DNA of 64,000 bases from Hymenobacter psoromatis. Lineage in GTDB: Bacteria > Bacteroidota > Bacteroidia > Cytophagales > Hymenobacteraceae. The stretch is from assembly GCF_020012125.1 (NCBI RefSeq), contig NZ_JAIFAG010000001.1, forward strand, positions 3,596,001 through 3,660,000, read 5' to 3'. Below, piece by piece: positions 1 to 64,000 of this stretch. The notes beneath the pieces were generated by a model. The model did no database searches, was not told the origin of the DNA, and saw only the letters and a program-made list of their open reading frames with translations. Positions within the stretch are counted from its first letter, which is position 1. The number at the start of each line of letters is the position of its first letter. The position numbers were made by a program, and so were the translations under genes.

Positions 1-9
1 AGCCATTTT

Positions 10-129
10 TTAAGAGCCAGCCAGCAACTGGGATAATCGTTGATTTTTTAGCGAAGGACTTAAAGTGACTTTTAGCTGCTGGGCTACCCGCTTTGCAATC
101 AATACATCAGATTGCGTTTTAATGAGTTC
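10..129 (-). other. Short open fragment, possible gene tail
   Basis: This 39-codon open segment on the minus strand ends in TAA and is preceded directly by an in-frame TAG at 130-132, so no full gene lies here. Its residues (for example KRVAQQLKVTLSPSLK) look protein-like, with charged and hydrophobic residues mixed, but I do not recognise a family. It lies beside a decayed oxidoreductase fragment in a region with no intact gene. It may be the end of a broken gene or chance. No other coding signal was found in 1-285. Confidence 0.2.
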
Positions 130-245
130 CTACCCCCTCCCTAGCCACTAATCCAACCTGCGTCTCTGCCGCGGGTGCCAGTCGGTCTCGCGTGGCTACC
201 AACGTAGCGAGTGCTTATAAGCGACTTACTACCAGACCTATTCTC

Positions 246-292
246 CCACTAGCTCCGAAAACACGCCAGCCGCTACCGAGCAGCACAGCTAT
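246..292. repeat. Diverged copy of the CTAGCCCCG hairpin repeat
   Basis: The segment CTAGCTCCGAAAACACG followed by CCAGCCGCTACCG matches, with a few changes, the two longer copies at 1235-1292 and 1937-1994. The right-hand arm of the hairpin has decayed here. It lies inside the broken oxidoreductase region. Confidence 0.5.
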
Positions 293-500
293 TACCCGCT
301 AGTCCACTTGCAGCAGTGTGACGTCTTTTCCCAGCGTTTCGATGATACCCGCTACTCTGCAGACCGTCACAAAAGGCAGCTGAATGAGTCGTAGGATACG
401 TGCCTCTACCCGGCACGATATCGGCGTAACTGACTCTGGAGGCGGCGGTTTTAATCAGTACCTCGCCGGCCTGGAGCTACGGCGTGGGTAGGGCACTGTG
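286..500 (-). pseudogene. Decayed quinone oxidoreductase (MDR family) N-terminal fragment
   Basis: Read on the minus strand, about 500 down to 365 gives GEVLIKTAAS, then YADI and GTYP. This is the pattern of the GroES-like N-terminal domain of zinc-type alcohol dehydrogenase/quinone oxidoreductases, which usually read GEVLIKV-A-GVNYAD...G-YP. After a frameshift near 350 the next frame gives IIETLGKDVT, again as expected in the family, then a TAG. No start codon, no complete Rossmann domain and several lesions are seen, so it is a dead remnant. Low-coordinate flanking sequence contains a diverged copy of the hairpin repeat at 1235 and 1937. The identification is from the motif order only. Confidence 0.5.
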
Positions 501-622
501 CTACCCCGGTCGGCTGTGTGCGGGAAATTGGAGTGCTTCCACGAGAATGAATGGTTTTGAATGAATTCATTCAAATTGGCCTTCACCATCTGCCTCTTGC
601 TCGCCTCCTCTAAGTATCGTCA

Positions 623-1159
623 TTATACCCCCACCGTGCGCGTTTTTACTTGTTGCGAGGAGGTACGGCTGAGGCTGAATAGTCCGCTCGGCACCAGCAC
701 ATTCGGATATTTTGGGTGCGTGTACACGGTTTGCTGCGGAAGCATGAAAGCGGTAATGATGCGGCTGTCAAACGTTTTTATTTTCAGCAGCTCGTTGCCG
801 CGCACCAAGTTGATAACTGGCTGCGGTTGACCGTTTACCCGAAGGCCATAGTTGGCCCCCAGGCTCTGGAAGAGAACGGTTTCCGGGCTGCCGTACTCAT
901 AAATAAATTCAGCACGGGTCATTTTACGTTGGCTGTTCCAGCGCCGCCCTAGCAACAGGAGCCCAATAATAGCCACTCCGATTCCTATGCCCAGCGGCAC
1001 ATTATTATTGGCCCCGCCCATGATGAGAGAAAATAGGAGGGGTAGAAAGATGATTAGGAACAATACGGCTCCTGACTGGGGCTTATAAAAATAACGAATG
1101 GCTTCTTTCTGGTCGGGCGACAGCGTGCGCACTGGCACGTCAGCAGAGTAGGCGTTCAT
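623..1159 (-). CDS. Small membrane protein, unknown function
   Basis: The predicted product is about 178 residues. It has a short N-terminal cytoplasmic segment (PVRTLSPDQKEAIRYFY), two hydrophobic stretches rich in Leu, Ile and Gly that look like a membrane hairpin, then a soluble C-terminal domain with beta-type alternation (ETVLFQSLGANYGLRVNG...). I chose the ATG at 1157-1159 (MNAYSAD); a longer reading from 1213 adds a basic, low-complexity leader that looks non-coding. I do not recognise a family. It stands alone on the minus strand, downstream of the DUF5615 gene and a hairpin repeat that could stop read-through. Confidence 0.6.
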   Translation of the reverse strand: MNAYSADVPVRTLSPDQKEAIRYFYKPQSGAVLFLIIFLPLLFSLIMGGANNNVPLGIGIGVAIIGLLLLGRRWNSQRKMTRAEFIYEYGSPETVLFQSLGANYGLRVNGQPQPVINLVRGNELLKIKTFDSRIITAFMLPQQTVYTHPKYPNVLVPSGLFSLSRTSSQQVKTRTVGV

Positions 1160-1234
1160 AATGAGCAAGAAGACGTTAGGACAGCAACGTGCTCTCTTAC
1201 GTGCTTTTTTCATTCGTGGTCAAATCTCCATATG

Positions 1235-1292
1235 CCCCCCGCTAGCCCCGCAAACCCAGCAGCCGCTACCGGGGGCGGCAGCGGCTGGGGAA
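1235..1292. repeat. Hairpin repeat copy A after the DUF5615 gene
   Basis: The copy carries GCTAGCCCCG and a stem formed by CAGCCGCT and AGCGGCTG around a G-rich loop. It begins a few bases after the stop codon of the minus-strand DUF5615 gene. A near-identical copy occupies the same position after the next gene upstream (1937-1994), so the pair brackets the toxin-antitoxin-like module. It may act as a terminator or be a REP-like element. Confidence 0.7.
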
Positions 1293-1298
1293 GCATTC

Positions 1299-1673
1299 TT
1301 ATCGGTGCGTAACCAGCAGCGTCCGTGAAAGCTCCACATAAGAGTGGTGAGTAAGCAGCCTCGTCAACTGCGGCAGAAACTGCTGGAACAGCTCTAATAA
1401 ATCGCTCGTACTGATATTACCAGTAGAAACCAGCAGCAGCTTGTAGGGCTGGCCGTGCAGCAAAAAGCTATTGACAAAATCCGCATCTTTGATAATTACT
1501 ACGCGCTTTTCATCCATTGACAGGCGGGTAATGCTACCATCCTGCGTGCGGTTAGCGGCCGGCAGGTCCAACGTATGCAGACTATCATAGCCCGCGTGAA
1601 AAGCCAGAAATCGCGCCAGCTGCTTGGGTAGCTGCGCATCGACGATTACGCGCAGCGGCGAGGTTTGGCTCAC
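1299..1673 (-). CDS. DUF5615 PIN-like toxin component
   Basis: The 124-residue product resembles the DUF5615 (COG4634-type) PIN-like family: an early VDAQLPKQLARFL segment with the first acidic residue, a TQDGSI segment, and VVIIKDADFVN with the paired acidic residues expected of a PIN-fold RNase active site. Such proteins are predicted RNases and are nearly always coded beside a DUF433 protein. Here the upstream DUF433 gene ends within the GTG start of this gene (4-bp GTGA overlap), which implies translational coupling. No toxicity has been shown from sequence; toxin status is inferred from family and partner. It ends just before a hairpin repeat. Confidence 0.8.
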   Translation of the reverse strand: MSQTSPLRVIVDAQLPKQLARFLAFHAGYDSLHTLDLPAANRTQDGSITRLSMDEKRVVIIKDADFVNSFLLHGQPYKLLLVSTGNISTSDLLELFQQFLPQLTRLLTHHSYVELSRTLLVTHR

Positions 1674-1915
1674 GAAGCCAGCCGGTAGATAGAGCGTACC
1701 TGCACAATATCAGCCGCATACGCCTGGCAGGCGCGCAGGTCTTCAGCTTCCAGGTCTTCGTAGTCGGCCAGGATTTCAGCCTCGCTCATGCCCGAGGCCA
1801 AGTATTCGAGCACGTTTTGCACCGGGTAGCGCAGGCCGCGCACCGTGGGCTGGCCGTGGCAAATGTTGGGGTCGATGGTGATGCGCGGGTGGGCCGCCGA
1901 AACTGGTGCTTCCAT
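1670..1915 (-). CDS. DUF433 antitoxin-like protein
   Basis: The product is about 81 residues and fits DUF433: RITIDPNICHGQPTVRG near the N-terminus, then VQNVLEYLASGMSEAEIL, a helix-turn-helix-like segment, and a terminal acidic stretch. DUF433 proteins are the predicted DNA-binding antitoxins of DUF5615 PIN-like toxins; the partner gene follows with a 4-bp overlap. I chose ATG at 1913-1915 over an earlier start at 1930 because the family begins close to the RI-D-P motif. The pair is probably self-regulated, as toxin-antitoxin operons usually are, but I did not identify an operator. It is flanked by two copies of one hairpin repeat. Confidence 0.8.
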   Translation of the reverse strand: MEAPVSAAHPRITIDPNICHGQPTVRGLRYPVQNVLEYLASGMSEAEILADYEDLEAEDLRACQAYAADIVQVRSIYRLAS

Positions 1916-1936
1916 ACGGCTAAGATACAAGCCCTA

Positions 1937-1994
1937 CCCCCCCGCTAGCCCCGAAAACACGGCAGCCGCTACCGGGGCGGCAGCGGCTGGGGAA
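1937..1994. repeat. Hairpin repeat copy B after the AAA ATPase gene
   Basis: Near-identical to copy A: CCCGCTAGCCCCG, a short A-rich spacer, and a stem of CAGCCGCT and AGCGGCTG with a G/C-rich loop. It begins about eight bases after the stop codon of the minus-strand ATPase gene, exactly as copy A does after the DUF5615 gene. Confidence 0.7.
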
Positions 1995-2001
1995 TCAAAG
2001 A

Positions 2002-3636
2002 TTATACTCCAAATATGTCTCTCCGTAATTGTTGATACATTTTAGTATCCGGTGTTACTAAAGGGACAAGATTTTCTAACATGAAAGCGTCCGAATTGCT
2101 TCCTGTTTGATTAAATGCATAAAGCTTTCTCACTTCCTGTCTTAAATTTTCCCCTATAGATTTCCAATCATCGGAAGGATTATGCCTTTCATTTATGCTG
2201 CGATTACTAAATCCTATTTTCGCTGCTTGAAGCTGAGGCCAAAGGTCATGCTTACCTATGTAATGAGAAAATTTTTCTAAAATTTCATCGTTTAATAGAT
2301 AAGCTTCTAGGTGCCTGAGCGATAGTATTTTATTTCCACTCTCAATAATCTCAAGGCGTTCTGTCTCATTACAATCATCCCGGTCAACAATAAACCTTAC
2401 TTCTACTGCCTGAATTACTTGACTAAATATTGAAGATAGTAGTGCAGATTTTTCTTTAACTTCATTACTACTTCCACCTGATATGAATGCTGAATCTGGA
2501 AACTCTGTTGAAAATATCTTTCCGTAACATTTCGCATCAAATTCTTTTTTTCGTTTCCCATTTGGGTCTCCTTCACACACAAAAATTTGAGTTGGTGAGA
2601 CTAACTCTGCCAATTCACCAATCGCAACAGCGAAGTTTTTTCGCCAAAAGTTCTTATCTGTAGTTGACGGAGTCATAACGACTGAACTATCAAAATCCTT
2701 CTCCCCAAAATCTAAAAAGGCAACGGTGCCTGGAAAGTCATTTTCAAGTTTTTGCGCTGCCTTCATCATTCCTATTGAATGAGTCGCAATCCAAAGCTGA
2801 GATTGATTAGGCAGCATATCATACAGCTCTTTTAGCAAATTACCTTGCACTGCGGTGTTCATATGAACCTCAGGCTCGTCGATGCAGAACACCGTATTGT
2901 CATAGCTTTCTCGCTTAACTACAAAGTCAAGTATCAAATCAAACGCAGCTTTTTCTCCTGCCGAGAGGTTTTTATATGGCCAGTCTTTTGAAAGTCCCTT
3001 TTCAAAACGAAACGTCCCGCCTGCTAATGGGTCACCTAATCCTATAAATTTAGCTCCACCTACTACTCTATCAAAAGAAGCTTTGACATTGCCAGTCAAT
3101 CTATCTCTTATTTCTTTTTTTGTTGTATTATCGTTTCCACTTGGGTCGAATATATCCGCAACAGTTTGCGCCACAATTCTTTGGTAGTTACTCGAAACAC
3201 GAGCGTCTATTGATATCATCATCGGCGGCCTAGTATTCTCCCTAAGAATATCCCCTTGTTTTGTTAACTGAGACATACTAAAATCGGGTTCGTATCTATA
3301 GGACGTTCTTATATAGAAGCATTTTGCGTCATTAGGCTGGACATTATTATACATAATACTTGGATAGTCATGGAATGACACACTCACTTTATTCATCGAA
3401 AACATGGCCCAATAATCGGCACTGAACGATGTTCCAGATTTAAAATAGTAGTCAGGCACACTATTGTAACCCCCTGCTGCCACTCCAGCTAGTGTGTTAA
3501 ATCCATCAAATACCGAAGATTTTCCACTACCGTTGGGTCCTACAAGTACAACCAGTCTTATAGTATTGCTTAGACCTTGTATGTTTAAATTATTAAATCT
3601 TTTAAAATCGCGCAGGGTAATAGAGTTAATCTTCAC
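2002..3636 (-). CDS. AAA ATPase with TOPRIM/DUF4435-like C-terminus (OLD/PARIS-like)
   Basis: The 544-residue product starts with an SMC-type N-terminus (ITLRDFKRFNN) and Walker A GPNGSGKS at about 33-40. It continues with an ABC-type signature LSAGEK near 224, Walker B VFCIDEPE near 249-256 and the H-loop ATHS near 284. From about 350 a second domain shows VCEGD with a conserved Glu and VDRDD near 417-421, the acidic pattern of a TOPRIM nuclease, followed by RHLEAYLL as in DUF4435 proteins. OLD nucleases and fused AriA/AriB (PARIS) proteins share this build and act in anti-phage defence; that role is inferred here. It starts with GTG, has no obvious partner gene, and is visibly more AT-rich than its neighbours, which points to transfer. 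Confidence 0.8.
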   Translation of the reverse strand: MKINSITLRDFKRFNNLNIQGLSNTIRLVVLVGPNGSGKSSVFDGFNTLAGVAAGGYNSVPDYYFKSGTSFSADYWAMFSMNKVSVSFHDYPSIMYNNVQPNDAKCFYIRTSYRYEPDFSMSQLTKQGDILRENTRPPMMISIDARVSSNYQRIVAQTVADIFDPSGNDNTTKKEIRDRLTGNVKASFDRVVGGAKFIGLGDPLAGGTFRFEKGLSKDWPYKNLSAGEKAAFDLILDFVVKRESYDNTVFCIDEPEVHMNTAVQGNLLKELYDMLPNQSQLWIATHSIGMMKAAQKLENDFPGTVAFLDFGEKDFDSSVVMTPSTTDKNFWRKNFAVAIGELAELVSPTQIFVCEGDPNGKRKKEFDAKCYGKIFSTEFPDSAFISGGSSNEVKEKSALLSSIFSQVIQAVEVRFIVDRDDCNETERLEIIESGNKILSLRHLEAYLLNDEILEKFSHYIGKHDLWPQLQAAKIGFSNRSINERHNPSDDWKSIGENLRQEVRKLYAFNQTGSNSDAFMLENLVPLVTPDTKMYQQLRRDIFGV

Positions 3637-3658
3637 TTTTTATTAATAAAGGTTGGAA

Positions 3659-3693
3659 AAAAGTTCTGTAGATGATATACATCTACAGAACTT
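3659..3693 (-). terminator. Intrinsic terminator of nrdA
   Basis: A perfect 14-bp inverted repeat (AAGTTCTGTAGATG and its complement, loop of five bases) is followed on the minus strand by a run of T. It lies between the nrdA stop and the ATPase start, so the ATPase gene is probably not served by nrdA read-through. Confidence 0.8.
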
Positions 3694-3718
3694 GATGTTT
3701 TTACGTCTTAATCATTAC

Positions 3719-6103
3719 CTACGACCCACACGCCTCGCAATCCTCCGGGTTATCCAGCGAGCAGCTCATGTCGCTTTGGTTCTTGGCTACCTCGGCGTAC
3801 AGGGGCTCCAGGGTTTCGGCGGCTTGCTTTTCGACCGTGAACTTGATGGCGTCGGCGGCGGCTTTGGTGCGCAGGTAGTACATGCCGGTTTTGAGGCCGC
3901 GCTTCCAGCTGTGGAAGTGCATACTGGTGAGCTTACCGAAGTTCACGTTCTGCACGTGCAGGTTCAGGCTCTGGCTCTGGCAGATGTAGGCCCCGCGGTC
4001 GGCGGCCATGTCGATGATGGTGCGCTGCGAGATTTCCCACACCGTCTTGTACAGGTCCTTGATGTGCTGCGGCACCCGCGCAATGCCCTGCACCGAGCCG
4101 TTGGCCGCGATGATGTCCTGCTTCATCTGCTCGTTCCAGAGGCCCAGCTTCACCAGGTCTTTCAGCAGGTGCTTGTTCACCACCATAAACTCGCCGCTGA
4201 GCACCCGGCGCACGTAAATGTTGCTGGTGTAGGGCTCAAACGACTCGTTGTTGCCCAGAATCTGGGCGGTGCTGGCGGTGGGCATGGGGGCCACCAGCAG
4301 CGAGTTGCGCACGCCGTGCTGCACCACGTTGGCGCGCAGGGCGTCCCAGTCCCAGCGGCCCGACTGCGGCGTCACGCCCCAGAGGTCGAACTGAAACTTG
4401 CCCTCGCTGAGCGGCGAGCCGGGGAAGGTTTCGTAAGCGCCCTCCTTCTTGGCGAGGTCCATCGAGGCCGTCATGGCGGCGAAGTAAATCGTCTCGAAAA
4501 TGTCGATATTCAGGCCCTTGGCCTCGTCGCTCTCGAAGGGCATTCGCAGGGCGATAAACGTATCGGCCAGGCCCTGCACGCCCAGCCCGATGGGCCGGTG
4601 GCGGAAGTTGGAGCGCTCGGTTTCGGGCACCGGGTAGTAGTTCACGTCAATCACCTTGTTCAGGTTCAGCGTGGCCTGGTAGGTGACTTCGTAGAGCTTG
4701 TCGTGGTCGAAGCGCAGGTTGCCGCGGCCGTCTTCCACCAGGTAGCGGGGTAGGGCCAGCGAGGCGAGGTTGCACACCGCAATCTCGTCTTTGTCTGTGT
4801 ACTCTAGAATCTCGGTGCAGAGGTTGCTCGACTTAATCGTGCCCAGGTTTTGCTGGTTGCTCTTGCCGTTGGCGGCATCCTTGAAGAGCATGTAGGGCGT
4901 GCCGGTTTCGGTCTGGCTTTCCAGGATGTGGAACCACAGCTCCTGCGCCTTGATGGTTTTGCGGCCCCTACCCTCCCGCTCGTACTTGGTGTAGAGCTTC
5001 TCAAACTCGGGTCCCCAGGTGGTATCGAGGCCGGGGCACTCGTGGGGGCACATCAGCGTCCAGTCGCCGTTGGCTTCCACGCGCTTCATGAACAGGTCGG
5101 GCGTCCAGAGGGCATAAAACAGGTCGCGGGCGCGCATTTCCTCCTTGCCGTGGTTCTTCTTGAGGTCCAGAAACTCGAATATATCGGCGTGCCAGGGCTC
5201 TAGGTAAATGGCGAACGCGCCTTTGCGCTTGCCGCCGCCCTGGTCCACGTAGCGGGCCGTATCGTTGAAGACCTTCAGCATCGGCACCAGGCCGTTGGAG
5301 TTGCCATTCGTACCCTTGATGTAGGAGCCCGTGGCGCGCACGTTGTGCACGGCCAGCCCGATGCCGCCCGCGCTTTGTGAAATCAGCGCGCAGTCCTTCA
5401 GCGTCTCATAAATACCCTCAATCGAGTCGTCCTTCACCGTCAGCAGAAAGCACGACGACATCTGCGGCTTGGGCGTGCCGGCATTGAAAAGCGTGGGGGT
5501 AGCGTGGGTAAACCAGCGCTCCGACATCAGATTATAGGTCTTGATGGCCGACTCAATGTCCTCCTTGTGGATGCCCACCGACACGCGCATCAGCATGTGC
5601 TGCGGGCGCTCCACTACCTTGCCTTCCAGCCGCAGCAAGTAGCTGCGCTCCAGGGTCTTGAAGCCGAAGAAATCGTAGTTATAATCCCGGTCATAAATAA
5701 TGGCCGAGTCCAGGGTGTGCGCGTGCTTATGGATGACCTCCCACACGTCCTTGGCAATAAGCGAGGCGTTATCGCCATTTTTGGGGTCCTCGTAAGTGTA
5801 AAGCCGCTTCATGGTGCTCGAAAACGACTTCGAAGTCACCTTGTGCAGGTTGCTCACCGCGATGCGGGCCGCCAGGATGGCGTAGTCGGGGTGGCGCGTG
5901 GTGAGCGAGGCGGCGGTTTCGGCGGCCAGGTTGTCCAACTCGATGGTCGTCACGCCGTCATAAATGCCATCGATGACCTTCTTGGCCACCTCAATGGGCG
6001 AAACGAAATTTTGATTCAGCCCGTAGCAAAGCTTTTCAATACGGGCGGTTACTTTGTCGAACTTGACCGACTCGCGGCGGCCATCGCGTTTGATTACAAG
6101 CAT
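3719..6103 (-). CDS. nrdA: Ribonucleoside-diphosphate reductase, alpha subunit
   Basis: This is the large subunit of class I ribonucleotide reductase, which reduces ribonucleoside diphosphates to deoxy forms with electrons from thioredoxin or glutaredoxin. The 794-residue product begins with an ATP-cone (VIKRDGR). It then has SSCFL and AVCNLASL, the redox-active cysteine pair, and NLCTEI with the thiyl-radical Cys and flanking Asn and Glu. [17 protein letters not shown] follows near the active site, and the C-terminal CEACGS is the shuttle CxxC. Length is normal and no lesion is seen. Start is ATG. It follows nrdB and a small ORF on the same strand and ends at a hairpin terminator. Confidence 0.97.
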
Positions 6104-6250
6104 GTTATCTAGAGTGCTGAGGTGGGCAACGAATACTAATGGGGTCTGCCAATGTGCTTGGCAGCGGGCTTTGAAAGTCGGAAATTAGTTCCTAGGTTTT
6201 GGGCTACAAAGGGAAAAATTTAGAATTTTTCCACATACCCTGAAAATGAG

Positions 6251-6287
6251 GCCGCCCGGCCAGTTTTCAGCAAACCAGCCGGGCGGC
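6251..6287. terminator. GC-rich hairpin between nrdA and the small cysteine-rich gene
   Basis: Ten-base perfect arms (GCCGCCCGGC and its complement) enclose a 17-base loop. It lies just downstream of the small minus-strand gene ending at 6324 and upstream of nrdA, so it could end that transcript. The T-run after it is weak. Confidence 0.5.
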
Positions 6288-6323
6288 AAAAGGGGTTGTT
6301 CAGCTTTTAGTTTGTATATCCAG

Positions 6324-6551
6324 CTAGCCCAAATAGGCACTTTGGCGGCCAGCCCACCAAGCACCAGCCAGGGCCAGCACCGCGCCCAAGGCTAGCGCAC
6401 CCACTGTCACGGGCGGCCCAAAAGCTTTGCACGAGCAGGTCTGGAATACCGGCTTCCCGTTTAGCCGCAGCCGGCGGCGGCAGAAGGTACAGGGCAGGAT
6501 GTTGGGGTCAACCTGACCGGGTAGGGGCCAGCTTTCAGAGGTAGTATTCAT
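6324..6551 (-). CDS. Small cysteine-rich membrane protein, unknown
   Basis: The 75-residue product has an N-terminal soluble part with CTFC and CSC, four cysteines in a zinc-ribbon-like spacing, and a C-terminal hydrophobic segment (VTVGALALGAVLALAGAWWAG) that should span the membrane. It lies between nrdB and nrdA on the same strand, after the nrdB terminator. I do not recognise a family. The cysteine pattern and the clean ATG start argue for a real gene; no link to nucleotide reduction can be claimed beyond position. Confidence 0.55.
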   Translation of the reverse strand: MNTTSESWPLPGQVDPNILPCTFCRRRLRLNGKPVFQTCSCKAFGPPVTVGALALGAVLALAGAWWAGRQSAYLG

Positions 6552-6613
6552 GGCAGAAAGGGGAATAGGGAAGTTTGACCTAAATACCCCTGACCCTGCC
6601 GACGTAACCCACC

Positions 6614-6651
6614 AAAAAGCCCTGACTACCGGCTGGCAGTCAGGGCTTTTT
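6614..6651 (-). terminator. Intrinsic terminator of nrdB
   Basis: AAAAAGCCCTGACT pairs with AGTCAGGGCTTTTT around a ten-base loop, just downstream of the nrdB stop, with T-runs on either strand. Confidence 0.85.
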
Positions 6652-6675
6652 ATATTTTCAGCTAGCGGCCGTGCG

Positions 6676-7635
6676 CTAAAAATCCTCGTCCAGCGAGAAC
6701 ATGTTATCGGCCCGTTCGCTCATCACGCCCGCTTTCTGGTACTCAGCCACGCGCTTCTCGAAGAAGTTGGTTTTGCCCTGCACCGAAATCATCTCCATGA
6801 AGTCGAAGGGGTTGGTAGAATTATAAATTTTATCGCAGCCCAGCGACACCAGCAGGCGGTCGGCCACAAACTCAATGTACTGGCTCATCGTCTTAGCATT
6901 CATCCCGATGAGACTGACGGGTAGGGCCTCGGTCACAAATTCCTGCTCAATGGTCACCGCGTCGCGGATAATGGCTTGCACGCGCACCTCAGGCAGCTTG
7001 TTTTCGAGGTAGCTATACAGCAGGCAGGCAAAGTCACAGTGCAACCCCTCGTCGCGCGAAATCAGCTCGTTCGAGAACGTGAGGCCCGGCATCAGGCCGC
7101 GCTTCTTGAGCCAGAAGATGGAACAGAACGAACCCGAGAAGAAGATGCCTTCCACGGCCGCGAAGGCAATGAGGCGCTCAGCGAAGTTTTCCGAATTAAT
7201 CCACGTCAGGGCCCACTGACCCTTGCGCTGCACGGCGGGTACCGTTTCGAGGGCGTTGAAGAGGTAGTCTTTCTCCTTAGGGTCTTTGATGTAGGTATCA
7301 ATCAGCAGCGAATACGTCTCGCTGTGAATGTTTTCCATCATAATCTGGAAGCCGTAGAAGCAGCGCGCCTCGGGCATCTGCACTTCCTGCATGAAGTTGA
7401 TGGCCAGGTTTTCGTTCACAATGCCATCACTGGCCGCGAAGAAGGCCAGCACGTGCTTGATAAAGTGCCGCTCGTTGTCATTCAGGCCATTCCAGTCTTT
7501 CTGGTCCTGCGAGAGGTCGATTTCCTCGGCCGTCCAGAACGAGGCTTCCGCCTTTTTGTAAAACTCCCACACCTGGGGGTTTTGAATGGGGAAAAGGACG
7601 AAGCGGTTAGGGTTTTCGGCGAGTAGAGGCTCCAT
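6676..7635 (-). CDS. nrdB: Ribonucleoside-diphosphate reductase, beta subunit
   Basis: This is the radical-storing small subunit of class I ribonucleotide reductase. The protein shows the start motif [26 protein letters not shown] with an iron-ligand acid, [11 protein letters not shown] with the expected radical tyrosine, and the [18 protein letters not shown] helix. It ends in MFSLDEDF, the C-terminal tail that docks on the alpha subunit. I prefer the ATG at 7633-7635; a GTG at 7695 would add 20 residues that do not look conserved. A TATCTTTG promoter element lies at 7730-7737 and DnaA boxes further upstream, which recalls DnaA control of nrdAB in E. coli. Sequence resembles the eukaryote-like R2 group. 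Confidence 0.95.
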
Positions 7636-7729
7636 AAAATCGAAGAGTTTCGGGGGTGAAACGTGATGGCTGACTGAGAAACCAACCGCGGCCACGGCGG
7701 CTTGTTCGGTCCCGGGCCGGCTGAGTTTT

Positions 7730-7737
7730 CAAAGATA
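7730..7737 (-). promoter_or_regulatory. nrdB promoter -7 element TATCTTTG
   Basis: Minus-strand TATCTTTG fits the Bacteroidota -7 consensus TAnnTTTG. It would place the start of transcription near 7724, about 90 bases before the preferred nrdB ATG. Confidence 0.6.
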
Positions 7738-7854
7738 GCCGCGGTAACCCTATCGCCGGCAATGCCATTTGCTACCCCGGCTTTTCAGAGCCGCCCATCC
7801 GCAAGCTGAGTAACACATGAAATAAGCTCGGCAAAATGACCGATTTATAAGCAC

Positions 7855-7894
7855 TTATCCACATTTTGCCTGTGGATAACGGAAGTTGTACACA
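7855..7894. promoter_or_regulatory. DnaA-box cluster upstream of nrdB and rplU
   Basis: TTATCCACA at 7855-7863 and its exact inverse TGTGGATAA at 7871-7879 are two perfect DnaA boxes facing each other seven bases apart. A third, weaker match (TTGTACACA) follows at 7886-7894. The cluster sits in the divergent region between nrdB and rplU, about 120 bases from the nrdB promoter element. It may couple nrdB transcription to replication initiation, as in E. coli; a minor origin function is less likely because no AT-rich unwinding element or dnaA/dnaN neighbour is seen. Confidence 0.65.
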
Positions 7895-8032
7895 AATAAA
7901 GCTCCACAGGCATCCACTTTCTTGTTTTCAGCTACTTAGCATAGACAACCGAGAAAATGCTTGAAGCAACGCCATTTCTGGCGAGGTAATGATGATTAGC
8001 TACTTAGGTTAGGTTTTACCAGAAAGCTGCCG

Positions 8033-8040
8033 TACTTTTG
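8033..8040 (+). promoter_or_regulatory. rplU promoter -7 element TACTTTTG
   Basis: Exact TAnnTTTG match 34 bases before the rplU ATG, placing transcription start near 8046. Confidence 0.65.
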
Positions 8041-8074
8041 CGTTCCCTTTTGAGAAACCACCAGCGGAAATAAG

Positions 8075-8380
8075 ATGTACGCCATTGTCAATATCGCCGG
8101 CCAACAGACTAAGGTTGAGGCTAATAAATTTGTTTACGCCCAGCGTCTGGCCGGCAATGTCGGTGACTCGGTAGAGTTGGGCAAAGCCCTGCTGACCGAC
8201 GATAACGGCACGCTCAGCATTGGCTCGCCCGAGCTGGATGTCTTGATAAAAGGCACCATTATGGCCCACGTTCAGGGCGACAAAGTGCTGGTATTTAAGA
8301 AGAAGCGTCGCAAGGGCTACAAGAAGCTGAACGGCCACCGTCAGCAGTTCACCAAAGTGATGATTAACAGCATCGGCTAA
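8075..8380 (+). CDS. rplU: 50S ribosomal protein L21
   Basis: The 101-residue product starts MYAIVNIAGQQTKVEANKF and ends with FKKKRRKGYKKLNGHRQQFTKV, both diagnostic of bacterial L21, which binds 23S rRNA in the large subunit. Length is normal. It heads the usual rplU-rpmA operon; a TACTTTTG promoter element lies 34 bases upstream. The 102-base gap to rpmA holds an inverted array of GAGTTAA-type repeats that could fold in the mRNA. Confidence 0.98.
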   Translation: MYAIVNIAGQQTKVEANKFVYAQRLAGNVGDSVELGKALLTDDNGTLSIGSPELDVLIKGTIMAHVQGDKVLVFKKKRRKGYKKLNGHRQQFTKVMINSIG

Positions 8381-8476
8381 GAATAGTTAAGAGTTAGAAG
8401 TTAAGAGTTAAGAGTTGGTTTCGGCCAGGCTTGCTCCAACCTTAAGACTCTTAACTCTTAACTTTAAAATCTAACC
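8381..8476. repeat. TTAAGAGTTAAGAGTT inverted repeat array
   Basis: Several copies of AAGAGTT run forward (8387-8417) and are met by complementary AACTCTTAA copies (8440-8466) around a GC-rich centre, filling the rplU-rpmA gap. A looser copy of the same family lies after the Omp85 gene at 13975-14060. Confidence 0.75.
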
Positions 8477-8482
8477 TCTAAC

Positions 8483-8758
8483 ATGGCACACAAAAAAGGC
8501 GTCGGCTCGTCAAACAACGGCCGTGAATCGCATTCGAAGCGTCTCGGCGTGAAAATTTTCGGTGGTCAGTCGCTCATCGCTGGCAACATCATCGTGCGGC
8601 AGCGCGGCACCAAGCACCATCCTGGCACCAACGTCGGCATCGGCAAAGACCACACGCTGTTTGCGCTGGTTGATGGCACGGTGCTGTTCCGTAAAGGCCG
8701 CGACGAGCGTTCGTTCGTGTCGGTAGTACCGGCAACGACCGAAGCTGCAGCAGCTTAA
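8483..8758 (+). CDS. rpmA: 50S ribosomal protein L27
   Basis: The 91-residue product begins [24 protein letters not shown], the basic N-terminal tail of L27 that reaches the peptidyl-transferase centre, and contains [27 protein letters not shown]. No cleavable N-terminal extension is seen. It is cotranscribed with rplU, and a strong hairpin terminator follows at 8777. Confidence 0.98.
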
Positions 8759-8776
8759 TTGCCGCGCAGCTACCAT

Positions 8777-8809
8777 AAAAGGGCTGCTCCTAGCGGGGCA
8801 GCCCTTTTT
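8777..8809. terminator. Terminator after rpmA
   Basis: AAAAGGGCTGC pairs with GCAGCCCTTTT around a short loop. The symmetric A and T runs suit termination from rpmA and from the converging gene ending at 8833. Confidence 0.9.
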
Positions 8810-8832
8810 ACGTGCGCCAGCATCAATCTGCG

Positions 8833-9504
8833 CTACAGAGCGAAATATAGGCGGATAGTCGCCTGCCCACCCACATTCCAGTGGTTGGTAGCGGCAGGGC
8901 GCTCATAGTTGTAATAGGCCGGTGCCAGCACGCCCGCGCCCGCGTTGATATCGTAGAGCAAGTGGCCCCGCAGCCGGTGCTGCACGCCCCACAGCGCGTA
9001 GATGCCCGGCGTGAGCACGGCGGGTGTGGTGCGGCGGCGCCCGCTGCCACTCACCGACACAAAGCGAGCATTGGGCTGCTGCTCCCAATCGGTACTGCCT
9101 TCGAGGGCCAGGTAGCGGCCAAATACTGGTGCGGCGTGGCCCACGTGGCCGTAGTAACAGCGCACACCCAGTGCCAGCGAGGCAGCCGACAGAGAACCGT
9201 TTTGCCCGCCGCGCCGCCGGCCGCTGGTGTAGCTGGTCAGCATGTCGGCTTCAAACTGGGTGTAGAGGCTGAGGCGGGGCGCCACCCGGTACTCGACCCC
9301 GAGCGAGAGGGGTAGCAAAAACTGCCACGCCCGGCTGTCGTGCGCGTAGCGCAGATGCGTGACGCGCAATCCCAGCTTATAGAGTACCTGAGGTGGCCGG
9401 GGCACCGAGTCAGCGGGAGCCGGGGCAACCTGCGCGGCCCCGGCCGTAGCCAGCAGCAAGGAAGCAGCCAGTAGCGTCCCTTTCAGCAAGTAGAGTTGGG
9501 CCAT
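8833..9504 (-). CDS. Outer-membrane beta-barrel protein, unknown
   Basis: The 223-residue product has a clear signal peptide (hydrophobic core then AGAAQ) and many alternating hydrophobic strands with aromatic girdles, such as LGLRVTHLRY, FLLPLSLGVEYRVAPRLSLY and GGQATIRLYFAL, with no polar C-terminal domain. This suggests a small outer-membrane barrel of eight to ten strands. I do not recognise the exact family. It converges on rpmA across the shared terminator and stands alone. Confidence 0.75.
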   Translation of the reverse strand: MAQLYLLKGTLLAASLLLATAGAAQVAPAPADSVPRPPQVLYKLGLRVTHLRYAHDSRAWQFLLPLSLGVEYRVAPRLSLYTQFEADMLTSYTSGRRRGGQNGSLSAASLALGVRCYYGHVGHAAPVFGRYLALEGSTDWEQQPNARFVSVSGSGRRRTTPAVLTPGIYALWGVQHRLRGHLLYDINAGAGVLAPAYYNYERPAATNHWNVGGQATIRLYFAL

Positions 9505-9574
9505 TGCTTTAATACTGGAGCGGGTAAAAATTACCTCTAATATACTGACAATAACTTCTAAAGCTCCCTACCCC

Positions 9575-10231
9575 CTACTCCCTGGCTGATGCCCTGGCAG
9601 TAGCCAGCTCTCGCAAAATCTGGCTCACCCGCGCCGCGTGGCTGACGATGAGAAAGTGCCCCGCGCCGGGCACCGGGTAGTCGATGCGGGCCGCGCCGGG
9701 GGGTAGCAGGCGGTCGCGGGTGCCGTGCAGCCGCACGGCACCCAGCAGCTCCGGCCCGCGCCAGGCCAACAGCTGCGCCGTGGCCCAGCGGGCAAAACTG
9801 GGGTCTGTATCGCGCAGTATCCGGCGTAGCAGGCGATATTCGGTGCCGCCGCGCGCCCCAAAAAACCACTGCGCCAACCTTGGCAGCCACTTTAGCAGGC
9901 CGAAGGGTAGCAGCCGATGCAGGCCCGTGACTCCGGCCAGGCGCAGCAGCGACGGCAGGTCGCGCGGGCTGCCCAAGCTGGAAACGAGGACTACCCGCGC
10001 TAAGGGCCGCAGCCGGCCGATTTCCTGCGCCAGCAGCCCGCCAAAAGATACGCCCACCAGCCAGCACGGCTTATCCGGCGGCACGGCCTCGGCTAGCCGG
10101 GCCGCGTAGCGGGCCAGTGGCTCGGTGGGCCACGCGGGGGGTAGCCAGCTTAACACCTGGCTGGGACCTGGCAAGTGTAAACGGCGAAAAACCCGCTCAT
10201 CAGCCCCCAAGCCAGGTAGCAGGTACCACAT
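9575..10231 (-). CDS. Alpha/beta hydrolase
   Basis: The product of about 218 residues begins MWYLLPGLGADERVF, the oxyanion region of short alpha/beta hydrolases. It has GVSFGG with the nucleophile serine in the elbow, VSSLGSPRDLP after it, HGTRDRLLPP with the likely catalytic acid, and GAGHF with the histidine. A longer reading to 10306 is rejected because the family starts at the WYLLPGLG strand and ATG at 10229-10231 fits. Substrate is unknown. An inverted repeat lies directly upstream. Confidence 0.8.
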   Translation of the reverse strand: MWYLLPGLGADERVFRRLHLPGPSQVLSWLPPAWPTEPLARYAARLAEAVPPDKPCWLVGVSFGGLLAQEIGRLRPLARVVLVSSLGSPRDLPSLLRLAGVTGLHRLLPFGLLKWLPRLAQWFFGARGGTEYRLLRRILRDTDPSFARWATAQLLAWRGPELLGAVRLHGTRDRLLPPGAARIDYPVPGAGHFLIVSHAARVSQILRELATARASARE

Positions 10232-10261
10232 GGGGGGAGTTAGAAGTAATGAGGGAGAATT

Positions 10262-10336
10262 GTAAAGACGTGACTCATCGCGTTTTTCAGTTGAACAATC
10301 GTTCACGCGGCGAGACGCGAAGGGTCACGTCTTTAC
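10262..10336. repeat. Inverted repeat, family IV (GACGCGA...GTC)
   Basis: GTAAAGACGTGA at the left pairs with TCACGTCTTTAC at the right, with inner GCGAGACGCGAAGGGTC. The same words recur at 59781-59886 near dxs. It lies between the hydrolase and the next minus-strand gene. Confidence 0.7.
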
Positions 10337-10364
10337 CTACTTAACCTAAAATTCACGGCAATTC

Positions 10365-10811
10365 TTAGTCCGTAAGTCGCGCGTAAATCCCTTCCAGGTA
10401 GAAGATGTTATGCGGCTGCGGGTCGTCGGTTTCGTCGGCGTCAGCGGGGAAGGTGACGGCCAGCTTGAGGGCCACGCCGGGCAGGAGCACGGGTGGGGCG
10501 GCGGTAGTCGTGTATTCGAGCAGGCAGGGCCACTGCTCGGTGGTAGCCAGGGCATCGGCTACTTCTTCGGCCAGGGCTTCGGCGCGGTCGCCGGCCACGC
10601 GCAGCAGCGTATCGAGGGCGTGGAAGGGCAGGCCAAGGTGAAAAAAGTGGTCGTCTTCGTCGCGGAAGGTAGTGGCCCACACGGTCACGTCATCGGTCGT
10701 GTCGAACACGATGGCCGTGAGGTGGACCTGCTCCACGAAAAAATCGTCGTTGCTGACCAGGGCATCGCTCAAGAGCTTCACGGCTGCGCGGGGGGGGGGT
10801 AGGGTGGACAC
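10365..10811 (-). CDS. Conserved-looking hypothetical protein
   Basis: The 148-residue acidic product has no signal peptide or membrane segment. It shows a mixed alpha/beta pattern (VHLTAIVFDTTDDVTVWATTF, HFFHLGLPFHALDTLLRVAGD) and an acidic C-terminal part. I do not recognise a family. The likely start is GTG at 10809-10811. Codons 4-8 lie in a run of ten C (10790-10799 as G on the plus strand), part of the genome's CTACCCC motif; slippage there would shift frame near the start. It lies downstream of hemW on the same strand. Confidence 0.55.
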   Translation of the reverse strand: MSTLPPPRAAVKLLSDALVSNDDFFVEQVHLTAIVFDTTDDVTVWATTFRDEDDHFFHLGLPFHALDTLLRVAGDRAEALAEEVADALATTEQWPCLLEYTTTAAPPVLLPGVALKLAVTFPADADETDDPQPHNIFYLEGIYARLTD

Positions 10812-10849
10812 AAAGAAAAGCCGGCGGCCGGCCCCACCGCCGACGCAAG

Positions 10850-12004
10850 CTACGCCGCGGCGGCCGGGGCTTCGGCAAATAAAGCCAGCGTAATGTGGTC
10901 GGCGAGCAGCTTGCCGGCGTCGGTGAGGCGCAGCACGTCGCCGGTGAGCGTGGCCATGCCCTGGCTGGTAAGGCCGGCGAGGTAATCGGCTTGCTCGACT
11001 AATAAGTTGAGGCCCAATACGTCGCGAAGATGGGCCAGGTCGCAGCCGCGGCTGGTGCGCAGGGTCGTGAGCAGGTATTCGTTGGCTTGGTCGAGGGGGG
11101 TAAGCTGTTCAATGGTGGCGGGCACTTCGCCGCGCTCCAGCACGGCGGCCACGTACTGCGGGTTGTTGGCCACGGTAAATTGCCGGCTGTGGCCGTCGAA
11201 CGAATGGGCGCTGGGGCCCAGACCCAGGTAGAGCACGCCGCACCAATAGTTGGAATTATGACGGCTTTCGCGGCCGGGCTGGCAGAAGTTGCTGATTTCG
11301 TACTGCTCATAGCCGCGGGCGCGCAGCTGGCTCAGCAGCAACTCAAACTGCCGGGCCACGAACTCCTCGGGCGGCGCGACGAACGTGCCCTTCTGCAAGC
11401 GCCGACCAAAGGCCGTGCCTGGCTCGATGGTGAGGGCGTAGGCCGATACGTGCGGCACGCGCAGCTCAAAAAGCCGGGCCAAATCCTCCTCCCAGATGGC
11501 GTGGCTAGCAGCCGGCACGCCGTAAATCAAATCCACGGAGATATTCTCAAAGCCCGCTGCCTGCGCCGCCCGCACCGCCTGCCCCGACTCCAGGGCCGAG
11601 TGGGCACGGTTCATCAGGCGCAGATGCGGCTCGTGGAAGCTTTGCAGCCCGATGCTGAGGCGATTGACAGGCGAGGCCGCCAGTTCGGCTAGCTTGGCGG
11701 GGCTGAGGTCGTCGGGGTTGGCTTCGAGGGTAATCTCGGCCCGCGGCGACACGTCGAAATGCTCATTAATCCCTGCAAAAATCTGGTCTAGCTCCGCGCC
11801 GGTGAGCAGCGAGGGCGTGCCGCCGCCGAAATAAATCGTATCGAGCGGCGCGTCGGAGGTAGGAAGGTAGTCCTTGCGCAGCACCATTTCCTTTACTAAA
11901 GCCTTCACGAACTGCCCTTGCAGCGCCCGCGAGGTGCTGAAGTGAAAGTCGCAGTAGTGGCACGCCTGCTTGCAAAACGGAATGTGAAGGTAGAGGCCGG
12001 GCAT
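10850..12004 (-). CDS. hemW: Radical SAM heme chaperone HemW
   Basis: The 384-residue product begins MPGLYLHIPFCKQACHYCDFHF with the CxxxCxxC cluster motif of radical SAM enzymes. YFGGGTPSLL, the GGTPS-type SAM-binding segment, and the ISVDLIYGVP strand follow. The C-terminal HemW domain contains YEISNFCQPG and HNSNYWCG, and the ends match HemW length. HemW proteins bind heme and insert it into target proteins, unlike true coproporphyrinogen dehydrogenase HemN. I chose ATG at 12002-12004; the longer ORF to 12169 overlaps the divergent gene. A 15-bp perfect inverted repeat lies just upstream. Confidence 0.93.
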   Translation of the reverse strand: MPGLYLHIPFCKQACHYCDFHFSTSRALQGQFVKALVKEMVLRKDYLPTSDAPLDTIYFGGGTPSLLTGAELDQIFAGINEHFDVSPRAEITLEANPDDLSPAKLAELAASPVNRLSIGLQSFHEPHLRLMNRAHSALESGQAVRAAQAAGFENISVDLIYGVPAASHAIWEEDLARLFELRVPHVSAYALTIEPGTAFGRRLQKGTFVAPPEEFVARQFELLLSQLRARGYEQYEISNFCQPGRESRHNSNYWCGVLYLGLGPSAHSFDGHSRQFTVANNPQYVAAVLERGEVPATIEQLTPLDQANEYLLTTLRTSRGCDLAHLRDVLGLNLLVEQADYLAGLTSQGMATLTGDVLRLTDAGKLLADHITLALFAEAPAAAA

Positions 12005-12017
12005 GGAAAAGGGTGGC

Positions 12018-12055
12018 GGAGCGCGATTTTTGCGGGAGGACAAAAATCGCGCTCC
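12018..12055. repeat. Perfect inverted repeat between hemW and the Omp85 gene
   Basis: GGAGCGCGATTTTTG and its exact complement flank an eight-base loop in the 90-base divergent gap, where promoters of both genes must lie. It may be an operator or a mobile hairpin. Confidence 0.65.
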
Positions 12056-12094
12056 TGAAATTAAAAACCGCCCGGCGCGTTTGCGTTCCCAACG

Positions 12095-13975
12095 ATGGCC
12101 CGACTCGCTACCTTCCTGCTTTGGAGCTGCTGGCTGCTGGGCCTGCGCGCCGGGCCCGCGCGCGCCCAAACCACCGATAACGGCCCCGGCGTGGCCGTGC
12201 CCAACGCGCCGGCGCTGGCCTCGCCGCCCCTACCCCCCCCTACCAGCCCCATCCCTGCCGCTGCCCCGCGCCGGCCGGTGCACCCGCGCGTGCTGCGCTT
12301 CGGGGCCGAGCCCGCCGGGCAGGCGCTGGTGCGCCGCCTGCACCCGCGCACCACGGTGCCCGACTCGCTCACCGCCCTGCGCACGGTGCGCGAAGTGGTG
12401 CTGGCCCTGCAAGCGGACTCCTACCTCACGGCCTCGGCCGACGAGCTGCATTGGAGCCACGACACGGTGCGGGCGCGCCTCTACGTGGGCGAGCAGTTTA
12501 GGTGGGCGTATTTGCACAATGGCAACCTGGGCGATGGCTTGTTAATCCGGGCCGGCTACCGCGAAAAGTTTTTCCGGCGCACGCCCTGGCGGCCCGCCGA
12601 TTGGGTGGCCTTGCAGGAGCGCGTGCTCACGGAGGCCGAAAACCAGGGCTACCCCTTCGCCACGGTGGGGCTCGATTCGCTGCGCCTGACCGGGCGCGAC
12701 ATCGCGGGCCGGGTGGTGCTCAAGCGCGGCCCGGTGGTGTATTTCGACTCGCTGCAAATAGTGGGTACCACCAAAACCAAGAAGCGCTTCCTGACCAAAT
12801 ACCTGCAAATAGAGCCTGGCACGCCCTACAACCAGCAGCGCGTGGATGCCGCCGCCGCCCTACTACGCCAGCTGCCCTACGTACGCCTGCGCGCCGAGCC
12901 CGAGGTGCGCTTTGCCAGGGGCCGGGCGCGGGTATATCTGCTACTAGATGAGCGCTCCTCGAACCAGTTTGATGCCATTGTGGGGCTGCTGCCCAATACG
13001 GGCGGGGCCAGCGGGGTGCAGTTTACGGGCGACGTGACCATTGCCCTGCGCAATCTGCGCGGCGGCGGCAAGCAACTAGGCTTGCAGTGGCGCAAGGTCG
13101 ATGCCCTCTCGCAACTGCTGGACCTCAGCTACTTGCACCCCAATATCTTTGGTACACCGCTCGAAGTAGGCGGCACCTTTAACCTCTACAAGCAAACCGG
13201 CAACTACCTCACCCTGCGCCCGCGCCTGCAAGTGAGCTACCCCACGGCGCGGGCCGGGCGGCTTACGTTTTTCGTGGAGCAGCGCAGCTCGCGCCTGCTA
13301 CTCGACAGCGCCGCTTACGCTAGCCTCACGCAACTGCCCGACTACCTCGATTCAGAGTATACGTCCTACGGCGTGGGCTACTCGCGGGCGAATTTGGACG
13401 ACCTGTTCTTTCCACACCGCGGACTGTTCCTGAGCGCGCAGGCGGGGGTAGGGACCAAAATTATTCGCCCCAACGCCTCCATCAGCGAGACGCTGTACGC
13501 GGGGCTGGGGCTGCGCTCCACGCAGTACAGCTTCAGCGGGCGGGCTGAGCACTACTGGGCGCTGGGCCGACAGACCGTAGTGCTGGCGCGGCTGCGCGGC
13601 GAGGGCTTGTTCAACCAGCAGTTTTTTCTTAATGACCTGTTTCGGCTGGGCGGCCTAAACTCGCTGCGCGGCTTCAACGAAAACCAGTTTTACACCAATG
13701 CCTACGGCGTGGGCACCGTCGAGCTGCGGCAGTTCACCGGGCCCGAGGGCTACGTATTCATCTTCGCCGACCAGGCGCTGTTGCAAGCCTACCAGGCCAC
13801 CGACCTCAAGGTGAACGCCGTGGACAAGCCCACTGGCCTGGGCGCGGGCCTGAGCTTCCGCACGGCGGCGGGGCTGTTTCAATTTGTATATTCAGTGGGC
13901 CGCTCAGAGTTTTTAAACACCTCGTTTTCGCTCACTAATTCCCGGATTCACTTCGGGCTGACCAGTCGGTTTTAA
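12095..13975 (+). CDS. Omp85-family outer-membrane assembly protein (BamA/TamA-like)
   Basis: The 626-residue product has a signal peptide (LLWSCWLLGLRAGPARAQ) and a proline-rich linker. A POTRA-type domain follows (GPVVYFDSLQIVGTTKTKKRFL...EPGTPYNQQRVDAAAALLRQLPYVRL), then a 16-strand-type barrel with the family signature GGLNSLRGFNENQFY, the RGF loop of Omp85 proteins. It ends in Phe, as barrel substrates do. Full BamA has five POTRA domains; this has one or two, so it is a shorter paralogue resembling TamA-like or D15-type proteins. The partner is unknown. It is divergent from hemW. Confidence 0.85.
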   Translation: MARLATFLLWSCWLLGLRAGPARAQTTDNGPGVAVPNAPALASPPLPPPTSPIPAAAPRRPVHPRVLRFGAEPAGQALVRRLHPRTTVPDSLTALRTVREVVLALQADSYLTASADELHWSHDTVRARLYVGEQFRWAYLHNGNLGDGLLIRAGYREKFFRRTPWRPADWVALQERVLTEAENQGYPFATVGLDSLRLTGRDIAGRVVLKRGPVVYFDSLQIVGTTKTKKRFLTKYLQIEPGTPYNQQRVDAAAALLRQLPYVRLRAEPEVRFARGRARVYLLLDERSSNQFDAIVGLLPNTGGASGVQFTGDVTIALRNLRGGGKQLGLQWRKVDALSQLLDLSYLHPNIFGTPLEVGGTFNLYKQTGNYLTLRPRLQVSYPTARAGRLTFFVEQRSSRLLLDSAAYASLTQLPDYLDSEYTSYGVGYSRANLDDLFFPHRGLFLSAQAGVGTKIIRPNASISETLYAGLGLRSTQYSFSGRAEHYWALGRQTVVLARLRGEGLFNQQFFLNDLFRLGGLNSLRGFNENQFYTNAYGVGTVELRQFTGPEGYVFIFADQALLQAYQATDLKVNAVDKPTGLGAGLSFRTAAGLFQFVYSVGRSEFLNTSFSLTNSRIHFGLTSRF

Positions 13976-14060
13976 GAGAGTTAAAAGTTAGGATTTTAGA
14001 GATGAAAGTTGTCTTTCCGCACTATTCAGCTCTTAATTTTAAACTCTTAACTCTTTACCC
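13975..14060. repeat. GAGTTAA-type repeat array after the Omp85 gene
   Basis: AGAGTTAAAAGTTAGG at the left and CTCTTAATTTTAAACTCTTAACTC at the right form an imperfect inverted array of the family at 8381-8476. The remaining bases up to the hsp20 start show no gene. Confidence 0.6.
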
Positions 14061-14227
14061 CAAATCCTGCCACTTCGGCGGCTTTTCGGCCAGGGTGTCA
14101 TTAGGCACGTAAGTACCTGATTAAAAGCGCGTCATAACGTCTAGTTCTCAGCGTTTTCGGGGCTAGAATCAAGCTGGTACGGGGTTTGACTTAGTAGGGA
14201 CGAAGCCATCTAAAAAGGCTCCTCCCT

Positions 14228-14617
14228 ATGAAATTTATCAGCCGCGAATTTATCCGTTCTATCGCTCCGCAGCTCGACCTGCTCAACACCATTGGCGGGG
14301 GGGTAGCCCAGCCCAAGCTACGTATGAATGAGCGTCCTAAGGGCGTAGTGCTGCACGTGGCTATGCCCAGCGTGCCAGCCGAGAGCTTTCACGTCATGCT
14401 CAAGGATAGCAAGCTTACAGTATACGGCGAATTTCGTCACGCGCCGGAATCCCAGCTAGCTGCGCCGCTCTTCGTGCAAACCCTCGACCTGCCCCAGAAC
14501 CTTGACCTGGCCGCCATCAATGCCTCGCACGAAAACGGTGAATTGCGCGTAGTTATTCCCTTCAAAGACCCGGCCGAGAGCCCCGCGCGTGAGATTGACA
14601 TCCAGCCGGGCAGCTAA
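14228..14617 (+). CDS. Small heat-shock protein, Hsp20/alpha-crystallin family
   Basis: The 129-residue product has the alpha-crystallin domain order: VVLHVAMPSVPAESFHVMLKDSKLTVYGEF, then a loop, then LDLPQNLDLAAINASHENGELRVVIPFKD. The last part contains the G-L-type strand with ENGELRV. Such proteins are ATP-independent holdases. It is short at both ends but complete, with ATG start and TAA stop. It stands alone, with hairpins downstream that could end transcription. The N-terminal arm includes a GGGG-rich segment encoded by the genome's GGGGGTAG motif. Confidence 0.85.
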   Translation: MKFISREFIRSIAPQLDLLNTIGGGVAQPKLRMNERPKGVVLHVAMPSVPAESFHVMLKDSKLTVYGEFRHAPESQLAAPLFVQTLDLPQNLDLAAINASHENGELRVVIPFKDPAESPAREIDIQPGS

Positions 14618-14639
14618 AGCTGCCCAGCCCGTCAATATG

Positions 14640-14745
14640 GCCGGGACCGACCGGCCCCTACCCCCTTTATAACGCCGGGACCGACCGGCCCTTTTGGTTT
14701 CACCCCATTGAGAGCCACTGCATAATGCAGTGGCTTTGTTGTTTT
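14640..14745 (+). terminator. Tandem hairpins after hsp20
   Basis: GCCGGGACCGACCGGCCC occurs twice (from 14640 and from 14674), each able to fold on itself, the second followed by TTTT. A third hairpin at 14713-14733 (GCCACTGCA and its complement) is followed by TTTGTTGTTTTT. The last is the most convincing terminator. Confidence 0.75.
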
Positions 14746-14810
14746 TAGGGAAGAATAATTTGTTATGGGCTTAGGAAGTAAAAGTCAAAAATAGGATGTA
14801 ACCTTCTGTT

Positions 14811-15375
14811 ATGCACTCCGCTAATCGCTATTATAAATGCAGCGAGCTTTCGGAGGTCAAATTTTGCGGCCTGCTGTGTCTATTTGTCCTGGATTTGATA
14901 GTTTCGAACGCGGCGCGGCTTACAAGCATGAGCGTGCGCCCGGTCAACGCGCTATACCTGTGCCTGCACCAGTTCTGCCCGTACCGGCCGAGCTAGACCG
15001 AGCGCCCGAACTTGATGAGTCGTACTTCGGCCCGCGCCGGGTGCGTGGCAAACGCGTGCGGGGAGTCAGTGGCAAAAAGATTATTTTCGGCCTGTTCAAG
15101 CGGGGCGACTAGGTATACACGGAAATCGTACCGGATTGCTCGAAAAATATTTTGCAGAGTATTGTTAGGGGTAAAAAGGGCCCCGCCGCGATGGTGAATA
15201 CGGACGGCTGACGTGGCTAAGATGGCCTGCCGGACGTGAGCTACAGCCGCCAATGCCGGGTCCACCACGCCACGACACGTTTGTGCAAGGTATGGCCCAT
15301 ATCAACGGCATTGAGTCTTTCTGGAGCTTCGTCAAAAGTCGTTTGTAGCAGTTTGCTGGCGTGCCCAAGCATGTT
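14811..15375 (+). pseudogene. Degraded IS1595-family transposase
   Basis: Pieces of the transposase appear in order across frames. NRYYKCSELSEVKF and then LTSMSVRPVNALYL is the N-terminal helix-turn-helix region. Then ELDESYFGPRRVRGKRVRG and GKKIIFGLFKRGD, a stop at 15110-15112, and VYTEIVPDCSK with VNTDG form the DDE core. Near 15272 in another frame come AHINGIESFWSFVKSRL, a stop, and QFAGVPKHVF. These match IS1595/IS1016-type transposases closely. At least two frameshifts and four internal stops show it is dead. I could not define terminal repeats. The following 120 bases are AT-rich and carry no gene. Confidence 0.85.
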
Positions 15376-15495
15376 TTTTTGTTACATTTGAAAAAATAAG
15401 AATTTTAATATATATTTTAATATTTACAACATATGTTTCTTAAAGAACTTTGTCAACGGCCCCTAAAATCTAGCTTTGCTTCCAAATTTCCTTTT

Positions 15496-15783
15496 TTAAT
15501 AACACCCGCAGGTGCTAGCTCGCTGGTAAGCTGGCAGCACATGACACCTTTTAAATGATATTTTAAAATATTTCTTTCTATTTGATATCGAAGCATCTTG
15601 GCTTTCAACTAGAAGCAGACAACCAACCCGCCCGTTTAATTTTTGGACTAAACTTTTAACCAAGGTAGGTAGCAATGGCTGTGTAAAAGCCAGCCTATCT
15701 GCTTGGAAGAGTTCGTCGGCGGCCGCCCGCACGTTGGCATGGCCGATAGGATAATCAAAAAACATAAAAAAAGCTGCTTTCAA
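15496..15783 (-). CDS. Short ORF, possibly truncated, downstream of the glycosyltransferase
   Basis: The 95-residue ORF starts with an ATGA overlap on the glycosyltransferase stop, which suggests translational coupling and a real gene. The N-terminal half (MKAAFFMFFDYPIGHANVRAAADELF...) looks like the start of an enzyme; the C-terminal part (RKKYFKISFKRCHVLPAYQ) looks random and AT-rich. I recognise no family. The degraded transposase begins about 120 bases further on, so an insertion may have removed the rest. It could encode a glycan-related enzyme by context only. Confidence 0.45.
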   Translation of the reverse strand: MKAAFFMFFDYPIGHANVRAAADELFQADRLAFTQPLLPTLVKSLVQKLNGRVGCLLLVESQDASISNRKKYFKISFKRCHVLPAYQRASTCGCY

Positions 15784-16805
15784 CTATTCCCCGCTTCTTC
15801 CAATACGTCAATAAACTTTCGGGTGATGGTCTCGTTGCCAAAGGCTGCTAGGTGACCCGGCGCGGCAGCCCGGCACTGGGCCTGTTGCGTCGGGCTGTGC
15901 ACCAAGTTAGCTGTCACCGTTATCAACGAAGCCAAGTTGCCCCGCTCAAAAGTGACGCCGGCGTTCCCAATAGCATCTGGAAGCCCGCCCCCATTTGAGG
16001 CAATCGGAATCAGGCCGCACGCAATGCCTTCGAGGGCGACAATGCCAAACGGCTCTTCCCAAGTGGAGGGAATAAATTGAAAGGTATGCCGGTTCAGCTC
16101 CGTTACCAGCGTCTCTCCCTTGAGTGGTCCCAAAAACCGGATGCGACTCGGCGCGGGCAAGCTCGCCGCCAAACTTTCCAGTAGCTCGCGGTCGGGGCCG
16201 GAGCCGATAATAGTGAGGGTAGCTTCCGCCAACTCCGGAATAGGATGAACAAAAACCATGTCACTGAAAGCACGAATGGCCAGTTCAACACCCTTATCGG
16301 AAACCAGTCGGCCCAGGAACACAAAATCCAGGTTGCGATGGTCAGATTGGCAGTTAAATAGCTGTTCCTCGTAGGAATTACCAATAACGATGGCCGGCGG
16401 CCAGCACCGCTGCTGCATGGCCTGGCTCACGGCAATAACTTTTTTGGCGTGCGCCAGCCAGCGAAATTTTAGTTTATCTACCAACGTAATCGTTCCGTCT
16501 GCACGGCTAATCCAGGTGTGTAACGTGATAACGGAGGGCTTGCCAAATAGAAGCTTGGGCCAGCTTAGGCGCATGCACGGATTATTCTCATACACGATAT
16601 CGGCCCAGGCGTGCTGCTTCAGCATTTCGGCCACTGATGGCCGCCGGATGACCGGGTAGCGCAACGAGGATACCTCGCCCGCCGTCATCGTCATCAGGCG
16701 CACCTCATACCCAGCCTCCGCGAAGGCATTGGCTAGAAATTCGGAACTCGCCTCAATACCGCCAATCGCTGGCGAGAAAACGTGAGATAGAAAAAGGAGT
16801 TTCAT
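15780..16805 (-). CDS. Glycosyltransferase family 4
   Basis: The 341-residue product begins MKLLFLSHVFSPAIGGIEASSEFLANAF, the N-terminal GT4 (GT-B fold) motif. It has FLGRLVSDKGVELAIRAF, the donor-binding hinge, and EEPFGIVALEGIACGLIPIASNGGGLPDAIG with the EX7E glutamates. Such enzymes transfer sugars from nucleotide donors in surface polysaccharide synthesis; the acceptor is unknown. ATG at 16803-16805 is chosen, with a TATCTTTG element at 16861-16868. It stands between two mobile-element remnants, so the whole segment may be acquired. Confidence 0.88.
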   Translation of the reverse strand: MKLLFLSHVFSPAIGGIEASSEFLANAFAEAGYEVRLMTMTAGEVSSLRYPVIRRPSVAEMLKQHAWADIVYENNPCMRLSWPKLLFGKPSVITLHTWISRADGTITLVDKLKFRWLAHAKKVIAVSQAMQQRCWPPAIVIGNSYEEQLFNCQSDHRNLDFVFLGRLVSDKGVELAIRAFSDMVFVHPIPELAEATLTIIGSGPDRELLESLAASLPAPSRIRFLGPLKGETLVTELNRHTFQFIPSTWEEPFGIVALEGIACGLIPIASNGGGLPDAIGNAGVTFERGNLASLITVTANLVHSPTQQAQCRAAAPGHLAAFGNETITRKFIDVLEEAGNS

Positions 16806-16860
16806 GGCGATTAATGCCGTGCGATTAAAATAAGATTTACGCACGCTGGGCAGATTTCGG

Positions 16861-16868
16861 CAAAGATA
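16861..16868 (-). promoter_or_regulatory. Promoter -7 element before the glycosyltransferase
   Basis: Minus-strand TATCTTTG matches TAnnTTTG, about 50 bases before the ATG. Confidence 0.55.
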
Positions 16869-16918
16869 CACATTTATGCTAATGCAGAGTATCTATATTC
16901 ACTACTTACTGGGTACGC

Positions 16919-17129
16919 CTAAAAACTACACATTTACGTCGGCCACCGGGCCTAGCGCTGCGCTACCAGAAACTCGCGCCCGTGGCAAAAAAACTCTACG
17001 AGGCTGGCCAGCAGTCCACCCGCCAGCTTATGAACTACCTCTAGGTTGACTCCCGCTGTACCCTCTACAAAGCCCTGTGCTTCGCCGGTTGCCAGATTAA
17101 AGAAAAAGGTCGTCGTTCTTACTACCAAA
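16919..17129 (+). pseudogene. Remnant of a resolvase/invertase C-terminal helix-turn-helix
   Basis: One plus-strand frame reads RRPPGLALRYQKLAPVAKKL, then YEAGQQSTRQLMNYL, a TAG, and VDSRCTLYKALCFAGCQIKEK. The order RPxGL...A..V..LYE.G.STRQ...YL.V.S..TLYKAL..AG..I is typical of the C-terminal helix-turn-helix of serine recombinases (resolvases, invertases). No catalytic domain remains upstream and an in-frame stop breaks it. It marks the second edge of a scar that starts at the IS1595 remnant. Confidence 0.5.
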
Positions 17130-17180
17130 GCGGTTGACAAGGCCTTGCTATAATCCTTAGTCCAATTACCAACGCAACCC

Positions 17181-17504
17181 CTAATAGAACAGTGGAATGA
17201 GCAGCCCAAAACTCATCAATAAACTTAAGTAAAACCAGCCCATAACCTGGCCGCGGTAGCGGCGGGGTAGGCGGTTGCTGAGCACCAGCACTGCCCCGAT
17301 AACCAGCGCCAGGTGCAGCACGATAAAGGCCGTCGTCTTGACCCAGTTACTGACGATGGTATTTTCAGGCTGGTACTGGTTGGCTTCGCCCAGCCCCGAG
17401 GTGAGGAAGCGCAGCAGCTGGAAAGCTGCCGTTTCGAACGCTACGAAGCAAACAAAGCCTACCAGCAGGGCGAGCGGCCCCGATTTTTCGCGTAGCTCAG
17501 CCAT
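17181..17504 (-). CDS. Small membrane protein with three membrane segments
   Basis: The 107-residue product has three hydrophobic segments: PLALLVGFVCFVAFETAAFQLL, TTAFIVLHLALVIGAVLVL and GWFYLSLLMSFGLLIPLFY. Short polar loops with RLPRRYRG lie between them. No family is recognised. I chose ATG at 17502-17504; the longer ORF reads back into the next gene. It is followed by the resolvase remnant. Confidence 0.65.
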   Translation of the reverse strand: MAELREKSGPLALLVGFVCFVAFETAAFQLLRFLTSGLGEANQYQPENTIVSNWVKTTAFIVLHLALVIGAVLVLSNRLPRRYRGQVMGWFYLSLLMSFGLLIPLFY

Positions 17505-17568
17505 GTGGGGCAGAAGTGTGGAATGAAAATTGGAAAACAAAAAAGCCAGCCGCTGGCAACTAAAATCC

Positions 17569-17829
17569 TCACGGTAGCGACTGACCCAGCGCTTCGGCTG
17601 TACGCAAACGCACGTACAGGTCCTCGACCTTGGCCCGCGCCCAGGCCGTGCGTCGCAGAAAGGTGAGGCTGGATTTAACGCTTGGGTCCACGGCGAAGCA
17701 GTTGAGCCGGAGGCGCTCATCGAGGCCCGGAAAGCCGTAGTGCGCCACTAGGTACTCCAAGATGATGGCGAGCGTCACGCCGTGCAGCTCGCGGATAAGA
17801 TGGCCGTTGGCGTCGCGGGCTTCAGACAT
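17569..17829 (-). CDS. VF530-family (DUF2132) protein
   Basis: The 86-residue product contains [19 protein letters not shown], then [34 protein letters not shown]. This is the hallmark of the VF530/DUF2132 family, small helical proteins proposed to bind DNA. The conserved D-P-S-x-K-S-S-L-x-F-L and W-A-R-x-K-V-E motifs are all present. ATG at 17827-17829 is preferred over 17874. Its function is not established. Confidence 0.85.
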
Positions 17830-17928
17830 AGGGATGGAGGCAGCGTAAGGAACCGGAACCCCACGGTTCGGCATTAAGCTTGCAAGCTACGGCCCCGGCT
17901 GGTATACGCGGGCCGGGCCACCGCGCGT

Positions 17929-17936
17929 TATTTTTG
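17929..17936 (+). promoter_or_regulatory. GH25 promoter -7 element TATTTTTG
   Basis: Exact TAnnTTTG match 13 bases before the ATG at 17950, giving a leader of only several bases. Confidence 0.55.
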
Positions 17937-17949
17937 GCCTGCTGCCCTC

Positions 17950-18852
17950 ATGCTTACGTCCGCCTCACCCCTGCTTGCCCCTACCCCTGCCCGCACACCG
18001 CGGCCGGGCGGCTGGCGGCGCTGGGTGCTGGCGGGCCTGCTGCTGGGGCTGTTGGGTGGCGGCACCTACTACCTGCGCCACCAGCGCCAGCTCAACCGCT
18101 ACGCTCGGCGCACTTGGGCCACGCTCACTACGCGCTACCTCACGGGCCACGAAAGCACGCCGCTGCTGGCCGGCTACTCGGTGCACGGCATCGACGTATC
18201 GGCCTACCAAGGGCGCATCGATTGGCCTGAAGTGGCGCGGCAGCGGGTGCGGTTTGCCTTTATTAAGGCCAGCGAAGGGGCCACGCTGCGCGACGCGCGC
18301 TTCGGGCGCAACTGGCGCGAGGCCCGCGCCGCGGGCATTGTGAGCGGGGCCTACCACTACTTTTTACCTAACCGCGACGGCGGCCAGCAGGCGGCACTGT
18401 TTATTGAGACGGTGCCGTTGCGGCCCGGCGACCTGCCGCCCGTGCTCGATGTAGAGGCCCCGCGCTTTCACGACGTGGCTGACATGCGCCGCGCGGTGCG
18501 CGCCTGGCTCACGGCCGTGCAGGCGCACTACGGCGTGCGGCCCATTCTCTATTCCAATTATACTTTTTACCAGCGCTACTTGGCTGGGCACTTCGACGAC
18601 TACCCCCTCTGGCTGGCCCACTACGAGGTGGCGCGCCCCCGCTTACCCGCCGAGCGCTGGATTATCTGGCAGCATTCTGACGAAGCTTACGTGCCGGGAA
18701 TTCGGGGCACTGTCGATTTCAATGTCTTCCAGGGTAGCTACGAAGCCTTGCAGGCCCTGCGCCTGACAGCCCCTACCCCCCTCCAAAAAACCGCCCGGCC
18801 CGACCGCTCAACGGAGCGGCGGGGCCGGGCGGCCGACCTAGTGGAGCGCTAA
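17950..18852 (+). CDS. GH25 family lysozyme, membrane-anchored
   Basis: The 300-residue product has an N-terminal membrane segment (VLAGLLLGLLGGGTYYL) after a basic stretch. The GH25 barrel follows: HGIDVSAYQGRIDWPEVARQRVRFAFIKASEGA with the first catalytic Asp, GAYHYFLP, and PPVLDVEA with catalytic Asp and Glu. VRPILYSNYTFYQRYL and WIIWQHSDEAYVPGIRGTVDFNVF, the terminal W-Q and D-x-N/D motif, complete it. GH25 enzymes cleave the MurNAc-GlcNAc bond of peptidoglycan. The last 25 codons (PDRSTERRGRAAD) lie on a GC-rich inverted repeat (18791-18832) that may also serve as terminator. Confidence 0.92.
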   Translation: MLTSASPLLAPTPARTPRPGGWRRWVLAGLLLGLLGGGTYYLRHQRQLNRYARRTWATLTTRYLTGHESTPLLAGYSVHGIDVSAYQGRIDWPEVARQRVRFAFIKASEGATLRDARFGRNWREARAAGIVSGAYHYFLPNRDGGQQAALFIETVPLRPGDLPPVLDVEAPRFHDVADMRRAVRAWLTAVQAHYGVRPILYSNYTFYQRYLAGHFDDYPLWLAHYEVARPRLPAERWIIWQHSDEAYVPGIRGTVDFNVFQGSYEALQALRLTAPTPLQKTARPDRSTERRGRAADLVER

Positions 18853-18860
18853 GGCCAGAC

Positions 18861-19088
18861 CTACATTTTGGTCTTCATCTTTTCGTCATCCATTTTCTCC
18901 TTGTGCTTCTTCCCGTGCATTTTGCCTTCTTTCATCTTGTCCTTCTTGTCCATTTTACCATCGGCCATCTTGCCATCAGCCATAGTGCCACTTTGTGCGG
19001 GGGTAGTGGCGGGGGTAGTCTGGGCGTAAGCGGTGCAGCAAAGGCCGGTTAGGGCAAGGGCGGCTACGAGTTTCAACGACTTATTCAT
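18861..19088 (-). CDS. Secreted Lys/Met/Asp-rich repeat protein
   Basis: The 75-residue product has a signal peptide (LVAALALTGLCCTAYAQ). The mature part consists of KMADGK, KMDKKDKMKEGKMHGKKHKEKM and DDEKMKTKM style repeats with methionine every four to six residues. Small Met- and His-rich secreted peptides like this can bind metal, but no such evidence exists here. It converges with the GH25 gene nine bases away. Confidence 0.65.
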   Translation of the reverse strand: MNKSLKLVAALALTGLCCTAYAQTTPATTPAQSGTMADGKMADGKMDKKDKMKEGKMHGKKHKEKMDDEKMKTKM

Positions 19089-19169
19089 ACTAAGGAAGTG
19101 GAAAAAAGGGTTAGGAATGAATTCGGCCGAAAGATGAGCGTTTATTTCGAGATGCCGAGTGAAGGAAAT

Positions 19170-19568
19170 ATGAATACCTTAATTATGCACGTTAGCTTTC
19201 GCCGCTTTTACGGCAATGCCTTTTTAATAAGCAGCTTGCTTTTTTTCCTGGCGGCCTGTGGTAGCAGCAAATCCGCTTTCACGGAGTCGGGCCAGGGCTC
19301 CTACTACGCCGACAAGTTTGCGGGTCGGGCCACGGCCAGCGGGGAGCCCTACCGCCCCGGCCGGCTCACGGCGGCCCACAATACACTGCCTTTTGGCACT
19401 CGCATCAAGGTTACGAACGTGCGCACCGGCCGCTCGGTGAAGGTGGTCGTCAACGACCGGGGCCCGCACGTCAAGGGCCGCATCGTAGACGTGTCGAAGC
19501 GCGCCGCTCGCAAGCTGGGGCTGGTGCAGGCCGGCGTAGCGCCGGTGCGGATTAAGGTAATAAAGTAG
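19170..19568 (+). CDS. rlpA: RlpA-like lipoprotein with double-psi beta-barrel
   Basis: The product of about 132 residues carries a lipobox (FFLAACGSS) after a hydrophobic stretch. The RlpA/DPBB domain follows: GQGSYYADKFAGRATASGEPY, TAAHNTLPFGTRIKVTNVRTGRSVKVVVNDRGP, and GRIVDVSKRAARKLGLV. The Asp of VNDRGP and the H-x-T-L-P-F-G-T segment are conserved. RlpA proteins bind denuded peptidoglycan or act as lytic transglycosylases. There is no SPOR domain. I prefer ATG at 19170, since upstream residues lack a family look. A perfect 16-bp hairpin contains its stop. Confidence 0.85.
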   Translation: MNTLIMHVSFRRFYGNAFLISSLLFFLAACGSSKSAFTESGQGSYYADKFAGRATASGEPYRPGRLTAAHNTLPFGTRIKVTNVRTGRSVKVVVNDRGPHVKGRIVDVSKRAARKLGLVQAGVAPVRIKVIK

Positions 19569-19598
19569 GGTGCGGGGGCAAGCCCCGCACCCTACTTT
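19562..19598. terminator. Perfect hairpin at the rlpA stop
   Basis: AAAGTAGGGTGCGGGG and its exact complement enclose five bases. The rlpA TAG lies inside the left arm. T-rich flanks on both sides fit a terminator. Confidence 0.85.
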
Positions 19599-19608
19599 AC
19601 TTTGCGGC

Positions 19609-19806
19609 ATGAACATTCGCAAGCACCTTACCTGGAGTCCCCCCGCCGAAGCCGCTAACCGCTTTGCCGCTCTGGCTAACTTCGTGCGCGCCGCCGAAGC
19701 CGAAGGCTGGTCCGATACCGAGATTCAGTTCATTATCGACGAGGTAGTGGAAGCTAAAGATGAGGCGGCCGGTATAGCCGTACTCGCCGACTACAGCCAG
19801 CCCTAA
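19609..19806 (+). CDS. Small hypothetical protein
   Basis: The 65-residue product (MNIRKHLTWSPPAEAANRF...) is rich in Ala and Glu and predicted helical, with the sequence WSDTEIQFIIDEVVEAKD. No signal peptide or known motif is seen. It begins eleven bases after the rlpA hairpin; a near-match to a promoter element (TACTTTG) precedes the ATG. It overlaps the converging DUF6799-like gene by four bases. Real-gene status rests on codon character and a clean start. Confidence 0.55.
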   Translation: MNIRKHLTWSPPAEAANRFAALANFVRAAEAEGWSDTEIQFIIDEVVEAKDEAAGIAVLADYSQP

Positions 19807-20393
19807 TGGTTGTTCTTGGCCTGGGCTTTGGCCGCTTCTTTTGCGGCTTTTTCGCGCTCCTTTTCGGCTTTTTCGCGGGCTTTTTCCAGCTCCTTGCGTT
19901 TGCCGGGGTGTTTGAGGTCGTAGGCTACGAGCTTGCGCACGCTGTCAGCGTCTACTATTTCGCGTTTGGTGGTGAGGCGGCCGGTCAACGATACGTAGTC
20001 GCCCTCGGCCATCTGCGACAGCTCGCCGGTGGGACTGGTTACCTGGCCTTTAGGAGTTACGGTTGTGCCATTGAGTAGGCGCTTATCCTGCTCCAGGGGG
20101 CTAGTCAGGCCCAGCTCAGTAAGAACCGCACGGCCATCTTTCAGCGTGAGACCATCTTTTTCCATCACCCCGCTGGTTCTGGCGCGCACCGGGGCAACCC
20201 CAGTGCGGCGTGGGGCCACTACCCGGCGCGGGGCCAGTACGCGGCGCGCGGCAGCCGGCACGGCGGGGGTAGGAGGCTGAGTTTGAGTAGGTGAAGGCGA
20301 CTGAGGCTGGGCTGGGGTTTGAGCATGGCCTTCGTGGGCTAGTAGCACCGCGCCCCCTAACAGTAGGGCCTTCATAACTAATTTCATCGACAT
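19803..20393 (-). CDS. Secreted DUF6799-like protein with basic coiled-coil tail
   Basis: The 196-residue product has a signal peptide, a Pro/Arg-rich linker, then two short units. The first is DGLTLKDGRAVLTELG..PLEQDKRLLNGTTVTPKG and the second is LSQMAEGDYVSLTGRL, which recall the DUF6799 repeat known from Hymenobacter proteins. The final 40 residues (KRKELEKAREKAEKEREKAAKEAAKAQ) form a charged coiled coil. Function is unknown; the family link is by pattern memory. It starts with ATG at 20391-20393. The 296 bases upstream to cbpA hold a small hairpin near 20420 and nothing else I can support. Confidence 0.65.
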   Translation of the reverse strand: MSMKLVMKALLLGGAVLLAHEGHAQTPAQPQSPSPTQTQPPTPAVPAAARRVLAPRRVVAPRRTGVAPVRARTSGVMEKDGLTLKDGRAVLTELGLTSPLEQDKRLLNGTTVTPKGQVTSPTGELSQMAEGDYVSLTGRLTTKREIVDADSVRKLVAYDLKHPGKRKELEKAREKAEKEREKAAKEAAKAQAKNNH

Positions 20394-20689
20394 AAACAGG
20401 GGAAAATAAAAAAATGACCTTTTTGGAGGTCATAATGTTCAAAACCGTGCCGAATATTCTTTTCAGCCTATTTACAGTAAACGAACTTTAACCTGGCCTA
20501 GTATCTCAAAAGGGGCAAGAATCTCATCTAGTTTTAATGCAAAATTGGTTCTACCCTTTTAACTCCCCTAAACCAACGCCCTAGCCCTCATCCCCGTTCA
20601 ACTCAGGTACTGGCTACCCCATGCGCCTGACCTGGCACTTTCCGCGTGGGCGCACGGTCCTTATTCTTTTGCTACCAGCACCTACCCTC

Positions 20690-21634
20690 ATGGATTACAA
20701 GGATTATTATAAAATCCTGGGCGTTGAGAAAAACGCCACTACTGAGCAGATTAAGAAGGCGTATCGCAAGCTCGCCCGCCAGTATCACCCCGATGTGAAC
20801 CCCAATAACCCCGCGGCCGAGCAGAAATTCAAGGAATCCAATGAGGCCAACGAGGTGCTGTCGGACGCCGAGAAGCGCCAGAAATACGACCAGCTCGGGG
20901 CCGACTACCAGCGCTACCAGCAGGCGGGGGCCGGGCGCGGCGGCCAGGCCAGCGGGGGCTTCGACTGGAGCCAGTATGCGCAAGGCGGCGGCTTTGGCGG
21001 GGCGGGCGGGGGTAGCCCCTTTGGTGGCGGCGAGGGTGAAGACTTTTCCGACTTTTTCAGTTCGCTCTTCGGTAGCATGGGCGGTGGTGCGGCCGGGGGT
21101 AGCCGCGGTAGCCGCCCCGCGGCCGGCTCCGACTACCAAGCCGAGTTGGAGCTGACCCTGGCCGAAGCCTACGAAGGCGGCCCGCGCACGCTCACCGTCA
21201 ATGGCAAAAATCTGCGCCTGACCATTCAGCCGGGGGTAGCCGATGGGCAGACCATCCGGCTGCGCGACCAGGGCGGCCCCGGCCGCAGTGGTGGGCCCAA
21301 TGGTTCGCTACTCATTACGTTCCGCATTTTGCCTGATGCGCGCTACGCCCGCACTGGCGACGACCTCACCCAGGATGTGCCCGTGTCCCTCTACCGTGCC
21401 CTGCTCGGCGGCGAGCAAACCGTGGATACGCTCGGCGGCCCGGTCAAAATCAAGCTCAAACCCGAAACTGCCAACGGTAGCCGCTTACGCCTGCGCGGCA
21501 AAGGCTTCCCTATATACCGCGAAAAGGATAAACACGGTGACCTCTACCTGCGCCTCAACGTGCAGCTACCCACCAATCTCAGCGATGAAGAGCGTGGCCT
21601 TTTTGAGCAGCTGGCGAAGTTGCGCGACGAGTAG
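20690..21634 (+). CDS. cbpA: Curved DNA-binding protein-type DnaJ cochaperone
   Basis: The 314-residue product begins [38 protein letters not shown], a full J domain with the HPD motif that stimulates DnaK. A Gly/Phe-rich linker (about 90-150, [16 protein letters not shown]) and two C-terminal substrate-binding domains follow. No cysteine zinc finger is present, as in CbpA rather than DnaJ. ATG at 20690 is chosen; the earlier start at 20621 adds an untypical leader. Its inhibitor gene cbpM follows about 100 bases downstream. Confidence 0.93.
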
Positions 21635-21736
21635 TTTCCGAGCCTCGGCGTTGCTGCCCTCTGCTTCTGTAAACTAAAAATCGCTTGCACTATATCAATT
21701 TAGCACAGTCATTCATTTAGAAATCAGCTATTAGTC

Positions 21737-22063
21737 ATGGAAACCCGCGTTTTAATTCTGACTTTCCAAGAAGTTGATGCCCGCTATGGCTTGGGCAGCG
21801 CCGAATTGCGCCAGTTCGTAGACCTGGGCCTGCTGCGCCCCGCCCCTATCCCCGATACTATTGAGATAGAGGAGCCTGACGAGCTGCTACCCCGCTTGGC
21901 GCGCCTGCACCACGGCCTGGGCCTGGCACCCGAAGCCATCGACTTAGTGCTGCTCATGCGCCAGCGCCTGCTGAGCCTGCAAGCCGCCCTGGCCCTCGAA
22001 ACCGCCCGCGCCCGGCAGCTCGAAGATTTCCTGCGCGCCACCGGGCCTTTGCTTAGTGACTAA
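21737..22063 (+). CDS. cbpM: Chaperone modulator CbpM
   Basis: The 108-residue product shows LTFQEVDARYGLGSAELRQFVDLGLLRP, a MerR-like winged segment, and a long C-terminal helix with IDLVLLMRQRLLSLQAAL. This matches CbpM proteins, which bind the J domain of CbpA and block its cochaperone and DNA-binding activity. The position next to cbpA supports the call. Its TAA stop is the first three bases of a 35-bp perfect inverted repeat. Confidence 0.88.
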   Translation: METRVLILTFQEVDARYGLGSAELRQFVDLGLLRPAPIPDTIEIEEPDELLPRLARLHHGLGLAPEAIDLVLLMRQRLLSLQAALALETARARQLEDFLRATGPLLSD

Positions 22064-22140
22064 TGGGTAGGGAGGGTGATTTGCGTAATGTCGTTCTGCC
22101 AACTAAACGACATTACGCAAATCACCCTCCCTACCCATTA
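22061..22140. terminator. Perfect 35-bp palindrome between cbpM and the ZIP gene
   Basis: Left arm 22061-22095 (TAATGGGTAGGGAGGG...) and right arm 22106-22140 are exact complements with a ten-base loop. The two genes converge here, so it may stop both. It is far longer than a normal terminator and lacks a clear U-run, so it may be a REP-like element. Confidence 0.8.
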
Positions 22141-22148
22141 GCCACTCG

Positions 22149-22886
22149 CTACCCTACTGCCAGCGCCAGCAGCAGGCCGCCGAGCGTCGCGCCCAGCTTG
22201 GGCCAATTGAGACGGTGCTCGGGGCTGGTTTCAAAGAGAATAGTGGTCGAAACGTGGAGAAAAGTGCCCGCCACGAAGCCCAGCAGCGCCGCATACACGC
22301 CGCTGCCCAGCAGCTGCCGCAGTACCACATAGTTGCTAAAAACCAACCCCGCCGGCGAAGCCAGCGCGAAAAGCAGCAGCCAGGGCCACACCCGGCCAAA
22401 AGAACCCAGGCGGAGCCGCAGCAACGTGGCCAGCGCCACGGCCGCCGGCACATGGTGCAGCGCGATGCCCAGCACCAGCGCGTAAAAATGCCGGCCTACT
22501 TCGCCGCTGCCCGCACCCCGCACCAGGATGCTACCCTCCAATACAGAATGCACTACCAGCGCCAGCACTAGCAGCAGCGGCACCCTACCCCGCTCAGTAG
22601 CTACCGGCGCGTGCACATGGCCGTGCTCAATACCCTGCGATAGCACCTCCAGCAACAGCTGACCGAAGAAACCAGCCAGCATCCAGTAACCCACGCGGGC
22701 GGGCGTGGCAGGGAGCAGCGTCAGGGCTTCGGGCAGCAGGTGCGTGATGGTGAGCGTGAGCAGGTAGGCACCGCTGAATGCCAGCAAGGGCTTAAGCCAC
22801 TGACCCGTGCGGGCGACCGGCACCACGCTCACCAGCCCGCCCGCCCCCAGCACAGCCGCAGCCAAAAGGAATATCGCAATCCACAT
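22149..22886 (-). CDS. ZIP-family metal transporter
   Basis: The product of about 245 residues has seven to eight hydrophobic segments. It shows the ZIP signatures: LAFSGAYLLTLTITHLLPEAL with the H-x-L-P-E motif, a His-rich loop (EHGHVHAP), VVHSVLEG and HHVPAAVALATLL with the metal-binding H-x3-E-type pairs. ZIP proteins import Zn2+, Fe2+ or Mn2+. I chose ATG at 22884-22886. A palindrome with the promoter -7 box in its centre lies upstream (22903-22950), so metal-dependent repression is likely by inference. Confidence 0.88.
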   Translation of the reverse strand: MWIAIFLLAAAVLGAGGLVSVVPVARTGQWLKPLLAFSGAYLLTLTITHLLPEALTLLPATPARVGYWMLAGFFGQLLLEVLSQGIEHGHVHAPVATERGRVPLLLVLALVVHSVLEGSILVRGAGSGEVGRHFYALVLGIALHHVPAAVALATLLRLRLGSFGRVWPWLLLFALASPAGLVFSNYVVLRQLLGSGVYAALLGFVAGTFLHVSTTILFETSPEHRLNWPKLGATLGGLLLALAVG

Positions 22887-22902
22887 AAGGAAACAAAACA
22901 AA

Positions 22903-22950
22903 AAGCTTGCATCAATGTTGCAAATATATTCGCAACATTGATGCAAGCTT
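22903..22950 (-). promoter_or_regulatory. Palindromic operator/promoter of the ZIP gene
   Basis: Nineteen-base arms (AAGCTTGCATCAATGTTGC and complement) are separated by ten bases. On the minus strand the centre reads TATATTTG (22928-22921), an exact TAnnTTTG promoter element. Each arm also holds a TTGCA...TGCAA-type dyad. A hairpin with T-run is also formed, so attenuation or termination of the upstream lipoprotein gene is the alternative. Confidence 0.6.
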
Positions 22951-22975
22951 GCTTAATAGCTGGTAATCAGCCCGC

Positions 22976-23350
22976 TTATCGCTGGGGAAGGCCGGTCTGT
23001 TCCTTGGGGGACATACCCGAGGGAGTTTTGGCCCCGTTCTTACTGCGCTTGCTGCTGCCGGGCTTAGTGGCAATGCCCTCCTGGGTATCGGCCGACATCA
23101 CGGCGCTGGCCGTAGGGGCCTGACGCTCATCCAGGGTGGTAGCTGAGTTAACCGGATTCGTGATGGCCCCGCCCTTGGCTTGGTTGGGTGCGTCGGCGGT
23201 GCCCTGGTCAAAGTTGTCGGTGGGACGGGTGCCGGGTGCCACCAAGTCGAGGGATACCTTTTTATCGGGGCGCCAGTCGGAGGGCTCGCTGCTGCACGAA
23301 GCGAGCAGCACTACGGCGGCCGGAGCCAGGTAGGAAAGCAGCTTTTTCAT
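22976..23350 (-). CDS. Hypothetical lipoprotein
   Basis: The 124-residue product has a signal with lipobox (VVLLASCSS). The low-complexity mature part is rich in Thr, Ala, Pro, Gly and Lys (TRPTDNFDQGTADAPNQAKGG...GSSKRSKNGAK) and probably disordered. No domain is recognised. ATG at 23348-23350 is chosen. It lies upstream of the ZIP gene on the same strand with the operator palindrome between them. Confidence 0.65.
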   Translation of the reverse strand: MKKLLSYLAPAAVVLLASCSSEPSDWRPDKKVSLDLVAPGTRPTDNFDQGTADAPNQAKGGAITNPVNSATTLDERQAPTASAVMSADTQEGIATKPGSSKRSKNGAKTPSGMSPKEQTGLPQR

Positions 23351-23404
23351 AGGAAGCAAAAAATTATTAGCAAAAACTAAACGAAGGAAAATCTTAGCTG
23401 GCGG

Positions 23405-24025
23405 CTAGGCGGCCGGCGCGTCGGTCAACAACCCCTTACGGCGTAGCAGGGCCTCAAATAGCTTGCGGTCGTTGTCGTTATTAAACAAGCGCAGGGGCAA
23501 ATGTAGGAATACAGGCACGTCGAACGTCGTCGCTATCCAGCGCCGCCAGGTGGCTAGCTCGGCCGGTGGGGCGGCCGGTTTCAGGTACAGTAAGTAAGCA
23601 TCGGGCTCGCGGCGCACCCGCCCAATCTGGTCCCAGGGCAGGGCCATCGCACGCTGCTCGCTCTGGCGCAGGATGAGCTGGCGCGAGTCAGCCTCGTAGT
23701 TCATGCGCTCAAACAGGGGCTTGCTTTGCTCCATCTGCGTCACGCCCGATATTAGCGATGAGCGTAGCAGCACAAACGCCACCGTCAGCAGCACGCCCAG
23801 CAGCAGCCACCACCACGAGTGCCAGATGGCGGCCGGCAGTATTCCCACCGCCAGCGGAATGAGCGCGTACCACCACTGCTTGCGCCACACCTCGCCCATC
23901 GCAATGCGGGTGTAGGTATTGGGGTCAAACTGGTATTTCTTGGTCTTGATGGTGCCTGGCAAAGACTGCGGGGCCTGCTGCTGGCGGTAGCCGCCACCGC
24001 CACCGCGTTGGTTAGGATTATTCAC
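23405..24025 (-). CDS. YcxB-like membrane protein
   Basis: The 206-residue product has a Gly/Gln-rich N-terminus and two adjacent membrane segments (WWYALIPLAVGILPAAIWHSW and WLLLGVLLTVAFVLL). The C-terminal domain contains LFERMNYEADSRQLILRQSEQRAMALPWDQIGRVRREPDAYLLYL. The W-x-x-I-x-x-V-x-x-x-x-x-A-Y-L-L-Y pattern resembles the YcxB-like domain, a PH-like fold of unknown role. The start is GTG at 24023-24025. It is not clearly in an operon. Confidence 0.65.
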   Translation of the reverse strand: MNNPNQRGGGGGYRQQQAPQSLPGTIKTKKYQFDPNTYTRIAMGEVWRKQWWYALIPLAVGILPAAIWHSWWWLLLGVLLTVAFVLLRSSLISGVTQMEQSKPLFERMNYEADSRQLILRQSEQRAMALPWDQIGRVRREPDAYLLYLKPAAPPAELATWRRWIATTFDVPVFLHLPLRLFNNDNDRKLFEALLRRKGLLTDAPAA

Positions 24026-24160
24026 GTTATGGAGGTGCTAATTTGTTGATGTGCTAATGTGCTGGTTTTGATATGCTGGCGTTCGGGAGGGCAGTGTTTG
24101 ATGACGAAAAAAGCCAGCCTGCGTTATCCAGCCAGCCAATCAGCCCAATCAGCACATCAA

Positions 24161-25027
24161 TCAATACGCTTTTAGGCTCAAATCCAGAATGCCAGCTGAG
24201 TGGGTGAGGGCCCCGACCGAGATGTAGTCTACGCCGGTGGCGGCTACTTCGGCCAGGGTTTGCTCCGTGATGCCCCCGCTGGCTTCGAGCGGCACGCGGC
24301 CGGCCACCAAGGCCACGGCCTCGCGCAGGGCGGCGGGGTCCATGTTGTCGAGCATGATGCGGGCCACGCCGCCAGCCGCCAGGGCCTGTTGCACTTCGGC
24401 CAGGTTGCGGGTTTCGACCTCGATGGGTAGCTCGCGGCCAGTACGGCGCAGGTAGGCGTGGGTAGCGGCAATGGCCGCCCCTACCCCCCCCGCGTAGTCC
24501 ACGTGGTTGTCCTTGAGCATTATCATATCAAACAGCCCGTAGCGGTGGTTCACGCCGCCGCCGATGAGTACGGCCCACTTCTCGCAGAGGCGGAAGTTAG
24601 GCGTCGTCTTACGCGTATCAAGCAGCCGGGCTTTGGTGCCGGCCAGCAGCTTAGTCAGGTGCGCGGTATAGGTAGCAATACCACTCATGCGCTGCATACA
24701 ATTAAGCATCAGGCGCTCGGCCGTAAGGATGCTGCGCGCCGGGCCTTCCACGGTGAAAGCAACGTCGCCGCGCCGCACGCGGGCTCCATCGGCGAGCAGC
24801 GCGCTCATCGTCAGGGCGGGGTCTACTTCCTGAAAAATCAGGCCCGCCAGCTGCACGCCGGCCAGCACGCCTTCGCCCTTCACCAGCAGCCGGGCGCGGT
24901 TGCGGGCCTCGGCCGGAATGGCGGCCAGGGCCGAATGGTCGCCGTCGCCCACGTCTTCGGCCAGAGCGGTGCGAATGAACGTGGTGAGCGCGGCGGGCGT
25001 GAGGTAGGGAGCGGGGTAGGCTGGCAC
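24161..25027 (-). CDS. nadC: Nicotinate-nucleotide diphosphorylase (carboxylating)
   Basis: The enzyme makes nicotinate mononucleotide from quinolinate and PRPP in de novo NAD synthesis. The 288-residue product has LAEDVGDGDHS, ERLMLNCMQRMSGIAT, LLDTRKTTPNFRLCEKWAV with the catalytic region, GGGVNHRYGLFDMIMLKDNH, IEVETRN, and the ending EASGGIT...GVDYISVGALTHS. All are family markers. The start is GTG at 25027, only four bases after a TACCTTTG promoter element, so the mRNA may have no leader. Confidence 0.96.
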   Translation of the reverse strand: MPAYPAPYLTPAALTTFIRTALAEDVGDGDHSALAAIPAEARNRARLLVKGEGVLAGVQLAGLIFQEVDPALTMSALLADGARVRRGDVAFTVEGPARSILTAERLMLNCMQRMSGIATYTAHLTKLLAGTKARLLDTRKTTPNFRLCEKWAVLIGGGVNHRYGLFDMIMLKDNHVDYAGGVGAAIAATHAYLRRTGRELPIEVETRNLAEVQQALAAGGVARIMLDNMDPAALREAVALVAGRVPLEASGGITEQTLAEVAATGVDYISVGALTHSAGILDLSLKAY

Positions 25028-25031
25028 CCCG

Positions 25032-25039
25032 CAAAGGTA
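25032..25039 (-). promoter_or_regulatory. nadC promoter -7 element TACCTTTG
   Basis: Exact TAnnTTTG on the minus strand, ending four bases before the GTG start of nadC. The usual distance to +1 would put transcription start on or next to the start codon. Confidence 0.6.
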
Positions 25040-25059
25040 CGCCGGCCGGCCGGCGCATA

Positions 25060-25093
25060 AAGAACCCGACCGCGGGCGAGCGGTCGGGTTCTT
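25060..25093 (-). terminator. Terminator of the DUF4783 gene
   Basis: AAGAACCCGACCG pairs with its exact complement around eight bases, just after the stop of the minus-strand gene at 25113. Confidence 0.8.
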
Positions 25094-25112
25094 AGCTACA
25101 AGGCTCAGGTGA

Positions 25113-25517
25113 CTATTCCTTCGTAAAGTCGAGCGTATCTATGGTCGGCGTAGGCTGTTTGGGTTTGAGCTTAATAAAGACCTGATAATTACCGTTGCGG
25201 CCCACGTAGTGGCCCACCGCGTAGGGAATACCCTCGTTGCTGGAGCCTTGATGCACGATGTCGAAGCTGGCCGGCGGGTTTTTGGCGAAAAAGTTTTTCA
25301 TCACCAGCTCGGTTTGGGTCGAATTATAGCTTTGTTTATCGCCATCGAACCCTACTTCTACCGATGGAGCCAGGTATTGGGCCAGGCCGCGCGACGAGCC
25401 GCTGGAGATTGCTGAGCGCACGGCCGAAAGTTGGTCCGAGGTTTGCGCTTTGGTACTCATTACCAGGAGGCACAGTAACCACCCGAATAACAGCACTTTA
25501 GTAAGAATTACTTTCAT
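25113..25517 (-). CDS. Secreted DUF4783-like protein
   Basis: The 134-residue product has a signal peptide (LLCLLVMSTKAQ). A small NTF2-like domain follows: LSAVRSAISSGSSRGLAQYLAPSVEVGFDGDKQSYNSTQTELVMKNFFAKNPPASFDIVHQG and YAVGHYVGRNGNYQVFIKLK. This agrees with DUF4783 proteins of Bacteroidota. Function is unknown. It ends at a clear terminator before nadC. Confidence 0.8.
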   Translation of the reverse strand: MKVILTKVLLFGWLLCLLVMSTKAQTSDQLSAVRSAISSGSSRGLAQYLAPSVEVGFDGDKQSYNSTQTELVMKNFFAKNPPASFDIVHQGSSNEGIPYAVGHYVGRNGNYQVFIKLKPKQPTPTIDTLDFTKE

Positions 25518-25663
25518 AAAATTCAGCTCCGCGACAGATTCGAAGGCGCTGGTCTAGGGTTAAGCCAAAACTATGCCAGTAGAAGCCAATTTGGGGACTT
25601 TCTGAAACCCTGCCAAACTCGATGGTCCTCCTACGGCCAGCCGGCGTTTTAGGGTGCGGGGCG

Positions 25664-25671
25664 TACTTTTG
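25664..25671 (+). promoter_or_regulatory. gpmI promoter -7 element TACTTTTG
   Basis: Exact TAnnTTTG ending five bases before the gpmI ATG at 25677, which implies a leaderless transcript. Confidence 0.6.
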
Positions 25672-25676
25672 CAAGC

Positions 25677-27212
25677 ATGAACAAGCAGGTACTACTGGTA
25701 ATTCTGGATGGGTGGGGCATTGCCCCAAACGCGGAAGTTTCGGCCGTTGACCAAGCCCGGACGCCCTATTTTCACGACTTGCTGCGGCGCTTTTCGCACA
25801 GCCGCCTGCAAGCTTCGGGCGAGGCCGTGGGGCTGCCCGAGGGCCAGATGGGCAACTCCGAGGTGGGCCACATGAACATCGGTGCGGGCCGGGTAGTGGA
25901 CCAGGAATTGGTACGCATTGGCAAGGCCATTCGGGAACGCAAGCTGGCCCAGGTGCCCGCTCTGCACGACGCGCTGACTTACGCCCAGCAGAACAATAAG
26001 CCGGTGCATCTTATTGGTTTGCTGTCAGATGGTGGCGTGCACTCGCACATCGACCACGTGAAGGCGCTCTGCACCATCGCCCACGAGGCGGGCGTGCGCC
26101 AGACGTTCGTGCACGCCTTCACCGACGGGCGCGACACCGACCCCAAGAGCGGCGTGCACTTCGTGAACGAGCTGGAGCAATACAACGAGCGCACGGGGGC
26201 CAAAATCGCCTCCATCGTGGGCCGCTACTACGCAATGGACCGCGACCAGCGCTGGGAGCGCGTCAAAATTGCTTATGATTTGCTAGTAAACGGCATCGGC
26301 ACACCTTCCCAAAATCTGATTCAAAGTATTCAGGAACAATATAAAGACGGCGTAACGGACGAGTTTCTAAAGCCCATTGTGAAGGTGGGCGACGACGGGC
26401 AGCCGCTGGCCACCATTGAGGAGGGCGATGTGGTGCTGTGCTTCAACTTCCGCACCGACCGGGGCCGCGAAATCACGGAGGCGCTTACGCAGCAGGATTT
26501 CCACGCTTTTGAGATGCACCGCCTCAACCTGCGCTACCTCACCATGACGATGTACGACTCGACGTTTGTGGGCGTAACACCGATTTTTGAGAAGGACAAT
26601 CTCGACAATACGCTGGGCGAAGTGCTGGCCGCGCACGGCAAAACGCAGCTGCGCATGGCTGAAACCGAGAAGTATCCGCACGTCACCTTCTTTTTTTCGG
26701 GGGGTAGGGAAAAAGAATTCGCCGGTGAAATGCGCATCATGCGGGCCTCGCCCAAGGTGGCAACCTACGACCTCGCCCCCGAGATGAGCGCCTACGAGCT
26801 GCGCGACGCATTGGTGCCAGAGTTGCAAGCCAAGTCGGCCGACTTTATCGTTATTAACTTCGCCAACCCCGACATGGTGGGCCACACCGGCGTGTTTGAG
26901 GCCGTGGTGAAGGCCGTAGAAACCGCCGACGCCTGCGCCCACGACGTAGTGGAAGCCGCCCTAGCGGCTGGCTACGCCACCATCGTCATCGCCGACCACG
27001 GCAATGCCGAGTTCATGCGCAACGCTGACGGCTCGCCCCACACGGCTCACACTACCAATCTGGTACCCTGCATCTTGGCTGATAATGACTACCGTGGCGC
27101 GCTGGCCGATGGTAAGCTCGGCGACATTGCACCTACCGTGCTGGCATTGATGGGCGTGCCCCAGCCGCCGCACATGACTGGCCAGAGCCTGTTGCGCCCC
27201 GCCGCCGGCTAG
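25677..27212 (+). CDS. gpmI: 2,3-bisphosphoglycerate-independent phosphoglycerate mutase
   Basis: The enzyme interconverts 3- and 2-phosphoglycerate in glycolysis using two metal ions. The 511-residue product starts LLVILDGWGIAP, has GQMGNSEVGHMNIGAGRVVDQ with the phosphorylated serine, GLLSDGGVHSHIDH, HAFTDGRDTDP, FNFRTDRGREI and EKYPHVTFFFSGGREKEF. It ends with IVIADHGNAEFM and PHTAHTTNLVP. All metal-binding motifs are in place and length is normal. The promoter element abuts the ATG. The GGRE codons lie in a GGGGGGTAGGG motif. Confidence 0.98.
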   Translation: MNKQVLLVILDGWGIAPNAEVSAVDQARTPYFHDLLRRFSHSRLQASGEAVGLPEGQMGNSEVGHMNIGAGRVVDQELVRIGKAIRERKLAQVPALHDALTYAQQNNKPVHLIGLLSDGGVHSHIDHVKALCTIAHEAGVRQTFVHAFTDGRDTDPKSGVHFVNELEQYNERTGAKIASIVGRYYAMDRDQRWERVKIAYDLLVNGIGTPSQNLIQSIQEQYKDGVTDEFLKPIVKVGDDGQPLATIEEGDVVLCFNFRTDRGREITEALTQQDFHAFEMHRLNLRYLTMTMYDSTFVGVTPIFEKDNLDNTLGEVLAAHGKTQLRMAETEKYPHVTFFFSGGREKEFAGEMRIMRASPKVATYDLAPEMSAYELRDALVPELQAKSADFIVINFANPDMVGHTGVFEAVVKAVETADACAHDVVEAALAAGYATIVIADHGNAEFMRNADGSPHTAHTTNLVPCILADNDYRGALADGKLGDIAPTVLALMGVPQPPHMTGQSLLRPAAG

Positions 27213-27246
27213 GCCAAACAAAAGGCATTATTTATTCTTTTTTGCA

Positions 27247-27277
27247 GTGTCCCGCACTAGTTCGCAGTGCGGGACAC
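27247..27277. terminator. Hairpin after gpmI
   Basis: GTGTCCCGCACT and its exact complement enclose seven bases; a T-rich stretch precedes it. It lies between gpmI and the lipoprotein gene. Confidence 0.7.
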
Positions 27278-27286
27278 GTTGTTAAA

Positions 27287-27886
27287 ATGGGTTGTAGAAC
27301 AGGCTTTTATTTAGTAAGTGTGGCCGGGCTGGCGCTGCTGAGCGGCTGCGACCAGCCCACCACCGGCCCCGACCCGGCCCGGCCGGAAGCGCCGCACCAC
27401 GCCGGCCCGTACTTCGACGTGCGCGGGCTGCTCGATGCGCAAGTGCGGCAGCTCGCCGCCCGCCACGCGAAGGTGGAGAAGCACGTTAGCCTGCGCGGCA
27501 GCGCCCCGGCCACTACCCGCGTGCCGCAAGTGAAATGGACCGATGAGCTGCAGATTTTTTACCAGGCCGACCTCAACAAAGCCGCCCTGCGCGGGGCCTA
27601 CGCAGTAGATTCGACCGCCCTGCCCGGCGGGGCCGAGCGCCACACCTACCGCCGCCTGCCCGGCCACGCCAACGCCCCCGTAGTGCGCCTCGACGTGCTA
27701 AGCCGCGCCGGCCTACCCCAGCAAGTGAGTGCCACGCTGCGCCAGGATAACGCGCTGTTTTTTGGCCAAAAAACCTTGCAGTTGACGCTGCAAAACGGCC
27801 AGCTCCGCCAGTACGACGTGCGCGGCCTGCAAAAGCTCGTGCTCTTTGATACGCTACGTTACCAAACGCAAGCGTTGGTTCTCTAA
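27287..27886 (+). CDS. Hypothetical lipoprotein
   Basis: The 199-residue product has a lipobox (LALLSGCDQ), a Pro-rich linker, then a soluble domain with FDVRGLLDAQVRQLAARHAKVEKHVSLRG, VKWTDELQIFYQADLNKAALRGAYAVDS and several beta strands. This layout suggests a periplasmic beta-rich protein. I do not recognise the family. The ATG at 27287 follows the hairpin by nine bases. Confidence 0.7.
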   Translation: MGCRTGFYLVSVAGLALLSGCDQPTTGPDPARPEAPHHAGPYFDVRGLLDAQVRQLAARHAKVEKHVSLRGSAPATTRVPQVKWTDELQIFYQADLNKAALRGAYAVDSTALPGGAERHTYRRLPGHANAPVVRLDVLSRAGLPQQVSATLRQDNALFFGQKTLQLTLQNGQLRQYDVRGLQKLVLFDTLRYQTQALVL

Positions 27887-27912
27887 GCTATTAAATAACC
27901 GCTCTGTAGAGT

Positions 27913-28335
27913 CTATTCTCCCAGCAGCGTGGCTACTACCCACCGGCGGCCGCCGTGGCGGCGGTGCTCGCCCAGGCACAGGCCCTGCCAGGTGCCTAGC
28001 AGCAGCCGGCCGTCGGCAATGGGCACCGTAACGGAGGTGCCCAGCATAGCGGCCTTGAGGTGGGCCGTCATGTCGTCGGGGCCTTCCAGGGTGTGCTGAA
28101 AGTAGGCGGCGTTGTCGGGCGCGAGGCGGCGGAAGTACTCCTGGAAGTCGCGCCGCACGGTGGGGTCGGCATTTTCGGTAATAAACAGGCTGGCCGAGGT
28201 GTGCTGAATGCAGAAGTTGGCGGTGCCCACGCGCATAGTTTCCAGCTCAGGTAGCTCGCTCAGCAGCAAGTCGGTGATGAGGTGAAAACCTTCGGCCACG
28301 GCCGGCAGGCGCAGGCGTTTTTGGATAAAGCGCAT
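27913..28335 (-). CDS. yjbQ: YjbQ-family protein (UPF0047)
   Basis: The 140-residue product has FHLITDLL, VGTANFCIQHTSASLFITENADPTVRRDFQEYFRRLAP, and the ending MLGTSVTVPIADGRLLLGTWQGLCLGEHR. The H-T-S-A-S-L and G-T-W-Q-G motifs are diagnostic of UPF0047/YjbQ. Some members have weak thiamine-phosphate synthase activity; the real role is unknown. It begins with ATG, 21 bases after the upstream lipoprotein gene, so the two may be cotranscribed. Confidence 0.92.
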   Translation of the reverse strand: MRFIQKRLRLPAVAEGFHLITDLLLSELPELETMRVGTANFCIQHTSASLFITENADPTVRRDFQEYFRRLAPDNAAYFQHTLEGPDDMTAHLKAAMLGTSVTVPIADGRLLLGTWQGLCLGEHRRHGGRRWVVATLLGE

Positions 28336-28356
28336 GGAGCTTCTACGCAGCCGTGG

Positions 28357-29916
28357 CTACTTGGTGGTTTCGTAGGCGCCCAGGTCGGGGGTAGCCGCGT
28401 TGCGGGGCAGGTTGGGCAGGTCGCGCGGTACGAAGGGGGGTAGGGCCGTTTTGCTGGCCAGCGCGGGCGAGCCGGGCGCCAAATGGTAGTCGTTGCTGCT
28501 GGCCGTGTTGATACGCACAAACATGGGGTCGTTGAATAAGTTGGCGTAGGCCGGAGCCGCCAGGCCAGCCAGCGCCGGCGTGGTAGTGGAGGCCGGTACG
28601 TCGGCGACACCCGCGTAAGCTTTGGTTTTCAACACCGAGTTTCTGATGCTGACCGCAGCCTTGTAATCATCGTAGTTTTCAACATTGAGCTCATCATCAA
28701 TGGAGCCCCAGATAATGGAATTGCGCACATCCAGCACCGGCGACTGCTTGGTACTGACGCCGTTCGAGCCCGTTACCAGGTTGGTAACCGACAGCGAGGC
28801 CGTCTGACGCACGCCGGCCGCGGCCGGGTAATTAGCAATGGTACAGTAATTAAGCGAATCAATACCGCCCAGGCTTAGCACGGCATACTCGTAGCAGTCG
28901 CTGAAGAGCGTGTTGCTAACCGTCGCTTGCCCCCGGATATTGAACAGGCCCGCCCCGGTACCCAGGCTGCTGGCGGCACCCGCGAAGCCCACGCTATTGC
29001 CCGAGATGTAGCGGACCACCGAGTTTTGCAGGCGCAGGTCGGGCGGCACGCCACCATCGGGGTTGTAGAGCAGCAGGCCGATGGCCGCGTTCTGAATTTG
29101 GGCGTAGCGGATAACGTTGCCGTGACTGCCAGGCGTGAACAGAATGCCCGTCCACTGCCCAGGGGCGGTGGCGTACTGCGGCTCGCCGCTACGGTCGCCG
29201 GCGAAGCGCACAATGTTGGCGCTGCCGGCCTTCACGGTATCGGCCGGGCCAGTGCCAGGCGTAAAGTCGCTGTTTACCAGCAAAGTGCCTTCCACAACGA
29301 GCGCGGCCCCGGCGTGGGCGTAGATGCGCGTACCAGCTTTGATAGTGAGCTTGCAATTGGCCGGCACCACCACCGAGTTGTAGAGCACGTGCGGCCGGTC
29401 GTTGGTCCACACGGCGTTGCAGGGCAACGGTTGCGTACCATCGTGCAAATAGATATTCTGCCCGAATGAGCGCAACAGCACGTGCTGACTCTGACCGTTG
29501 GTACTGAAATTCAGGTTGTTTTCCTGCACGTAGGCCTTGGCGAGGCCATTCTGGCCGTTGTCCTTAAGCTGGGCGCGCACCAGAATCAGCAGGCTATCAT
29601 TTCCCCTGATGTACAGATTAGTAGCTGTTTGCTTTAGGTCGCCGTTGATAATCAACGTGTAGGGCGAAGTGGCCGAGTTGTCGAGGCTCACCAAGTCCAC
29701 GTTCACCGCCTTGGGATTATGGTTGTACACCCACAGCCGCTTCGTGACGGTGCGGATAGTTGTAAAAACCGTGTCAAACTTTACCGTATCAGCCGAAAAG
29801 GCCAGGCCGCCGGTGGTTTGCAGCTCTTCCTCGCGCGGCTTGCAGCCGGGCAGCACCACGCTAAGCGCGCCGCTAACGAATAAAAGCAGGGGTAGGAAGT
29901 AGCGAAGTTTAAGCAC
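28357..29916 (-). CDS. Lipoprotein with right-handed beta-helix
   Basis: The 519-residue product has a lipobox (VVLPGCKP), an N-terminal Ig-like domain (SADTVKFDTVFTTIRTVTKRLWVYN), and a long parallel beta-helix. The helix includes LTIKAGTRIYAHAGAALVVEGTLLV, GILFTPGSHGNVIRYAQIQNAAIGLLL and VLDVRNSIIWGSIDDEL. It ends with a family-like DYHLAPGSPALASKT...DLGAYE, as in choice-of-anchor or pectate-lyase-like surface proteins. It probably sits on the outer membrane and binds a polymer or partner, but substrate is unknown. The start is GTG. Confidence 0.8.
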   Translation of the reverse strand: MLKLRYFLPLLLFVSGALSVVLPGCKPREEELQTTGGLAFSADTVKFDTVFTTIRTVTKRLWVYNHNPKAVNVDLVSLDNSATSPYTLIINGDLKQTATNLYIRGNDSLLILVRAQLKDNGQNGLAKAYVQENNLNFSTNGQSQHVLLRSFGQNIYLHDGTQPLPCNAVWTNDRPHVLYNSVVVPANCKLTIKAGTRIYAHAGAALVVEGTLLVNSDFTPGTGPADTVKAGSANIVRFAGDRSGEPQYATAPGQWTGILFTPGSHGNVIRYAQIQNAAIGLLLYNPDGGVPPDLRLQNSVVRYISGNSVGFAGAASSLGTGAGLFNIRGQATVSNTLFSDCYEYAVLSLGGIDSLNYCTIANYPAAAGVRQTASLSVTNLVTGSNGVSTKQSPVLDVRNSIIWGSIDDELNVENYDDYKAAVSIRNSVLKTKAYAGVADVPASTTTPALAGLAAPAYANLFNDPMFVRINTASSNDYHLAPGSPALASKTALPPFVPRDLPNLPRNAATPDLGAYETTK

Positions 29917-29932
29917 GGGAGCGTAACGGTGA

Positions 29933-30058
29933 AAAATCGTCTGTCATTGCGAGTGCAGCGAAGCAATCGCACCAGAACGACCTCATCAGAACAAAAAGAT
30001 GCGAACCATTACGTTCTGATGCGATTGCTTCGCTGCGCTCGCAATGACAGACGATTTT
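29933..30058. repeat. Inverted repeat, family I (GTCATTGCGAGCG)
   Basis: Arms of about 38 bases (AAAATCGTCTGTCATTGCGAG...) are nearly exact complements around a 50-base spacer. It lies between prfA and the beta-helix lipoprotein gene. Confidence 0.85.
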
Positions 30059-30066
30059 CGGATGCC

Positions 30067-31137
30067 TTACGACACGCCCACTTTCAGGCGCTCGGCGCTT
30101 TCGGCCAGGCGCAGCTGCTCCACAAAGTCGTCGATGTTGCCGTCCATCACGTTGGGCAGGTTGTGCACGGTGTAGCCGATGCGGTGGTCGGTGACGCGGC
30201 CCTGCGGATAGTTGTAAGTACGGATTTTATCGGAACGGTCGCCGCTGCCAATCATGCTTTTACGAATGGCACCTTCGGCTTCATTCTTCTTGGCCAACTC
30301 GATTTCGAAGATGCGCGAGCGCAGCACGGCCAGCGCCTTATCGAAGTTTTTGAGCTGTGATTTCTGGTCCTGGCACTGGGCCACAATACCAGTCGGGATG
30401 TGCGTGAGGCGCACGGCCGAGTACGTCGTGTTTACCGACTGCCCGCCGGGGCCGGATGACATGAACAAATCCTTGCGAATATCATTCATATCCAGGTCAA
30501 TATCGAATTCCTCCGCCTCGGGCATTACCACGATAGAGGCTACCGACGTGTGGATGCGGCCCTGGGTTTCGGTGGCCGGCACGCGCTGCACGCGGTGCAC
30601 GCCGCTTTCAAACTTGAGCTTGCCGTAGACGTCCTCGCCCTTCACGGCCAGCACAATTTCCTTGTAGCCGCCGGCGGTGCCATCCATCGCGTCCACCAAT
30701 TCCATTTTCCAGCCCTGCTTTTCGGCAAAGCGCAGGTACATGCGCTGCAAGTCGCCGGCAAAGAGCGAGGCCTCGTCGCCGCCCGCGCCGGCCCGAATTT
30801 CCATAATCACGTCCTTCGAGTCGTTGGGGTCCTTCGGAATCAACAATTCCTTGATGGCCACCTCCATGCGGTCGGCCTCGGGCACCAAGTCATCAAGCTC
30901 GGCCTTGGCCATTTCGCGGAAATCCTCGTCCTTTTCGGTCGATACCACCTGGCGGGCACCTTCTATATTGCTGAGCACCTGCTGATAAGCCCGGTAAGCG
31001 GTCACGATTTTGCCCAGTTCTTTAAATTCTTTATTCAAACCCTTGAAGCGCTTCATGTCGCTCATCACCTCGGGCTGCATCAGCTCGTGGTTCACGGTAT
31101 CGTAGCGCTCGCGGATGGCTTCGAGTTTATCCAGCAT
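30067..31137 (-). CDS. prfA: Peptide chain release factor 1
   Basis: RF1 recognises UAA and UAG and releases the peptide. The 356-residue product begins MLDKLEAIRERYDTVNHELMQPEV, has MEIRAGAGGDEASLFAGDL, HRVQRVPATETQGRIHTSVASIVVMPE, and the GGQ loop SSGPGGQSVNTTYSAVRLTHIPTG. It ends in the family helix. ATG at 31135-31137 is preceded by a TATCTTTG element at 31169-31176. The longer ORF back to 31311 overlaps that promoter and is rejected. Confidence 0.97.
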   Translation of the reverse strand: MLDKLEAIRERYDTVNHELMQPEVMSDMKRFKGLNKEFKELGKIVTAYRAYQQVLSNIEGARQVVSTEKDEDFREMAKAELDDLVPEADRMEVAIKELLIPKDPNDSKDVIMEIRAGAGGDEASLFAGDLQRMYLRFAEKQGWKMELVDAMDGTAGGYKEIVLAVKGEDVYGKLKFESGVHRVQRVPATETQGRIHTSVASIVVMPEAEEFDIDLDMNDIRKDLFMSSGPGGQSVNTTYSAVRLTHIPTGIVAQCQDQKSQLKNFDKALAVLRSRIFEIELAKKNEAEGAIRKSMIGSGDRSDKIRTYNYPQGRVTDHRIGYTVHNLPNVMDGNIDDFVEQLRLAESAERLKVGVS

Positions 31138-31168
31138 TTTGTGGTCGGAAAAAATAGTCAGTAGTTTG

Positions 31169-31176
31169 CAAAGATA
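31169..31176 (-). promoter_or_regulatory. prfA promoter -7 element TATCTTTG
   Basis: Minus-strand TAnnTTTG match 31 bases before the prfA ATG. Confidence 0.6.
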
Positions 31177-31319
31177 CGGCGGTGTAACACCGTCCTTTGC
31201 GGTCGGCGTTCCGCGCCAATTCTTTACGCTGGCCGAAGCTTGCGCTTTTCGCAATGCCCGGCCCCTACCCCCCCTGGCGGCGCCGCCTGCGGCCCGCCGG
31301 GCGTTCGACACCAGAGAGT

Positions 31320-33770
31320 ATGCAAGTCTTGAAGTTTGGGGGCACGTCGGTGGCCTCCGCCGAAAACATCGGGAAAGTGATGGCCATCGTGAAGCGCGCG
31401 CTGGCTCAGGGGCCTGTGGTGCTGGTGGTATCGGCGCTGGGCGGCACCACCGATGCCCTCATTAACGCCGGCCGCGCGGCGGCCAGCGGCAACGAGAGCT
31501 TCCGCCAGACGCTGCGCCAGCTCGAAGCCCGCCACCTCACCGCCGCCGAGGCGCTGCTCCCTACCCCCCCCGCGCAGGCCGACGTGCAGCCCTGGCTCAC
31601 CGCCCAGTTTGCGAAGCTGGCCCTGCTGGCCGACGGCATTTTTGCGCTGGGCGAGCTCTCGCCGCGCACCCTGGACCGGCTGATGAGCTACGGCGAACTG
31701 CTGTCGTCGCGCCTGGTGGTGGCCGCGTTTCAGGCGCGGGGCGTAGCCGCCGCCTGGGCCGATAGCCGGCAGCTCATCCGCACCAACTCGCGCTTCGGCA
31801 TGGCGCAGGTAGACGAGGCCACGACGGGCAAGCTGGTGGCTGAATTTCAGAAACAAACCACTGATAATCTGTGGGTAGCGCCCGGCTTTATCGCCGCCGA
31901 TGCCCAGGGCCACACCACCACGCTGGGCCGGGGCGGCTCGGACTACACGGCGGCCATTCTAGCGGCCGCGCTGAATGCCAAGAAGCTCGAAATCTGGACC
32001 GACGTGAGCGGCATGCTCACCGCCGACCCGCGCCTGGTGCGCTCGGCGCGGCCCATTGCGCGCATCAGCTACGAGGAAGCGATGGAATTATCGCACTTCG
32101 GGGCCAAGGTGCTATACGCGCCCACGGTGCAGCCCGTGCGCCAGCGCGGCATCCCGATGTGGATTAAAAATACCTTCGCGCCCACCGATTACGGCACGCT
32201 GGTGGAAGTAGCACCGCCGCCCAGCCTGGGGGTAGTACGCGGACTGTCGAGCATTGGCCACTTGGCGCTGCTGAACCTGGAAGGCAGCGGCATGGTGGGC
32301 GTGCCGGGCTTTTCGGCGCGGCTGTTTGCGGCGTTGGCGCGGGCGCGCATCAACGTGGTACTCATCACGCAGAGCTCTTCTGAACATAGCATTTGCGTGG
32401 GCGTGAGCGAGGGCGATGTGCCCACCGCGCAGGGGGTAGTAAACGAGGAATTTGCCGCCGAAATAGCCGCCAGCCGCCTGGAGCCGCTACGGCCCGAAAC
32501 CGGCTTGGCGATAGTGGCACTGGTGGGCGACAACATGCGCAACCACCCCGGCATCAGCGGCCGCTTGTTTAGCGCACTGGGGCACAATGGGGTGAATATC
32601 CGGGCCATTGCGCAGGGCGCGAGCGAGCGCAATATTTCGACCGTGATTCGGGCCGACGACGTGCGCAAGGCCATCAACGTGCTGCACGAGGAGTTTTTTG
32701 AGGCGACGTATAAACAGGTGAACCTCTTTATCTTAGGTCCTGGCAACGTGGGCGGCAAGCTACTGGGCCAGTTGGCGCAGCAGCAGCAATACCTGCGCGA
32801 AAAGCTGGGCCTCGACCTGCGCGTGGTGGCCATTGCCAACAGCCGCCACTGCCTCGTGAGCGACGAAGGCGGCCTCGACCTGCGTACCTGGCCCGAGGAT
32901 TTGGATAAGGCCTCCAAGCTGCTGCTGGAAGAGTTTACCCAGCTCATTATCAGCAAGAACCTGCGTAACTCCATCTTTGTGGACGTGACGGCCAACCCGG
33001 CCGCCGCCGGGCAGTACGCGCCGCTGCTCGCCAAGAGCATCGCCGTGGTGGCTTGTAATAAGGTGGCCGCCTCGGCCGAGTACGCCAGCTACCGCCAGCT
33101 CAAGCAATTGGCCCAGGATTTCAACACGAAATACCTGTTTGAAACCAACGTGGGCGCGGCCCTACCCGTCATCGGCACGCTCGGTGACCTCACGCGCAGC
33201 GGCGACGTGGTGCGCCGGATGCATGCCGTGCTGTCGGGCACGCTCAACTTTGTGTTCAATAATTACGACGGCTCGCGGCCCTTTGCCGAGGTGGTGCGCC
33301 AAGCCCAGGACGAGGGCTACACCGAGCCCGACCCGCGCCTCGACCTCAACGGCTCGGACGTGGCCCGCAAAATCCTCATTCTAGCCCGCGAGGCCGGCCA
33401 GCACATGGAAATGAGCGACGTAGCTAATGAGAGCTTCCTACCCCCCTCCTGCCTCGACGGCGACGTGGCGGCCTTTTATGAGCAGCTGGCGGTGCACGAG
33501 CCGCACTTCCGCGCCCTCTACGACGCGGCCGCGGGCCAGGGCAAGCGCCTCAAGTTCGTGGCCCAGTACGCCGATGGCCACGCCTCGGTGGGCTTGCAGC
33601 AAATCGCGCCCGGCCACGATTTGTACGAGCTGCGCGGCAAGGACAACGTGGTGCTCTTCTACACCGACCGCTACCCCGAGCAGCCGCTGGTAGTGAAGGG
33701 CGCTGGGGCCGGGGCGGAGGTCACGGCCTCGGGCGTGTTTGCCGATATTATTCGCGCCGCCCGCTTGTAG
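31320..33770 (+). CDS. thrA: Bifunctional aspartokinase/homoserine dehydrogenase I
   Basis: The 816-residue fusion does the first and third steps of threonine synthesis. The kinase part begins MQVLKFGGTSVASAENIGKV, has LSPRTLDRLMSYGELLSSRL and TTTLGRGGSDYTAAILAAAL. Central ACT domains (GVPGFSARLFAALARARINVVLITQSSSEHSICVGV) allow threonine feedback. The dehydrogenase part has LFILGPGNVGGKLLGQL for NADPH, KSIAVVACNKVA and ARKILILAREAG. ATG at 31320 fits the family. Its TAG stop is the first three bases of an inverted repeat that separates it from thrB. Confidence 0.96.
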   Translation: MQVLKFGGTSVASAENIGKVMAIVKRALAQGPVVLVVSALGGTTDALINAGRAAASGNESFRQTLRQLEARHLTAAEALLPTPPAQADVQPWLTAQFAKLALLADGIFALGELSPRTLDRLMSYGELLSSRLVVAAFQARGVAAAWADSRQLIRTNSRFGMAQVDEATTGKLVAEFQKQTTDNLWVAPGFIAADAQGHTTTLGRGGSDYTAAILAAALNAKKLEIWTDVSGMLTADPRLVRSARPIARISYEEAMELSHFGAKVLYAPTVQPVRQRGIPMWIKNTFAPTDYGTLVEVAPPPSLGVVRGLSSIGHLALLNLEGSGMVGVPGFSARLFAALARARINVVLITQSSSEHSICVGVSEGDVPTAQGVVNEEFAAEIAASRLEPLRPETGLAIVALVGDNMRNHPGISGRLFSALGHNGVNIRAIAQGASERNISTVIRADDVRKAINVLHEEFFEATYKQVNLFILGPGNVGGKLLGQLAQQQQYLREKLGLDLRVVAIANSRHCLVSDEGGLDLRTWPEDLDKASKLLLEEFTQLIISKNLRNSIFVDVTANPAAAGQYAPLLAKSIAVVACNKVAASAEYASYRQLKQLAQDFNTKYLFETNVGAALPVIGTLGDLTRSGDVVRRMHAVLSGTLNFVFNNYDGSRPFAEVVRQAQDEGYTEPDPRLDLNGSDVARKILILAREAGQHMEMSDVANESFLPPSCLDGDVAAFYEQLAVHEPHFRALYDAAAGQGKRLKFVAQYADGHASVGLQQIAPGHDLYELRGKDNVVLFYTDRYPEQPLVVKGAGAGAEVTASGVFADIIRAARL

Positions 33771-33870
33771 CGTGGACTCTGTCGAGTCCGCGCGTGGGCA
33801 AGTCGCCCGCACCAGCTACCCCCACATCGCCTGATTTTTCATTACACGCGGACTCACAGAGTCCACGCTA
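33768..33870. repeat. Inverted repeat, family III (TAGCGTGGACTC)
   Basis: TAGCGTGGACTCTG and inner GAGTCCGCG face the complement CGCGGACTCACAGAGTCCAC with its terminal GCTA. The TAG is the thrA stop. A second copy at 58099-58173 stops the Gfo/Idh gene the same way. Confidence 0.85.
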
Positions 33871-33877
33871 CCTGCCC

Positions 33878-34816
33878 ATGCCGCTTCCCTCTTCCGTCAC
33901 CGTGCACGCGCCGGCCACCATTGCCAACGTTGGCTGCGGCTTCGATGTGCTGGGCCTATGCCTCACCGCGCCCTACGATATTGTGCACCTAACGCGCCGC
34001 GACCAGCCGGGCCTCGTCATTCGGCACCTCGACGACTACGACCTGCCCCTCGACCCCAACCGCAACGTGGCCGGCGCGGCCCTGCTGGCGCTGTTGCGCG
34101 CCGTGCCCGAGCCGCTGGGCTTTGAGGTGACCATTACCAAGGGCATTCGGCCGGGCAGCGGCATTGGCAGCAGCGCGGCCAGCGCGGCGGGCGCGGTGGT
34201 GGCGGCCAATGCGCTGCTGGGCAATCGGTTTTCGCACAAAGAGCTGATTGACATGGCGATGTATGGCGAGGCGGTGGCCTCGGGCGTGCGCCACGCCGAC
34301 AATATTGCGCCGGCCATTTGCGGCGGTTTCACGCTGGTGCGGGCGGTGCAGCCGGCGCTCGATGTGGTGGCCCTACCCCCCCCGCCGCTGTGGGTGGCCG
34401 TGGTGCACCCGCAGTTTGAGGTGAAGACCAAGGAGGCCCGCGCCGTGCTACCCACCTCGGTGCCGCTGAGCCTGGCCGTGCGGCAGTGGGCCAATGTGGG
34501 CGGCCTGGTGGCCGGCTTTCTCACCCACGATAACGAGCTGATTAGCCGCGCCCTAGAAGACTACATTGTGGAGCCGGCCCGCGCCTCGCTCATCCCCGGC
34601 CTGGGCGATGCCAAGCGGCTAGCGCTGGAAGCCGGCGCGCTGGGCGGCGGCATTTCGGGTTCGGGGCCGTCGATTTTTATGCTCAACAAAGACGAGGCCA
34701 CGGCCCACGCCGCCGCCGAGGCGATGGGCAGCGTGTACCGCAAAATGGGCATCGATTTTCACCTGCACGTGGGACCGATTGCGGGCCAGGGCGCGCGGGT
34801 CGTTTCGTCGGAGTAG
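33878..34816 (+). CDS. thrB: Homoserine kinase
   Basis: The GHMP kinase phosphorylates homoserine. The 312-residue product starts VTVHAPATIANVGCGFDVLGLCL, has GIRPGSGIGSSAASAAGAVVAANALLG, the ATP-binding Ser/Gly-rich loop, EAVASGVRHADNIAPAICGGF, and GGGISGSGPSIFML, the GHMP C-terminal motif. I chose ATG at 33878; an upstream start at 33794 would read through the repeat. It is the middle gene of the thr operon. Confidence 0.96.
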   Translation: MPLPSSVTVHAPATIANVGCGFDVLGLCLTAPYDIVHLTRRDQPGLVIRHLDDYDLPLDPNRNVAGAALLALLRAVPEPLGFEVTITKGIRPGSGIGSSAASAAGAVVAANALLGNRFSHKELIDMAMYGEAVASGVRHADNIAPAICGGFTLVRAVQPALDVVALPPPPLWVAVVHPQFEVKTKEARAVLPTSVPLSLAVRQWANVGGLVAGFLTHDNELISRALEDYIVEPARASLIPGLGDAKRLALEAGALGGGISGSGPSIFMLNKDEATAHAAAEAMGSVYRKMGIDFHLHVGPIAGQGARVVSSE

Positions 34817-34825
34817 CAGATAACC

Positions 34826-34957
34826 AAAGTCGTCTGTCATTGCGAGCGCAACGAAGTGGAGCGCGGCAATCTTTCCTTCACGGCAGGCATACTAATCCAA
34901 CGATTAGGAAGGATTGCCGCGCTCCACTTCGTTGCGCTCGCAATGACAGACGACTTT
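34826..34957. repeat. Inverted repeat, family I, between thrB and thrC
   Basis: Forty-six-base arms (AAAGTCGTCTGTCATTGCG...GGCAATC) are exact complements around about 40 bases. It would form a strong stem in a thrABC mRNA. Confidence 0.9.
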
Positions 34958-34974
34958 TAAGCATTAAACACGCT

Positions 34975-36267
34975 ATGCAGTATTACAGCCTCAATCGCCA
35001 GTCGCCGCCCGTTGATTTTCGGGCGGCTACCATTGCCGGGCAGGCGCCTGATGGCGGCCTGTATTTCCCCGAAACCATCCCGCAGTTTTCGGCGGAATTT
35101 CTAAAATCCCTACCCCTGCTTTCGCGGGCCGACATCGCCTATACCGTAATGCAGCCCTACGTGGGCGACACGATTTCGGAAGCCGACCTGCGCCGCATCT
35201 GCGCCGAAACGGTCGATTTTGAGTTTCCACTGGTACCAATTACCGAACATATCGGGACGCTGGAGCTGTTTCACGGGCCCACGCTGGCGTTTAAGGACGT
35301 GGGGGCGCGGTTTATGAGCCGCTGCCTGGGTTATTTTTCGCGGGGCGAAAGCCAAATCGTAACGGTGCTGGTGGCTACTTCCGGCGATACGGGCGGGGCC
35401 GTGGCGCACGGCTTTTTGGGCGTGCCGGGCGTAGAGGTGGTCATTCTCTACCCCTCGGGCAAGGTGAGCCCGTTGCAGGAATTGCAGCTCACTACGCTGG
35501 GCCAAAATATTACGGCCCTGGAAGTTAGCGGTAACTTCGACGACTGCCAGCGGCTGGTAAAGCAAGCCTTTTTGGATGAAGAATTGACCAGCCGGCGCAC
35601 GCTCACCTCGGCCAATAGCATCAACGTGGCGCGCTGGCTGCCGCAGCAGTTGTACTACTTGTTTGCGATGCAGCAGTGGGTGCCGGCCGCGCCGCCGGTT
35701 ATCGCGGTACCGAGCGGCAACTTCGGCAACCTGTGCGCCGGGCTGCTGGCCCACGCCTCGGGGCTGCCAGTGGACCGCTTCATCGCGGCCTGCAACGCCA
35801 ACGACGCGGGCGCCGAGTACCTGCGCACGGCCATCTTTACGCCCAAAACGGCGGTCCCTACCCTCTCCAACGCGATGGACGTGGGTCACCCCAGCAACTT
35901 CGTGCGTATTCTCGAACTATTTGAGCATGAGTACGCTACTATTCGCCAGCTGCTGAGCGGCTACACGGTGAGCGACGCCGACACCAGCGCCACCATCCGG
36001 CGCGTGGAGGCAGCGCGCGGCTACCTGCTCGACCCGCACGGCGCAGTGGCGTTTTTTGCGCTGGAAAACTATTTACAAGAGTACCCGGCCGCCGCGGGCT
36101 TCCTGCTGGCCACGGCCCACCCGGTGAAGTTTTCGGAGGTAGTCGAGCCGCTCATTGGGCGGAAGATTGAGCTGCCGGCCGCCCTGCATTATTTATTGGA
36201 AAAGCCTAAGCAAAGCATTGCCTTGCAGCCTACCTATGAGGCATTGCGCGAGTGGCTACTGAAGTAG
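34975..36267 (+). CDS. thrC: Threonine synthase
   Basis: This PLP enzyme converts phosphohomoserine to threonine. The 430-residue product has APDGGLYFPETIPQF, ELFHGPTLAFKDVGARFMSRCL with the PLP lysine in the F-K-D motif, VLVATSGDTGGAVAHGF, VVILYPSGKVSPLQELQLTTLG, and VPSGNFGNLCAGLLA. ATG at 34975 is chosen. The short threonine synthase form is typical of Bacteroidota. It closes the operon; no terminator is evident in the next 40 bases except a weak GTCAT repeat. Confidence 0.96.
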   Translation: MQYYSLNRQSPPVDFRAATIAGQAPDGGLYFPETIPQFSAEFLKSLPLLSRADIAYTVMQPYVGDTISEADLRRICAETVDFEFPLVPITEHIGTLELFHGPTLAFKDVGARFMSRCLGYFSRGESQIVTVLVATSGDTGGAVAHGFLGVPGVEVVILYPSGKVSPLQELQLTTLGQNITALEVSGNFDDCQRLVKQAFLDEELTSRRTLTSANSINVARWLPQQLYYLFAMQQWVPAAPPVIAVPSGNFGNLCAGLLAHASGLPVDRFIAACNANDAGAEYLRTAIFTPKTAVPTLSNAMDVGHPSNFVRILELFEHEYATIRQLLSGYTVSDADTSATIRRVEAARGYLLDPHGAVAFFALENYLQEYPAAAGFLLATAHPVKFSEVVEPLIGRKIELPAALHYLLEKPKQSIALQPTYEALREWLLK

Positions 36268-36406
36268 CTTTCGTGTCATAGTGAGGATAGCGAGGCGATG
36301 ACATTAGAAGGAGTCGTTTGGGTTTCGTTTTGATACAATTACCGCGCTTTGCTCGCATTGGTAGGGTAGGCCGCAACCTTCGCCAGGCCAAAGTAGTTGG
36401 CGCAGT

Positions 36407-37096
36407 ATGATTTTGTCGAGAATCAAATTTCTCCTACCCCCCTTATTGGTGCTGGCCGCCTGCCGGCCCGACCAGGTAAGGCACTTGCCCGGCACCAAGC
36501 AAATAGCCGAGGAAACCGCCAACTGGGAAGCTATTCGCATCATGCCCGTTGATTTGCTGCACGCCACGCGCTGGGCCGGCGACTCGCTCACGGCCTATGC
36601 CGACACGCTGCTGCGCCGCACCCTGGCCCGCGAGCTAAAAAAGGACATGCTGCTGCAAGCGGCCGCTTTCTGCCGTCCCCAATCGTATCCGCAGGTCGAT
36701 TCAATGGCGCGAAAGTGGCATGCCAACCCGCACCGGGCCGAGTGGCAGACCCCGACGGCCAGCGCCACGCCGGCCGCCATTGCCGCCGCCGGCCTGCGGC
36801 CCGACACCATGCGCCTGATTGGCCGCCCGGCCTTGGATACGTTCTACTACCAGCGGCCTATCACCCTGAGCAACAGCCTATGCCTGCGCTGTCACGGCCA
36901 GCCGGGCCGCGACCTGACGCTGGCCGAAGCCAAGACCCTGCAACAGCAGTACCCCGGCCTGAAGGCGGTGGGCCGGCAGCCGGGCGAGGTGCTTGGGGCC
37001 TGGCAGCTCACGCTGGACCGCAGCGGCGTGGCCGAGTTTTACACTATGAAAACCCGCAAGAAATGGAAAGAACACAAGATGCCCAAGCTGTTTTGA
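36407..37096 (+). CDS. Lipoprotein with single heme-c motif (Tll0287/DUF3365-like)
   Basis: The 229-residue product has a lipobox (LVLAACRPD) and a Tll0287-like domain (formerly DUF3365) with WQTPTASATPAAIAAAGL, FYYQRPITLSNSLCLRCHGQPGRDLT with one CxxCH heme site, and GEVLGAWQLTLDR. Such proteins are periplasmic heme sensors or electron carriers. It stands alone between thrC and the FAD oxidoreductase. The ATG follows a promoterless-looking 139-base gap. Confidence 0.82.
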   Translation: MILSRIKFLLPPLLVLAACRPDQVRHLPGTKQIAEETANWEAIRIMPVDLLHATRWAGDSLTAYADTLLRRTLARELKKDMLLQAAAFCRPQSYPQVDSMARKWHANPHRAEWQTPTASATPAAIAAAGLRPDTMRLIGRPALDTFYYQRPITLSNSLCLRCHGQPGRDLTLAEAKTLQQQYPGLKAVGRQPGEVLGAWQLTLDRSGVAEFYTMKTRKKWKEHKMPKLF

Positions 37097-37222
37097 GCGT
37101 GGGTGAGCCACTCAGTATGAAAGCCCGATTAATTTTTTGGCTATAATCTTCATTTTAGTAGCTTGATAATTACTTCATTTCGTAAGGGATAGTGTTCAGT
37201 TGACCCGAAGTTGTTTGTAGTG

Positions 37223-38488
37223 ATGAATAGTAGTGAGCCTATTGTGATTATTGGGGCGGGCATGGCCGGGCTGGCCTGTGCTACCTGGCTGCACCGGGCG
37301 GGCCGGCCGGTGCTAGTGGTCGAAGCCGCCGAGGCCGTGGGCGGCCGGGTTCGCACCGACCTCACGCCCGATGGCTTCCGGCTCGACCGGGGCTTCCAGA
37401 TTTTGCTGACCAACTATCCCGAGGCCCGGCGCATGTTTGACTATGGGGAGTTGAATTTGCAGACGTTTCGCTCGGGGGCCGTCATCCGGCTGGCCGATGG
37501 GCAAGAAACGGTGCTTGAAAACCCGCTGCACGCGCCGCTCATGGCCTTTGCGGCGCTGGCCTCGCCTATTGGCACCCTAAAGGATAAGATTTTGATTGGC
37601 AAGCTAGTAGCACAACTAGCGGGCCGCCCGCCCGCGCAGCTGCTGGCTCAGCCTAGCGTGACGACCCTGGCTTACCTGCGCCGCTACGGCTGGAGCGAGC
37701 AGATTATCGACTCGTTCTTCCGGCCCTTTTTCGGCGGCGTGTACCTGGACCGCGAATTAAACACGGCTAGTAATTTCTTTGAGTTTGTTTTTCAGCAGTT
37801 TATGCAGGGTTCGGCCGCGCTGCCAGCGCTGGGTATTCAGGAGTTGCCCAATCAACTGGCGAGTCGCCTGCCGGCCGGCACCATCCGCCTGAACGCGGCC
37901 GTGGCGACCGTGGCCGAGGGCGGCCGCTTGGTGCACCTGGCCAATGGCGAGACGCTGGCCGCCGCCGCCGTGGTGCTGGCTACCGATGGGCCGGCCGCCG
38001 CGCGCCTGCTCGGGGCCGACCTGCCCGCCCCTACCCCCCCTGCCGCTCTGCCCACCACCTGCACGTATTTTGCTACGGCCGGGCGCGCTCCCAGCCACGG
38101 CCATCGCCTGCTGCACCTCAATGCCCGGCCCGACGCGCTGGCGCACAACGTCGCCTTTCCGGCCGAGGTGTGCCCGGCGCTGGCCCCCGCCGGCCAGGGC
38201 CTGGTATCGGTAAGCACCCACGGCGAGCACGGCTTGTCGGAAGAAGCCCTAACAGCACGGCTACGCCAGGAACTAGTGGTCTGGTTTGGGCCAATGGCCC
38301 ACATGTGGCGGCACTTGCGTACCTATCGCATCGAGCAGGCGCTACCCGTGTACGCGCCCGGCCAGCCCGTGCAGCAGGAATTAAAGCTAAGTGATACGCT
38401 CTTTCGCTGCGGCGACTGGGTGAGCTACCCCTCCCTTAATGCCGCGCTGGGAACCGGCCGGCAAGTGGCGGAGATGATTCTGGGTTAA
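37223..38488 (+). CDS. FAD-dependent amine-oxidase-type oxidoreductase
   Basis: The 421-residue product begins IVIIGAGMAGLACATWLHRAGRPVLVVEAAEAVGGRVRTD, a Rossmann FAD fold with GxGxxG and the GGR-x-T/R motif of amine oxidases and phytoene desaturase-like enzymes. It has a middle helical domain (FFRPFFGGVYLDREL) and a C-terminal FAD closure (LFRCGDWVSYPSLNAALGTGRQVAEMI). The G-D segment is as in protoporphyrinogen-oxidase-like proteins. Substrate is unknown. ATG at 37223 is preferred over 37211. Confidence 0.85.
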   Translation: MNSSEPIVIIGAGMAGLACATWLHRAGRPVLVVEAAEAVGGRVRTDLTPDGFRLDRGFQILLTNYPEARRMFDYGELNLQTFRSGAVIRLADGQETVLENPLHAPLMAFAALASPIGTLKDKILIGKLVAQLAGRPPAQLLAQPSVTTLAYLRRYGWSEQIIDSFFRPFFGGVYLDRELNTASNFFEFVFQQFMQGSAALPALGIQELPNQLASRLPAGTIRLNAAVATVAEGGRLVHLANGETLAAAAVVLATDGPAAARLLGADLPAPTPPAALPTTCTYFATAGRAPSHGHRLLHLNARPDALAHNVAFPAEVCPALAPAGQGLVSVSTHGEHGLSEEALTARLRQELVVWFGPMAHMWRHLRTYRIEQALPVYAPGQPVQQELKLSDTLFRCGDWVSYPSLNAALGTGRQVAEMILG

Positions 38489-38547
38489 ACTACTTGTCAT
38501 GGCGAGCATGTTGCGCATCAAGTAAGGACAACTGGCTCTGCCCGAAC

Positions 38548-39438
38548 TCACACCAAGGCAACTAGTGCTTGCAACAGCGGTGCGGGCCGCTCGGCCAGGT
38601 AGGCCACGCACTGCGTGAGCAATACGTTTTCGCCGCCGGCCACGCGCAAGGGGCGGGCTACTACCCCCGGCACCTGGCTCAGGTCGAAAAACGAGGGCAC
38701 AAAGGCCACGCCCAGGCCCAGGCGCACGAGGTTGCTGAGCAATTCCAGCGACGAAACTTCCTGCACGATGGCCCCGCGCCGGCTAAAGCCGGCCTGCTGG
38801 CAGAGGTGCTCAATCTCATCATAGACCGGGTGTAGCGCACGGCTGATTTCCACCCACTTTTCGTGGGCCAGGGCTTCGAGCGGCACTTCGGGCAGAGAGG
38901 CTAGCCGATGGGCGAGGGGTAGGGCCACCTGCAGGCCACCCTGGCCGAAGGGCCGGGCCGCCAGCTCATCGTGCAATAGCGGCAACATAGTCAGCCCCAG
39001 CGCGATGCGCCCGGCTACCAGCGCCTCCTGCACTGCCCGGAACGTGGGCAGCTCGTGCAGGTGAAACTGCACGTCGGGAAAGCTTGCGTTGAAGCGCTGC
39101 ACGATACCTACCAGGCGGTCGGGCCGCAGCAGTTGGTAGTAGCCTAGCTCCACGGTTTTTTGCCGCGAGCCCAGGCGGCGCACATTTTCCACGGCCTGCT
39201 GGCTGAGGTGCAGCAGGTGCTGCGCCTCGGCTAGAAAAGCGGTACCGGCCTCGGTAAGCACCACCCGGCGCTGGCGGGTGCGCTGCTGATGGTCAAATAA
39301 CTCTACCCCCAACTCGCTCTCCAGCAGTTGAATCTGCTGGCTGAGCGCGGGCTGCGATACGCACAGCTTGATGGCCGCCCGGCCGTAGTGCCGCTCGGCG
39401 GCTACCTCAGCAAAGTATCGAAGCTGGCGCAGTTCCAT
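38548..39438 (-). CDS. LysR-family transcriptional regulator
   Basis: The 296-residue product begins MELRQLRYFAEVAAERHYGRAA, the LysR winged helix-turn-helix (SQPALSQQIQLLESELGVELFDH), and a linker helix. A type-2 periplasmic-binding fold follows (GYYQLLRPDRLVGIVQRFNASFPDVQFHL). It is transcribed away from hppD, so it is the likely regulator of the tyrosine/homogentisate genes. The effector cannot be told from sequence. Start is ATG at 39436-39438. The 177-base divergent gap holds a family II repeat (39548-39586). Confidence 0.9.
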   Translation of the reverse strand: MELRQLRYFAEVAAERHYGRAAIKLCVSQPALSQQIQLLESELGVELFDHQQRTRQRRVVLTEAGTAFLAEAQHLLHLSQQAVENVRRLGSRQKTVELGYYQLLRPDRLVGIVQRFNASFPDVQFHLHELPTFRAVQEALVAGRIALGLTMLPLLHDELAARPFGQGGLQVALPLAHRLASLPEVPLEALAHEKWVEISRALHPVYDEIEHLCQQAGFSRRGAIVQEVSSLELLSNLVRLGLGVAFVPSFFDLSQVPGVVARPLRVAGGENVLLTQCVAYLAERPAPLLQALVALV

Positions 39439-39547
39439 AGCCGCAAAGGTCAATAAGAAATTCTTATCGGCGTCATTGGAAATGAGTATTGGCCAAGTTG
39501 ACTAACAAGTGTTAGTATTGCGTATCAAATTAAGCTTGATTGTTTGA

Positions 39548-39586
39548 GAGAACGTCATGCTGAGCTTGCCGAAGCATGACGTTCTC
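39548..39586. repeat. Inverted repeat, family II, short form
   Basis: GAGAACGTCATGC and its complement flank TGAGCTTGCCGAA. The same words recur in the longer copies at 49249 and 56729. It lies 30 bases before hppD and may mask or replace an operator. Confidence 0.8.
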
Positions 39587-39615
39587 CACAGTTTTATATC
39601 CCACCTCACTTACTT

Positions 39616-40746
39616 ATGGAAACCCTCGTCGCCCAGGCGCTTCAGCAGCGCGCTACTACCGATTTCCTACCCCTGCTCGGGACGGACTACCTCGAATTTT
39701 ACGTGGGTAATGCCAAGCAGGCGGCCTACTACTACAAGGCGGCCTTTGGCTTTCAAACGGTAGCCTATGCCGGCCCCGAAACCGGGGTGCGCGACCGCGC
39801 CAGCTATGTGGTGCAGCAGGGCAAAATCCGGCTGGTGCTGACTACGGCCATGCACTCAGACCACGTAATCAGTGAGCATGTAAAACAGCACGGCGACGGC
39901 GTTAAAATCCTGGCCCTGTGGGTAGATGACGCTTTTGAGAGCTATGAGAAAACCATGAGCCGCGGCGCGCGCAGCTACCAGGAGCCCCGCGTGCTCACCG
40001 ATGAGTTTGGCGAGGTGCGCACGGCCGGAATCTATACCTACGGCGAGACGATACACTTATTTGTGGAGCGCAAAAACTACCACGGCGCGTTCCTGCCGGG
40101 CTACGTGGCCCACACTTCCAGCTTCAACCCGCCGGCCGCCGGCCTGCAATACGTGGACCACTGCGTGGGCAACGTGGGCTGGAACCGCATGAACGAAACC
40201 GTGCGCTGGTACGAGGACGTAATGGGCTTTACTAACATCCTAAGCTTTGATGATAAGCAGATTACGACCGAATATTCGGCCCTGATGAGCAAGGTAATGA
40301 GCACCGGCAACGGCTTCGTAAAATTCCCCATCAACGAGCCGGCTGAGGGTAAGAAAAAGTCGCAGATTGAGGAATACCTGACTTTTTACGAGGGCGAGGG
40401 CGTGCAGCACATCGCGGTGGCAACCAACGACATTATCAGCACGGTGCGCGAGCTGAAAAGCCGCGGCGTGGAGTTTTTGAATACCCCCGATAGCTACTAC
40501 GACAACCTGCGGGCGCACGTCGGCGACATTGACGAGGACGTGGAGGCATTGCGCGCCCTGCGCATCATGGCCGACCGCGATGAGGAGGGCTACCTGCTCC
40601 AGATTTTCACCAAGCCCGTGGAGGACCGCCCCACGGTATTCTTTGAAATCATTCAGCGCAAAGGGGCCAAAAGCTTCGGCGCGGGCAATTTTAAAGCCTT
40701 GTTTGAGAGCTTGGAACGCGAGCAGGACCGGCGGGGAAATTTGTAA
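39616..40746 (+). CDS. hppD: 4-hydroxyphenylpyruvate dioxygenase
   Basis: The enzyme converts 4-hydroxyphenylpyruvate to homogentisate in tyrosine breakdown. The 376-residue product has two vicinal-oxygen-chelate halves: DYLEFYVGNAKQAAYYYKAAFGF and QYVDHCVGNV. The iron ligands are His in VDHCV, His in VQHIAVATND, and Glu in VFFEIIQRKG. The C-terminal GAGNFKALFESLEREQDRRGNL is typical. Start is ATG; hmgA follows after a repeat. Confidence 0.96.
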   Translation: METLVAQALQQRATTDFLPLLGTDYLEFYVGNAKQAAYYYKAAFGFQTVAYAGPETGVRDRASYVVQQGKIRLVLTTAMHSDHVISEHVKQHGDGVKILALWVDDAFESYEKTMSRGARSYQEPRVLTDEFGEVRTAGIYTYGETIHLFVERKNYHGAFLPGYVAHTSSFNPPAAGLQYVDHCVGNVGWNRMNETVRWYEDVMGFTNILSFDDKQITTEYSALMSKVMSTGNGFVKFPINEPAEGKKKSQIEEYLTFYEGEGVQHIAVATNDIISTVRELKSRGVEFLNTPDSYYDNLRAHVGDIDEDVEALRALRIMADRDEEGYLLQIFTKPVEDRPTVFFEIIQRKGAKSFGAGNFKALFESLEREQDRRGNL

Positions 40747-40750
40747 TTTC

Positions 40751-40845
40751 CCGTCATTGCGAGCGCAGCGCGGCAATCGCTCCCGAATGATACTCGCGCC
40801 AGTCGTTCAGATGCGATTGCCGCGCTGCGCTCGCAATGGCAGATG
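40751..40845. repeat. Inverted repeat, family I, between hppD and hmgA
   Basis: CCGTCATTGCGAGCGCAGCG and adjoining CGGCAATCGC face the complement 30 bases on, with one or two mismatches. It starts five bases after the hppD stop. Confidence 0.85.
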
Positions 40846-40883
40846 GTTTCATATATCCCTACCCCCTTCTAAATTCAATCCGA

Positions 40884-42092
40884 ATGCCTATCTACCACAA
40901 GCTTGGCCGGCTGCCGCACACGCGCCACACGGTATTTGAAAAGCCAGGCGGCGGGCTGTATTATGAGCAACTGTTCGGCACCATCGGCTTCGAGGGGATG
41001 TCGTCGTTGATGTACCATTTGCGGCGGCCCACGGCGGTAAAGGATATTTTGGGTGAGACGGATTTGACGCCCAAAATCGCGGTGGCGAAGAGCATTAAAG
41101 CGCGGCTGCTCAAAGGGTTTGAGCAGCCGGCGCAGGATGATTACTTGCAGGCGCGCACGCCCATTCTGGTCAATGGCGACGTGCATATTTCGCTGGCCGC
41201 GCCGCGCCACTCGCTCACGGAATACTTTTATAAAAATGCCGATGCCGATGAGCTGCTTTTCGTGCACAAAGGGGGGGGTAGGCTACGCACGCAGCTCGGT
41301 ACTATCGCGTTTGAGCCGGGTGACTACCTACTGATTCCGCGCGGCATTATTTACCAAATTGCGTTTGATTCGGCGGATAACCGGCTGCTCGTCGTGGAGT
41401 CGTTTCACCCGGTGCATACCCCCAAGCGCTACCGCAATCATTTTGGTCAGCTGCTGGAGCACGCGCCGTATTCGGAGCGCGACTACAAGCTGCCCACCGA
41501 ACTGGAAACGCACGATGAAACGGGTGATTTTATCGTAAAAATCAAGAAGCAAGGCGTACTACACGAGTTGCTGTACCCCTCGCACCCGTTCGACGTGGTG
41601 GGCTGGGATGGGTATAATTATCCTTACGGGATGAATATCCGGGATTTTCAGCCCATCACGGGCAAGGTGCACCAGCCGCCTCCCGTGCATCAGCAGTTCG
41701 AGACTTCGGCGTTCGTGGTGTGCTCATTCGTGCCGCGGCTGTTCGACTACCATCCGCAGGCGATTCCGGCTCCTTATCACCATTCCAATATCGATTCCGA
41801 CGAGCTGCTGTACTACGTGGACGGCAACTTTATGTCGCGCAACAACATCGCGCAGGGCCACCTCACGCTGCACCCCGGCGGCATTCCGCACGGCCCCGCG
41901 CCGGGCGCTTACGAGCGCAGCATCGGCAAAACCGGCACCGACGAGTGGGCCGTGATGATTGATACCTTCCGCCCGCTCATGCTGACCGAGGCGGCCCTGA
42001 AACTCGATGACGGCCAGTACTATAAGTCGTGGCTGGAACCTGATAGCCCAGCCACTGCTACCCCCGACCAGCGGCTTGAACGCATCGAATAA
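40884..42092 (+). CDS. hmgA: Homogentisate 1,2-dioxygenase
   Basis: The enzyme opens the homogentisate ring. The 402-residue product begins MPIYHKLGRLPHTRHTVFEK, has HEFLYPSHPF-like HELLYPSHPFDVVGWDGYNYPY, then PYHHSNIDSDELLYYVDGNF with His and Glu iron ligands and GIPHGP with the second His, as in cupin homogentisate dioxygenases. The ATG at 40884 fits the family; the longer reading to 40836 runs into the repeat. It follows hppD, completing two successive steps. Codons for VHKGGGRLRT lie on a run of nine G. Confidence 0.92.
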   Translation: MPIYHKLGRLPHTRHTVFEKPGGGLYYEQLFGTIGFEGMSSLMYHLRRPTAVKDILGETDLTPKIAVAKSIKARLLKGFEQPAQDDYLQARTPILVNGDVHISLAAPRHSLTEYFYKNADADELLFVHKGGGRLRTQLGTIAFEPGDYLLIPRGIIYQIAFDSADNRLLVVESFHPVHTPKRYRNHFGQLLEHAPYSERDYKLPTELETHDETGDFIVKIKKQGVLHELLYPSHPFDVVGWDGYNYPYGMNIRDFQPITGKVHQPPPVHQQFETSAFVVCSFVPRLFDYHPQAIPAPYHHSNIDSDELLYYVDGNFMSRNNIAQGHLTLHPGGIPHGPAPGAYERSIGKTGTDEWAVMIDTFRPLMLTEAALKLDDGQYYKSWLEPDSPATATPDQRLERIE

Positions 42093-42283
42093 CCTACCCT
42101 GTTTCCCCACCCTGCTCCTACCCCCGCGGCACGGGCCGGCCCTCTCGGCCGGCCCGTTTTGGTGGGCGGGCGGCCCAAACCAACGGCTGGCCTTACCTTC
42201 GGCGCAGCCTGTGTAATAAATAGACGGTTTAAGATAGCGCTGCCTATCTAAGCGTTTTCTCAGGTGCGACCAACTTCGACACT

Positions 42284-44890
42284 ATGAAGCACCTGTTATT
42301 CTTGTTGTTACTCTGCCCGCTGCTGGCCACGGCGCAGCTGGCGGAGACGTTTGCCGACGGCGATTTTACCCAAAACCCGGCCTGGACCGGCGACGTGGGC
42401 AGCTTTAGGGTAGCCAACCAAGTGCTGCAAAGCGCCGGCCCGGCCGTAACGGGCACGCATCTCCAGCTCGTGACGCCCTGCCAGGCCAGCACCGGCACTA
42501 CCTGGGAGTTTTGGGCTAATCTTAAGCTGGCAACCTCGGCCAGCAACCTGGCCGATGTGTGGTTGCTGGCCTCGCAGCCCGACCTCAAAAGCGCGGCCAC
42601 CAAGGGCTATTTCGTGCGCCTGGGCGGCACTAACGACGAGGTGAGCCTTTTCCGCAAGGACTCGGCCCGCAGCCCGGTGCTGGTGATTGATGGGCTCAAC
42701 GGCACGCTCAAACCTACTACCAACAACCTGGTGCGGGTGCGCGTAACGCGCTCGCCGCAAGGCCAGTGGACGCTGGCGCGCGACCTCACCGGCGGCCGCA
42801 ATTTCGTGGCCGAAGTCCCTACCCCCCTCGACAACACCCACCAGCGCGGCAGCGTGGTGGGCGTGTCGTTGCTGTACTCGGCGGCCAATAGCAAGAGCTT
42901 TTATTTCGATGATTTCCTGGTGACCGACGCCACCGCGCCGCTGCTGCTCCGCGCCACGGCCGTGGACAGCCGCACGCTCGACGTGGTGTTCAACGAAGCC
43001 GTGGGCGCTGCCTCGGCCACCGACCCCGGCCGCTACCGGCTGGCCACGGGAGTAGGGCCGGCCGCGGCGGCCTTATCTACTATAAATCCGGCCGTGGTGC
43101 GGCTCACATTTGCGCAGGATTTTTCGGGCACTAATACGCTGGAAGTGCGGCAGTTGGCCGACCTTTACGGCAACGTGGCGGCGGGGCCGCTCACGGCGGT
43201 GTTTGGCGGGCTGCCGGGGGTGCCGGGGGTAGGCGAGCTGCTTATCACCGAAATAATGGCCGATGAAACGCCCGTGGTGGGGCTACCAGCTTCGGAGTTT
43301 ATCGAGCTATTCAACCCCACCACTAAAACGCTGAGCCTGCGCGGCGTGCGCCTGCTGAAGCCGGGCAGCACTACGGCCGCCGTACTGCCTGATACGGCCC
43401 GGCTGCTGCCCGGCCAGTACGCCGTGGTGTGCGGCAGCACGCGCGCGGCGCAATTCGCGCAGTATGGTAAAGTGTATGGCGTCAGCAACTTCCCTTCGCT
43501 CACCAATGCCGGCGACCAGCTGGTGTTGCGCGGGCGCACCGGCCCTACCCTCTTCGAAATAACCTACGCCGACACCTGGTACCGCGACCTGCGCAAGCGA
43601 GCCGGCGGCTGGACCCTCGAAATGCGCGACCCCGCCAACTACTGTGGCGGGGCCGATAACTGGCAGGCCAGCCAGGACCCGAGCGGCGGCACGCCCGGCC
43701 GCCGCAACAGCATGGCCGCCCCCAACCCCGACCGCACGCCGCCAACCCTGCTGCGGGCCATTGCCCTCACATCCAGCACCATCCGGCTCTATTTCGGCGA
43801 AAAGCTGGATAGCGCGGCGGCAGCCAGCGCGGCGCTGTATGCGTTGCGAAGCAGCACCGGCCCTACCCCCACTATCAGCCGCGCCGCGCCGGCAGGCCCG
43901 GATTTCCGGGCCGTGGACCTGACGGTGAGCCCGGCCCTACTGCCCAGCCAGCCGCTCACCGTGGCCGTGGCCCGCGCCACCGACTGCGCCGGCAACGCCA
44001 GCGGCGCGCTGGCCGTGGCCGGCGTGGCCCTGCCCGAGCCCGCCCAGCCCGGCGACGTAGTGGTGAACGAGGTGCTGTTCAACCACGCCACGGGTGGCGT
44101 GTATTTTGTAGAAATTCTTAACCGCTCGCTGCGCTACGTCAATTTGCAAGGCTATCAGCTGGGTGTTCAGAAGGCCAGCGGCGGTGGCACGGCCATCATC
44201 AGCCCCGGCGCGCCCTATGTGCTGGCACCCGGCCAGCTGGTGGCGCTAACTTCGGACGTGGGCATTTTGCAGGCGCAGTACCCCACCAGCAGCGACCCGG
44301 CGGCGCTGCTGGCCGTGGCGGGCTTTCCGGCCTTGGATAACAGCGCGGGCGCAGTATATCTATACAGCTCAACTAACGCGGAGCTGGACCATTACGAGTA
44401 TAACAAAAGCCAGCAGCTGCCCCTGCTGAGCACCCAGGCGGGCGTATCGCTGGAGCGCATTCGGACGCAGGGGCCGAGCGTGGCCAGCAACTTCCACTCG
44501 GCAGCCGGCGCGGTGGGCTATGCCACGCCCGGCCGGCCCAACTCGCAGGCGCAGGACGCGGTAGGCAACGGCCAGGAGCTGAGCATAGTACCCGAACTAT
44601 TCACGCCCGACGACGATGGCCAGCAAGACTTTACGACCCTCAACTACCAGTTAGACCAGCCTGGCTACGTAGGCTCGGTGACGGTATACGATGCCCTGGG
44701 CCAGCTTACGCGCCGCCTGCTACGCAATGAAAGCCTGCCTACCACCGGCTTCGTGCAGTGGGACGGCCTCGATGAGCACGGCCGCAAGGCCACCGTGGGC
44801 TACTACATCGTGCACGTCGAGCTGTTTCGGCCCAGTGGCGGCGAGCGCCGCGAATATAAGAAAACGGTGGTAGTGGGCGCACGGCTGTAG
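42284..44890 (+). CDS. Secreted lamin-tail, multi-domain surface protein
   Basis: The 868-residue product has a signal peptide (LLFLLLLCPLLATAQ) and an N-terminal beta-sandwich (ETFADGDFTQNPAWTGDVGSFRV). Ig-like units follow (TAPLLLRATAVDSRTLDVVFNEAV), with two lamin-tail domains (LLITEIMADETP...SEFIELFNPTTKTLSLRGVRL and VVVNEVLFNHATGGVYFVEILNRS). The C-terminal FlgD-like domain is PELFTPDDDGQQDFTTLNYQL...GQLTRRLL...WDGLDEHGRKATVGYYIVHVEL. The last resembles gliding-motility/type IX C-terminal domains, so it is probably exported by that system. The substrate is not known. Confidence 0.85.
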   Translation: MKHLLFLLLLCPLLATAQLAETFADGDFTQNPAWTGDVGSFRVANQVLQSAGPAVTGTHLQLVTPCQASTGTTWEFWANLKLATSASNLADVWLLASQPDLKSAATKGYFVRLGGTNDEVSLFRKDSARSPVLVIDGLNGTLKPTTNNLVRVRVTRSPQGQWTLARDLTGGRNFVAEVPTPLDNTHQRGSVVGVSLLYSAANSKSFYFDDFLVTDATAPLLLRATAVDSRTLDVVFNEAVGAASATDPGRYRLATGVGPAAAALSTINPAVVRLTFAQDFSGTNTLEVRQLADLYGNVAAGPLTAVFGGLPGVPGVGELLITEIMADETPVVGLPASEFIELFNPTTKTLSLRGVRLLKPGSTTAAVLPDTARLLPGQYAVVCGSTRAAQFAQYGKVYGVSNFPSLTNAGDQLVLRGRTGPTLFEITYADTWYRDLRKRAGGWTLEMRDPANYCGGADNWQASQDPSGGTPGRRNSMAAPNPDRTPPTLLRAIALTSSTIRLYFGEKLDSAAAASAALYALRSSTGPTPTISRAAPAGPDFRAVDLTVSPALLPSQPLTVAVARATDCAGNASGALAVAGVALPEPAQPGDVVVNEVLFNHATGGVYFVEILNRSLRYVNLQGYQLGVQKASGGGTAIISPGAPYVLAPGQLVALTSDVGILQAQYPTSSDPAALLAVAGFPALDNSAGAVYLYSSTNAELDHYEYNKSQQLPLLSTQAGVSLERIRTQGPSVASNFHSAAGAVGYATPGRPNSQAQDAVGNGQELSIVPELFTPDDDGQQDFTTLNYQLDQPGYVGSVTVYDALGQLTRRLLRNESLPTTGFVQWDGLDEHGRKATVGYYIVHVELFRPSGGERREYKKTVVVGARL

Positions 44891-44898
44891 CATAATAA

Positions 44899-44950
44899 AA
44901 ACGGTTGTCATTCATTGCCGCGCTTCGCTCGCAATGAATGACAACCGTTT
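44899..44950. repeat. Inverted repeat, family I, compact form
   Basis: AAACGGTTGTCATTCATTGC and its exact complement enclose CGCGCTTCGCTC. It separates two converging genes, ending on the first base of the protease stop codon region, and can act as a terminator. Confidence 0.85.
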
Positions 44951-46191
44951 CACCACTCCCTGAATTCTAACTGCTTGTTCACGTAGTCAATAGTCGTACG
45001 GTACTGGCTGAGCAGGGGGTAGCCGACCAAGCCCTGCAAGGGAGCGCGGTTCGGGTTTTGGTTGAGGTGGGAGATATCGGCGAATACGGTTTGCTGGTGG
45101 TGGAACACCAGCGGGCCAGCCAGGCGCACGGCGCGGAACTGCCCGCAGGCCACGGTGCGGCTGGCGGCGTCGGCCCCGCTCACGCGGCTGGTGGCGGGCT
45201 GGCGCAGCTGTGGCGCGAGGGCGGCCGCGTACTGCTGGTCGAGCAGGTTAGTTTGCGCCCCGCAGTCCACGCCCACGTCGAACGTTTGGCCGGCCACCGT
45301 GAGCGCCACTACGGGCAGGTGGCCGCTAAGGGTGAAGGGCACCCGCATGAGCGGCGCGGGCGCGTCAGTGCCCGGCTGCCGCAGCTGCGCCAGCCCGCCG
45401 CGGTAATCGAGGGTAAGGGCATACTGACTGAACACGTTGTAGCCGATGATACCCAGCAGCGGCGCGCTTCCCAGCCGACTTTCCAGGCTGGTGAGGTCGA
45501 GGGTGGGTACTTCTTTGTTTTGGAAGCTGATGCCCTGCCAGTTGAAGCTTTGGGTGACGTGGTACGATGCGCCGGCCAGGCGGCCATTCACGCCCTGCCC
45601 ACTGCTCGCGGCCGGCGGGGCTTCGGTGGCCGGGGCCGGAAACTCCCGCTGATTGAGTACCAGCGCAGGCGCGCCCGAATCGAGCAGAAATGCGCCGCGC
45701 CGACCATCTACTTCGGCCTCGACCAGGATGAGGCCGTGCACCAGCCGCAGGGGAGCATCTACGCTGGGCGGCGTAGTAAGGTCCTGCGGACCAAGAGTAT
45801 TACTCAGCTTGCGAACGCCGGGTGGCGGTAGGTTGAGCTCGGCAAACTGGCCAGCGGGCGTCAGTACGAATGAATATTTCTGCTCGGCCCCGCGCTGGGC
45901 GATGGCGCACACGTAGCGCGTGTTGGCCCCGGCCGGCTCCTGGCGCACCACGCGCAGGCCCTCGACCGGCCCAAACTGCGGCACGAGCTGCGCCAATATG
46001 CGCGCCGTGTAGGCGGGCGGCAGACTGCCTACGCGCGTTTCGGGGGTGATGTAAGGCCGCAACGGCGCTACGGAGCCGCTATCGAGGGCTACCACCAGCT
46101 GGTCGAGGGCGGGGATACCAGTAGCCGGCTGCGCCCCGGCGGCCCCGGCGGCGGCCAGCAGCAAGAGCACGAGAGTTAGCAAACGACGCAT
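44950..46191 (-). CDS. Secreted retropepsin-like aspartic protease
   Basis: The 413-residue product has a signal peptide (LTLVLLLLAAAGAAGAQ), a helical pro-like region, and two protease lobes. The first has GAFLLDSGAPALVL, a D-S-G active-site motif, then SAPLLGIIGYNVFSQYALTLDY. The second has FDVGVDCGAQTNLLD, where the expected D-[ST]-G is D-C-G, and ends PLQGLVGYPLLSQYRTTIDY. Both lobes follow the retropepsin-like (DUF/aspartyl protease) pattern. The changed motif in the second lobe may reduce or alter activity. ATG at 46189-46191 is chosen. Confidence 0.82.
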   Translation of the reverse strand: MRRLLTLVLLLLAAAGAAGAQPATGIPALDQLVVALDSGSVAPLRPYITPETRVGSLPPAYTARILAQLVPQFGPVEGLRVVRQEPAGANTRYVCAIAQRGAEQKYSFVLTPAGQFAELNLPPPGVRKLSNTLGPQDLTTPPSVDAPLRLVHGLILVEAEVDGRRGAFLLDSGAPALVLNQREFPAPATEAPPAASSGQGVNGRLAGASYHVTQSFNWQGISFQNKEVPTLDLTSLESRLGSAPLLGIIGYNVFSQYALTLDYRGGLAQLRQPGTDAPAPLMRVPFTLSGHLPVVALTVAGQTFDVGVDCGAQTNLLDQQYAAALAPQLRQPATSRVSGADAASRTVACGQFRAVRLAGPLVFHHQQTVFADISHLNQNPNRAPLQGLVGYPLLSQYRTTIDYVNKQLEFREW

Positions 46192-46298
46192 AAAAACAGC
46201 TGCGGAAGAATTATTCCCCCAAGATATCGACGCCCGACTAACGTGCTGGCTGCGCGGGCGCTCATTAAACCCTACCCCCCGCCCGCCATCCAACCACC

Positions 46299-47912
46299 AT
46301 GAACGCCCAGCAACAGCTCCAGCATTTGTATTGGCGGGCCGGCTTCGGGCCGCGCCCCCAGGACGTGGCCGCCGGCCCCAGCCCCAGCAAGGCCCTGCGC
46401 CAGCTGCTGCACGAGGCCCGCGCCTACGAGCCCATTCCCAGCGCCTCAATGGCCGCTTTCCAGGACCCGATGGGCGCGGTGATGGCCGTGCCGGCCGGAG
46501 TGCCTACCCCCCCGCCGGGCAGCATGGCGGCGGGGCCGGCCGCCGCGCCGCCCGCGCCCGCCAGCTCGGCCCAGCCGGGTACCGCCGACCCAGCCAGCCC
46601 TACCCCCCCGCTGGCGGCCGTCGATGCGTTGCTGCCGCGCGCTATGCTGGCCCCGCGCCGCCAGGGCCTGCCCCAGCTACGCCGCGCCGACCTCACGCCC
46701 GAGCAGCGCAAAATGCAGAACCAGGGCATTCGGGACGCTTTTATCGGGATGAGCACGGCCTGGATGGATAAAATGACGACCTCGCCGGGCCAGCTGCGCG
46801 AGAAGGTGGCGCTGTTCTGGCACGGGCATTTTGCCTGTCGCACGCGCCGGCCCGACGACTCGCTGGCGCTGCTCAATACCATTCGGGAAAAGGCGCTGGG
46901 CAAATTTCCGGACCTGCTGCTGGCCGTGAGCCAGGAGCCGGCCATGCTGCAATTTCTGAATAATCAGCAAAATCGCAAGGAGCACCCCAACGAAAACTTC
47001 GCTCGCGAGGTAATGGAACTGTTCACGCTGGGCCGGGGCAACTACACCGAAACCGACGTGAAAGAGGCCGCCCGCGCCTTCACCGGCTGGGGCTATGATG
47101 GGCAGAGCCGGTTTGTATTCCGGGAGCGGCAGCACGATGCGGGCAGCAAAACCCTGCTCGGCCAGACCGGCAACTTCGGCGGGGCCGACGCGCTCCGCAT
47201 CATCATGCAGCAGCCGGCGGCGAGCACGTTTTTGGTCACGAAGATGTACCGCTTTTTCGTGAGCGACGTGCCCGACCCGGCCCACATCGCACCGCTGGCC
47301 GTGGCTTTTCGCAAGAGCGGCTACGACGTGAGCGACCTGCTGGAGCGAATATTTTCGGCCGACTGGTTCTACGAGCCAGCTAATACGGGCAGCCTCATCA
47401 AGTCGCCGGTGGCGCTGGTGGCGGGCCTGCGCCGCACGCTTAACCTGAAAGTTGACAACGACAAGCAGCTGCTAGGCTACCAGAAAGCGCTGGGCCAGAC
47501 GCTGTTTATGCCGCCCAACGTGGCCGGCTGGCCGGGGGGTAGGGCCTGGATTGACTCGTCGTCGCTGCTGCTGCGCTTGCAGCTGCCGAGTATTCTGTTC
47601 AAAAACGCCGAGTTTGCGGTGCACCTCAAAGACGACGAAAACGACATAACACCCCAAACCACGGGTAAGGAACGGCTCGTCAAAAACACCGAAACCACAC
47701 ACCTGCCGCTGGGGCCCATGCAACAATTGCTGGGCTCCGCGCCGCCCGAGCAGCAGCCGCAGCTGCTAGCTAACTTCCTGCTGCAAGCGCCCTTACGCCC
47801 CGAAAACCTGACGCTGGTGCAGCAAGCCGCCGCCAAGGCTGCTACGCCCGAGGAGCGCATGAAGAATACGCTGGTAAGCTTACTAAGCCTGCCGGAATAT
47901 CAGTTGGCGTAG
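46299..47912 (+). CDS. DUF1800 family protein
   Basis: The 537-residue product shows LQHLYWRAGFGPRP at the start, a Pro/Ala-rich insert at about 65-110 built from PTPP motifs, then KVALFWHGHFACR, NENFAREVMELFTLGRGNYTETDVKEAARAFTGWGY and FMPPNVAGWPGGRAWIDSSSLLLRL. These are the defining DUF1800 motifs. DUF1800 genes usually sit beside DUF1501 genes, as here, and both are thought to be exported. Function is unknown. The insert is encoded by the CCTACCCCC motif several times. Confidence 0.92.
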   Translation: MNAQQQLQHLYWRAGFGPRPQDVAAGPSPSKALRQLLHEARAYEPIPSASMAAFQDPMGAVMAVPAGVPTPPPGSMAAGPAAAPPAPASSAQPGTADPASPTPPLAAVDALLPRAMLAPRRQGLPQLRRADLTPEQRKMQNQGIRDAFIGMSTAWMDKMTTSPGQLREKVALFWHGHFACRTRRPDDSLALLNTIREKALGKFPDLLLAVSQEPAMLQFLNNQQNRKEHPNENFAREVMELFTLGRGNYTETDVKEAARAFTGWGYDGQSRFVFRERQHDAGSKTLLGQTGNFGGADALRIIMQQPAASTFLVTKMYRFFVSDVPDPAHIAPLAVAFRKSGYDVSDLLERIFSADWFYEPANTGSLIKSPVALVAGLRRTLNLKVDNDKQLLGYQKALGQTLFMPPNVAGWPGGRAWIDSSSLLLRLQLPSILFKNAEFAVHLKDDENDITPQTTGKERLVKNTETTHLPLGPMQQLLGSAPPEQQPQLLANFLLQAPLRPENLTLVQQAAAKAATPEERMKNTLVSLLSLPEYQLA

Positions 47913-47914
47913 GG

Positions 47915-47968
47915 GCGTTTGTCATTGCCTCGCCTGTCATTGCTTCGCAGGCTCGCAATGACAAACGC
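47915..47968. repeat. Inverted repeat, family I, between DUF1800 and DUF1501
   Basis: GCGTTTGTCATTGC and its complement flank a second GTCATTGC copy. It begins two bases after the DUF1800 stop. Confidence 0.8.
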
Positions 47969-48002
47969 ATTTTTGTGTTATATTACTAATAATCAAAGCT
48001 AT

Positions 48003-49229
48003 ATGCAACGCCGCCAATTCATCCAAGCCTCGGCCCTGGCCAGCACGCTGCTGCTGGTGCCCAAGTTTTTGTACGCCATCGACCGGCCCGAAAACCGGCT
48101 GGCGGCCCGCCTGCGCGACGCGCCGGGCGGGGCGGCCAAGCGCCTGATAGTGGTGCAGCTGGGCGGCGGCAACGACGGCCTGAATACCCTTGTGCCGTAT
48201 CGCAACGACCTGTATTACAAGGCCCGGCCCACGCTGGCGCTGCGGGAGGCCGACGGCCTCCTACCCCTCGGCGACGAGCTGGCGCTGCACCCGGCCATGA
48301 AGGGGCTGAAAGGGCTGTTTGACCAGGGCCAGGTGGCCATTTGCAACGCCGTGGGCTATCCCAACCCCGACCGCTCGCACTTCCGCTCGATGGACATCTG
48401 GCAGACTGGCTCGGGCTCGGAGCAGCTGCTGAGCACCGGCTGGCTGGGCCGCTACCTCGACAGCACCTGCGCCGGCGGGGCGCCCGCCTACCAGGCCCTC
48501 GAAATAGACGATACGCTGAGTCTGGCCCTGAAAGGCGCGCAGCGCAACGGCCTGGCCCTCAAGAACCCCGGCAAGTTTCATCAGCTTACGCAGAGCCGCT
48601 ACCTCAACGCGCTGAGCCAGGAGAAGGGGGTAGGCGCGCCCGGCTCGGAGCTGGATTACCTGTATAAAACGCTGGCCGAAACGGCGTCATCGGCCGATTA
48701 TCTCTACGAGAAGTCGAAGATTCACAGCAGCGCGGCGACCTATCCCAACACCGACTTTGGCCACAACCTAAAAACGACCGCCGAGCTGATTACCTCGGGC
48801 GTGGAGTCGCGGGTGTACTACCTGGCCCTCAGCGGTTTCGATACCCACGTGCGGCAGCACGAGCAGCAGGGCCGCCTGCTGGGCGAGCTATCGGATGGCC
48901 TGGCCGCGCTGGCCGCCGACCTGCAAAAGAGCAACGAGTGGAATAATACCTTAGTGATGGTTTTCAGCGAGTTTGGCCGGCGCGTGGGCCAGAACGCCAG
49001 CAACGGCACCGACCACGGCACCGCCAACAACGTGTTTCTGCTCAGCGGCGCACTGCGCAAGCCCGGCCTGCTCAACCAGGCCGCCAGCCTGGCCGACCTC
49101 GACCAGGGCGACCTGCGCTACCAGCTCGACTTCCGCAGCCTCTACGCCAGCATTTTAACTGATTGGCTCGGGGCTGACGGCCAGTTGGTGCTCGGGCCGG
49201 GGGTAGAGAAGCTAGCGGGACTGGTGTAG
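48003..49229 (+). CDS. DUF1501 family protein
   Basis: The 408-residue product begins MQRRQFIQASALASTLLLVPKFLYA, a Tat-like signal with twin Arg. It has KRLIVVQLGGGNDGLNTLVPYRND, FRSMDIWQTGSGSEQL, YLALSGFDTHVRQHEQQGRLLGELSDGLAALAADL, and VMVFSEFGRRVGQNASNGTDHGTANNVFLLSG. These are the DUF1501 alkaline-phosphatase-like motifs. ATG at 48003 is preferred since 47919 runs through the repeat. It forms a unit with DUF1800. Confidence 0.93.
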   Translation: MQRRQFIQASALASTLLLVPKFLYAIDRPENRLAARLRDAPGGAAKRLIVVQLGGGNDGLNTLVPYRNDLYYKARPTLALREADGLLPLGDELALHPAMKGLKGLFDQGQVAICNAVGYPNPDRSHFRSMDIWQTGSGSEQLLSTGWLGRYLDSTCAGGAPAYQALEIDDTLSLALKGAQRNGLALKNPGKFHQLTQSRYLNALSQEKGVGAPGSELDYLYKTLAETASSADYLYEKSKIHSSAATYPNTDFGHNLKTTAELITSGVESRVYYLALSGFDTHVRQHEQQGRLLGELSDGLAALAADLQKSNEWNNTLVMVFSEFGRRVGQNASNGTDHGTANNVFLLSGALRKPGLLNQAASLADLDQGDLRYQLDFRSLYASILTDWLGADGQLVLGPGVEKLAGLV

Positions 49230-49248
49230 CCACTAGTAATAACAGAAC

Positions 49249-49340
49249 GTCATGCAGACCGAAGGAAAGCATCTCGCCCGCATCATTAGGGTAATAATCC
49301 AACGATGCGAGCGAGATGCTTCCCTTCGGTCTGCATGACG
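49249..49340. repeat. Inverted repeat, family II, convergent terminator position
   Basis: CGTCATGCAGACCGAAGG...GCATCTCGC faces a near-perfect complement. The right arm is followed by seven T. It lies between converging DUF1501 and barrel-protein genes. Confidence 0.85.
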
Positions 49341-49361
49341 GTTTTTTTAATCCCTACCCTT

Positions 49362-50198
49362 CTACAGCGGCACCATAAACCCGAACCCGTACAGCCACTG
49401 GGCTGAGCCGAACTGGTGCGTGACGCGGCCCAGGCGGTCGGCCCCAATGTAGCTGTTGGTGTAGCGGGCGTAAGCGCCCTGGAAATCAGAGCTTAGGAAG
49501 AAATACTTGTACAGCTCCAGGCGCAGGCCGCCGCTGGCCCCGGTCATCCAGCCTTCGTAGTGAAACGGCCCCTCGGCGTGGCTGGTGAAGATGGACGAGA
49601 TAGTGTACGATATCATGGGACCGCCGCCCACCTTGCCAATGGCGCTGAGCGCCACGTGGCGGCCGGCGCGCAGCTGCCAGCGCTTCACCAGATTCACCAT
49701 CAGGTAGTTGTTGCCGTTGGTGTGCTGGAGGTGCACGAAATCGGGCGTTACGATGGTGTCGCGGTCGAACTTATAGCCCCGAATCTGGCCCGAGACGCGC
49801 ATCCGCTGAAAATCATCCACCACGTACTTGAGGTGATTCCAGCTGACCTCGATGCCCAGGTCGTGCTTGTCGTGAAACATGTAGCCCGCCGTGAGGTCGT
49901 ACTGCGGCACGGTGAGGTTGTTGAGCTTCCAGAAGTCGCTCATGCTGGGGTGGTCGTGGGCTATCGCATCATGAAACGTGAAGTCGTAATCGTCTGACTT
50001 ATCGTTTTTAAAGCGAATATCCGACTTGGTGTACCAGTCGCGGTTGTAGCTCCAGTTGAGGTACACACTGCCGTGGTCGCGGGGGGTAATGGGCACGCCA
50101 GCCAGGGTAGTAGTGGGGGTAGCAATTGGCGGCGCTACCTGCGCCCGGCCCACGCTGGCCAGGCCCAGCAGGCCCGCCAGCAGTACGTAGTTCTTCAT
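49362..50198 (-). CDS. Outer-membrane beta-barrel protein, unknown
   Basis: The 278-residue product has a signal peptide (LLAGLLGLASVGRAQ) and repeated amphipathic strands: SVYLNWSYNRDWYTKSDIRF, YDLTAGYMFHDKHDLGIEVSW, NYLMVNLVKRWQLRAGRHVALSAIG, GGLRLELYKYFFLSSDFQGAYARY. It ends in LYGFGFMVPL. Tyr and Trp girdles suggest a barrel of about twelve strands. No family is recognised. It starts with ATG. Confidence 0.78.
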   Translation of the reverse strand: MKNYVLLAGLLGLASVGRAQVAPPIATPTTTLAGVPITPRDHGSVYLNWSYNRDWYTKSDIRFKNDKSDDYDFTFHDAIAHDHPSMSDFWKLNNLTVPQYDLTAGYMFHDKHDLGIEVSWNHLKYVVDDFQRMRVSGQIRGYKFDRDTIVTPDFVHLQHTNGNNYLMVNLVKRWQLRAGRHVALSAIGKVGGGPMISYTISSIFTSHAEGPFHYEGWMTGASGGLRLELYKYFFLSSDFQGAYARYTNSYIGADRLGRVTHQFGSAQWLYGFGFMVPL

Positions 50199-50362
50199 TA
50201 TAGCGAATAGCGAAACCCCGCCTTAGGCGCAAGGCTACCTCAAAGTTACGGCCGACACCCTGAGCGCAGGCCGCCCCGCGCGGCTGTTTCCTGTAGAAAA
50301 ACAGAGGGTAGCCCTGCTTCATTCGTTAGGACACTATATTTGGCCCTTTCTACTTCACGTTT

Positions 50363-51199
50363 ATGCAGCACCTTTCTACTTGGCTACCTGGTGAGTGGCG
50401 GCCCGCCGCCACGGGGCTGGGCTTGCTGCTGCTAGCGGCGCTTTCGGCGCGCGCCCAGGTGGCTCCGCTGCCCAATATGGCGTTGCTGGGCCCCGACCCG
50501 GCCGCCACCGCTTACTGCGGCCCGCGCTACCCCGGTGGCCCCGACTCGCTGCGCGCCACCGTGCGGCGCGGGCTGCGGGCGGCCAGCCCGGCGCTGGTAG
50601 GCGAGCTGTTTTTGCACCTGGAGCTGGATAGTGCCGGACGCTCACGCCAAGCTTATTTTTTGCCGCCCCCGACGGGCTCGCCGGCTATTGCCCTCTACCT
50701 CAGCCCCGAGGCCCAAAGCCTAGCCCAGCAGCTGGTGCAACACCTGCTGCCCTGGCAGCTGCCCAGCCAGCCGCTGGGTCAATGGTATGGCCCGCAGGGC
50801 CCCGGCGTGACGGTAGCGCTGCCTTTTGGCTCCGAGCCGGCAACCCCGGCGCGGGCTTATGCCGACGAGAACCCCACGTTTTCGGTGGTGCCGCTGCTGG
50901 TATATGGGAGCCGCAAAACGGTGGTACCGTTCAACCTGCTTGAGTTTTTTTACCGCCAGGTGCAGTACCCAGTGGAGGACTTGCGTAGCAAACGGAGCGG
51001 TACGGTATACGCCTACTTTGAAGTGAGCGAAACCGGCACCGTGGAGCAGCGCCGCATTGTGGGCACCGTCAGTCCTACCCTCGATGCCGAAGTGCTGCGG
51101 GTATTGCGGCGCTTGCCCAGCGCGCTCACCCCGCCCCGCTACCACGGCCAGCCCACGCGCGTGGGCTATGTGCTACCCATGAGCTTCAGAAGCTTGTAA
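50363..51199 (+). CDS. Secreted TonB C-terminal-domain protein
   Basis: The 278-residue product has a signal-like N-terminus (LGLLLLAALSARAQ) and a middle domain. The C-terminal TonB-like fold is VQYPVEDLRSKRSGTVYAYFEVSETGTVEQRRIVGTVSPTLDAEVLRVLRRLP. The Y-P, G-x-V-x-x-x-F-x-V and L-D-x-E-x-L-R motifs fit. It lacks the long Pro-rich spacer of real TonB, so it may not span the periplasm. It may be an accessory of energy transduction or a periplasmic carrier. Confidence 0.75.
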   Translation: MQHLSTWLPGEWRPAATGLGLLLLAALSARAQVAPLPNMALLGPDPAATAYCGPRYPGGPDSLRATVRRGLRAASPALVGELFLHLELDSAGRSRQAYFLPPPTGSPAIALYLSPEAQSLAQQLVQHLLPWQLPSQPLGQWYGPQGPGVTVALPFGSEPATPARAYADENPTFSVVPLLVYGSRKTVVPFNLLEFFYRQVQYPVEDLRSKRSGTVYAYFEVSETGTVEQRRIVGTVSPTLDAEVLRVLRRLPSALTPPRYHGQPTRVGYVLPMSFRSL

Positions 51200-51212
51200 G
51201 TCAACTTATTTC

Positions 51213-51977
51213 CTACCCTCCAAATACCGCCTCGGCCAGCGCCAGCATGGCCCGGCGCGTGGGCTCGGGCTGCTCTAGGTACGCTTGGTGGCCGCTGCCT
51301 TCCAGGAAGAGGGCCGCGCCGAGGGGGGGTAGGGCGGCCTGGGCCACGGAGTCGGCCAGGGGCACGGCCACGTCGTGCTTGCCGGCCACCAGCAGCACCG
51401 GGAAGGGCGCGGCGCGCAGCACGGCGGTGCGGTCGGGGCGGGCGGCCATGCCGCGCAGCGCGCCCGCAATGGTGGCTTCGGGCGTAGCCTTGCCGATGTC
51501 TTCGAGCAGGGCCAGGGCTTCGGGTAGGCGGTCGCGGTTGGCGGGGGCAAAGAGCGGGCGCACGAAGCTGCCCATGAACTTATCGAGGCCGTGGCGCGCC
51601 ACGAAGCCGATGTTCTTTTCGCGGTTCTGGCGCTTCTCGTCGGTGTCGGGGTAGGCCGTGGAGTTGAGCAGGGCCAGGCCGGCCAGGCGGTCGGGGTAAC
51701 GCTCGGCCAGGGCCAGGGCCACGTAGCCGCCCATGCTGTGGCCCACCACCAGCACCGGGCCGGCAGCGCCTTTTTGGTCGAGGTAGCCGGCCACGTAGCG
51801 CGCTTGGGCCTCCATGCTGAAGTCGGGCACCGGGGCGCGGTTGGTGCCGTGGCCCAGCAGATTAGGCGTGAGTAGGCGGTAGCCGGCCGGGAAGGGCCGG
51901 GTGAAATCGGTCCAGACTTCGCGGCTTTCGGCGAAGCCATGCAGAAAAAGCAGGGTGGGCGGGGCGGTGGCAGACAT
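51213..51977 (-). CDS. Alpha/beta hydrolase
   Basis: The 254-residue product has LLFLHGFAESREVWTDF, the oxyanion loop, VVGHSMGGYVALALAERYPDRLAGLALLNS with nucleophile Ser in GHSMGG, LLVAGKHDVAVPL with the acid, and LEGSGHQAYLEQPE with His. It matches the esterase/haloperoxidase-like group. ATG at 51975-51977 is chosen. Substrate is not predicted. It is divergent from the PQQ-type dehydrogenase. Confidence 0.87.
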   Translation of the reverse strand: MSATAPPTLLFLHGFAESREVWTDFTRPFPAGYRLLTPNLLGHGTNRAPVPDFSMEAQARYVAGYLDQKGAAGPVLVVGHSMGGYVALALAERYPDRLAGLALLNSTAYPDTDEKRQNREKNIGFVARHGLDKFMGSFVRPLFAPANRDRLPEALALLEDIGKATPEATIAGALRGMAARPDRTAVLRAAPFPVLLVAGKHDVAVPLADSVAQAALPPLGAALFLEGSGHQAYLEQPEPTRRAMLALAEAVFGG

Positions 51978-52121
51978 AGCGGCAGCGGGAGGAAACAAGC
52001 GCACAAAAGTAGCTTTTTACCCCCAGCGCGGCGGCAGCCTGCAACCTTCGTTCGCTATTCACAGTTGGGGCCTTATCTTGCTTTCAACTTATTTCGCCTC
52101 GTCATCTTTCTATTTTCCTGT

Positions 52122-53408
52122 ATGTTCGCTTTTTCTCCCCGCCTCCTGCTGGCCGTGCCCGCCCTCGCGGGTAGCCTGGCGCTGGTTGCCAGCCACCCCA
52201 CCAGCGTGCGCGTGGCCCCCGACCCCAACAATGCCGGCCTGACGCTGCCCACTGGCTTCGGCGCGCTGGTAGTGGCCGAAACCGGCGGCAAAGCCCGCCA
52301 CCTCACCGTGACCCCGGAGGGCACCATTTACGTGAAGCTGGGCAAGGTGAAGGATGGCAAAGGCATCCTGGAGCTGCACAGCCAGCCCGCGGGCAAAGCC
52401 ACCGTGACGGGCGGCTTCGGCGACTACGGTGGCACGGGTATGTACCTGAAAAACGGCTACCTCTACGCCTCCTCCGACCACGCCGTGTACCGCTATAAGC
52501 TTGACGCGAAGAACGAGGTAACCAACCCCACCGCGCCCGAGCTGCTGGTGCGCGGCCTGAAGGTGGGTACCCAGCACGAAACCAAGTCCATTGTGGTGGA
52601 CAACGCCGATAACCTGTACGTGAACGTAGGGGCCTACGCCAACGCCTGCCAGGAGCAGGACCGCACGCGCGGCTCCAAGGGCATCCCGAATTGCCCCATT
52701 CTGGATTCGGCGGGCGGCATCTGGCAGTTTAAGGCCGATAAGCTCAACCAGCGCTACCCCGACGGCACGCGCTACGCCACCGGCCTGCGCAACGTGGTGG
52801 GCCTCGACTGGAACCAGCAGGACAACCAGCTCTTCGTGATGCAGCACGGCCGCGACCAGCTCTACGACAACTGGCCCGCCCTCTACGATGCCAAGGAGTC
52901 GGCGGCGCTGCCCGCCGAGTGCATGTTTGCCCTCACCAAGGGTGCCAACGCCGGCTGGCCCTACACCTACTACGACCAGCAGCGCAAGGAAATTATGCAA
53001 GGCCCCGAGTACGGCGGCGATGGCAAAACGGCCGCCACCGGCGACTACCTCAAGCCCTCGGCCGCCTACCCCGGCCACATGGCCCCCAACGCCCTGCTCT
53101 TCTACACCGGCACCATGTTTCCGGCCAAGTACCGCAACGGCGCGTTCATCGCCTTCCACGGCTCCTGGAACCGCGCCCCCGAGCCGCAAAAGGGCTATTT
53201 CGTCGTCTTCCAGCCCTTTAAGGATGGCAAGCCCGCTGGTGACTGGGAGGTTTTTGCCGACAATTTCGCCGGCTCGCCCGAGAAGGCGGCCAGCGGCCGC
53301 GCAGACCACCGCCCCTGCGGCCTCGCCCAGGGCCCCGATGGCTCGCTCTACGTGAGCGACGACCAGAAGGGCACCATCTACCGCATCGTGTACAACGCTA
53401 AGAAATAA
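52122..53408 (+). CDS. PQQ-type sugar dehydrogenase
   Basis: The 428-residue product has a signal peptide (LLLAVPALAGSLALVAS) and a six-bladed beta-propeller. Segments include RHLTVTPEGTIYVKLG, GMYLKNGYLYASSDHAVYRYKLD, GTRYATGLRNVVGLDW, AFIAFHGSWNRAPEPQKGYFVVF and ADHRPCGLAQGPDGSLYVSDD. These match the sorbosone/glucose dehydrogenase family that uses PQQ. The next gene, a cytochrome c, overlaps by one base and is the probable electron acceptor. ATG at 52122 is chosen. Confidence 0.88.
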   Translation: MFAFSPRLLLAVPALAGSLALVASHPTSVRVAPDPNNAGLTLPTGFGALVVAETGGKARHLTVTPEGTIYVKLGKVKDGKGILELHSQPAGKATVTGGFGDYGGTGMYLKNGYLYASSDHAVYRYKLDAKNEVTNPTAPELLVRGLKVGTQHETKSIVVDNADNLYVNVGAYANACQEQDRTRGSKGIPNCPILDSAGGIWQFKADKLNQRYPDGTRYATGLRNVVGLDWNQQDNQLFVMQHGRDQLYDNWPALYDAKESAALPAECMFALTKGANAGWPYTYYDQQRKEIMQGPEYGGDGKTAATGDYLKPSAAYPGHMAPNALLFYTGTMFPAKYRNGAFIAFHGSWNRAPEPQKGYFVVFQPFKDGKPAGDWEVFADNFAGSPEKAASGRADHRPCGLAQGPDGSLYVSDDQKGTIYRIVYNAKK

Positions 53409-53872
53409 TGACGAGTAAGCGAGCTCTCCTGACCCTGGCGCTGGTTGGCAGCGCGCTGACGCTGCACGCGCAGCACCGCCCTACCCCCGCCGCCAGGGCC
53501 AAACCCACTACCGCCAAAGCCGACCCGGCAATGGCGGCTTCCCTCACCCGCGGCGCAGTGGTGTATAAGAACGTGTGCATCACCTGCCACATGGCCGATG
53601 GCGGCGGCGTGCCCAACATGAACCCGCCGCTCATCAAAACGGAGTACGTGCTCGGCGACAAAACCCGCCTATCCCACATCGTGCTGGCCGGCCTCGCCGA
53701 GCCCATTGAAATTGACGGCAACGACTATAAGCAGCATATGCCTGCCCAAGCCTACCTCACCGACCAGCAGGTGGCTGACGTGCTCACCTACGTGCGCAAT
53801 CAGTTTGGCAACAAGGCCAGCGCCGTGCAGGTGGCCGAGGTAAAGGCCGTGCGCGCTACCCTCCCGAAATAA
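53408..53872 (+). CDS. Cytochrome c, class I, electron acceptor
   Basis: The 154-residue product has a signal peptide (LLTLALVGSALTLHAQ), a Pro/Lys linker, and one heme-c domain: GAVVYKNVCITCHMADGGGVPNMNPPL with CxxCH, YKQHMPAQAYLTDQQVADVLTYVRNQFG with the axial Met. Start ATG shares its first base with the dehydrogenase TAA (TAATGA). The coupling suggests the two form one dehydrogenase-cytochrome chain. Confidence 0.93.
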   Translation: MTSKRALLTLALVGSALTLHAQHRPTPAARAKPTTAKADPAMAASLTRGAVVYKNVCITCHMADGGGVPNMNPPLIKTEYVLGDKTRLSHIVLAGLAEPIEIDGNDYKQHMPAQAYLTDQQVADVLTYVRNQFGNKASAVQVAEVKAVRATLPK

Positions 53873-53924
53873 CTGTTACGCAGGCAGTATGCGCGGCGGC
53901 TCCGGCAACGGGGCCGCCGCGTTG

Positions 53925-53932
53925 TATTTTTG
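53925..53932 (+). promoter_or_regulatory. Promoter -7 element before the interrupted ATPase
   Basis: Exact TATTTTTG lies 24 bases before the ATG at 53957, after the end of the cytochrome gene. Confidence 0.55.
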
Positions 53933-53956
53933 GCCCTACCCCCCTCTTTTACCGCG

Positions 53957-55189
53957 ATGAACGAGCAACTGATTGTCAAGAATTTCGGACCCATCAAAGA
54001 CGCCACAGTGGACTTTAAGCGCGTCACGGTTTTCATTGGGCCGACGGGCGGGGGGAAAAGCACGCTGGCGAAGCTAGCGGCGATATTTCGGGACCCTTTT
54101 TATAATATTAATATCAATAACGAACCACACAAGCTGAATCCTCTATCTGATTTTTCTATTACTAATTTCTATCAGCCTACCTCAGAAGCTACTTTTAATA
54201 GCGGAGAAGATGGTATAAGATTAATTGATTTTGAAAAAAATAGCGTGGCTGTAATTGCTAGCGTTTCCATAAATGAGCTAAATAGAGAAATAATTACCAA
54301 ATCTAACGATAACATAGCCAAAGTAGTAGAATTATTTGGGAAGCATAAAGCAGCAAAAGATGATATAGATAAGGATTTAATAATTAATGAAATAATACAA
54401 ATTATTCAAAATAATAAATCACAGCATGATTTTTTTGAACAGCTAGTTCCTAAACAACTTTACACATCGCATTCTCATTTTTTCCCAGCTAGTAGGAGCA
54501 TACTACCAGCTGTAGAGTATTTATGGGCTGGATTTCTCTGAGATGATATTGGCCTGCCTAAGGACGTTCTTTATTTTGCTAATGACTTTTCGCTTTCTCG
54601 CCGAGATATTTCTGAACTAGATATCCCTTTTCTTAACGCCAAATATCTCCACCGCAACGGTCAGGATTTCATTAAAATCCCTGACATGGAAACACTTTTC
54701 CGCCTTTACGAAACGGCCAGCGGTATCCAATCAGTAACTCCAATGCTGGTGCTGCTAGAGCATATGAGCCGCAATACCGAGCAGGCGCAAAGCTTTATCA
54801 TTGAAGAGCCAGAACTAAACCTCTACCCCACCGCCCAGCAAGGGCTGCTGAATTGGCTGGTAGAGAAATGCACGAAGGGCGAGAACGACCTGACGATTAC
54901 TACGCACAGCCCTTATATCCTTTCGCACCTCAACTTATTGCTTTACGCCTATCAGGTGGCCGAAAAGCATCCCGACCGCAAGGAAGCTGTTGCAGCCATT
55001 GTGCCCGAGGCTAGCTGGATTAACCCCAAGGAATTTGCCTGCTACCACGTAGGAGATGGAGGCGTAAAGTCATTAGTAGATGAGGAGTTAGGACTTATCG
55101 ATAATAACGAACTGGATAATATTTCGGGCGACAAGGCCGACGCCTTTGACCAGCTTATTAATATCAATCGCGGCTTTACTCATGCTTAA
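53957..55189 (+). pseudogene. AAA ATPase of a two-gene module, with one in-frame TGA
   Basis: The reading is one frame of 411 codons interrupted only by TGA at 54539-54541 (codon 195). The product starts LIVKNFGPIKDATVDFKRVTVFIGPTGGGKSTLAKL with Walker A near 28-36. FFPASRSILPAV follows near 176, the family's P-A-E-R-S-like motif. After the TGA come DDIGLPKDVLYF, a signature-like ASGIQSVTPML, Walker B FIIEEPELNLYP near 280, and the H-loop TTHSPYILSHL. Such ATPases are known from Bacteroidota and resemble the AAA_15/AAA_21 sensors of defence systems. Codons 43-180 are strikingly AT-rich. It overlaps the next gene by eight bases. It may be a pseudogene, a sequencing error, or recoded. Confidence 0.75.
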
Positions 55190-55748
55190 AGAGTTTCGAG
55201 CTGCTTTTCGCGAGGAATTGAAAGTAGGTATATGTATTACCGCTCACATTGAAAGCGAGTTTTTTGTACACGACCTAGCTTCACCCAGCAAAGAACCTTG
55301 CCATCCTTATACGGGCGAAATGCAGTCAGTTTTTGATTTACGTGTAGTGAATCTTCAGCAACGTGAGGTGCAATTGCTGCGCGTGGATAAGTGCTTTTAT
55401 CCGCACGGCGGCGCTGATACGCGTTGCGACTGTGCTTTACTAACCGAGCAGCTATTCCTGGTCGAATTCAAAAAACCTGAGTTGGAGCACGCAAATGACG
55501 GTAAGCAGCGTCATGCTAGCGCTAGCGATTGTTTACCTCAGCTAGCCGCCTCTCTAAAAGACTTTTATGACCGAGGTGTTATTCCACGTGGTGCGTTAAT
55601 AGTGGCGCACGCCTGCGTTGGCTACACGCATCCTACCCCTTATAACGGAGCAGATTATCGAAAACTAAAAGCGTCTTTTGATGCCCGAACTGCCGATATT
55701 CCGGTTAGAATCAAGTTAGTAGTAGATAATAAACTGGTTATTTCTTAA
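55182..55748 (+). CDS. Putative PD-(D/E)XK nuclease partner of the ATPase
   Basis: The 188-residue product has no close family I can name. Its core reads ADTRCDCALLTEQLFLVEFKKPE with Asp near 83, Glu near 95 and Lys near 97, then CLPQLAASLKDFY with Gln near 120. The spacing D-x11-E-x-K and a later Q in a helix is the pattern of PD-(D/E)XK nucleases of the RecB/Cas4 type. N- and C-terminal parts are compact with no membrane segment. Its ATG lies inside the last codons of the ATPase gene (ATGCTTAA), so translation is probably coupled. Nuclease role is inference. Confidence 0.55.
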   Translation: MLKEFRAAFREELKVGICITAHIESEFFVHDLASPSKEPCHPYTGEMQSVFDLRVVNLQQREVQLLRVDKCFYPHGGADTRCDCALLTEQLFLVEFKKPELEHANDGKQRHASASDCLPQLAASLKDFYDRGVIPRGALIVAHACVGYTHPTPYNGADYRKLKASFDARTADIPVRIKLVVDNKLVIS

Positions 55749-55828
55749 TCTTTTCGTCTATTAAACCCATAACCTTTTGCCCCTCTCCGGCTTATAACGG
55801 CTGTACCTACACCATTCCGTTATTTGCT

Positions 55829-56710
55829 ATGCCCTCCCCCGAATTTCGCCGCATTTTTCAGGTTATTGATGGCATCAAGAAAGCAGTGGGCGACGGTTTC
55901 GACGTGACCAGCCCCATGCCGGGGCCGCGCATCCGGCAGCTGAGTCCCTATCTGCTCATCGACCATATCGGGCCGATGCAGATTCAGCCCACCGATACGC
56001 CGCTGGGCTCGCCGCCCCACCCGCACCGGGGCTTCGAAACGGTGACCGTGGTGTACGACGGCTACCTGGCTCACCGCGACACGGCCGGCCACGATGGTAC
56101 TATTGGCCCCGGCGACGTGCAGTGGATGACCGCCGGCGCGGGCCTGCGCCACGCCGAGCTATACGACCGCGACTTTGCCCGGCGCGGCGGCACCCTGGAG
56201 TTGTTGCAGCTCTGGGTGAATATGCCCAAAGCCGATAAGCTCGTGGCCCCTAAGTACCAGGAGCTACTCGCCAGTGCCATTCCGAGCGTGCCGGTGCCGG
56301 GCGGCGGGGGCAACATTCGCGTGATTGCGGGCAGCTACGGCGGGGCCACGGGGCCGGCCAGCACGTTTTCGCCCCTCACGCTGCTCGATTTGAAGCTGGA
56401 TAAAGGCGCTGACTTTGTGCTTTCCTTACCCCCCGCCTACAACGTGGGCCTCTACGTGGTGCGCGGCGCGGTGCTGGTGAATGGCGACCGGCCGGCCAAG
56501 ACGCAGCAGCTGGTGGTGCTAGGCTGGAACTCGGCCGACGTGCAGCTTACCGCCTCCGAAAACAGCCTGGTGCTGGTGCTGGCTGGCGCGCCTATTGAGG
56601 AGCCGCTAGCGACTTACGGACCCTTCGTGATGAATACGAACGAGGAGCTGATGGCCGCCATCGCCGATTTTGAGGGGGGTAGGATGGGGACGTTCCCGGA
56701 AGACGAGTAG
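55829..56710 (+). CDS. Pirin family protein
   Basis: The 293-residue product has two cupin domains: PHPHRGFETVTVVYDGYLAHRDTAGHDGTIGPGDVQWMTAGAGLRHAE, with the pirin metal-binding His-x-His and Glu pattern, and the C-terminal one with YVVRGAVLVNGDRPAKTQQLVVLG. The APIEEPLATYGPFVMNTNEEL end is typical. Pirins bind iron, and some act as quercetin dioxygenases; the role here is unknown. Start ATG at 55829. It lies downstream of the ATPase-nuclease pair but looks native in composition. Confidence 0.93.
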   Translation: MPSPEFRRIFQVIDGIKKAVGDGFDVTSPMPGPRIRQLSPYLLIDHIGPMQIQPTDTPLGSPPHPHRGFETVTVVYDGYLAHRDTAGHDGTIGPGDVQWMTAGAGLRHAELYDRDFARRGGTLELLQLWVNMPKADKLVAPKYQELLASAIPSVPVPGGGGNIRVIAGSYGGATGPASTFSPLTLLDLKLDKGADFVLSLPPAYNVGLYVVRGAVLVNGDRPAKTQQLVVLGWNSADVQLTASENSLVLVLAGAPIEEPLATYGPFVMNTNEELMAAIADFEGGRMGTFPEDE

Positions 56711-56728
56711 GCTAGTTTAGGTAAAAAA

Positions 56729-56828
56729 AACGTCATGCTGAGCTTGCCGAAGCATCTCTACCGCAGTCATCGGGATTAGTAATCCTTTCAGCGTGGTAGA
56801 GATGCTTCGGCAAGCTCAGCATGACGTT
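56729..56828. repeat. Inverted repeat, family II, perfect
   Basis: Thirty-four-base arms (AACGTCATGCTGAGC...CATCTCTACC) are exact complements around about 32 bases. It lies between pirin and the Gfo/Idh gene and is flanked by A and T runs. Confidence 0.9.
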
Positions 56829-56931
56829 CTTTAATTTTTCATAGTAACACTGATTTCTACCCCCAGCTAGGCCCGGCGCAACCTGCTGGTCCTAATGGCG
56901 TTATGCCAACCTGACCTCCTTCCTTTTCCAC

Positions 56932-58101
56932 ATGGCTGACTGGCTGCTCCCTACCCCCTCTTCGCGGCGCGACTTCCTGCGCACGCTCTCGCTCGGCGCG
57001 GGCACTACGCTAGCGGGCGCTTCGGCCCTGGCAAGCCCCCTGGAGTGGCTAGCTCCCGCGCGCAAGCTGGGTGTGGCGCTGGTGGGCCTGGGCAACTACA
57101 GCGCCGGCCAGCTGGCCCCGGCCCTGCGGCAAACCAAGTTCTGCCAATTGACGGGGGTAGTAACCGGCTCGCCGGCCAAGGCCGCGCAGTGGCAGCAGCA
57201 GTATAGCATTGCGGCCAAGAACTGCTACGATTACCAGACCTTCGACCGACTAATTGACAACCCGGCCATCGACATCGTGTACGTGGTGCTGCCCAATGCC
57301 TTGCACGCCGAATACGTGGTGCGGGCGGCGCAGGCGGGCAAGCACGTCATTTGCGAAAAGCCAATGGCGACTTCGGTGGCCGATGCCCGGCACATGCTGG
57401 CGGCGATGGAGAAGGCCGGCAAGAAATTTAGCGTGGGCTACCGGCTGCACTTTGAGCCGCACAACCAAGAGATGATGCGCCTCGGCCAGGGCCTGGCCTA
57501 TGGCAAAATCAACCACCTGGCGGCTGACAACGGCTTCAAATTCGGTAGCGGTGGCACGCCCTGGCGCGTGAATAAAAAGCTCAGCGGCGGCGGCCCGCTC
57601 ATGGATATGGGCGTTTACTGCCTGCAAGGCTGTATTTATACCAAGGGCCAGGTGCCGATATCCATTACGGCCAAGTTCATTCCTAACCCCGACCCGGTGC
57701 TATTCAAGGAAGTGGAAGCCGGCGTAAACTGGCAGCTGCACTTTGCCGATGGCACGGTGGCCGACTGCCGCACCAGCTACGCCGAAAATATGCAGGGTAG
57801 GCTACGCGCCGACGCGGCCACCGGCTGGTTTGAGCTAGCGCCCGCCTTTGGCTACGGCGGGCTGGCCGGCCAAACCAGCGACAACAGCGGCAAGCTCAAC
57901 CTGCCCAATATCAACCAGCAAGCTGCCCAAATGGACGACTTTGCCCAGTGCATACTGCAAAACAAGCCTACCCGCGTGCCCGGCGAAATGGGCCTGCGCG
58001 ACGTGCAACTGCTCGAAGCCATCTACCGCGCCGCCGAAACCGGCCAGTCGGTTTCGACCAAAGACGTGGTGCAGCTCATCGACCGCACCAGCGCTGAGTA
58101 G
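56932..58101 (+). CDS. Gfo/Idh/MocA oxidoreductase, Tat-exported
   Basis: The 389-residue product has a Tat signal (SRRDFLRTLSLGAGTTLAGA), then the Rossmann domain LGVALVGLGNYSAGQLAPAL and VICEKPMATSVADARHML. The last carries the E-K-P catalytic Lys motif of glucose-fructose oxidoreductases. SGGGPLMDMGVYCLQGCIY and the C-terminal beta domain follow. NADP-bound periplasmic members act on sugars; the substrate is unknown here. Its TAG stop belongs to a family III inverted repeat. Confidence 0.92.
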   Translation: MADWLLPTPSSRRDFLRTLSLGAGTTLAGASALASPLEWLAPARKLGVALVGLGNYSAGQLAPALRQTKFCQLTGVVTGSPAKAAQWQQQYSIAAKNCYDYQTFDRLIDNPAIDIVYVVLPNALHAEYVVRAAQAGKHVICEKPMATSVADARHMLAAMEKAGKKFSVGYRLHFEPHNQEMMRLGQGLAYGKINHLAADNGFKFGSGGTPWRVNKKLSGGGPLMDMGVYCLQGCIYTKGQVPISITAKFIPNPDPVLFKEVEAGVNWQLHFADGTVADCRTSYAENMQGRLRADAATGWFELAPAFGYGGLAGQTSDNSGKLNLPNINQQAAQMDDFAQCILQNKPTRVPGEMGLRDVQLLEAIYRAAETGQSVSTKDVVQLIDRTSAE

Positions 58102-58173
58102 CGTGGACTCTGCAAGTCCGCGCGTAATATGATTGATGAACGACCCACGCGCGGACTCGCAGAGTCCACGCTA
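58099..58173. repeat. Inverted repeat, family III, at the Gfo/Idh stop
   Basis: TAGCGTGGACTCTGC plus inner AGTCCGCGCGT meet the complement ending CCACGCTA. The first three bases are the stop codon. It fills the convergent gap to the DUF4136 gene at 58178. Confidence 0.88.
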
Positions 58174-58177
58174 CCCC

Positions 58178-58738
58178 TTATTTCGCTGGCACTGGGAAGC
58201 GGGCAAATACGTCGGCTACTCCCTTATCAATTTGCTTGGAGGCGCGGGTAGGCGTACGCGACAAAATGGTAGAAGTCGTGCCCTGCCATACCATTTCCTT
58301 GCGCGCCGCATCGACCAGGTCGATGGTAGCAGTGCCTTCCTGGTACTCTCTCACCGGAATCTCACTGGCCTGCCAGCGGTAGTTGCGCTGGCCGATGTAG
58401 TAGGGGCCGTCGGTCTGGTAGTTGGCAGTGCGGGTCTGGGTGCGCTGCTGGGTTACGAGGCCAATATTTACCCACAGGTCGGGGTGCGTGGCCAGCCGAA
58501 AGCCGCGGGCCTCCATTTCGTGCGTTACGGCCCGCTTGAGGTCGAAGATATTGGAGCCCGAATTTGTAAACGCTGAGTCGTTGCGAGCCAGGGCGTCCAT
58601 GAAATTATAGGTCTTATACTGGCTTAGGTTCACGCCCGGTCGGCTATCGGTTTGCGTAACTTGCTCTGACGAACAGGCTGCCAGTCCGAGGGCCAAAGCC
58701 AGCAGCGGCAGGTTGAAAGCGTGGAAAAGGCGCGGCAT
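58178..58738 (-). CDS. DUF4136 lipoprotein
   Basis: The 186-residue product has a lipobox (LGLAACSSE) and the DUF4136 pattern: VNLSQYKTYNFMD, LKRAVTHEMEARGFRLATHPDLWVNIGL, REYQEGTATIDLVDAARKEMVWQGTTSTIL, and a final helix KQIDKGVADVFARFP. Family function is unknown; members are outer-membrane lipoproteins. ATG start. The minus-strand aldo/keto reductase gene upstream ends in its own terminator. Confidence 0.87.
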   Translation of the reverse strand: MPRLFHAFNLPLLALALGLAACSSEQVTQTDSRPGVNLSQYKTYNFMDALARNDSAFTNSGSNIFDLKRAVTHEMEARGFRLATHPDLWVNIGLVTQQRTQTRTANYQTDGPYYIGQRNYRWQASEIPVREYQEGTATIDLVDAARKEMVWQGTTSTILSRTPTRASKQIDKGVADVFARFPVPAK

Positions 58739-58770
58739 GGGCGGAAAAGGAGGGGGTAGGGAGAAAAAAG

Positions 58771-58798
58771 AAAGCCGACCAGCGGGCTGGTCAGCTTT
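58771..58798 (-). terminator. Terminator of the aldo/keto reductase gene
   Basis: AAAGCCGACCAGC and GCTGGTCAGCTTT pair with one mismatch around two bases; the minus strand continues into TTTCTTTTTTC. Confidence 0.85.
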
Positions 58799-58824
58799 AC
58801 TTAACGCGCTAAGTGTTACGCGCG

Positions 58825-59688
58825 TTACGCGGACTTGATTTTATCCAGCGCCGCCATATCTTCCTCCGATAGCTGAATGGCCGCCGTTTTCATGTTCTCT
58901 TCCAAATGCTTCACTTTCGAAGTACCCGGAATGAGCAGAATGTTGGGCGAATGGTGCAGCAGCCAGCTCAGGGCAATTTGCTGCTGGGTAGCGCCGTGGG
59001 TTGCGGCCACGCTATCGAGGGCCGCCAGAGCTTCCTTGTTGCCGCCCGAGAGGGGGTACCACGGAATGAAGGCCATATTCTGCTCGCGGGTATAGTCGAG
59101 CACCGGCTCCCACTTACGGTTATCCACCGAGTACATATTTTGCACCGATACTACTTTGAAAAACTCTTGGGCCTTTTTAATCTGGTCCACGTCTACTTCC
59201 GACAGGCCAATGTGCTTCACCAGACCGTCTTGCTGAGCTTTTTGCAGGAATTTAAAAGTGTCTTCCATCGGCACGTTGGGGTCGATGCGGTGCAGCTGGT
59301 AAAGGTCAATCTGCGCTACCTGGAGGCGCTTGAGGCTACCATGCAGCGCCGCTTCGAGGTGCTTGGGGCTGGCATCAACAGGCCACTGGTTGGGGCCGGT
59401 GCGCAGCAGGCCGCCCTTGGTGGCAATCACGAGACCCTTCTTATACGGGTGCAACGCCTCGGCAATCAGCTCTTCCGATACGTTGGGGCCGTAGCTGTCG
59501 GCGGTATCAATGAAATCGACACCCAGCTCCACGGCGCGCTTCAGCACCCGAATAGACTCAGCATGGTCCTGGGGCGGCCCCCAGATGCCCTCGCCGGTAA
59601 TGCGCATAGCGCCGTAGCCGAGGCGGTTAACAGTCAGGTCGCCGCCGATGGTGAACGTAGTAGGATAGGTGGCAGTGGTAGTAGCCAT
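58825..59688 (-). CDS. Aldo/keto reductase
   Basis: The 287-residue product has VNRLGYGAMRITGEGIWGPP, FIDTADSYGPNVSEELIAEAL with catalytic Asp and Tyr, LVIATKGGL with Lys, LDLYQLHRID-like IDLYQLHRIDPNVP with His, and the NADPH-binding ending IPGTSKVKHLEENM. It belongs to the group of stress and aldehyde-reducing AKRs resembling YakC/PLR1. The substrate is not defined. ATG start. Confidence 0.92.
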   Translation of the reverse strand: MATTTATYPTTFTIGGDLTVNRLGYGAMRITGEGIWGPPQDHAESIRVLKRAVELGVDFIDTADSYGPNVSEELIAEALHPYKKGLVIATKGGLLRTGPNQWPVDASPKHLEAALHGSLKRLQVAQIDLYQLHRIDPNVPMEDTFKFLQKAQQDGLVKHIGLSEVDVDQIKKAQEFFKVVSVQNMYSVDNRKWEPVLDYTREQNMAFIPWYPLSGGNKEALAALDSVAATHGATQQQIALSWLLHHSPNILLIPGTSKVKHLEENMKTAAIQLSEEDMAALDKIKSA

Positions 59689-59780
59689 AGTGGAAAAGGC
59701 AGTAAGCGTGAACGCCGCCGAGGGGGTAGGCCCTGCCGACAGCGTTCAGTTAATACGGTTTCGGGCGGGCTATTGTTTGA

Positions 59781-59886
59781 CCGCCTACTGCGTAGAAACG
59801 CGACCCATCGCGTCTCTACGCAGTAGGCGGCAATTGAACTCAAGAGCGGCGCAGATGTGGGAGAGACGCGATGGGTCGCGGCTCTA
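59781..59886. repeat. Inverted repeat cluster, family IV
   Basis: A cruciform at 59781-59830 (CCGCCTACTGCGTAGA and complement around ACGCGACCCATCGCG) is followed by a further GAGACGCGATGGGTCGCGG at 59861-59881. It lies between the dxs stop and the aldo/keto reductase start. The words match the repeat at 10262. Confidence 0.8.
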
Positions 59887-61833
59887 CATCTCTGTTACCT
59901 TATCGCGCACGGCGTCGCGCACCTTGGCACTCATTTCGCGCACGGTCTCCGCGATGCCGGTGGCGTCGAAACCGCACTCGTGGTAGAGCTGGTCCTGGGT
60001 GCCGTGCTCCACCACGCGGTCCGGGATGCCGAGGCGGCGCACGGGCAGGTGCAGGCCGTTATCGGTCAGGAATTCGAGCACCGCCGAGCCGAAGCCGCCG
60101 GGTAGGCAGCCATCTTCCACAGTGATGATAGCGCGGTAGCGGCGGGCCACGGCCAGCAGCATTTCCTCATCGAGCGGCTTGCAAAAGCGCATGTCATAGT
60201 GGCCCACGTCAAGGCCCTCGGCGGCGAGGGTAGCAGTGGCTTTCGCGGCGTAGTTGCCGATGTGGCCGATGCTGAGAATGGCCACGCCACCTGCCTCGCC
60301 CTCGTGCACCACGCGGCCCGTGCCGATGGCCACGCGCTGGAGCGGCGTGCGCCACTCGGGCAGCACGCCCTCGCCGCGGGGGTAGCGAATGCTGAACGGC
60401 CCCGCGTTTTCGGGCAGCTGGGCAGTGTACATGAGGTTGCGTAGCTCCTGCTCGTTCATGGGAGCGCTCACCACCATATTGGGGATGCAGCGCATATAGG
60501 CCAAGTCGTAGCTGCCGTGGTGGGTAGGGCCGTCGGCCCCGGCAAAGCCGGCGCGGTCGAGGCAGAATACCACGTGCAGGTTTTGCAGGGCCACGTCGTG
60601 CACCACTTGGTCGTAGCCGCGCTGCATAAACGACGAGTAGATGTTGCAGAACGGCACCATGCCCTGCGTGGCCAAACCCGCCGAAAACGTAACGGCGTGT
60701 TGCTCAGCAATGCCCACGTCGAAGGCCCGCTCGGGCATGGCCGCCATCATAATATTCAACGACGAACCCGACGGCATAGCGGGGGTCACACCCATGATTT
60801 TGTCGTTGGCCTGGGCCAGCTCCAGCAGCGTGTGGCCAAACACGTCCTGGTACTTGGGCGGCTGGGGCCGGTCGGGGATTTTCTTATAAATCTCGCCCGT
60901 GATTTTATCAAACAGGCCCGGCGCGTGCCACAGCGTCTGGTCCTTTTCGGCCAAAGCATAACCTTTACCCTTCACGGTGACGCAGTGCAGCAGCTTGGGG
61001 CCAGGAATGCTCTTAATGTCATTCAGCACGGCCACCAGGTGCTGCACATCGTGCCCGTCCACGGGGCCGAAGTAGCGGAAGTTCAGCGCCTCAAACAGGT
61101 TGCTCTGCTTGAGGAGGGTAGCCTTCATGGCGGCCTCTACTTTGCGGGCAATCTGCTGCGGGTTAGGACCAAACTTGCTCAGCTTGCCAAGCACGTTCCA
61201 CAGCTCGTCGCGCACTTTGTTGTAGGTGCGCGAGGTGGTGATATCGGTGAGGTATTCCTTGAGCGCGCCCACGTTGGGGTCGATGCTCATGCAGTTGTCG
61301 TTGAGCACCACAATCATATTGTTGCGGATGGCCCCGGCGTGGTTGAGCGCCTCGAAGCTCATGCCGGCCGTCATGGCCCCGTCGCCAATTACGGCGATGT
61401 GCTGACGGTCAAATTCTTTTTTATAATCGGAAGCTACGGCCATGCCCAGCGCCGCCCCGATGCTGGTGCTGCTGTGGCCCACGCCGAAGGCATCGTACGC
61501 ACTTTCGCTGCGCTTGGGGAAACCCGACATGCCACCGTAGCGGCGGTTGGTGGGAAAGCGGTCGCGCCTACCCGTCAATATTTTATGGCCATAGGCTTGG
61601 TGCCCAACATCCCAGACCAATTGGTCGTAAGGCGTGTGGAAGACGTAGTGCAGCGCTACCGTCAGCTCGACTACCCCCAACGAAGCGCCGAAGTGCCCGC
61701 CGTAGATGCTTACCGTGTCGATAATGAACTCGCGCAGCTCGGCGCTAACCTGTACCAACTGTTCGGGACTGAGCTTTTTAAGGTCGTCGGGCGAGGATAT
61801 CGCCGCCAGAAGCGGGCCGGGTTCAATTATCAT
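59884..61833 (-). CDS. dxs: 1-deoxy-D-xylulose-5-phosphate synthase
   Basis: The thiamine-diphosphate enzyme makes DXP from pyruvate and glyceraldehyde-3-phosphate, the first step of the MEP isoprenoid pathway. The 649-residue product has GGHFGASLGVVELTVALHYVF, WDVGHQAYGHKILTGRRD, IAVIGDGAMTAGMSFEALNHAG, DVGIAEQHAVTFSAGLATQG and FCLDRAGFAGADGPTHHGSYD. ATG start with a TACCTTTG element at 61898-61905. Its length is normal. Confidence 0.97.
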   Translation of the reverse strand: MIIEPGPLLAAISSPDDLKKLSPEQLVQVSAELREFIIDTVSIYGGHFGASLGVVELTVALHYVFHTPYDQLVWDVGHQAYGHKILTGRRDRFPTNRRYGGMSGFPKRSESAYDAFGVGHSSTSIGAALGMAVASDYKKEFDRQHIAVIGDGAMTAGMSFEALNHAGAIRNNMIVVLNDNCMSIDPNVGALKEYLTDITTSRTYNKVRDELWNVLGKLSKFGPNPQQIARKVEAAMKATLLKQSNLFEALNFRYFGPVDGHDVQHLVAVLNDIKSIPGPKLLHCVTVKGKGYALAEKDQTLWHAPGLFDKITGEIYKKIPDRPQPPKYQDVFGHTLLELAQANDKIMGVTPAMPSGSSLNIMMAAMPERAFDVGIAEQHAVTFSAGLATQGMVPFCNIYSSFMQRGYDQVVHDVALQNLHVVFCLDRAGFAGADGPTHHGSYDLAYMRCIPNMVVSAPMNEQELRNLMYTAQLPENAGPFSIRYPRGEGVLPEWRTPLQRVAIGTGRVVHEGEAGGVAILSIGHIGNYAAKATATLAAEGLDVGHYDMRFCKPLDEEMLLAVARRYRAIITVEDGCLPGGFGSAVLEFLTDNGLHLPVRRLGIPDRVVEHGTQDQLYHECGFDATGIAETVREMSAKVRDAVRDKVTEM

Positions 61834-61897
61834 CGGGGCAGCGGAAATAAGCAGGGCGGGTATCCGCCGGACCGGCGGGCCCAGTCGTTCGCCTGGG

Positions 61898-61905
61898 CAA
61901 AGGTA
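61898..61905 (-). promoter_or_regulatory. dxs promoter -7 element TACCTTTG
   Basis: Minus-strand TAnnTTTG match about 65 bases before the dxs ATG. Confidence 0.55.
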
Positions 61906-62071
61906 CGATAGCGCGGGGCCGGCGGTTGTGACCCGCGCACCGCGTTGGCCCGCGCTGAGGAGACCAGCCTAGTCGGTACAATCGCGGCTTTGGCCGATGA
62001 ATTTCGTGCAAACAACCCGAACCAGTGCAACCATTTCCGGCCGCTCACGCACTTTGGCCGTTATGATTTTT

Positions 62072-64000
62072 ATGAAAAAGACTACTCTTCTCGCTGTCGG
62101 GCTGCTGGCCGCCGCTTTTCTGGCCAGCCCATTAGATGGCTACGGCCAGGCGGGCGGGCGGCCAGCCACGGCGGCCACGGCCGGCCGCCTCAGCGGTACC
62201 ATCACCGATGCGGCCACTGGCAAGCCAGTATCCTACGCCACGGTCAACGTTATTAATCCCGCCACCAACAGCCCCGTAAACGGCGGCGTGGCCGGCGACG
62301 ATGGCAAGTTCGTGCTGCCCGGTATTCCGGCCGGCACCTACCGGGTCGAGGTCAGTTTTCTGGGCTATGCCAACCAGGTGCGGACGGTGACCATTCCGGC
62401 CGCCGGCGGCAACGTGGCGCTGGGCAGCGTCGCGCTGGCCGCCACCGCCCAAAAGCTGGGTGAGGTGGTCGTGACGGGCGTAAAGCCACTCATTGAGGAG
62501 CGCGTGGACCGCACCGTCTATAATGCCGACGTGGACAAAACCACGGCCGGCGGCGATGCCACCGACGTGCTCAAGCGCGTGCCACTGCTGAGCGTAGACC
62601 TGGACGGCAACGTGACCTTGCGCGGCTCCTCCAATATTAAGGTACTGATTAATAATAAGCCCAGCACCATCGCGGCCAGCAGCGTAGCCGACGCGCTCAA
62701 GCAGATTCCGGCCGAGCAGATTCAAACCGTAGAGGTGATTACTTCGCCCTCGGCCAAGTACGATGCCGAAGGGTCGGGCGGTATTATCAACATCATTACC
62801 AAGCAGAATAACCTGCGCGGGGCTTCGCTGAACGTGAACAGCAGCGCCGGCACCCGCGCCAGCAACCTGGGCCTGAACGGCAGCATCAGCAACGGCAAGT
62901 TTGGGGCTTCGCTGGGCGGCTTCGGACGGGCGCAGTACAACACGCCGGGCAGCTTCGAGAACGTGCAGACCAGCACCAACCTGCAAAACGGCCAGCGCAC
63001 CACTGTGCAGCAGAGCGCCGCTACCCGGCAAACCAACGCCTTCGGGCGCTACACGCTGGGGTTGAGCTACGATTTTGACAAACAAAACTCGCTGGCCGGC
63101 TCGCTGGCCTACGGCGTCCGCAACGGTAAGAACTATCAGGACCAGCTCATCAGCAACACGCTGGCGGGGGCCATGACGGGTATCTCGTCGGTGCGCGACG
63201 TGGTTTCCAACAGCAATTCGGGTACCGTGGACGCGAGCCTCAACTACACGCACCTCTACGATGTGAAGCAGCGCGAGCTGAGCGTCCTGACCTTGTTTAG
63301 TCGCAACAACCAGACCAGCGACTTCACTAACAACGTGTTTGCACCGAGCGACCGGTCGTACCAGGGCCAGCTGGGTAACAATAACCAGAGCCACAACCAG
63401 GAGATAACCGGCCAGCTAGACTACCAGACGCCCACCGTTAAGGACCAGCTGCTGGAAGTGGGCGTGAAGGACATTGTGCGGCGCGTAACCAGCGATTACA
63501 GCTACTTCTACGGCCCCGGCCTGGCCCCGCCTACCCCCCCGGCCCCCAACTCCTTCCTGTACAAGCAGAACGTGGCCGCCGCCTACGTGGCCTACACGAT
63601 GGGCCTGCCCAAGGGCTTTGCTCTGAAGCCGGGCGTGCGTGCCGAGTACACCACCATCAACGCCAACTTCAGCGACCCCAACGGGGTGCTTACGGCTACC
63701 GCCATTCCTAACTACCTGAAAGTGCTGCCGAGCGTGAACCTGTCGCGCAAATTTGATAATGGCAACGTGCTCAAGCTGGCGTACAACATTCGGATTCAGC
63801 GGCCTTCGCTACAATTTTTGAACCCGAACGTGCAGGCGTCCAACCCGTTGAACGCCTCGGCTGGTAACCCTACCCTACGGCCGGAAAACACCCAGAACTA
63901 CGAGCTGGGCTACAGCACCCAGATTAAGCAGAAGGTGAACGTGAACGTTTCGACCTTCGTGCGCAGTACTAATAATGCTATTCAAACCGTGCGGGTGCCG
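62072..64000 (+). CDS. TonB-dependent receptor / outer-membrane beta-barrel protein, 5' part
   Basis: The frame is open from ATG at 62063 or 62072 to the window end, more than 640 codons, so the gene is cut off. It has a signal peptide (LLAVGLLAAAFLASPLDGYGQ) and a carboxypeptidase-regulatory-like domain (GTITDAATGKPVSYATVNVIN...GIPAGTYRVEVSFLGY). A plug follows (GGDATDVLKRVPLLSVDLDGNVTLRGSSNIKVLINNKP and KYDAEGSGGIINIITK), then barrel strands. This is the OMP_b-brl_3/CirA-like layout common in Bacteroidota. The ligand is unknown. Confidence 0.9.
   Translation, partial: MKKTTLLAVGLLAAAFLASPLDGYGQAGGRPATAATAGRLSGTITDAATGKPVSYATVNVINPATNSPVNGGVAGDDGKFVLPGIPAGTYRVEVSFLGYANQVRTVTIPAAGGNVALGSVALAATAQKLGEVVVTGVKPLIEERVDRTVYNADVDKTTAGGDATDVLKRVPLLSVDLDGNVTLRGSSNIKVLINNKPSTIAASSVADALKQIPAEQIQTVEVITSPSAKYDAEGSGGIINIITKQNNLRGASLNVNSSAGTRASNLGLNGSISNGKFGASLGGFGRAQYNTPGSFENVQTSTNLQNGQRTTVQQSAATRQTNAFGRYTLGLSYDFDKQNSLAGSLAYGVRNGKNYQDQLISNTLAGAMTGISSVRDVVSNSNSGTVDASLNYTHLYDVKQRELSVLTLFSRNNQTSDFTNNVFAPSDRSYQGQLGNNNQSHNQEITGQLDYQTPTVKDQLLEVGVKDIVRRVTSDYSYFYGPGLAPPTPPAPNSFLYKQNVAAAYVAYTMGLPKGFALKPGVRAEYTTINANFSDPNGVLTATAIPNYLKVLPSVNLSRKFDNGNVLKLAYNIRIQRPSLQFLNPNVQASNPLNASAGNPTLRPENTQNYELGYSTQIKQKVNVNVSTFVRSTNNAIQTVRVP

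Follow-up and report, generated by a model that had tools for sequence, protein, structure and literature searches.

A PDC-M29 pair of Hymenobacter psoromatis and the mosaic, hypervariable ATPase of its relatives

Within the window, the 64,000-nucleotide stretch of Hymenobacter psoromatis DNA analysed here, an ATPase gene (A) and a small downstream gene (B) form a pair that is a copy of PDC-M29 (PDC-M29A/PDC-M29B), a candidate system of PADLOC-DB 2.0.0. Judged by sequence comparison, A is a mosaic in Hymenobacter and its family: a segment bounded by two conserved joints (about codons 47-280) varies without relation to B and the C-tail of A. The pair itself is a known candidate; no description of an exchangeable middle of A at a dxs-linked place, or of a hypervariable or modular sensor of such a design, was found in the open PubMed Central literature.

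Locus organization and composition

The whole frame of A spans positions 53957 to 55189 on the plus strand (410 codons, ATG at 53957, TAA at 55187-55189). B, encoding 188 aa, lies at 55182-55748 on the same strand (ATG at 55182, stop at 55746-55748) and overlaps the A frame by eight bases. The original prediction had described this overlap between an ATPase frame and a small D-ExK-Q protein, and both the coordinates and the motif residues agree with it. At B's own composition, 188 open codons would arise with a chance of about 3e-5, placing B beyond chance, and B is also conserved in other species. The ATPase gene itself was described correctly only in part: the frame does carry Walker A and Walker B motifs, but it is split by a TGA at 54539-54541 (+) that had been overlooked. 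Because of this in-frame TGA at codon 195, the sole stop within the 410-codon frame, the 'AAA ATPase' consists of two ORFs, with the stop separating the P-loop part from the Walker B part. The 5' part (53957-54538, +) holds the ATG, Walker A (GPTGGGKST, from 54038) and the variable segment, and the 3' part in the same frame (54542-55189, +) holds Walker B (FIIEEPE, from 54794), TTHS (from 54899), the C-tail and the TAA. Pfam assigns AAA_15/AAA_23 to the first part and AAA_15/AAA_21 to the second.

The pair is flanked by a cytochrome c gene on the left (53408-53872, +) and a pirin gene on the right (55829-56710, +), and a dxs-like gene (59884-61833, minus strand) serves as a landmark of the chromosomal place. 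GC content is 0.55, 0.29, 0.45 and 0.49 in A codons 1-46, 47-174, 175-280 and 281-410, respectively, and 0.46 in B, compared to 0.64 and 0.65 in the cytochrome c and pirin genes on either side. The earlier observation of an AT-rich module between GC-rich neighbours is therefore borne out, although it can be read more narrowly: AT content peaks in the exchanged segment of A and is not a property of the whole module to the same degree. A second low-GC stretch (GC 0.38-0.44) is located at 2001-4000 of the window, which is otherwise mostly about 60% GC.

The promoter element assigned to the pair did not hold up. At 53925-53932, TATTTTTG is the T-tract following a strong hairpin (MFE -36.7 kcal/mol, z -4.45), within a terminator-like hairpin and T-tract (53883-53937, +) behind the cytochrome c gene. 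TANNTTTG is not enriched, with 25 occurrences in the window versus 22.8 expected, and the pattern TTTG-N17-21-TANNTTTG matches the window once, at 15449, far from the pair. The promoter reading of TATTTTTG was dropped in favour of a terminator hairpin with its T-tract.

Family assignment

In PADLOC, the first part of A matches AriA (4.5e-11) and PDC-M29A (4.8e-11) in a tie, and the second part matches PDC-M29A at 5.1e-33. PDC-M29B is the sole model matched by the B protein of the window (4.5e-6, for a model without a curated cut-off). PDC-M29B is matched by 29/29 B proteins (window included, E<=0.01) and PDC-M29A by 28/28 A relatives (E<=1e-3); all 28 also match AriA (best 6.9e-27) and a large number of further ATPase models with weaker scores. 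Besides both profile models, the window pair shares with PDC-M29 the gene order, A being directly upstream of B, and the overlap or close spacing. The module was first taken as undescribed, which is no longer tenable since PADLOC-DB 2.0.0 already catalogues it. Relative to other PDC-M29 copies, the window pair has a stop in A; the hypervariable AT-rich middle of A is a trait of the Hymenobacter copies, the middle being variable in Flavobacterium-type copies, whereas in 26 more distant copies the middles are homologous in every pair. According to PMC12988326, PDCs derive from 'guilt-by-embedding' and most still await validation. PMC12409345 reports no evidence of defence for two other PDCs tested in one native host. 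No literature naming PDC-M29 was found in an open PubMed Central search.

HEC-02A/B is a further catalogued pair of an ATPase and a small D-ExK protein. Like PDC-M29, it combines an ABC-type ATPase with a small D-ExK partner; in Hymenobacter, the HEC-02A middle is also variable, low in GC3 and unlinked to its B, and a HEC-02 pair fills the same cytochrome c/pirin gap in one relative. However, the two are separate profile families whose B profiles hardly align (HEC-02B comparison probability 5%), the variability is milder in HEC-02A, and the N-terminal codons of HEC-02A track HEC-02 B. The window pair does not belong to HEC-02, with no HEC-02 model among the 25 matches listed for A and B matching PDC-M29B alone. 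A HEC-02A-like ATPase (2.7e-50, G000:C2:61579-62529) with a 196-aa D-ExK partner (L200) is nevertheless present elsewhere in the genome to which the window belongs. No relevant paper on HEC-02 was found in an open PubMed Central search.

A also resembles AriA of PARIS, an ATPase that keeps the nuclease AriB bound and releases it upon a phage trigger (PMC11455837), and the logic proposed below is likewise that of an ATPase holding and releasing a nuclease. However, AriB is a TOPRIM nuclease, whereas B carries a D-ExK motif and has no TOPRIM or AriB match in Pfam or PADLOC. The ATPase part of A is furthermore similar to the OLD family nuclease (6p74, 1.9e-10). The OLD nuclease carries its own TOPRIM domain, whereas neither part of A has a TOPRIM match in Pfam. 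No HNH or PtuB match, as for the HNH partner of Septu, was retrieved for B in Pfam and PADLOC, and B is unmatched in NCBIfam and PHROGs. In the latter two databases, A has matches far under the NCBI cut-offs (for L016, MADS3 at 4.2e-6 and the retron Eco8 effector at 1.7e-5) and also matches phage ATPases without known function.

Mosaic structure of the ATPase

The comparison is based on 37 Hymenobacter(aceae) A-B pairs from one genome per species (666 pairwise comparisons), leaving out L027/L113 (A frame split; also out of the B alignment of 29), L056, L110, L112 and repeated genomes. Mean pairwise amino acid identity is 0.89 in the conserved 5' joint (codons 1-46, 53957-54094, +), 0.14 in the hypervariable AT-rich middle (codons 47-174, 54095-54478, +), which is the proposed recognition segment, 0.46 in codons 175-239 and 0.62 in codons 240-410, with 0.34 for B. 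The middle is AT-rich in every copy: mean GC3 is 0.28 there (0.20-0.40), 0.70 in codons 1-46 and 0.57 in both the C-terminal part and B. Only 26 of the 666 pairs have homologous middles (BLAST E<=1e-3, short segments, both search directions), and 21 of these 26 have a B identity below 0.40. Middle homology is found in 3/51 pairs with B>=0.60 versus 21/537 with B<0.40 (Fisher p 0.45). B identity reaches 80% or more in 17 pairs, yet their aligned middles are 7-21% identical; two of these pairs (L004/L053 and L021/L024) keep weak BLAST homology in the middle.

A window scan along A gives a rho between local identity and B identity of -0.17 to 0.14 for codons 1-280 and of 0.42-0.84 for codons 281-410, and the Mantel test yields p 0.002 for the C-core against B and p 0.20 for the middle against B. 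Codons 175-280 (54479-54796, +), which contain the TGA, are unlinked to B; they are more alike in the 16 pairs with middles homologous at E<=1e-10, whereas codons 321-410 and B are not. The second conserved joint follows (codons 281-320, 54797-54916, +; mean identity 0.85-0.86), and after it the C-tail (codons 321-410, 54917-55186, +), of which the identity covaries with that of B (rho 0.57-0.84). This covariance may be plain linkage. In pairwise profiles, similarity breaks near codon 46 and a second time at a point that differs among pairs but mostly lies within codons 240-316. The window A itself looks like a mosaic, as its codons 181-345 share 64-89% nucleotide identity with L016, whose B is 32% identical, and its codons 316-410 share 69-84% with L046, whose B is 66% identical. 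The mosaic is deduced from pairwise identity, rho, Mantel and BLAST.

RecF, a housekeeping protein of similar fold, served as a control (27 of 30 loci, after a start-codon and length filter, partly from other genomes of the genus). It shows no dip, with a conservation of 0.64-0.97 and a GC3 of 0.54-0.82 per 20 residues, and its middle is homologous in 351/351 pairs. The fourfold-site identity of A codons 1-46 (0.576; 0.535-0.616) exceeds that of RecF (0.447; 0.396-0.496), an excess that fits between-species exchange of this stretch. In 26 distant PDC-M29 copies from Bacteroidota, proteobacteria and Treponema, a set grouped after the BLAST list was known, with near-duplicates included and cyanobacterial middles left out as missed by the motif pattern, the middles are homologous in 325/325 pairs. 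Seven distant copies from loci above 50% GC show a small GC3 drop (0.75 / 0.65 / 0.72). Since distant copies show neither strongly, the variability and the GC3 drop are not required by the fold. High variability is not confined to Hymenobacter either, because the middles of 14 Flavobacterium-type copies are homologous in only 25/91 pairs. The HEC-02A-like ATPases of the genus (23 of 30 loci, the 7 weaker-scoring ones left out) follow a weaker pattern, with homologous middles in 39/253 pairs, a GC3 of 0.33-0.43 in codons 41-140, a rho of -0.06 to 0.17 between the middle and its B, and N-terminal codons that track their own B (rho 0.50-0.54).

Silent cassettes as a source of middles were considered and set aside. 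A search with the window's middle gave a single copy in the same genome and, among 149 genomes, one weak homologue (G003). Members of the largest middle group are present in 4/92 genus genomes, in the A genes used to build the group, and in 0/296 phylum genomes, the latter search having no positive control. Middles common to A and HEC-02A are not claimed, based on 3 matches at E<=0.1, the best being 0.001 over 59 aa.

Predicted structure of protein B

The structure prediction suggested for the 188-residue protein resulted in a confident AlphaFold2 model (71 aligned sequences, pLDDT 90.9, pTM 0.88). The model has strands at 63-67, 84-87 and 91-96, a helix at 114-130 and a strand at 139-145, so that D83 precedes one strand of a hairpin, E95-x-K97 closes the second strand and Q120 is part of the helix after it. 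The PD-(D/E)XK core has that same order of elements, with its motif on the beta2-beta3 hairpin; B carries the D...ExK motif, and by element order the model places it on the hairpin of an alpha-beta core. In an alignment of 71 B proteins (window included; excluded are L056 with a truncated B, L072 with a B that runs off the record, L089 and L109), D69 and Q120 are present in 71/71, D83 in 67, E95 in 69 and K97 in 67. As K97 is replaced by Ser in 4/71, not all B proteins may cut. L011, L012 and L016 have ExS (EFSHG) instead of ExK, and their effectors are maybe inactive or altered. C18, C71 and C82 are conserved in 66, 64 and 69 of the 71 proteins; two of these cysteines are sequence neighbours of D69 and D83, and the three are perhaps a metal site or a redox switch.

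Among Pfam families, PDDEXK_9 is the one matched by most members (5/71, best 0.0018), and UL24 is matched by 3 (0.063). Foldseek with the B model gave no match at E<=0.001 in the PDB or in viral models, the best PDB match being XPF (0.055), and a PDB sequence search with B found nothing. VIA Z scores for B are at most 5.0: Card1 (4.7), FokI (4.5), Can2 (4.4) and Shedu are listed, with GTPases (4.8-5.0) and an acetyl-CoA carboxylase ranking above the nucleases. No reading was discarded because of these VIA scores. A model of the L046 B protein made without an alignment was poor (pLDDT 44.8) and was set aside. The stand-alone PD-(D/E)XK-like partner of the original prediction thus stands as to motif, element order and weak Pfam matches, but not as to a significant structural match. 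B is interpreted as a small PD-(D/E)XK-type putative nuclease in the same operon as A, as part of the explanation favoured below.

Co-occurrence and chromosomal place

A and B form a conserved two-gene module, as had been expected from their arrangement. B adjoins A in 74/80 A loci (the best 80 of 120 with A as query, including L056 and L072, where B is truncated or cut), and A is directly upstream of B in 22/22 B loci of the phylum search and in 30/30 loci of the genus/order search, own loci included in both (at L020, L028 and L029, B was recognised as the ORF after A, not by tblastn). These counts contradict the idea that the two genes rarely occur together elsewhere. Where A has no neighbouring B, the sequence runs out (L033, L087 and L108) or B is lacking (L080, L094 and L110). 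A four-base overlap is the commonest of 95 A-B junctions (46/95), B starting by the nearest start codon. B is present in 31/149 relatives (29/91 in the genus and 2 in the order) and in 22/395 phylum genomes, own genome included each time. Hosts of A loci include Hymenobacter, Arcicella, Flavobacterium, Chitinophaga, cyanobacteria, betaproteobacteria and Treponema.

Mobile or viral carriage was considered and set aside. The tblastn search of plasmids with the window's B, the search of viral contigs for related loci and the search of phages with a Microcystis B gave no match; the exception is one Persicobacter plasmid record, found with the B of a gammaproteobacterial MAG as query.

By its neighbours, the Hymenobacter module is mostly at one dxs-linked chromosomal place. 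A dxs homologue is found in 27/32 Hymenobacter(aceae) loci, and at least one of eight window neighbour genes in 31/32 (within <=10 kb each side, E<=1e-25), counts in which some loci have flanks shorter than 10 kb and hydrolase or reductase paralogues may be included. Six other genus genomes (L176-L181) have the module adjoining the corresponding cytochrome c gene, pirin gene or both. In relative G020, the cytochrome c/pirin gap holds a HEC-02A/B pair instead (2.7e-100 and 5.5e-14, L171 557-2163), so that one place is used by two candidate defence systems, and in other relatives it holds a 299-aa gene or another gene. The 299-aa gene, by its motif, presumably resembles a desaturase. Neighbour proteins of the Hymenobacter loci were scanned for 118 of 133 ORF-called neighbours at 22 loci (the 15 left out being mostly from L045 and L051), and the Pfam families seen most often are metabolic. 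As to the distance to known defence genes, suggested earlier as a check, 0/118 of these proteins match PADLOC at E<=1e-15. In Flavobacterium, the module may be at another constant place, since at L061, L064, L067, L069 and L075 it is followed, about equally far away, by a gene of some 2090 b.

Proposed mechanism and alternative explanations

With moderate confidence, the window pair is read as a PDC-M29 copy in which an ABC-ATPase would act as a sensor, recognise its signal by a segment that can be exchanged, and control a putative nuclease effector, presumably in defence. That A senses and B cuts is proposed by analogy with AriA/AriB of PARIS (PMC11455837). A would act as the sensor, being an ABC-type, OLD/AriA-like ATPase without TOPRIM, in which the variable segment, bounded by the P-loop joint and the Walker B joint, would recognise a signal of infection. 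A change in A driven by ATP would then pass via the C-tail to B, which would be kept inactive until the signal and then cut nucleic acid, stopping the phage by destruction of its DNA or by cell killing. Homologous recombination in the conserved joints would give old effectors new recognition segments. More tentative, and just short of an even call, is the wider proposal of a combinatorial, dxs-linked immune locus in Hymenobacter. There, homologous recombination in the two short conserved joints would combine ever new recognition segments with a less numerous set of C-tails and nucleases, comparable to the exchange of recognition domains among type I restriction specificity genes. HEC-02 shows a similar design in the genus, so exchangeable middles may be a general means of diversification in ABC-ATPase defence sensors. 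For most ABC-ATPase defence systems, the signal sensed is not known to have been established. The more than 30 natural alleles, with alike ends and effectors and unlike middles, point to one segment as the recognition part; these alleles are ready chimeras, and swapping middles between them could show what decides phage specificity.

The middle might instead diverge by very fast local substitution, driven by targeted mutagenesis or by selection for diversity. Among the 37 copies, even homologous middles are just 20-55% identical, a weak common pattern (FxxYxIxxYxxxxSxxxW) runs across the middle consensus, so that the middles may be one diverged fold, and the window's middle has a single copy in its own genome. 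This explanation is nevertheless unlikely: in pairs with B 83-92% identical and the A 3' part (from codon 256 or 286) about 76-98% identical at the nucleotide level, the middles are about 13-57% identical, most pairs with homologous middles have dissimilar B proteins, and the codon usage of the middle differs from that of codons 1-46. That the middle, as the least conserved part of A, is junk under relaxed selection is hardly credible, as 36 middles contain 0 stops versus 352 expected and keep a length of 125 +/- 10 codons, which contradicts decay. A role other than antiviral, as a toxin-antitoxin-like or DNA-repair pair, would agree with the similarity of A to the OLD family, with scanned neighbours free of PADLOC matches at E<=1e-15 and with a constant place amid metabolic genes. 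It is judged quite unlikely given the patchy distribution of the module in the genus, the hypervariable segment that keeps its frames open, HEC-02 in the same gap of a relative and the listing of the module as a defence candidate by PADLOC.

Whichever role the family has, A is not intact in the window because of the TGA at 54539, which would take away the Walker B part, the second half of the ATPase, and uncouple B. An assembly error or readthrough, leaving the window copy functional, would fit with the A frame and its conserved motifs carrying on in frame past this single stop and with the open frame of B. This is fairly improbable, as an internal stop is found in 0/36 other aligned A copies, and decay is seen elsewhere too (the truncated B of L056 and a relic at L110). 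Since the TGA is missing from 36/36 aligned relatives, the window copy is probably broken, and it is most likely inactive unless the TGA is an assembly error.

At L110, the relic (about 2811-2948) corresponds to A codons 1-46, with a stop soon after, and still lies near dxs. In L113 and L086, A is in two frames, making these further decayed copies.
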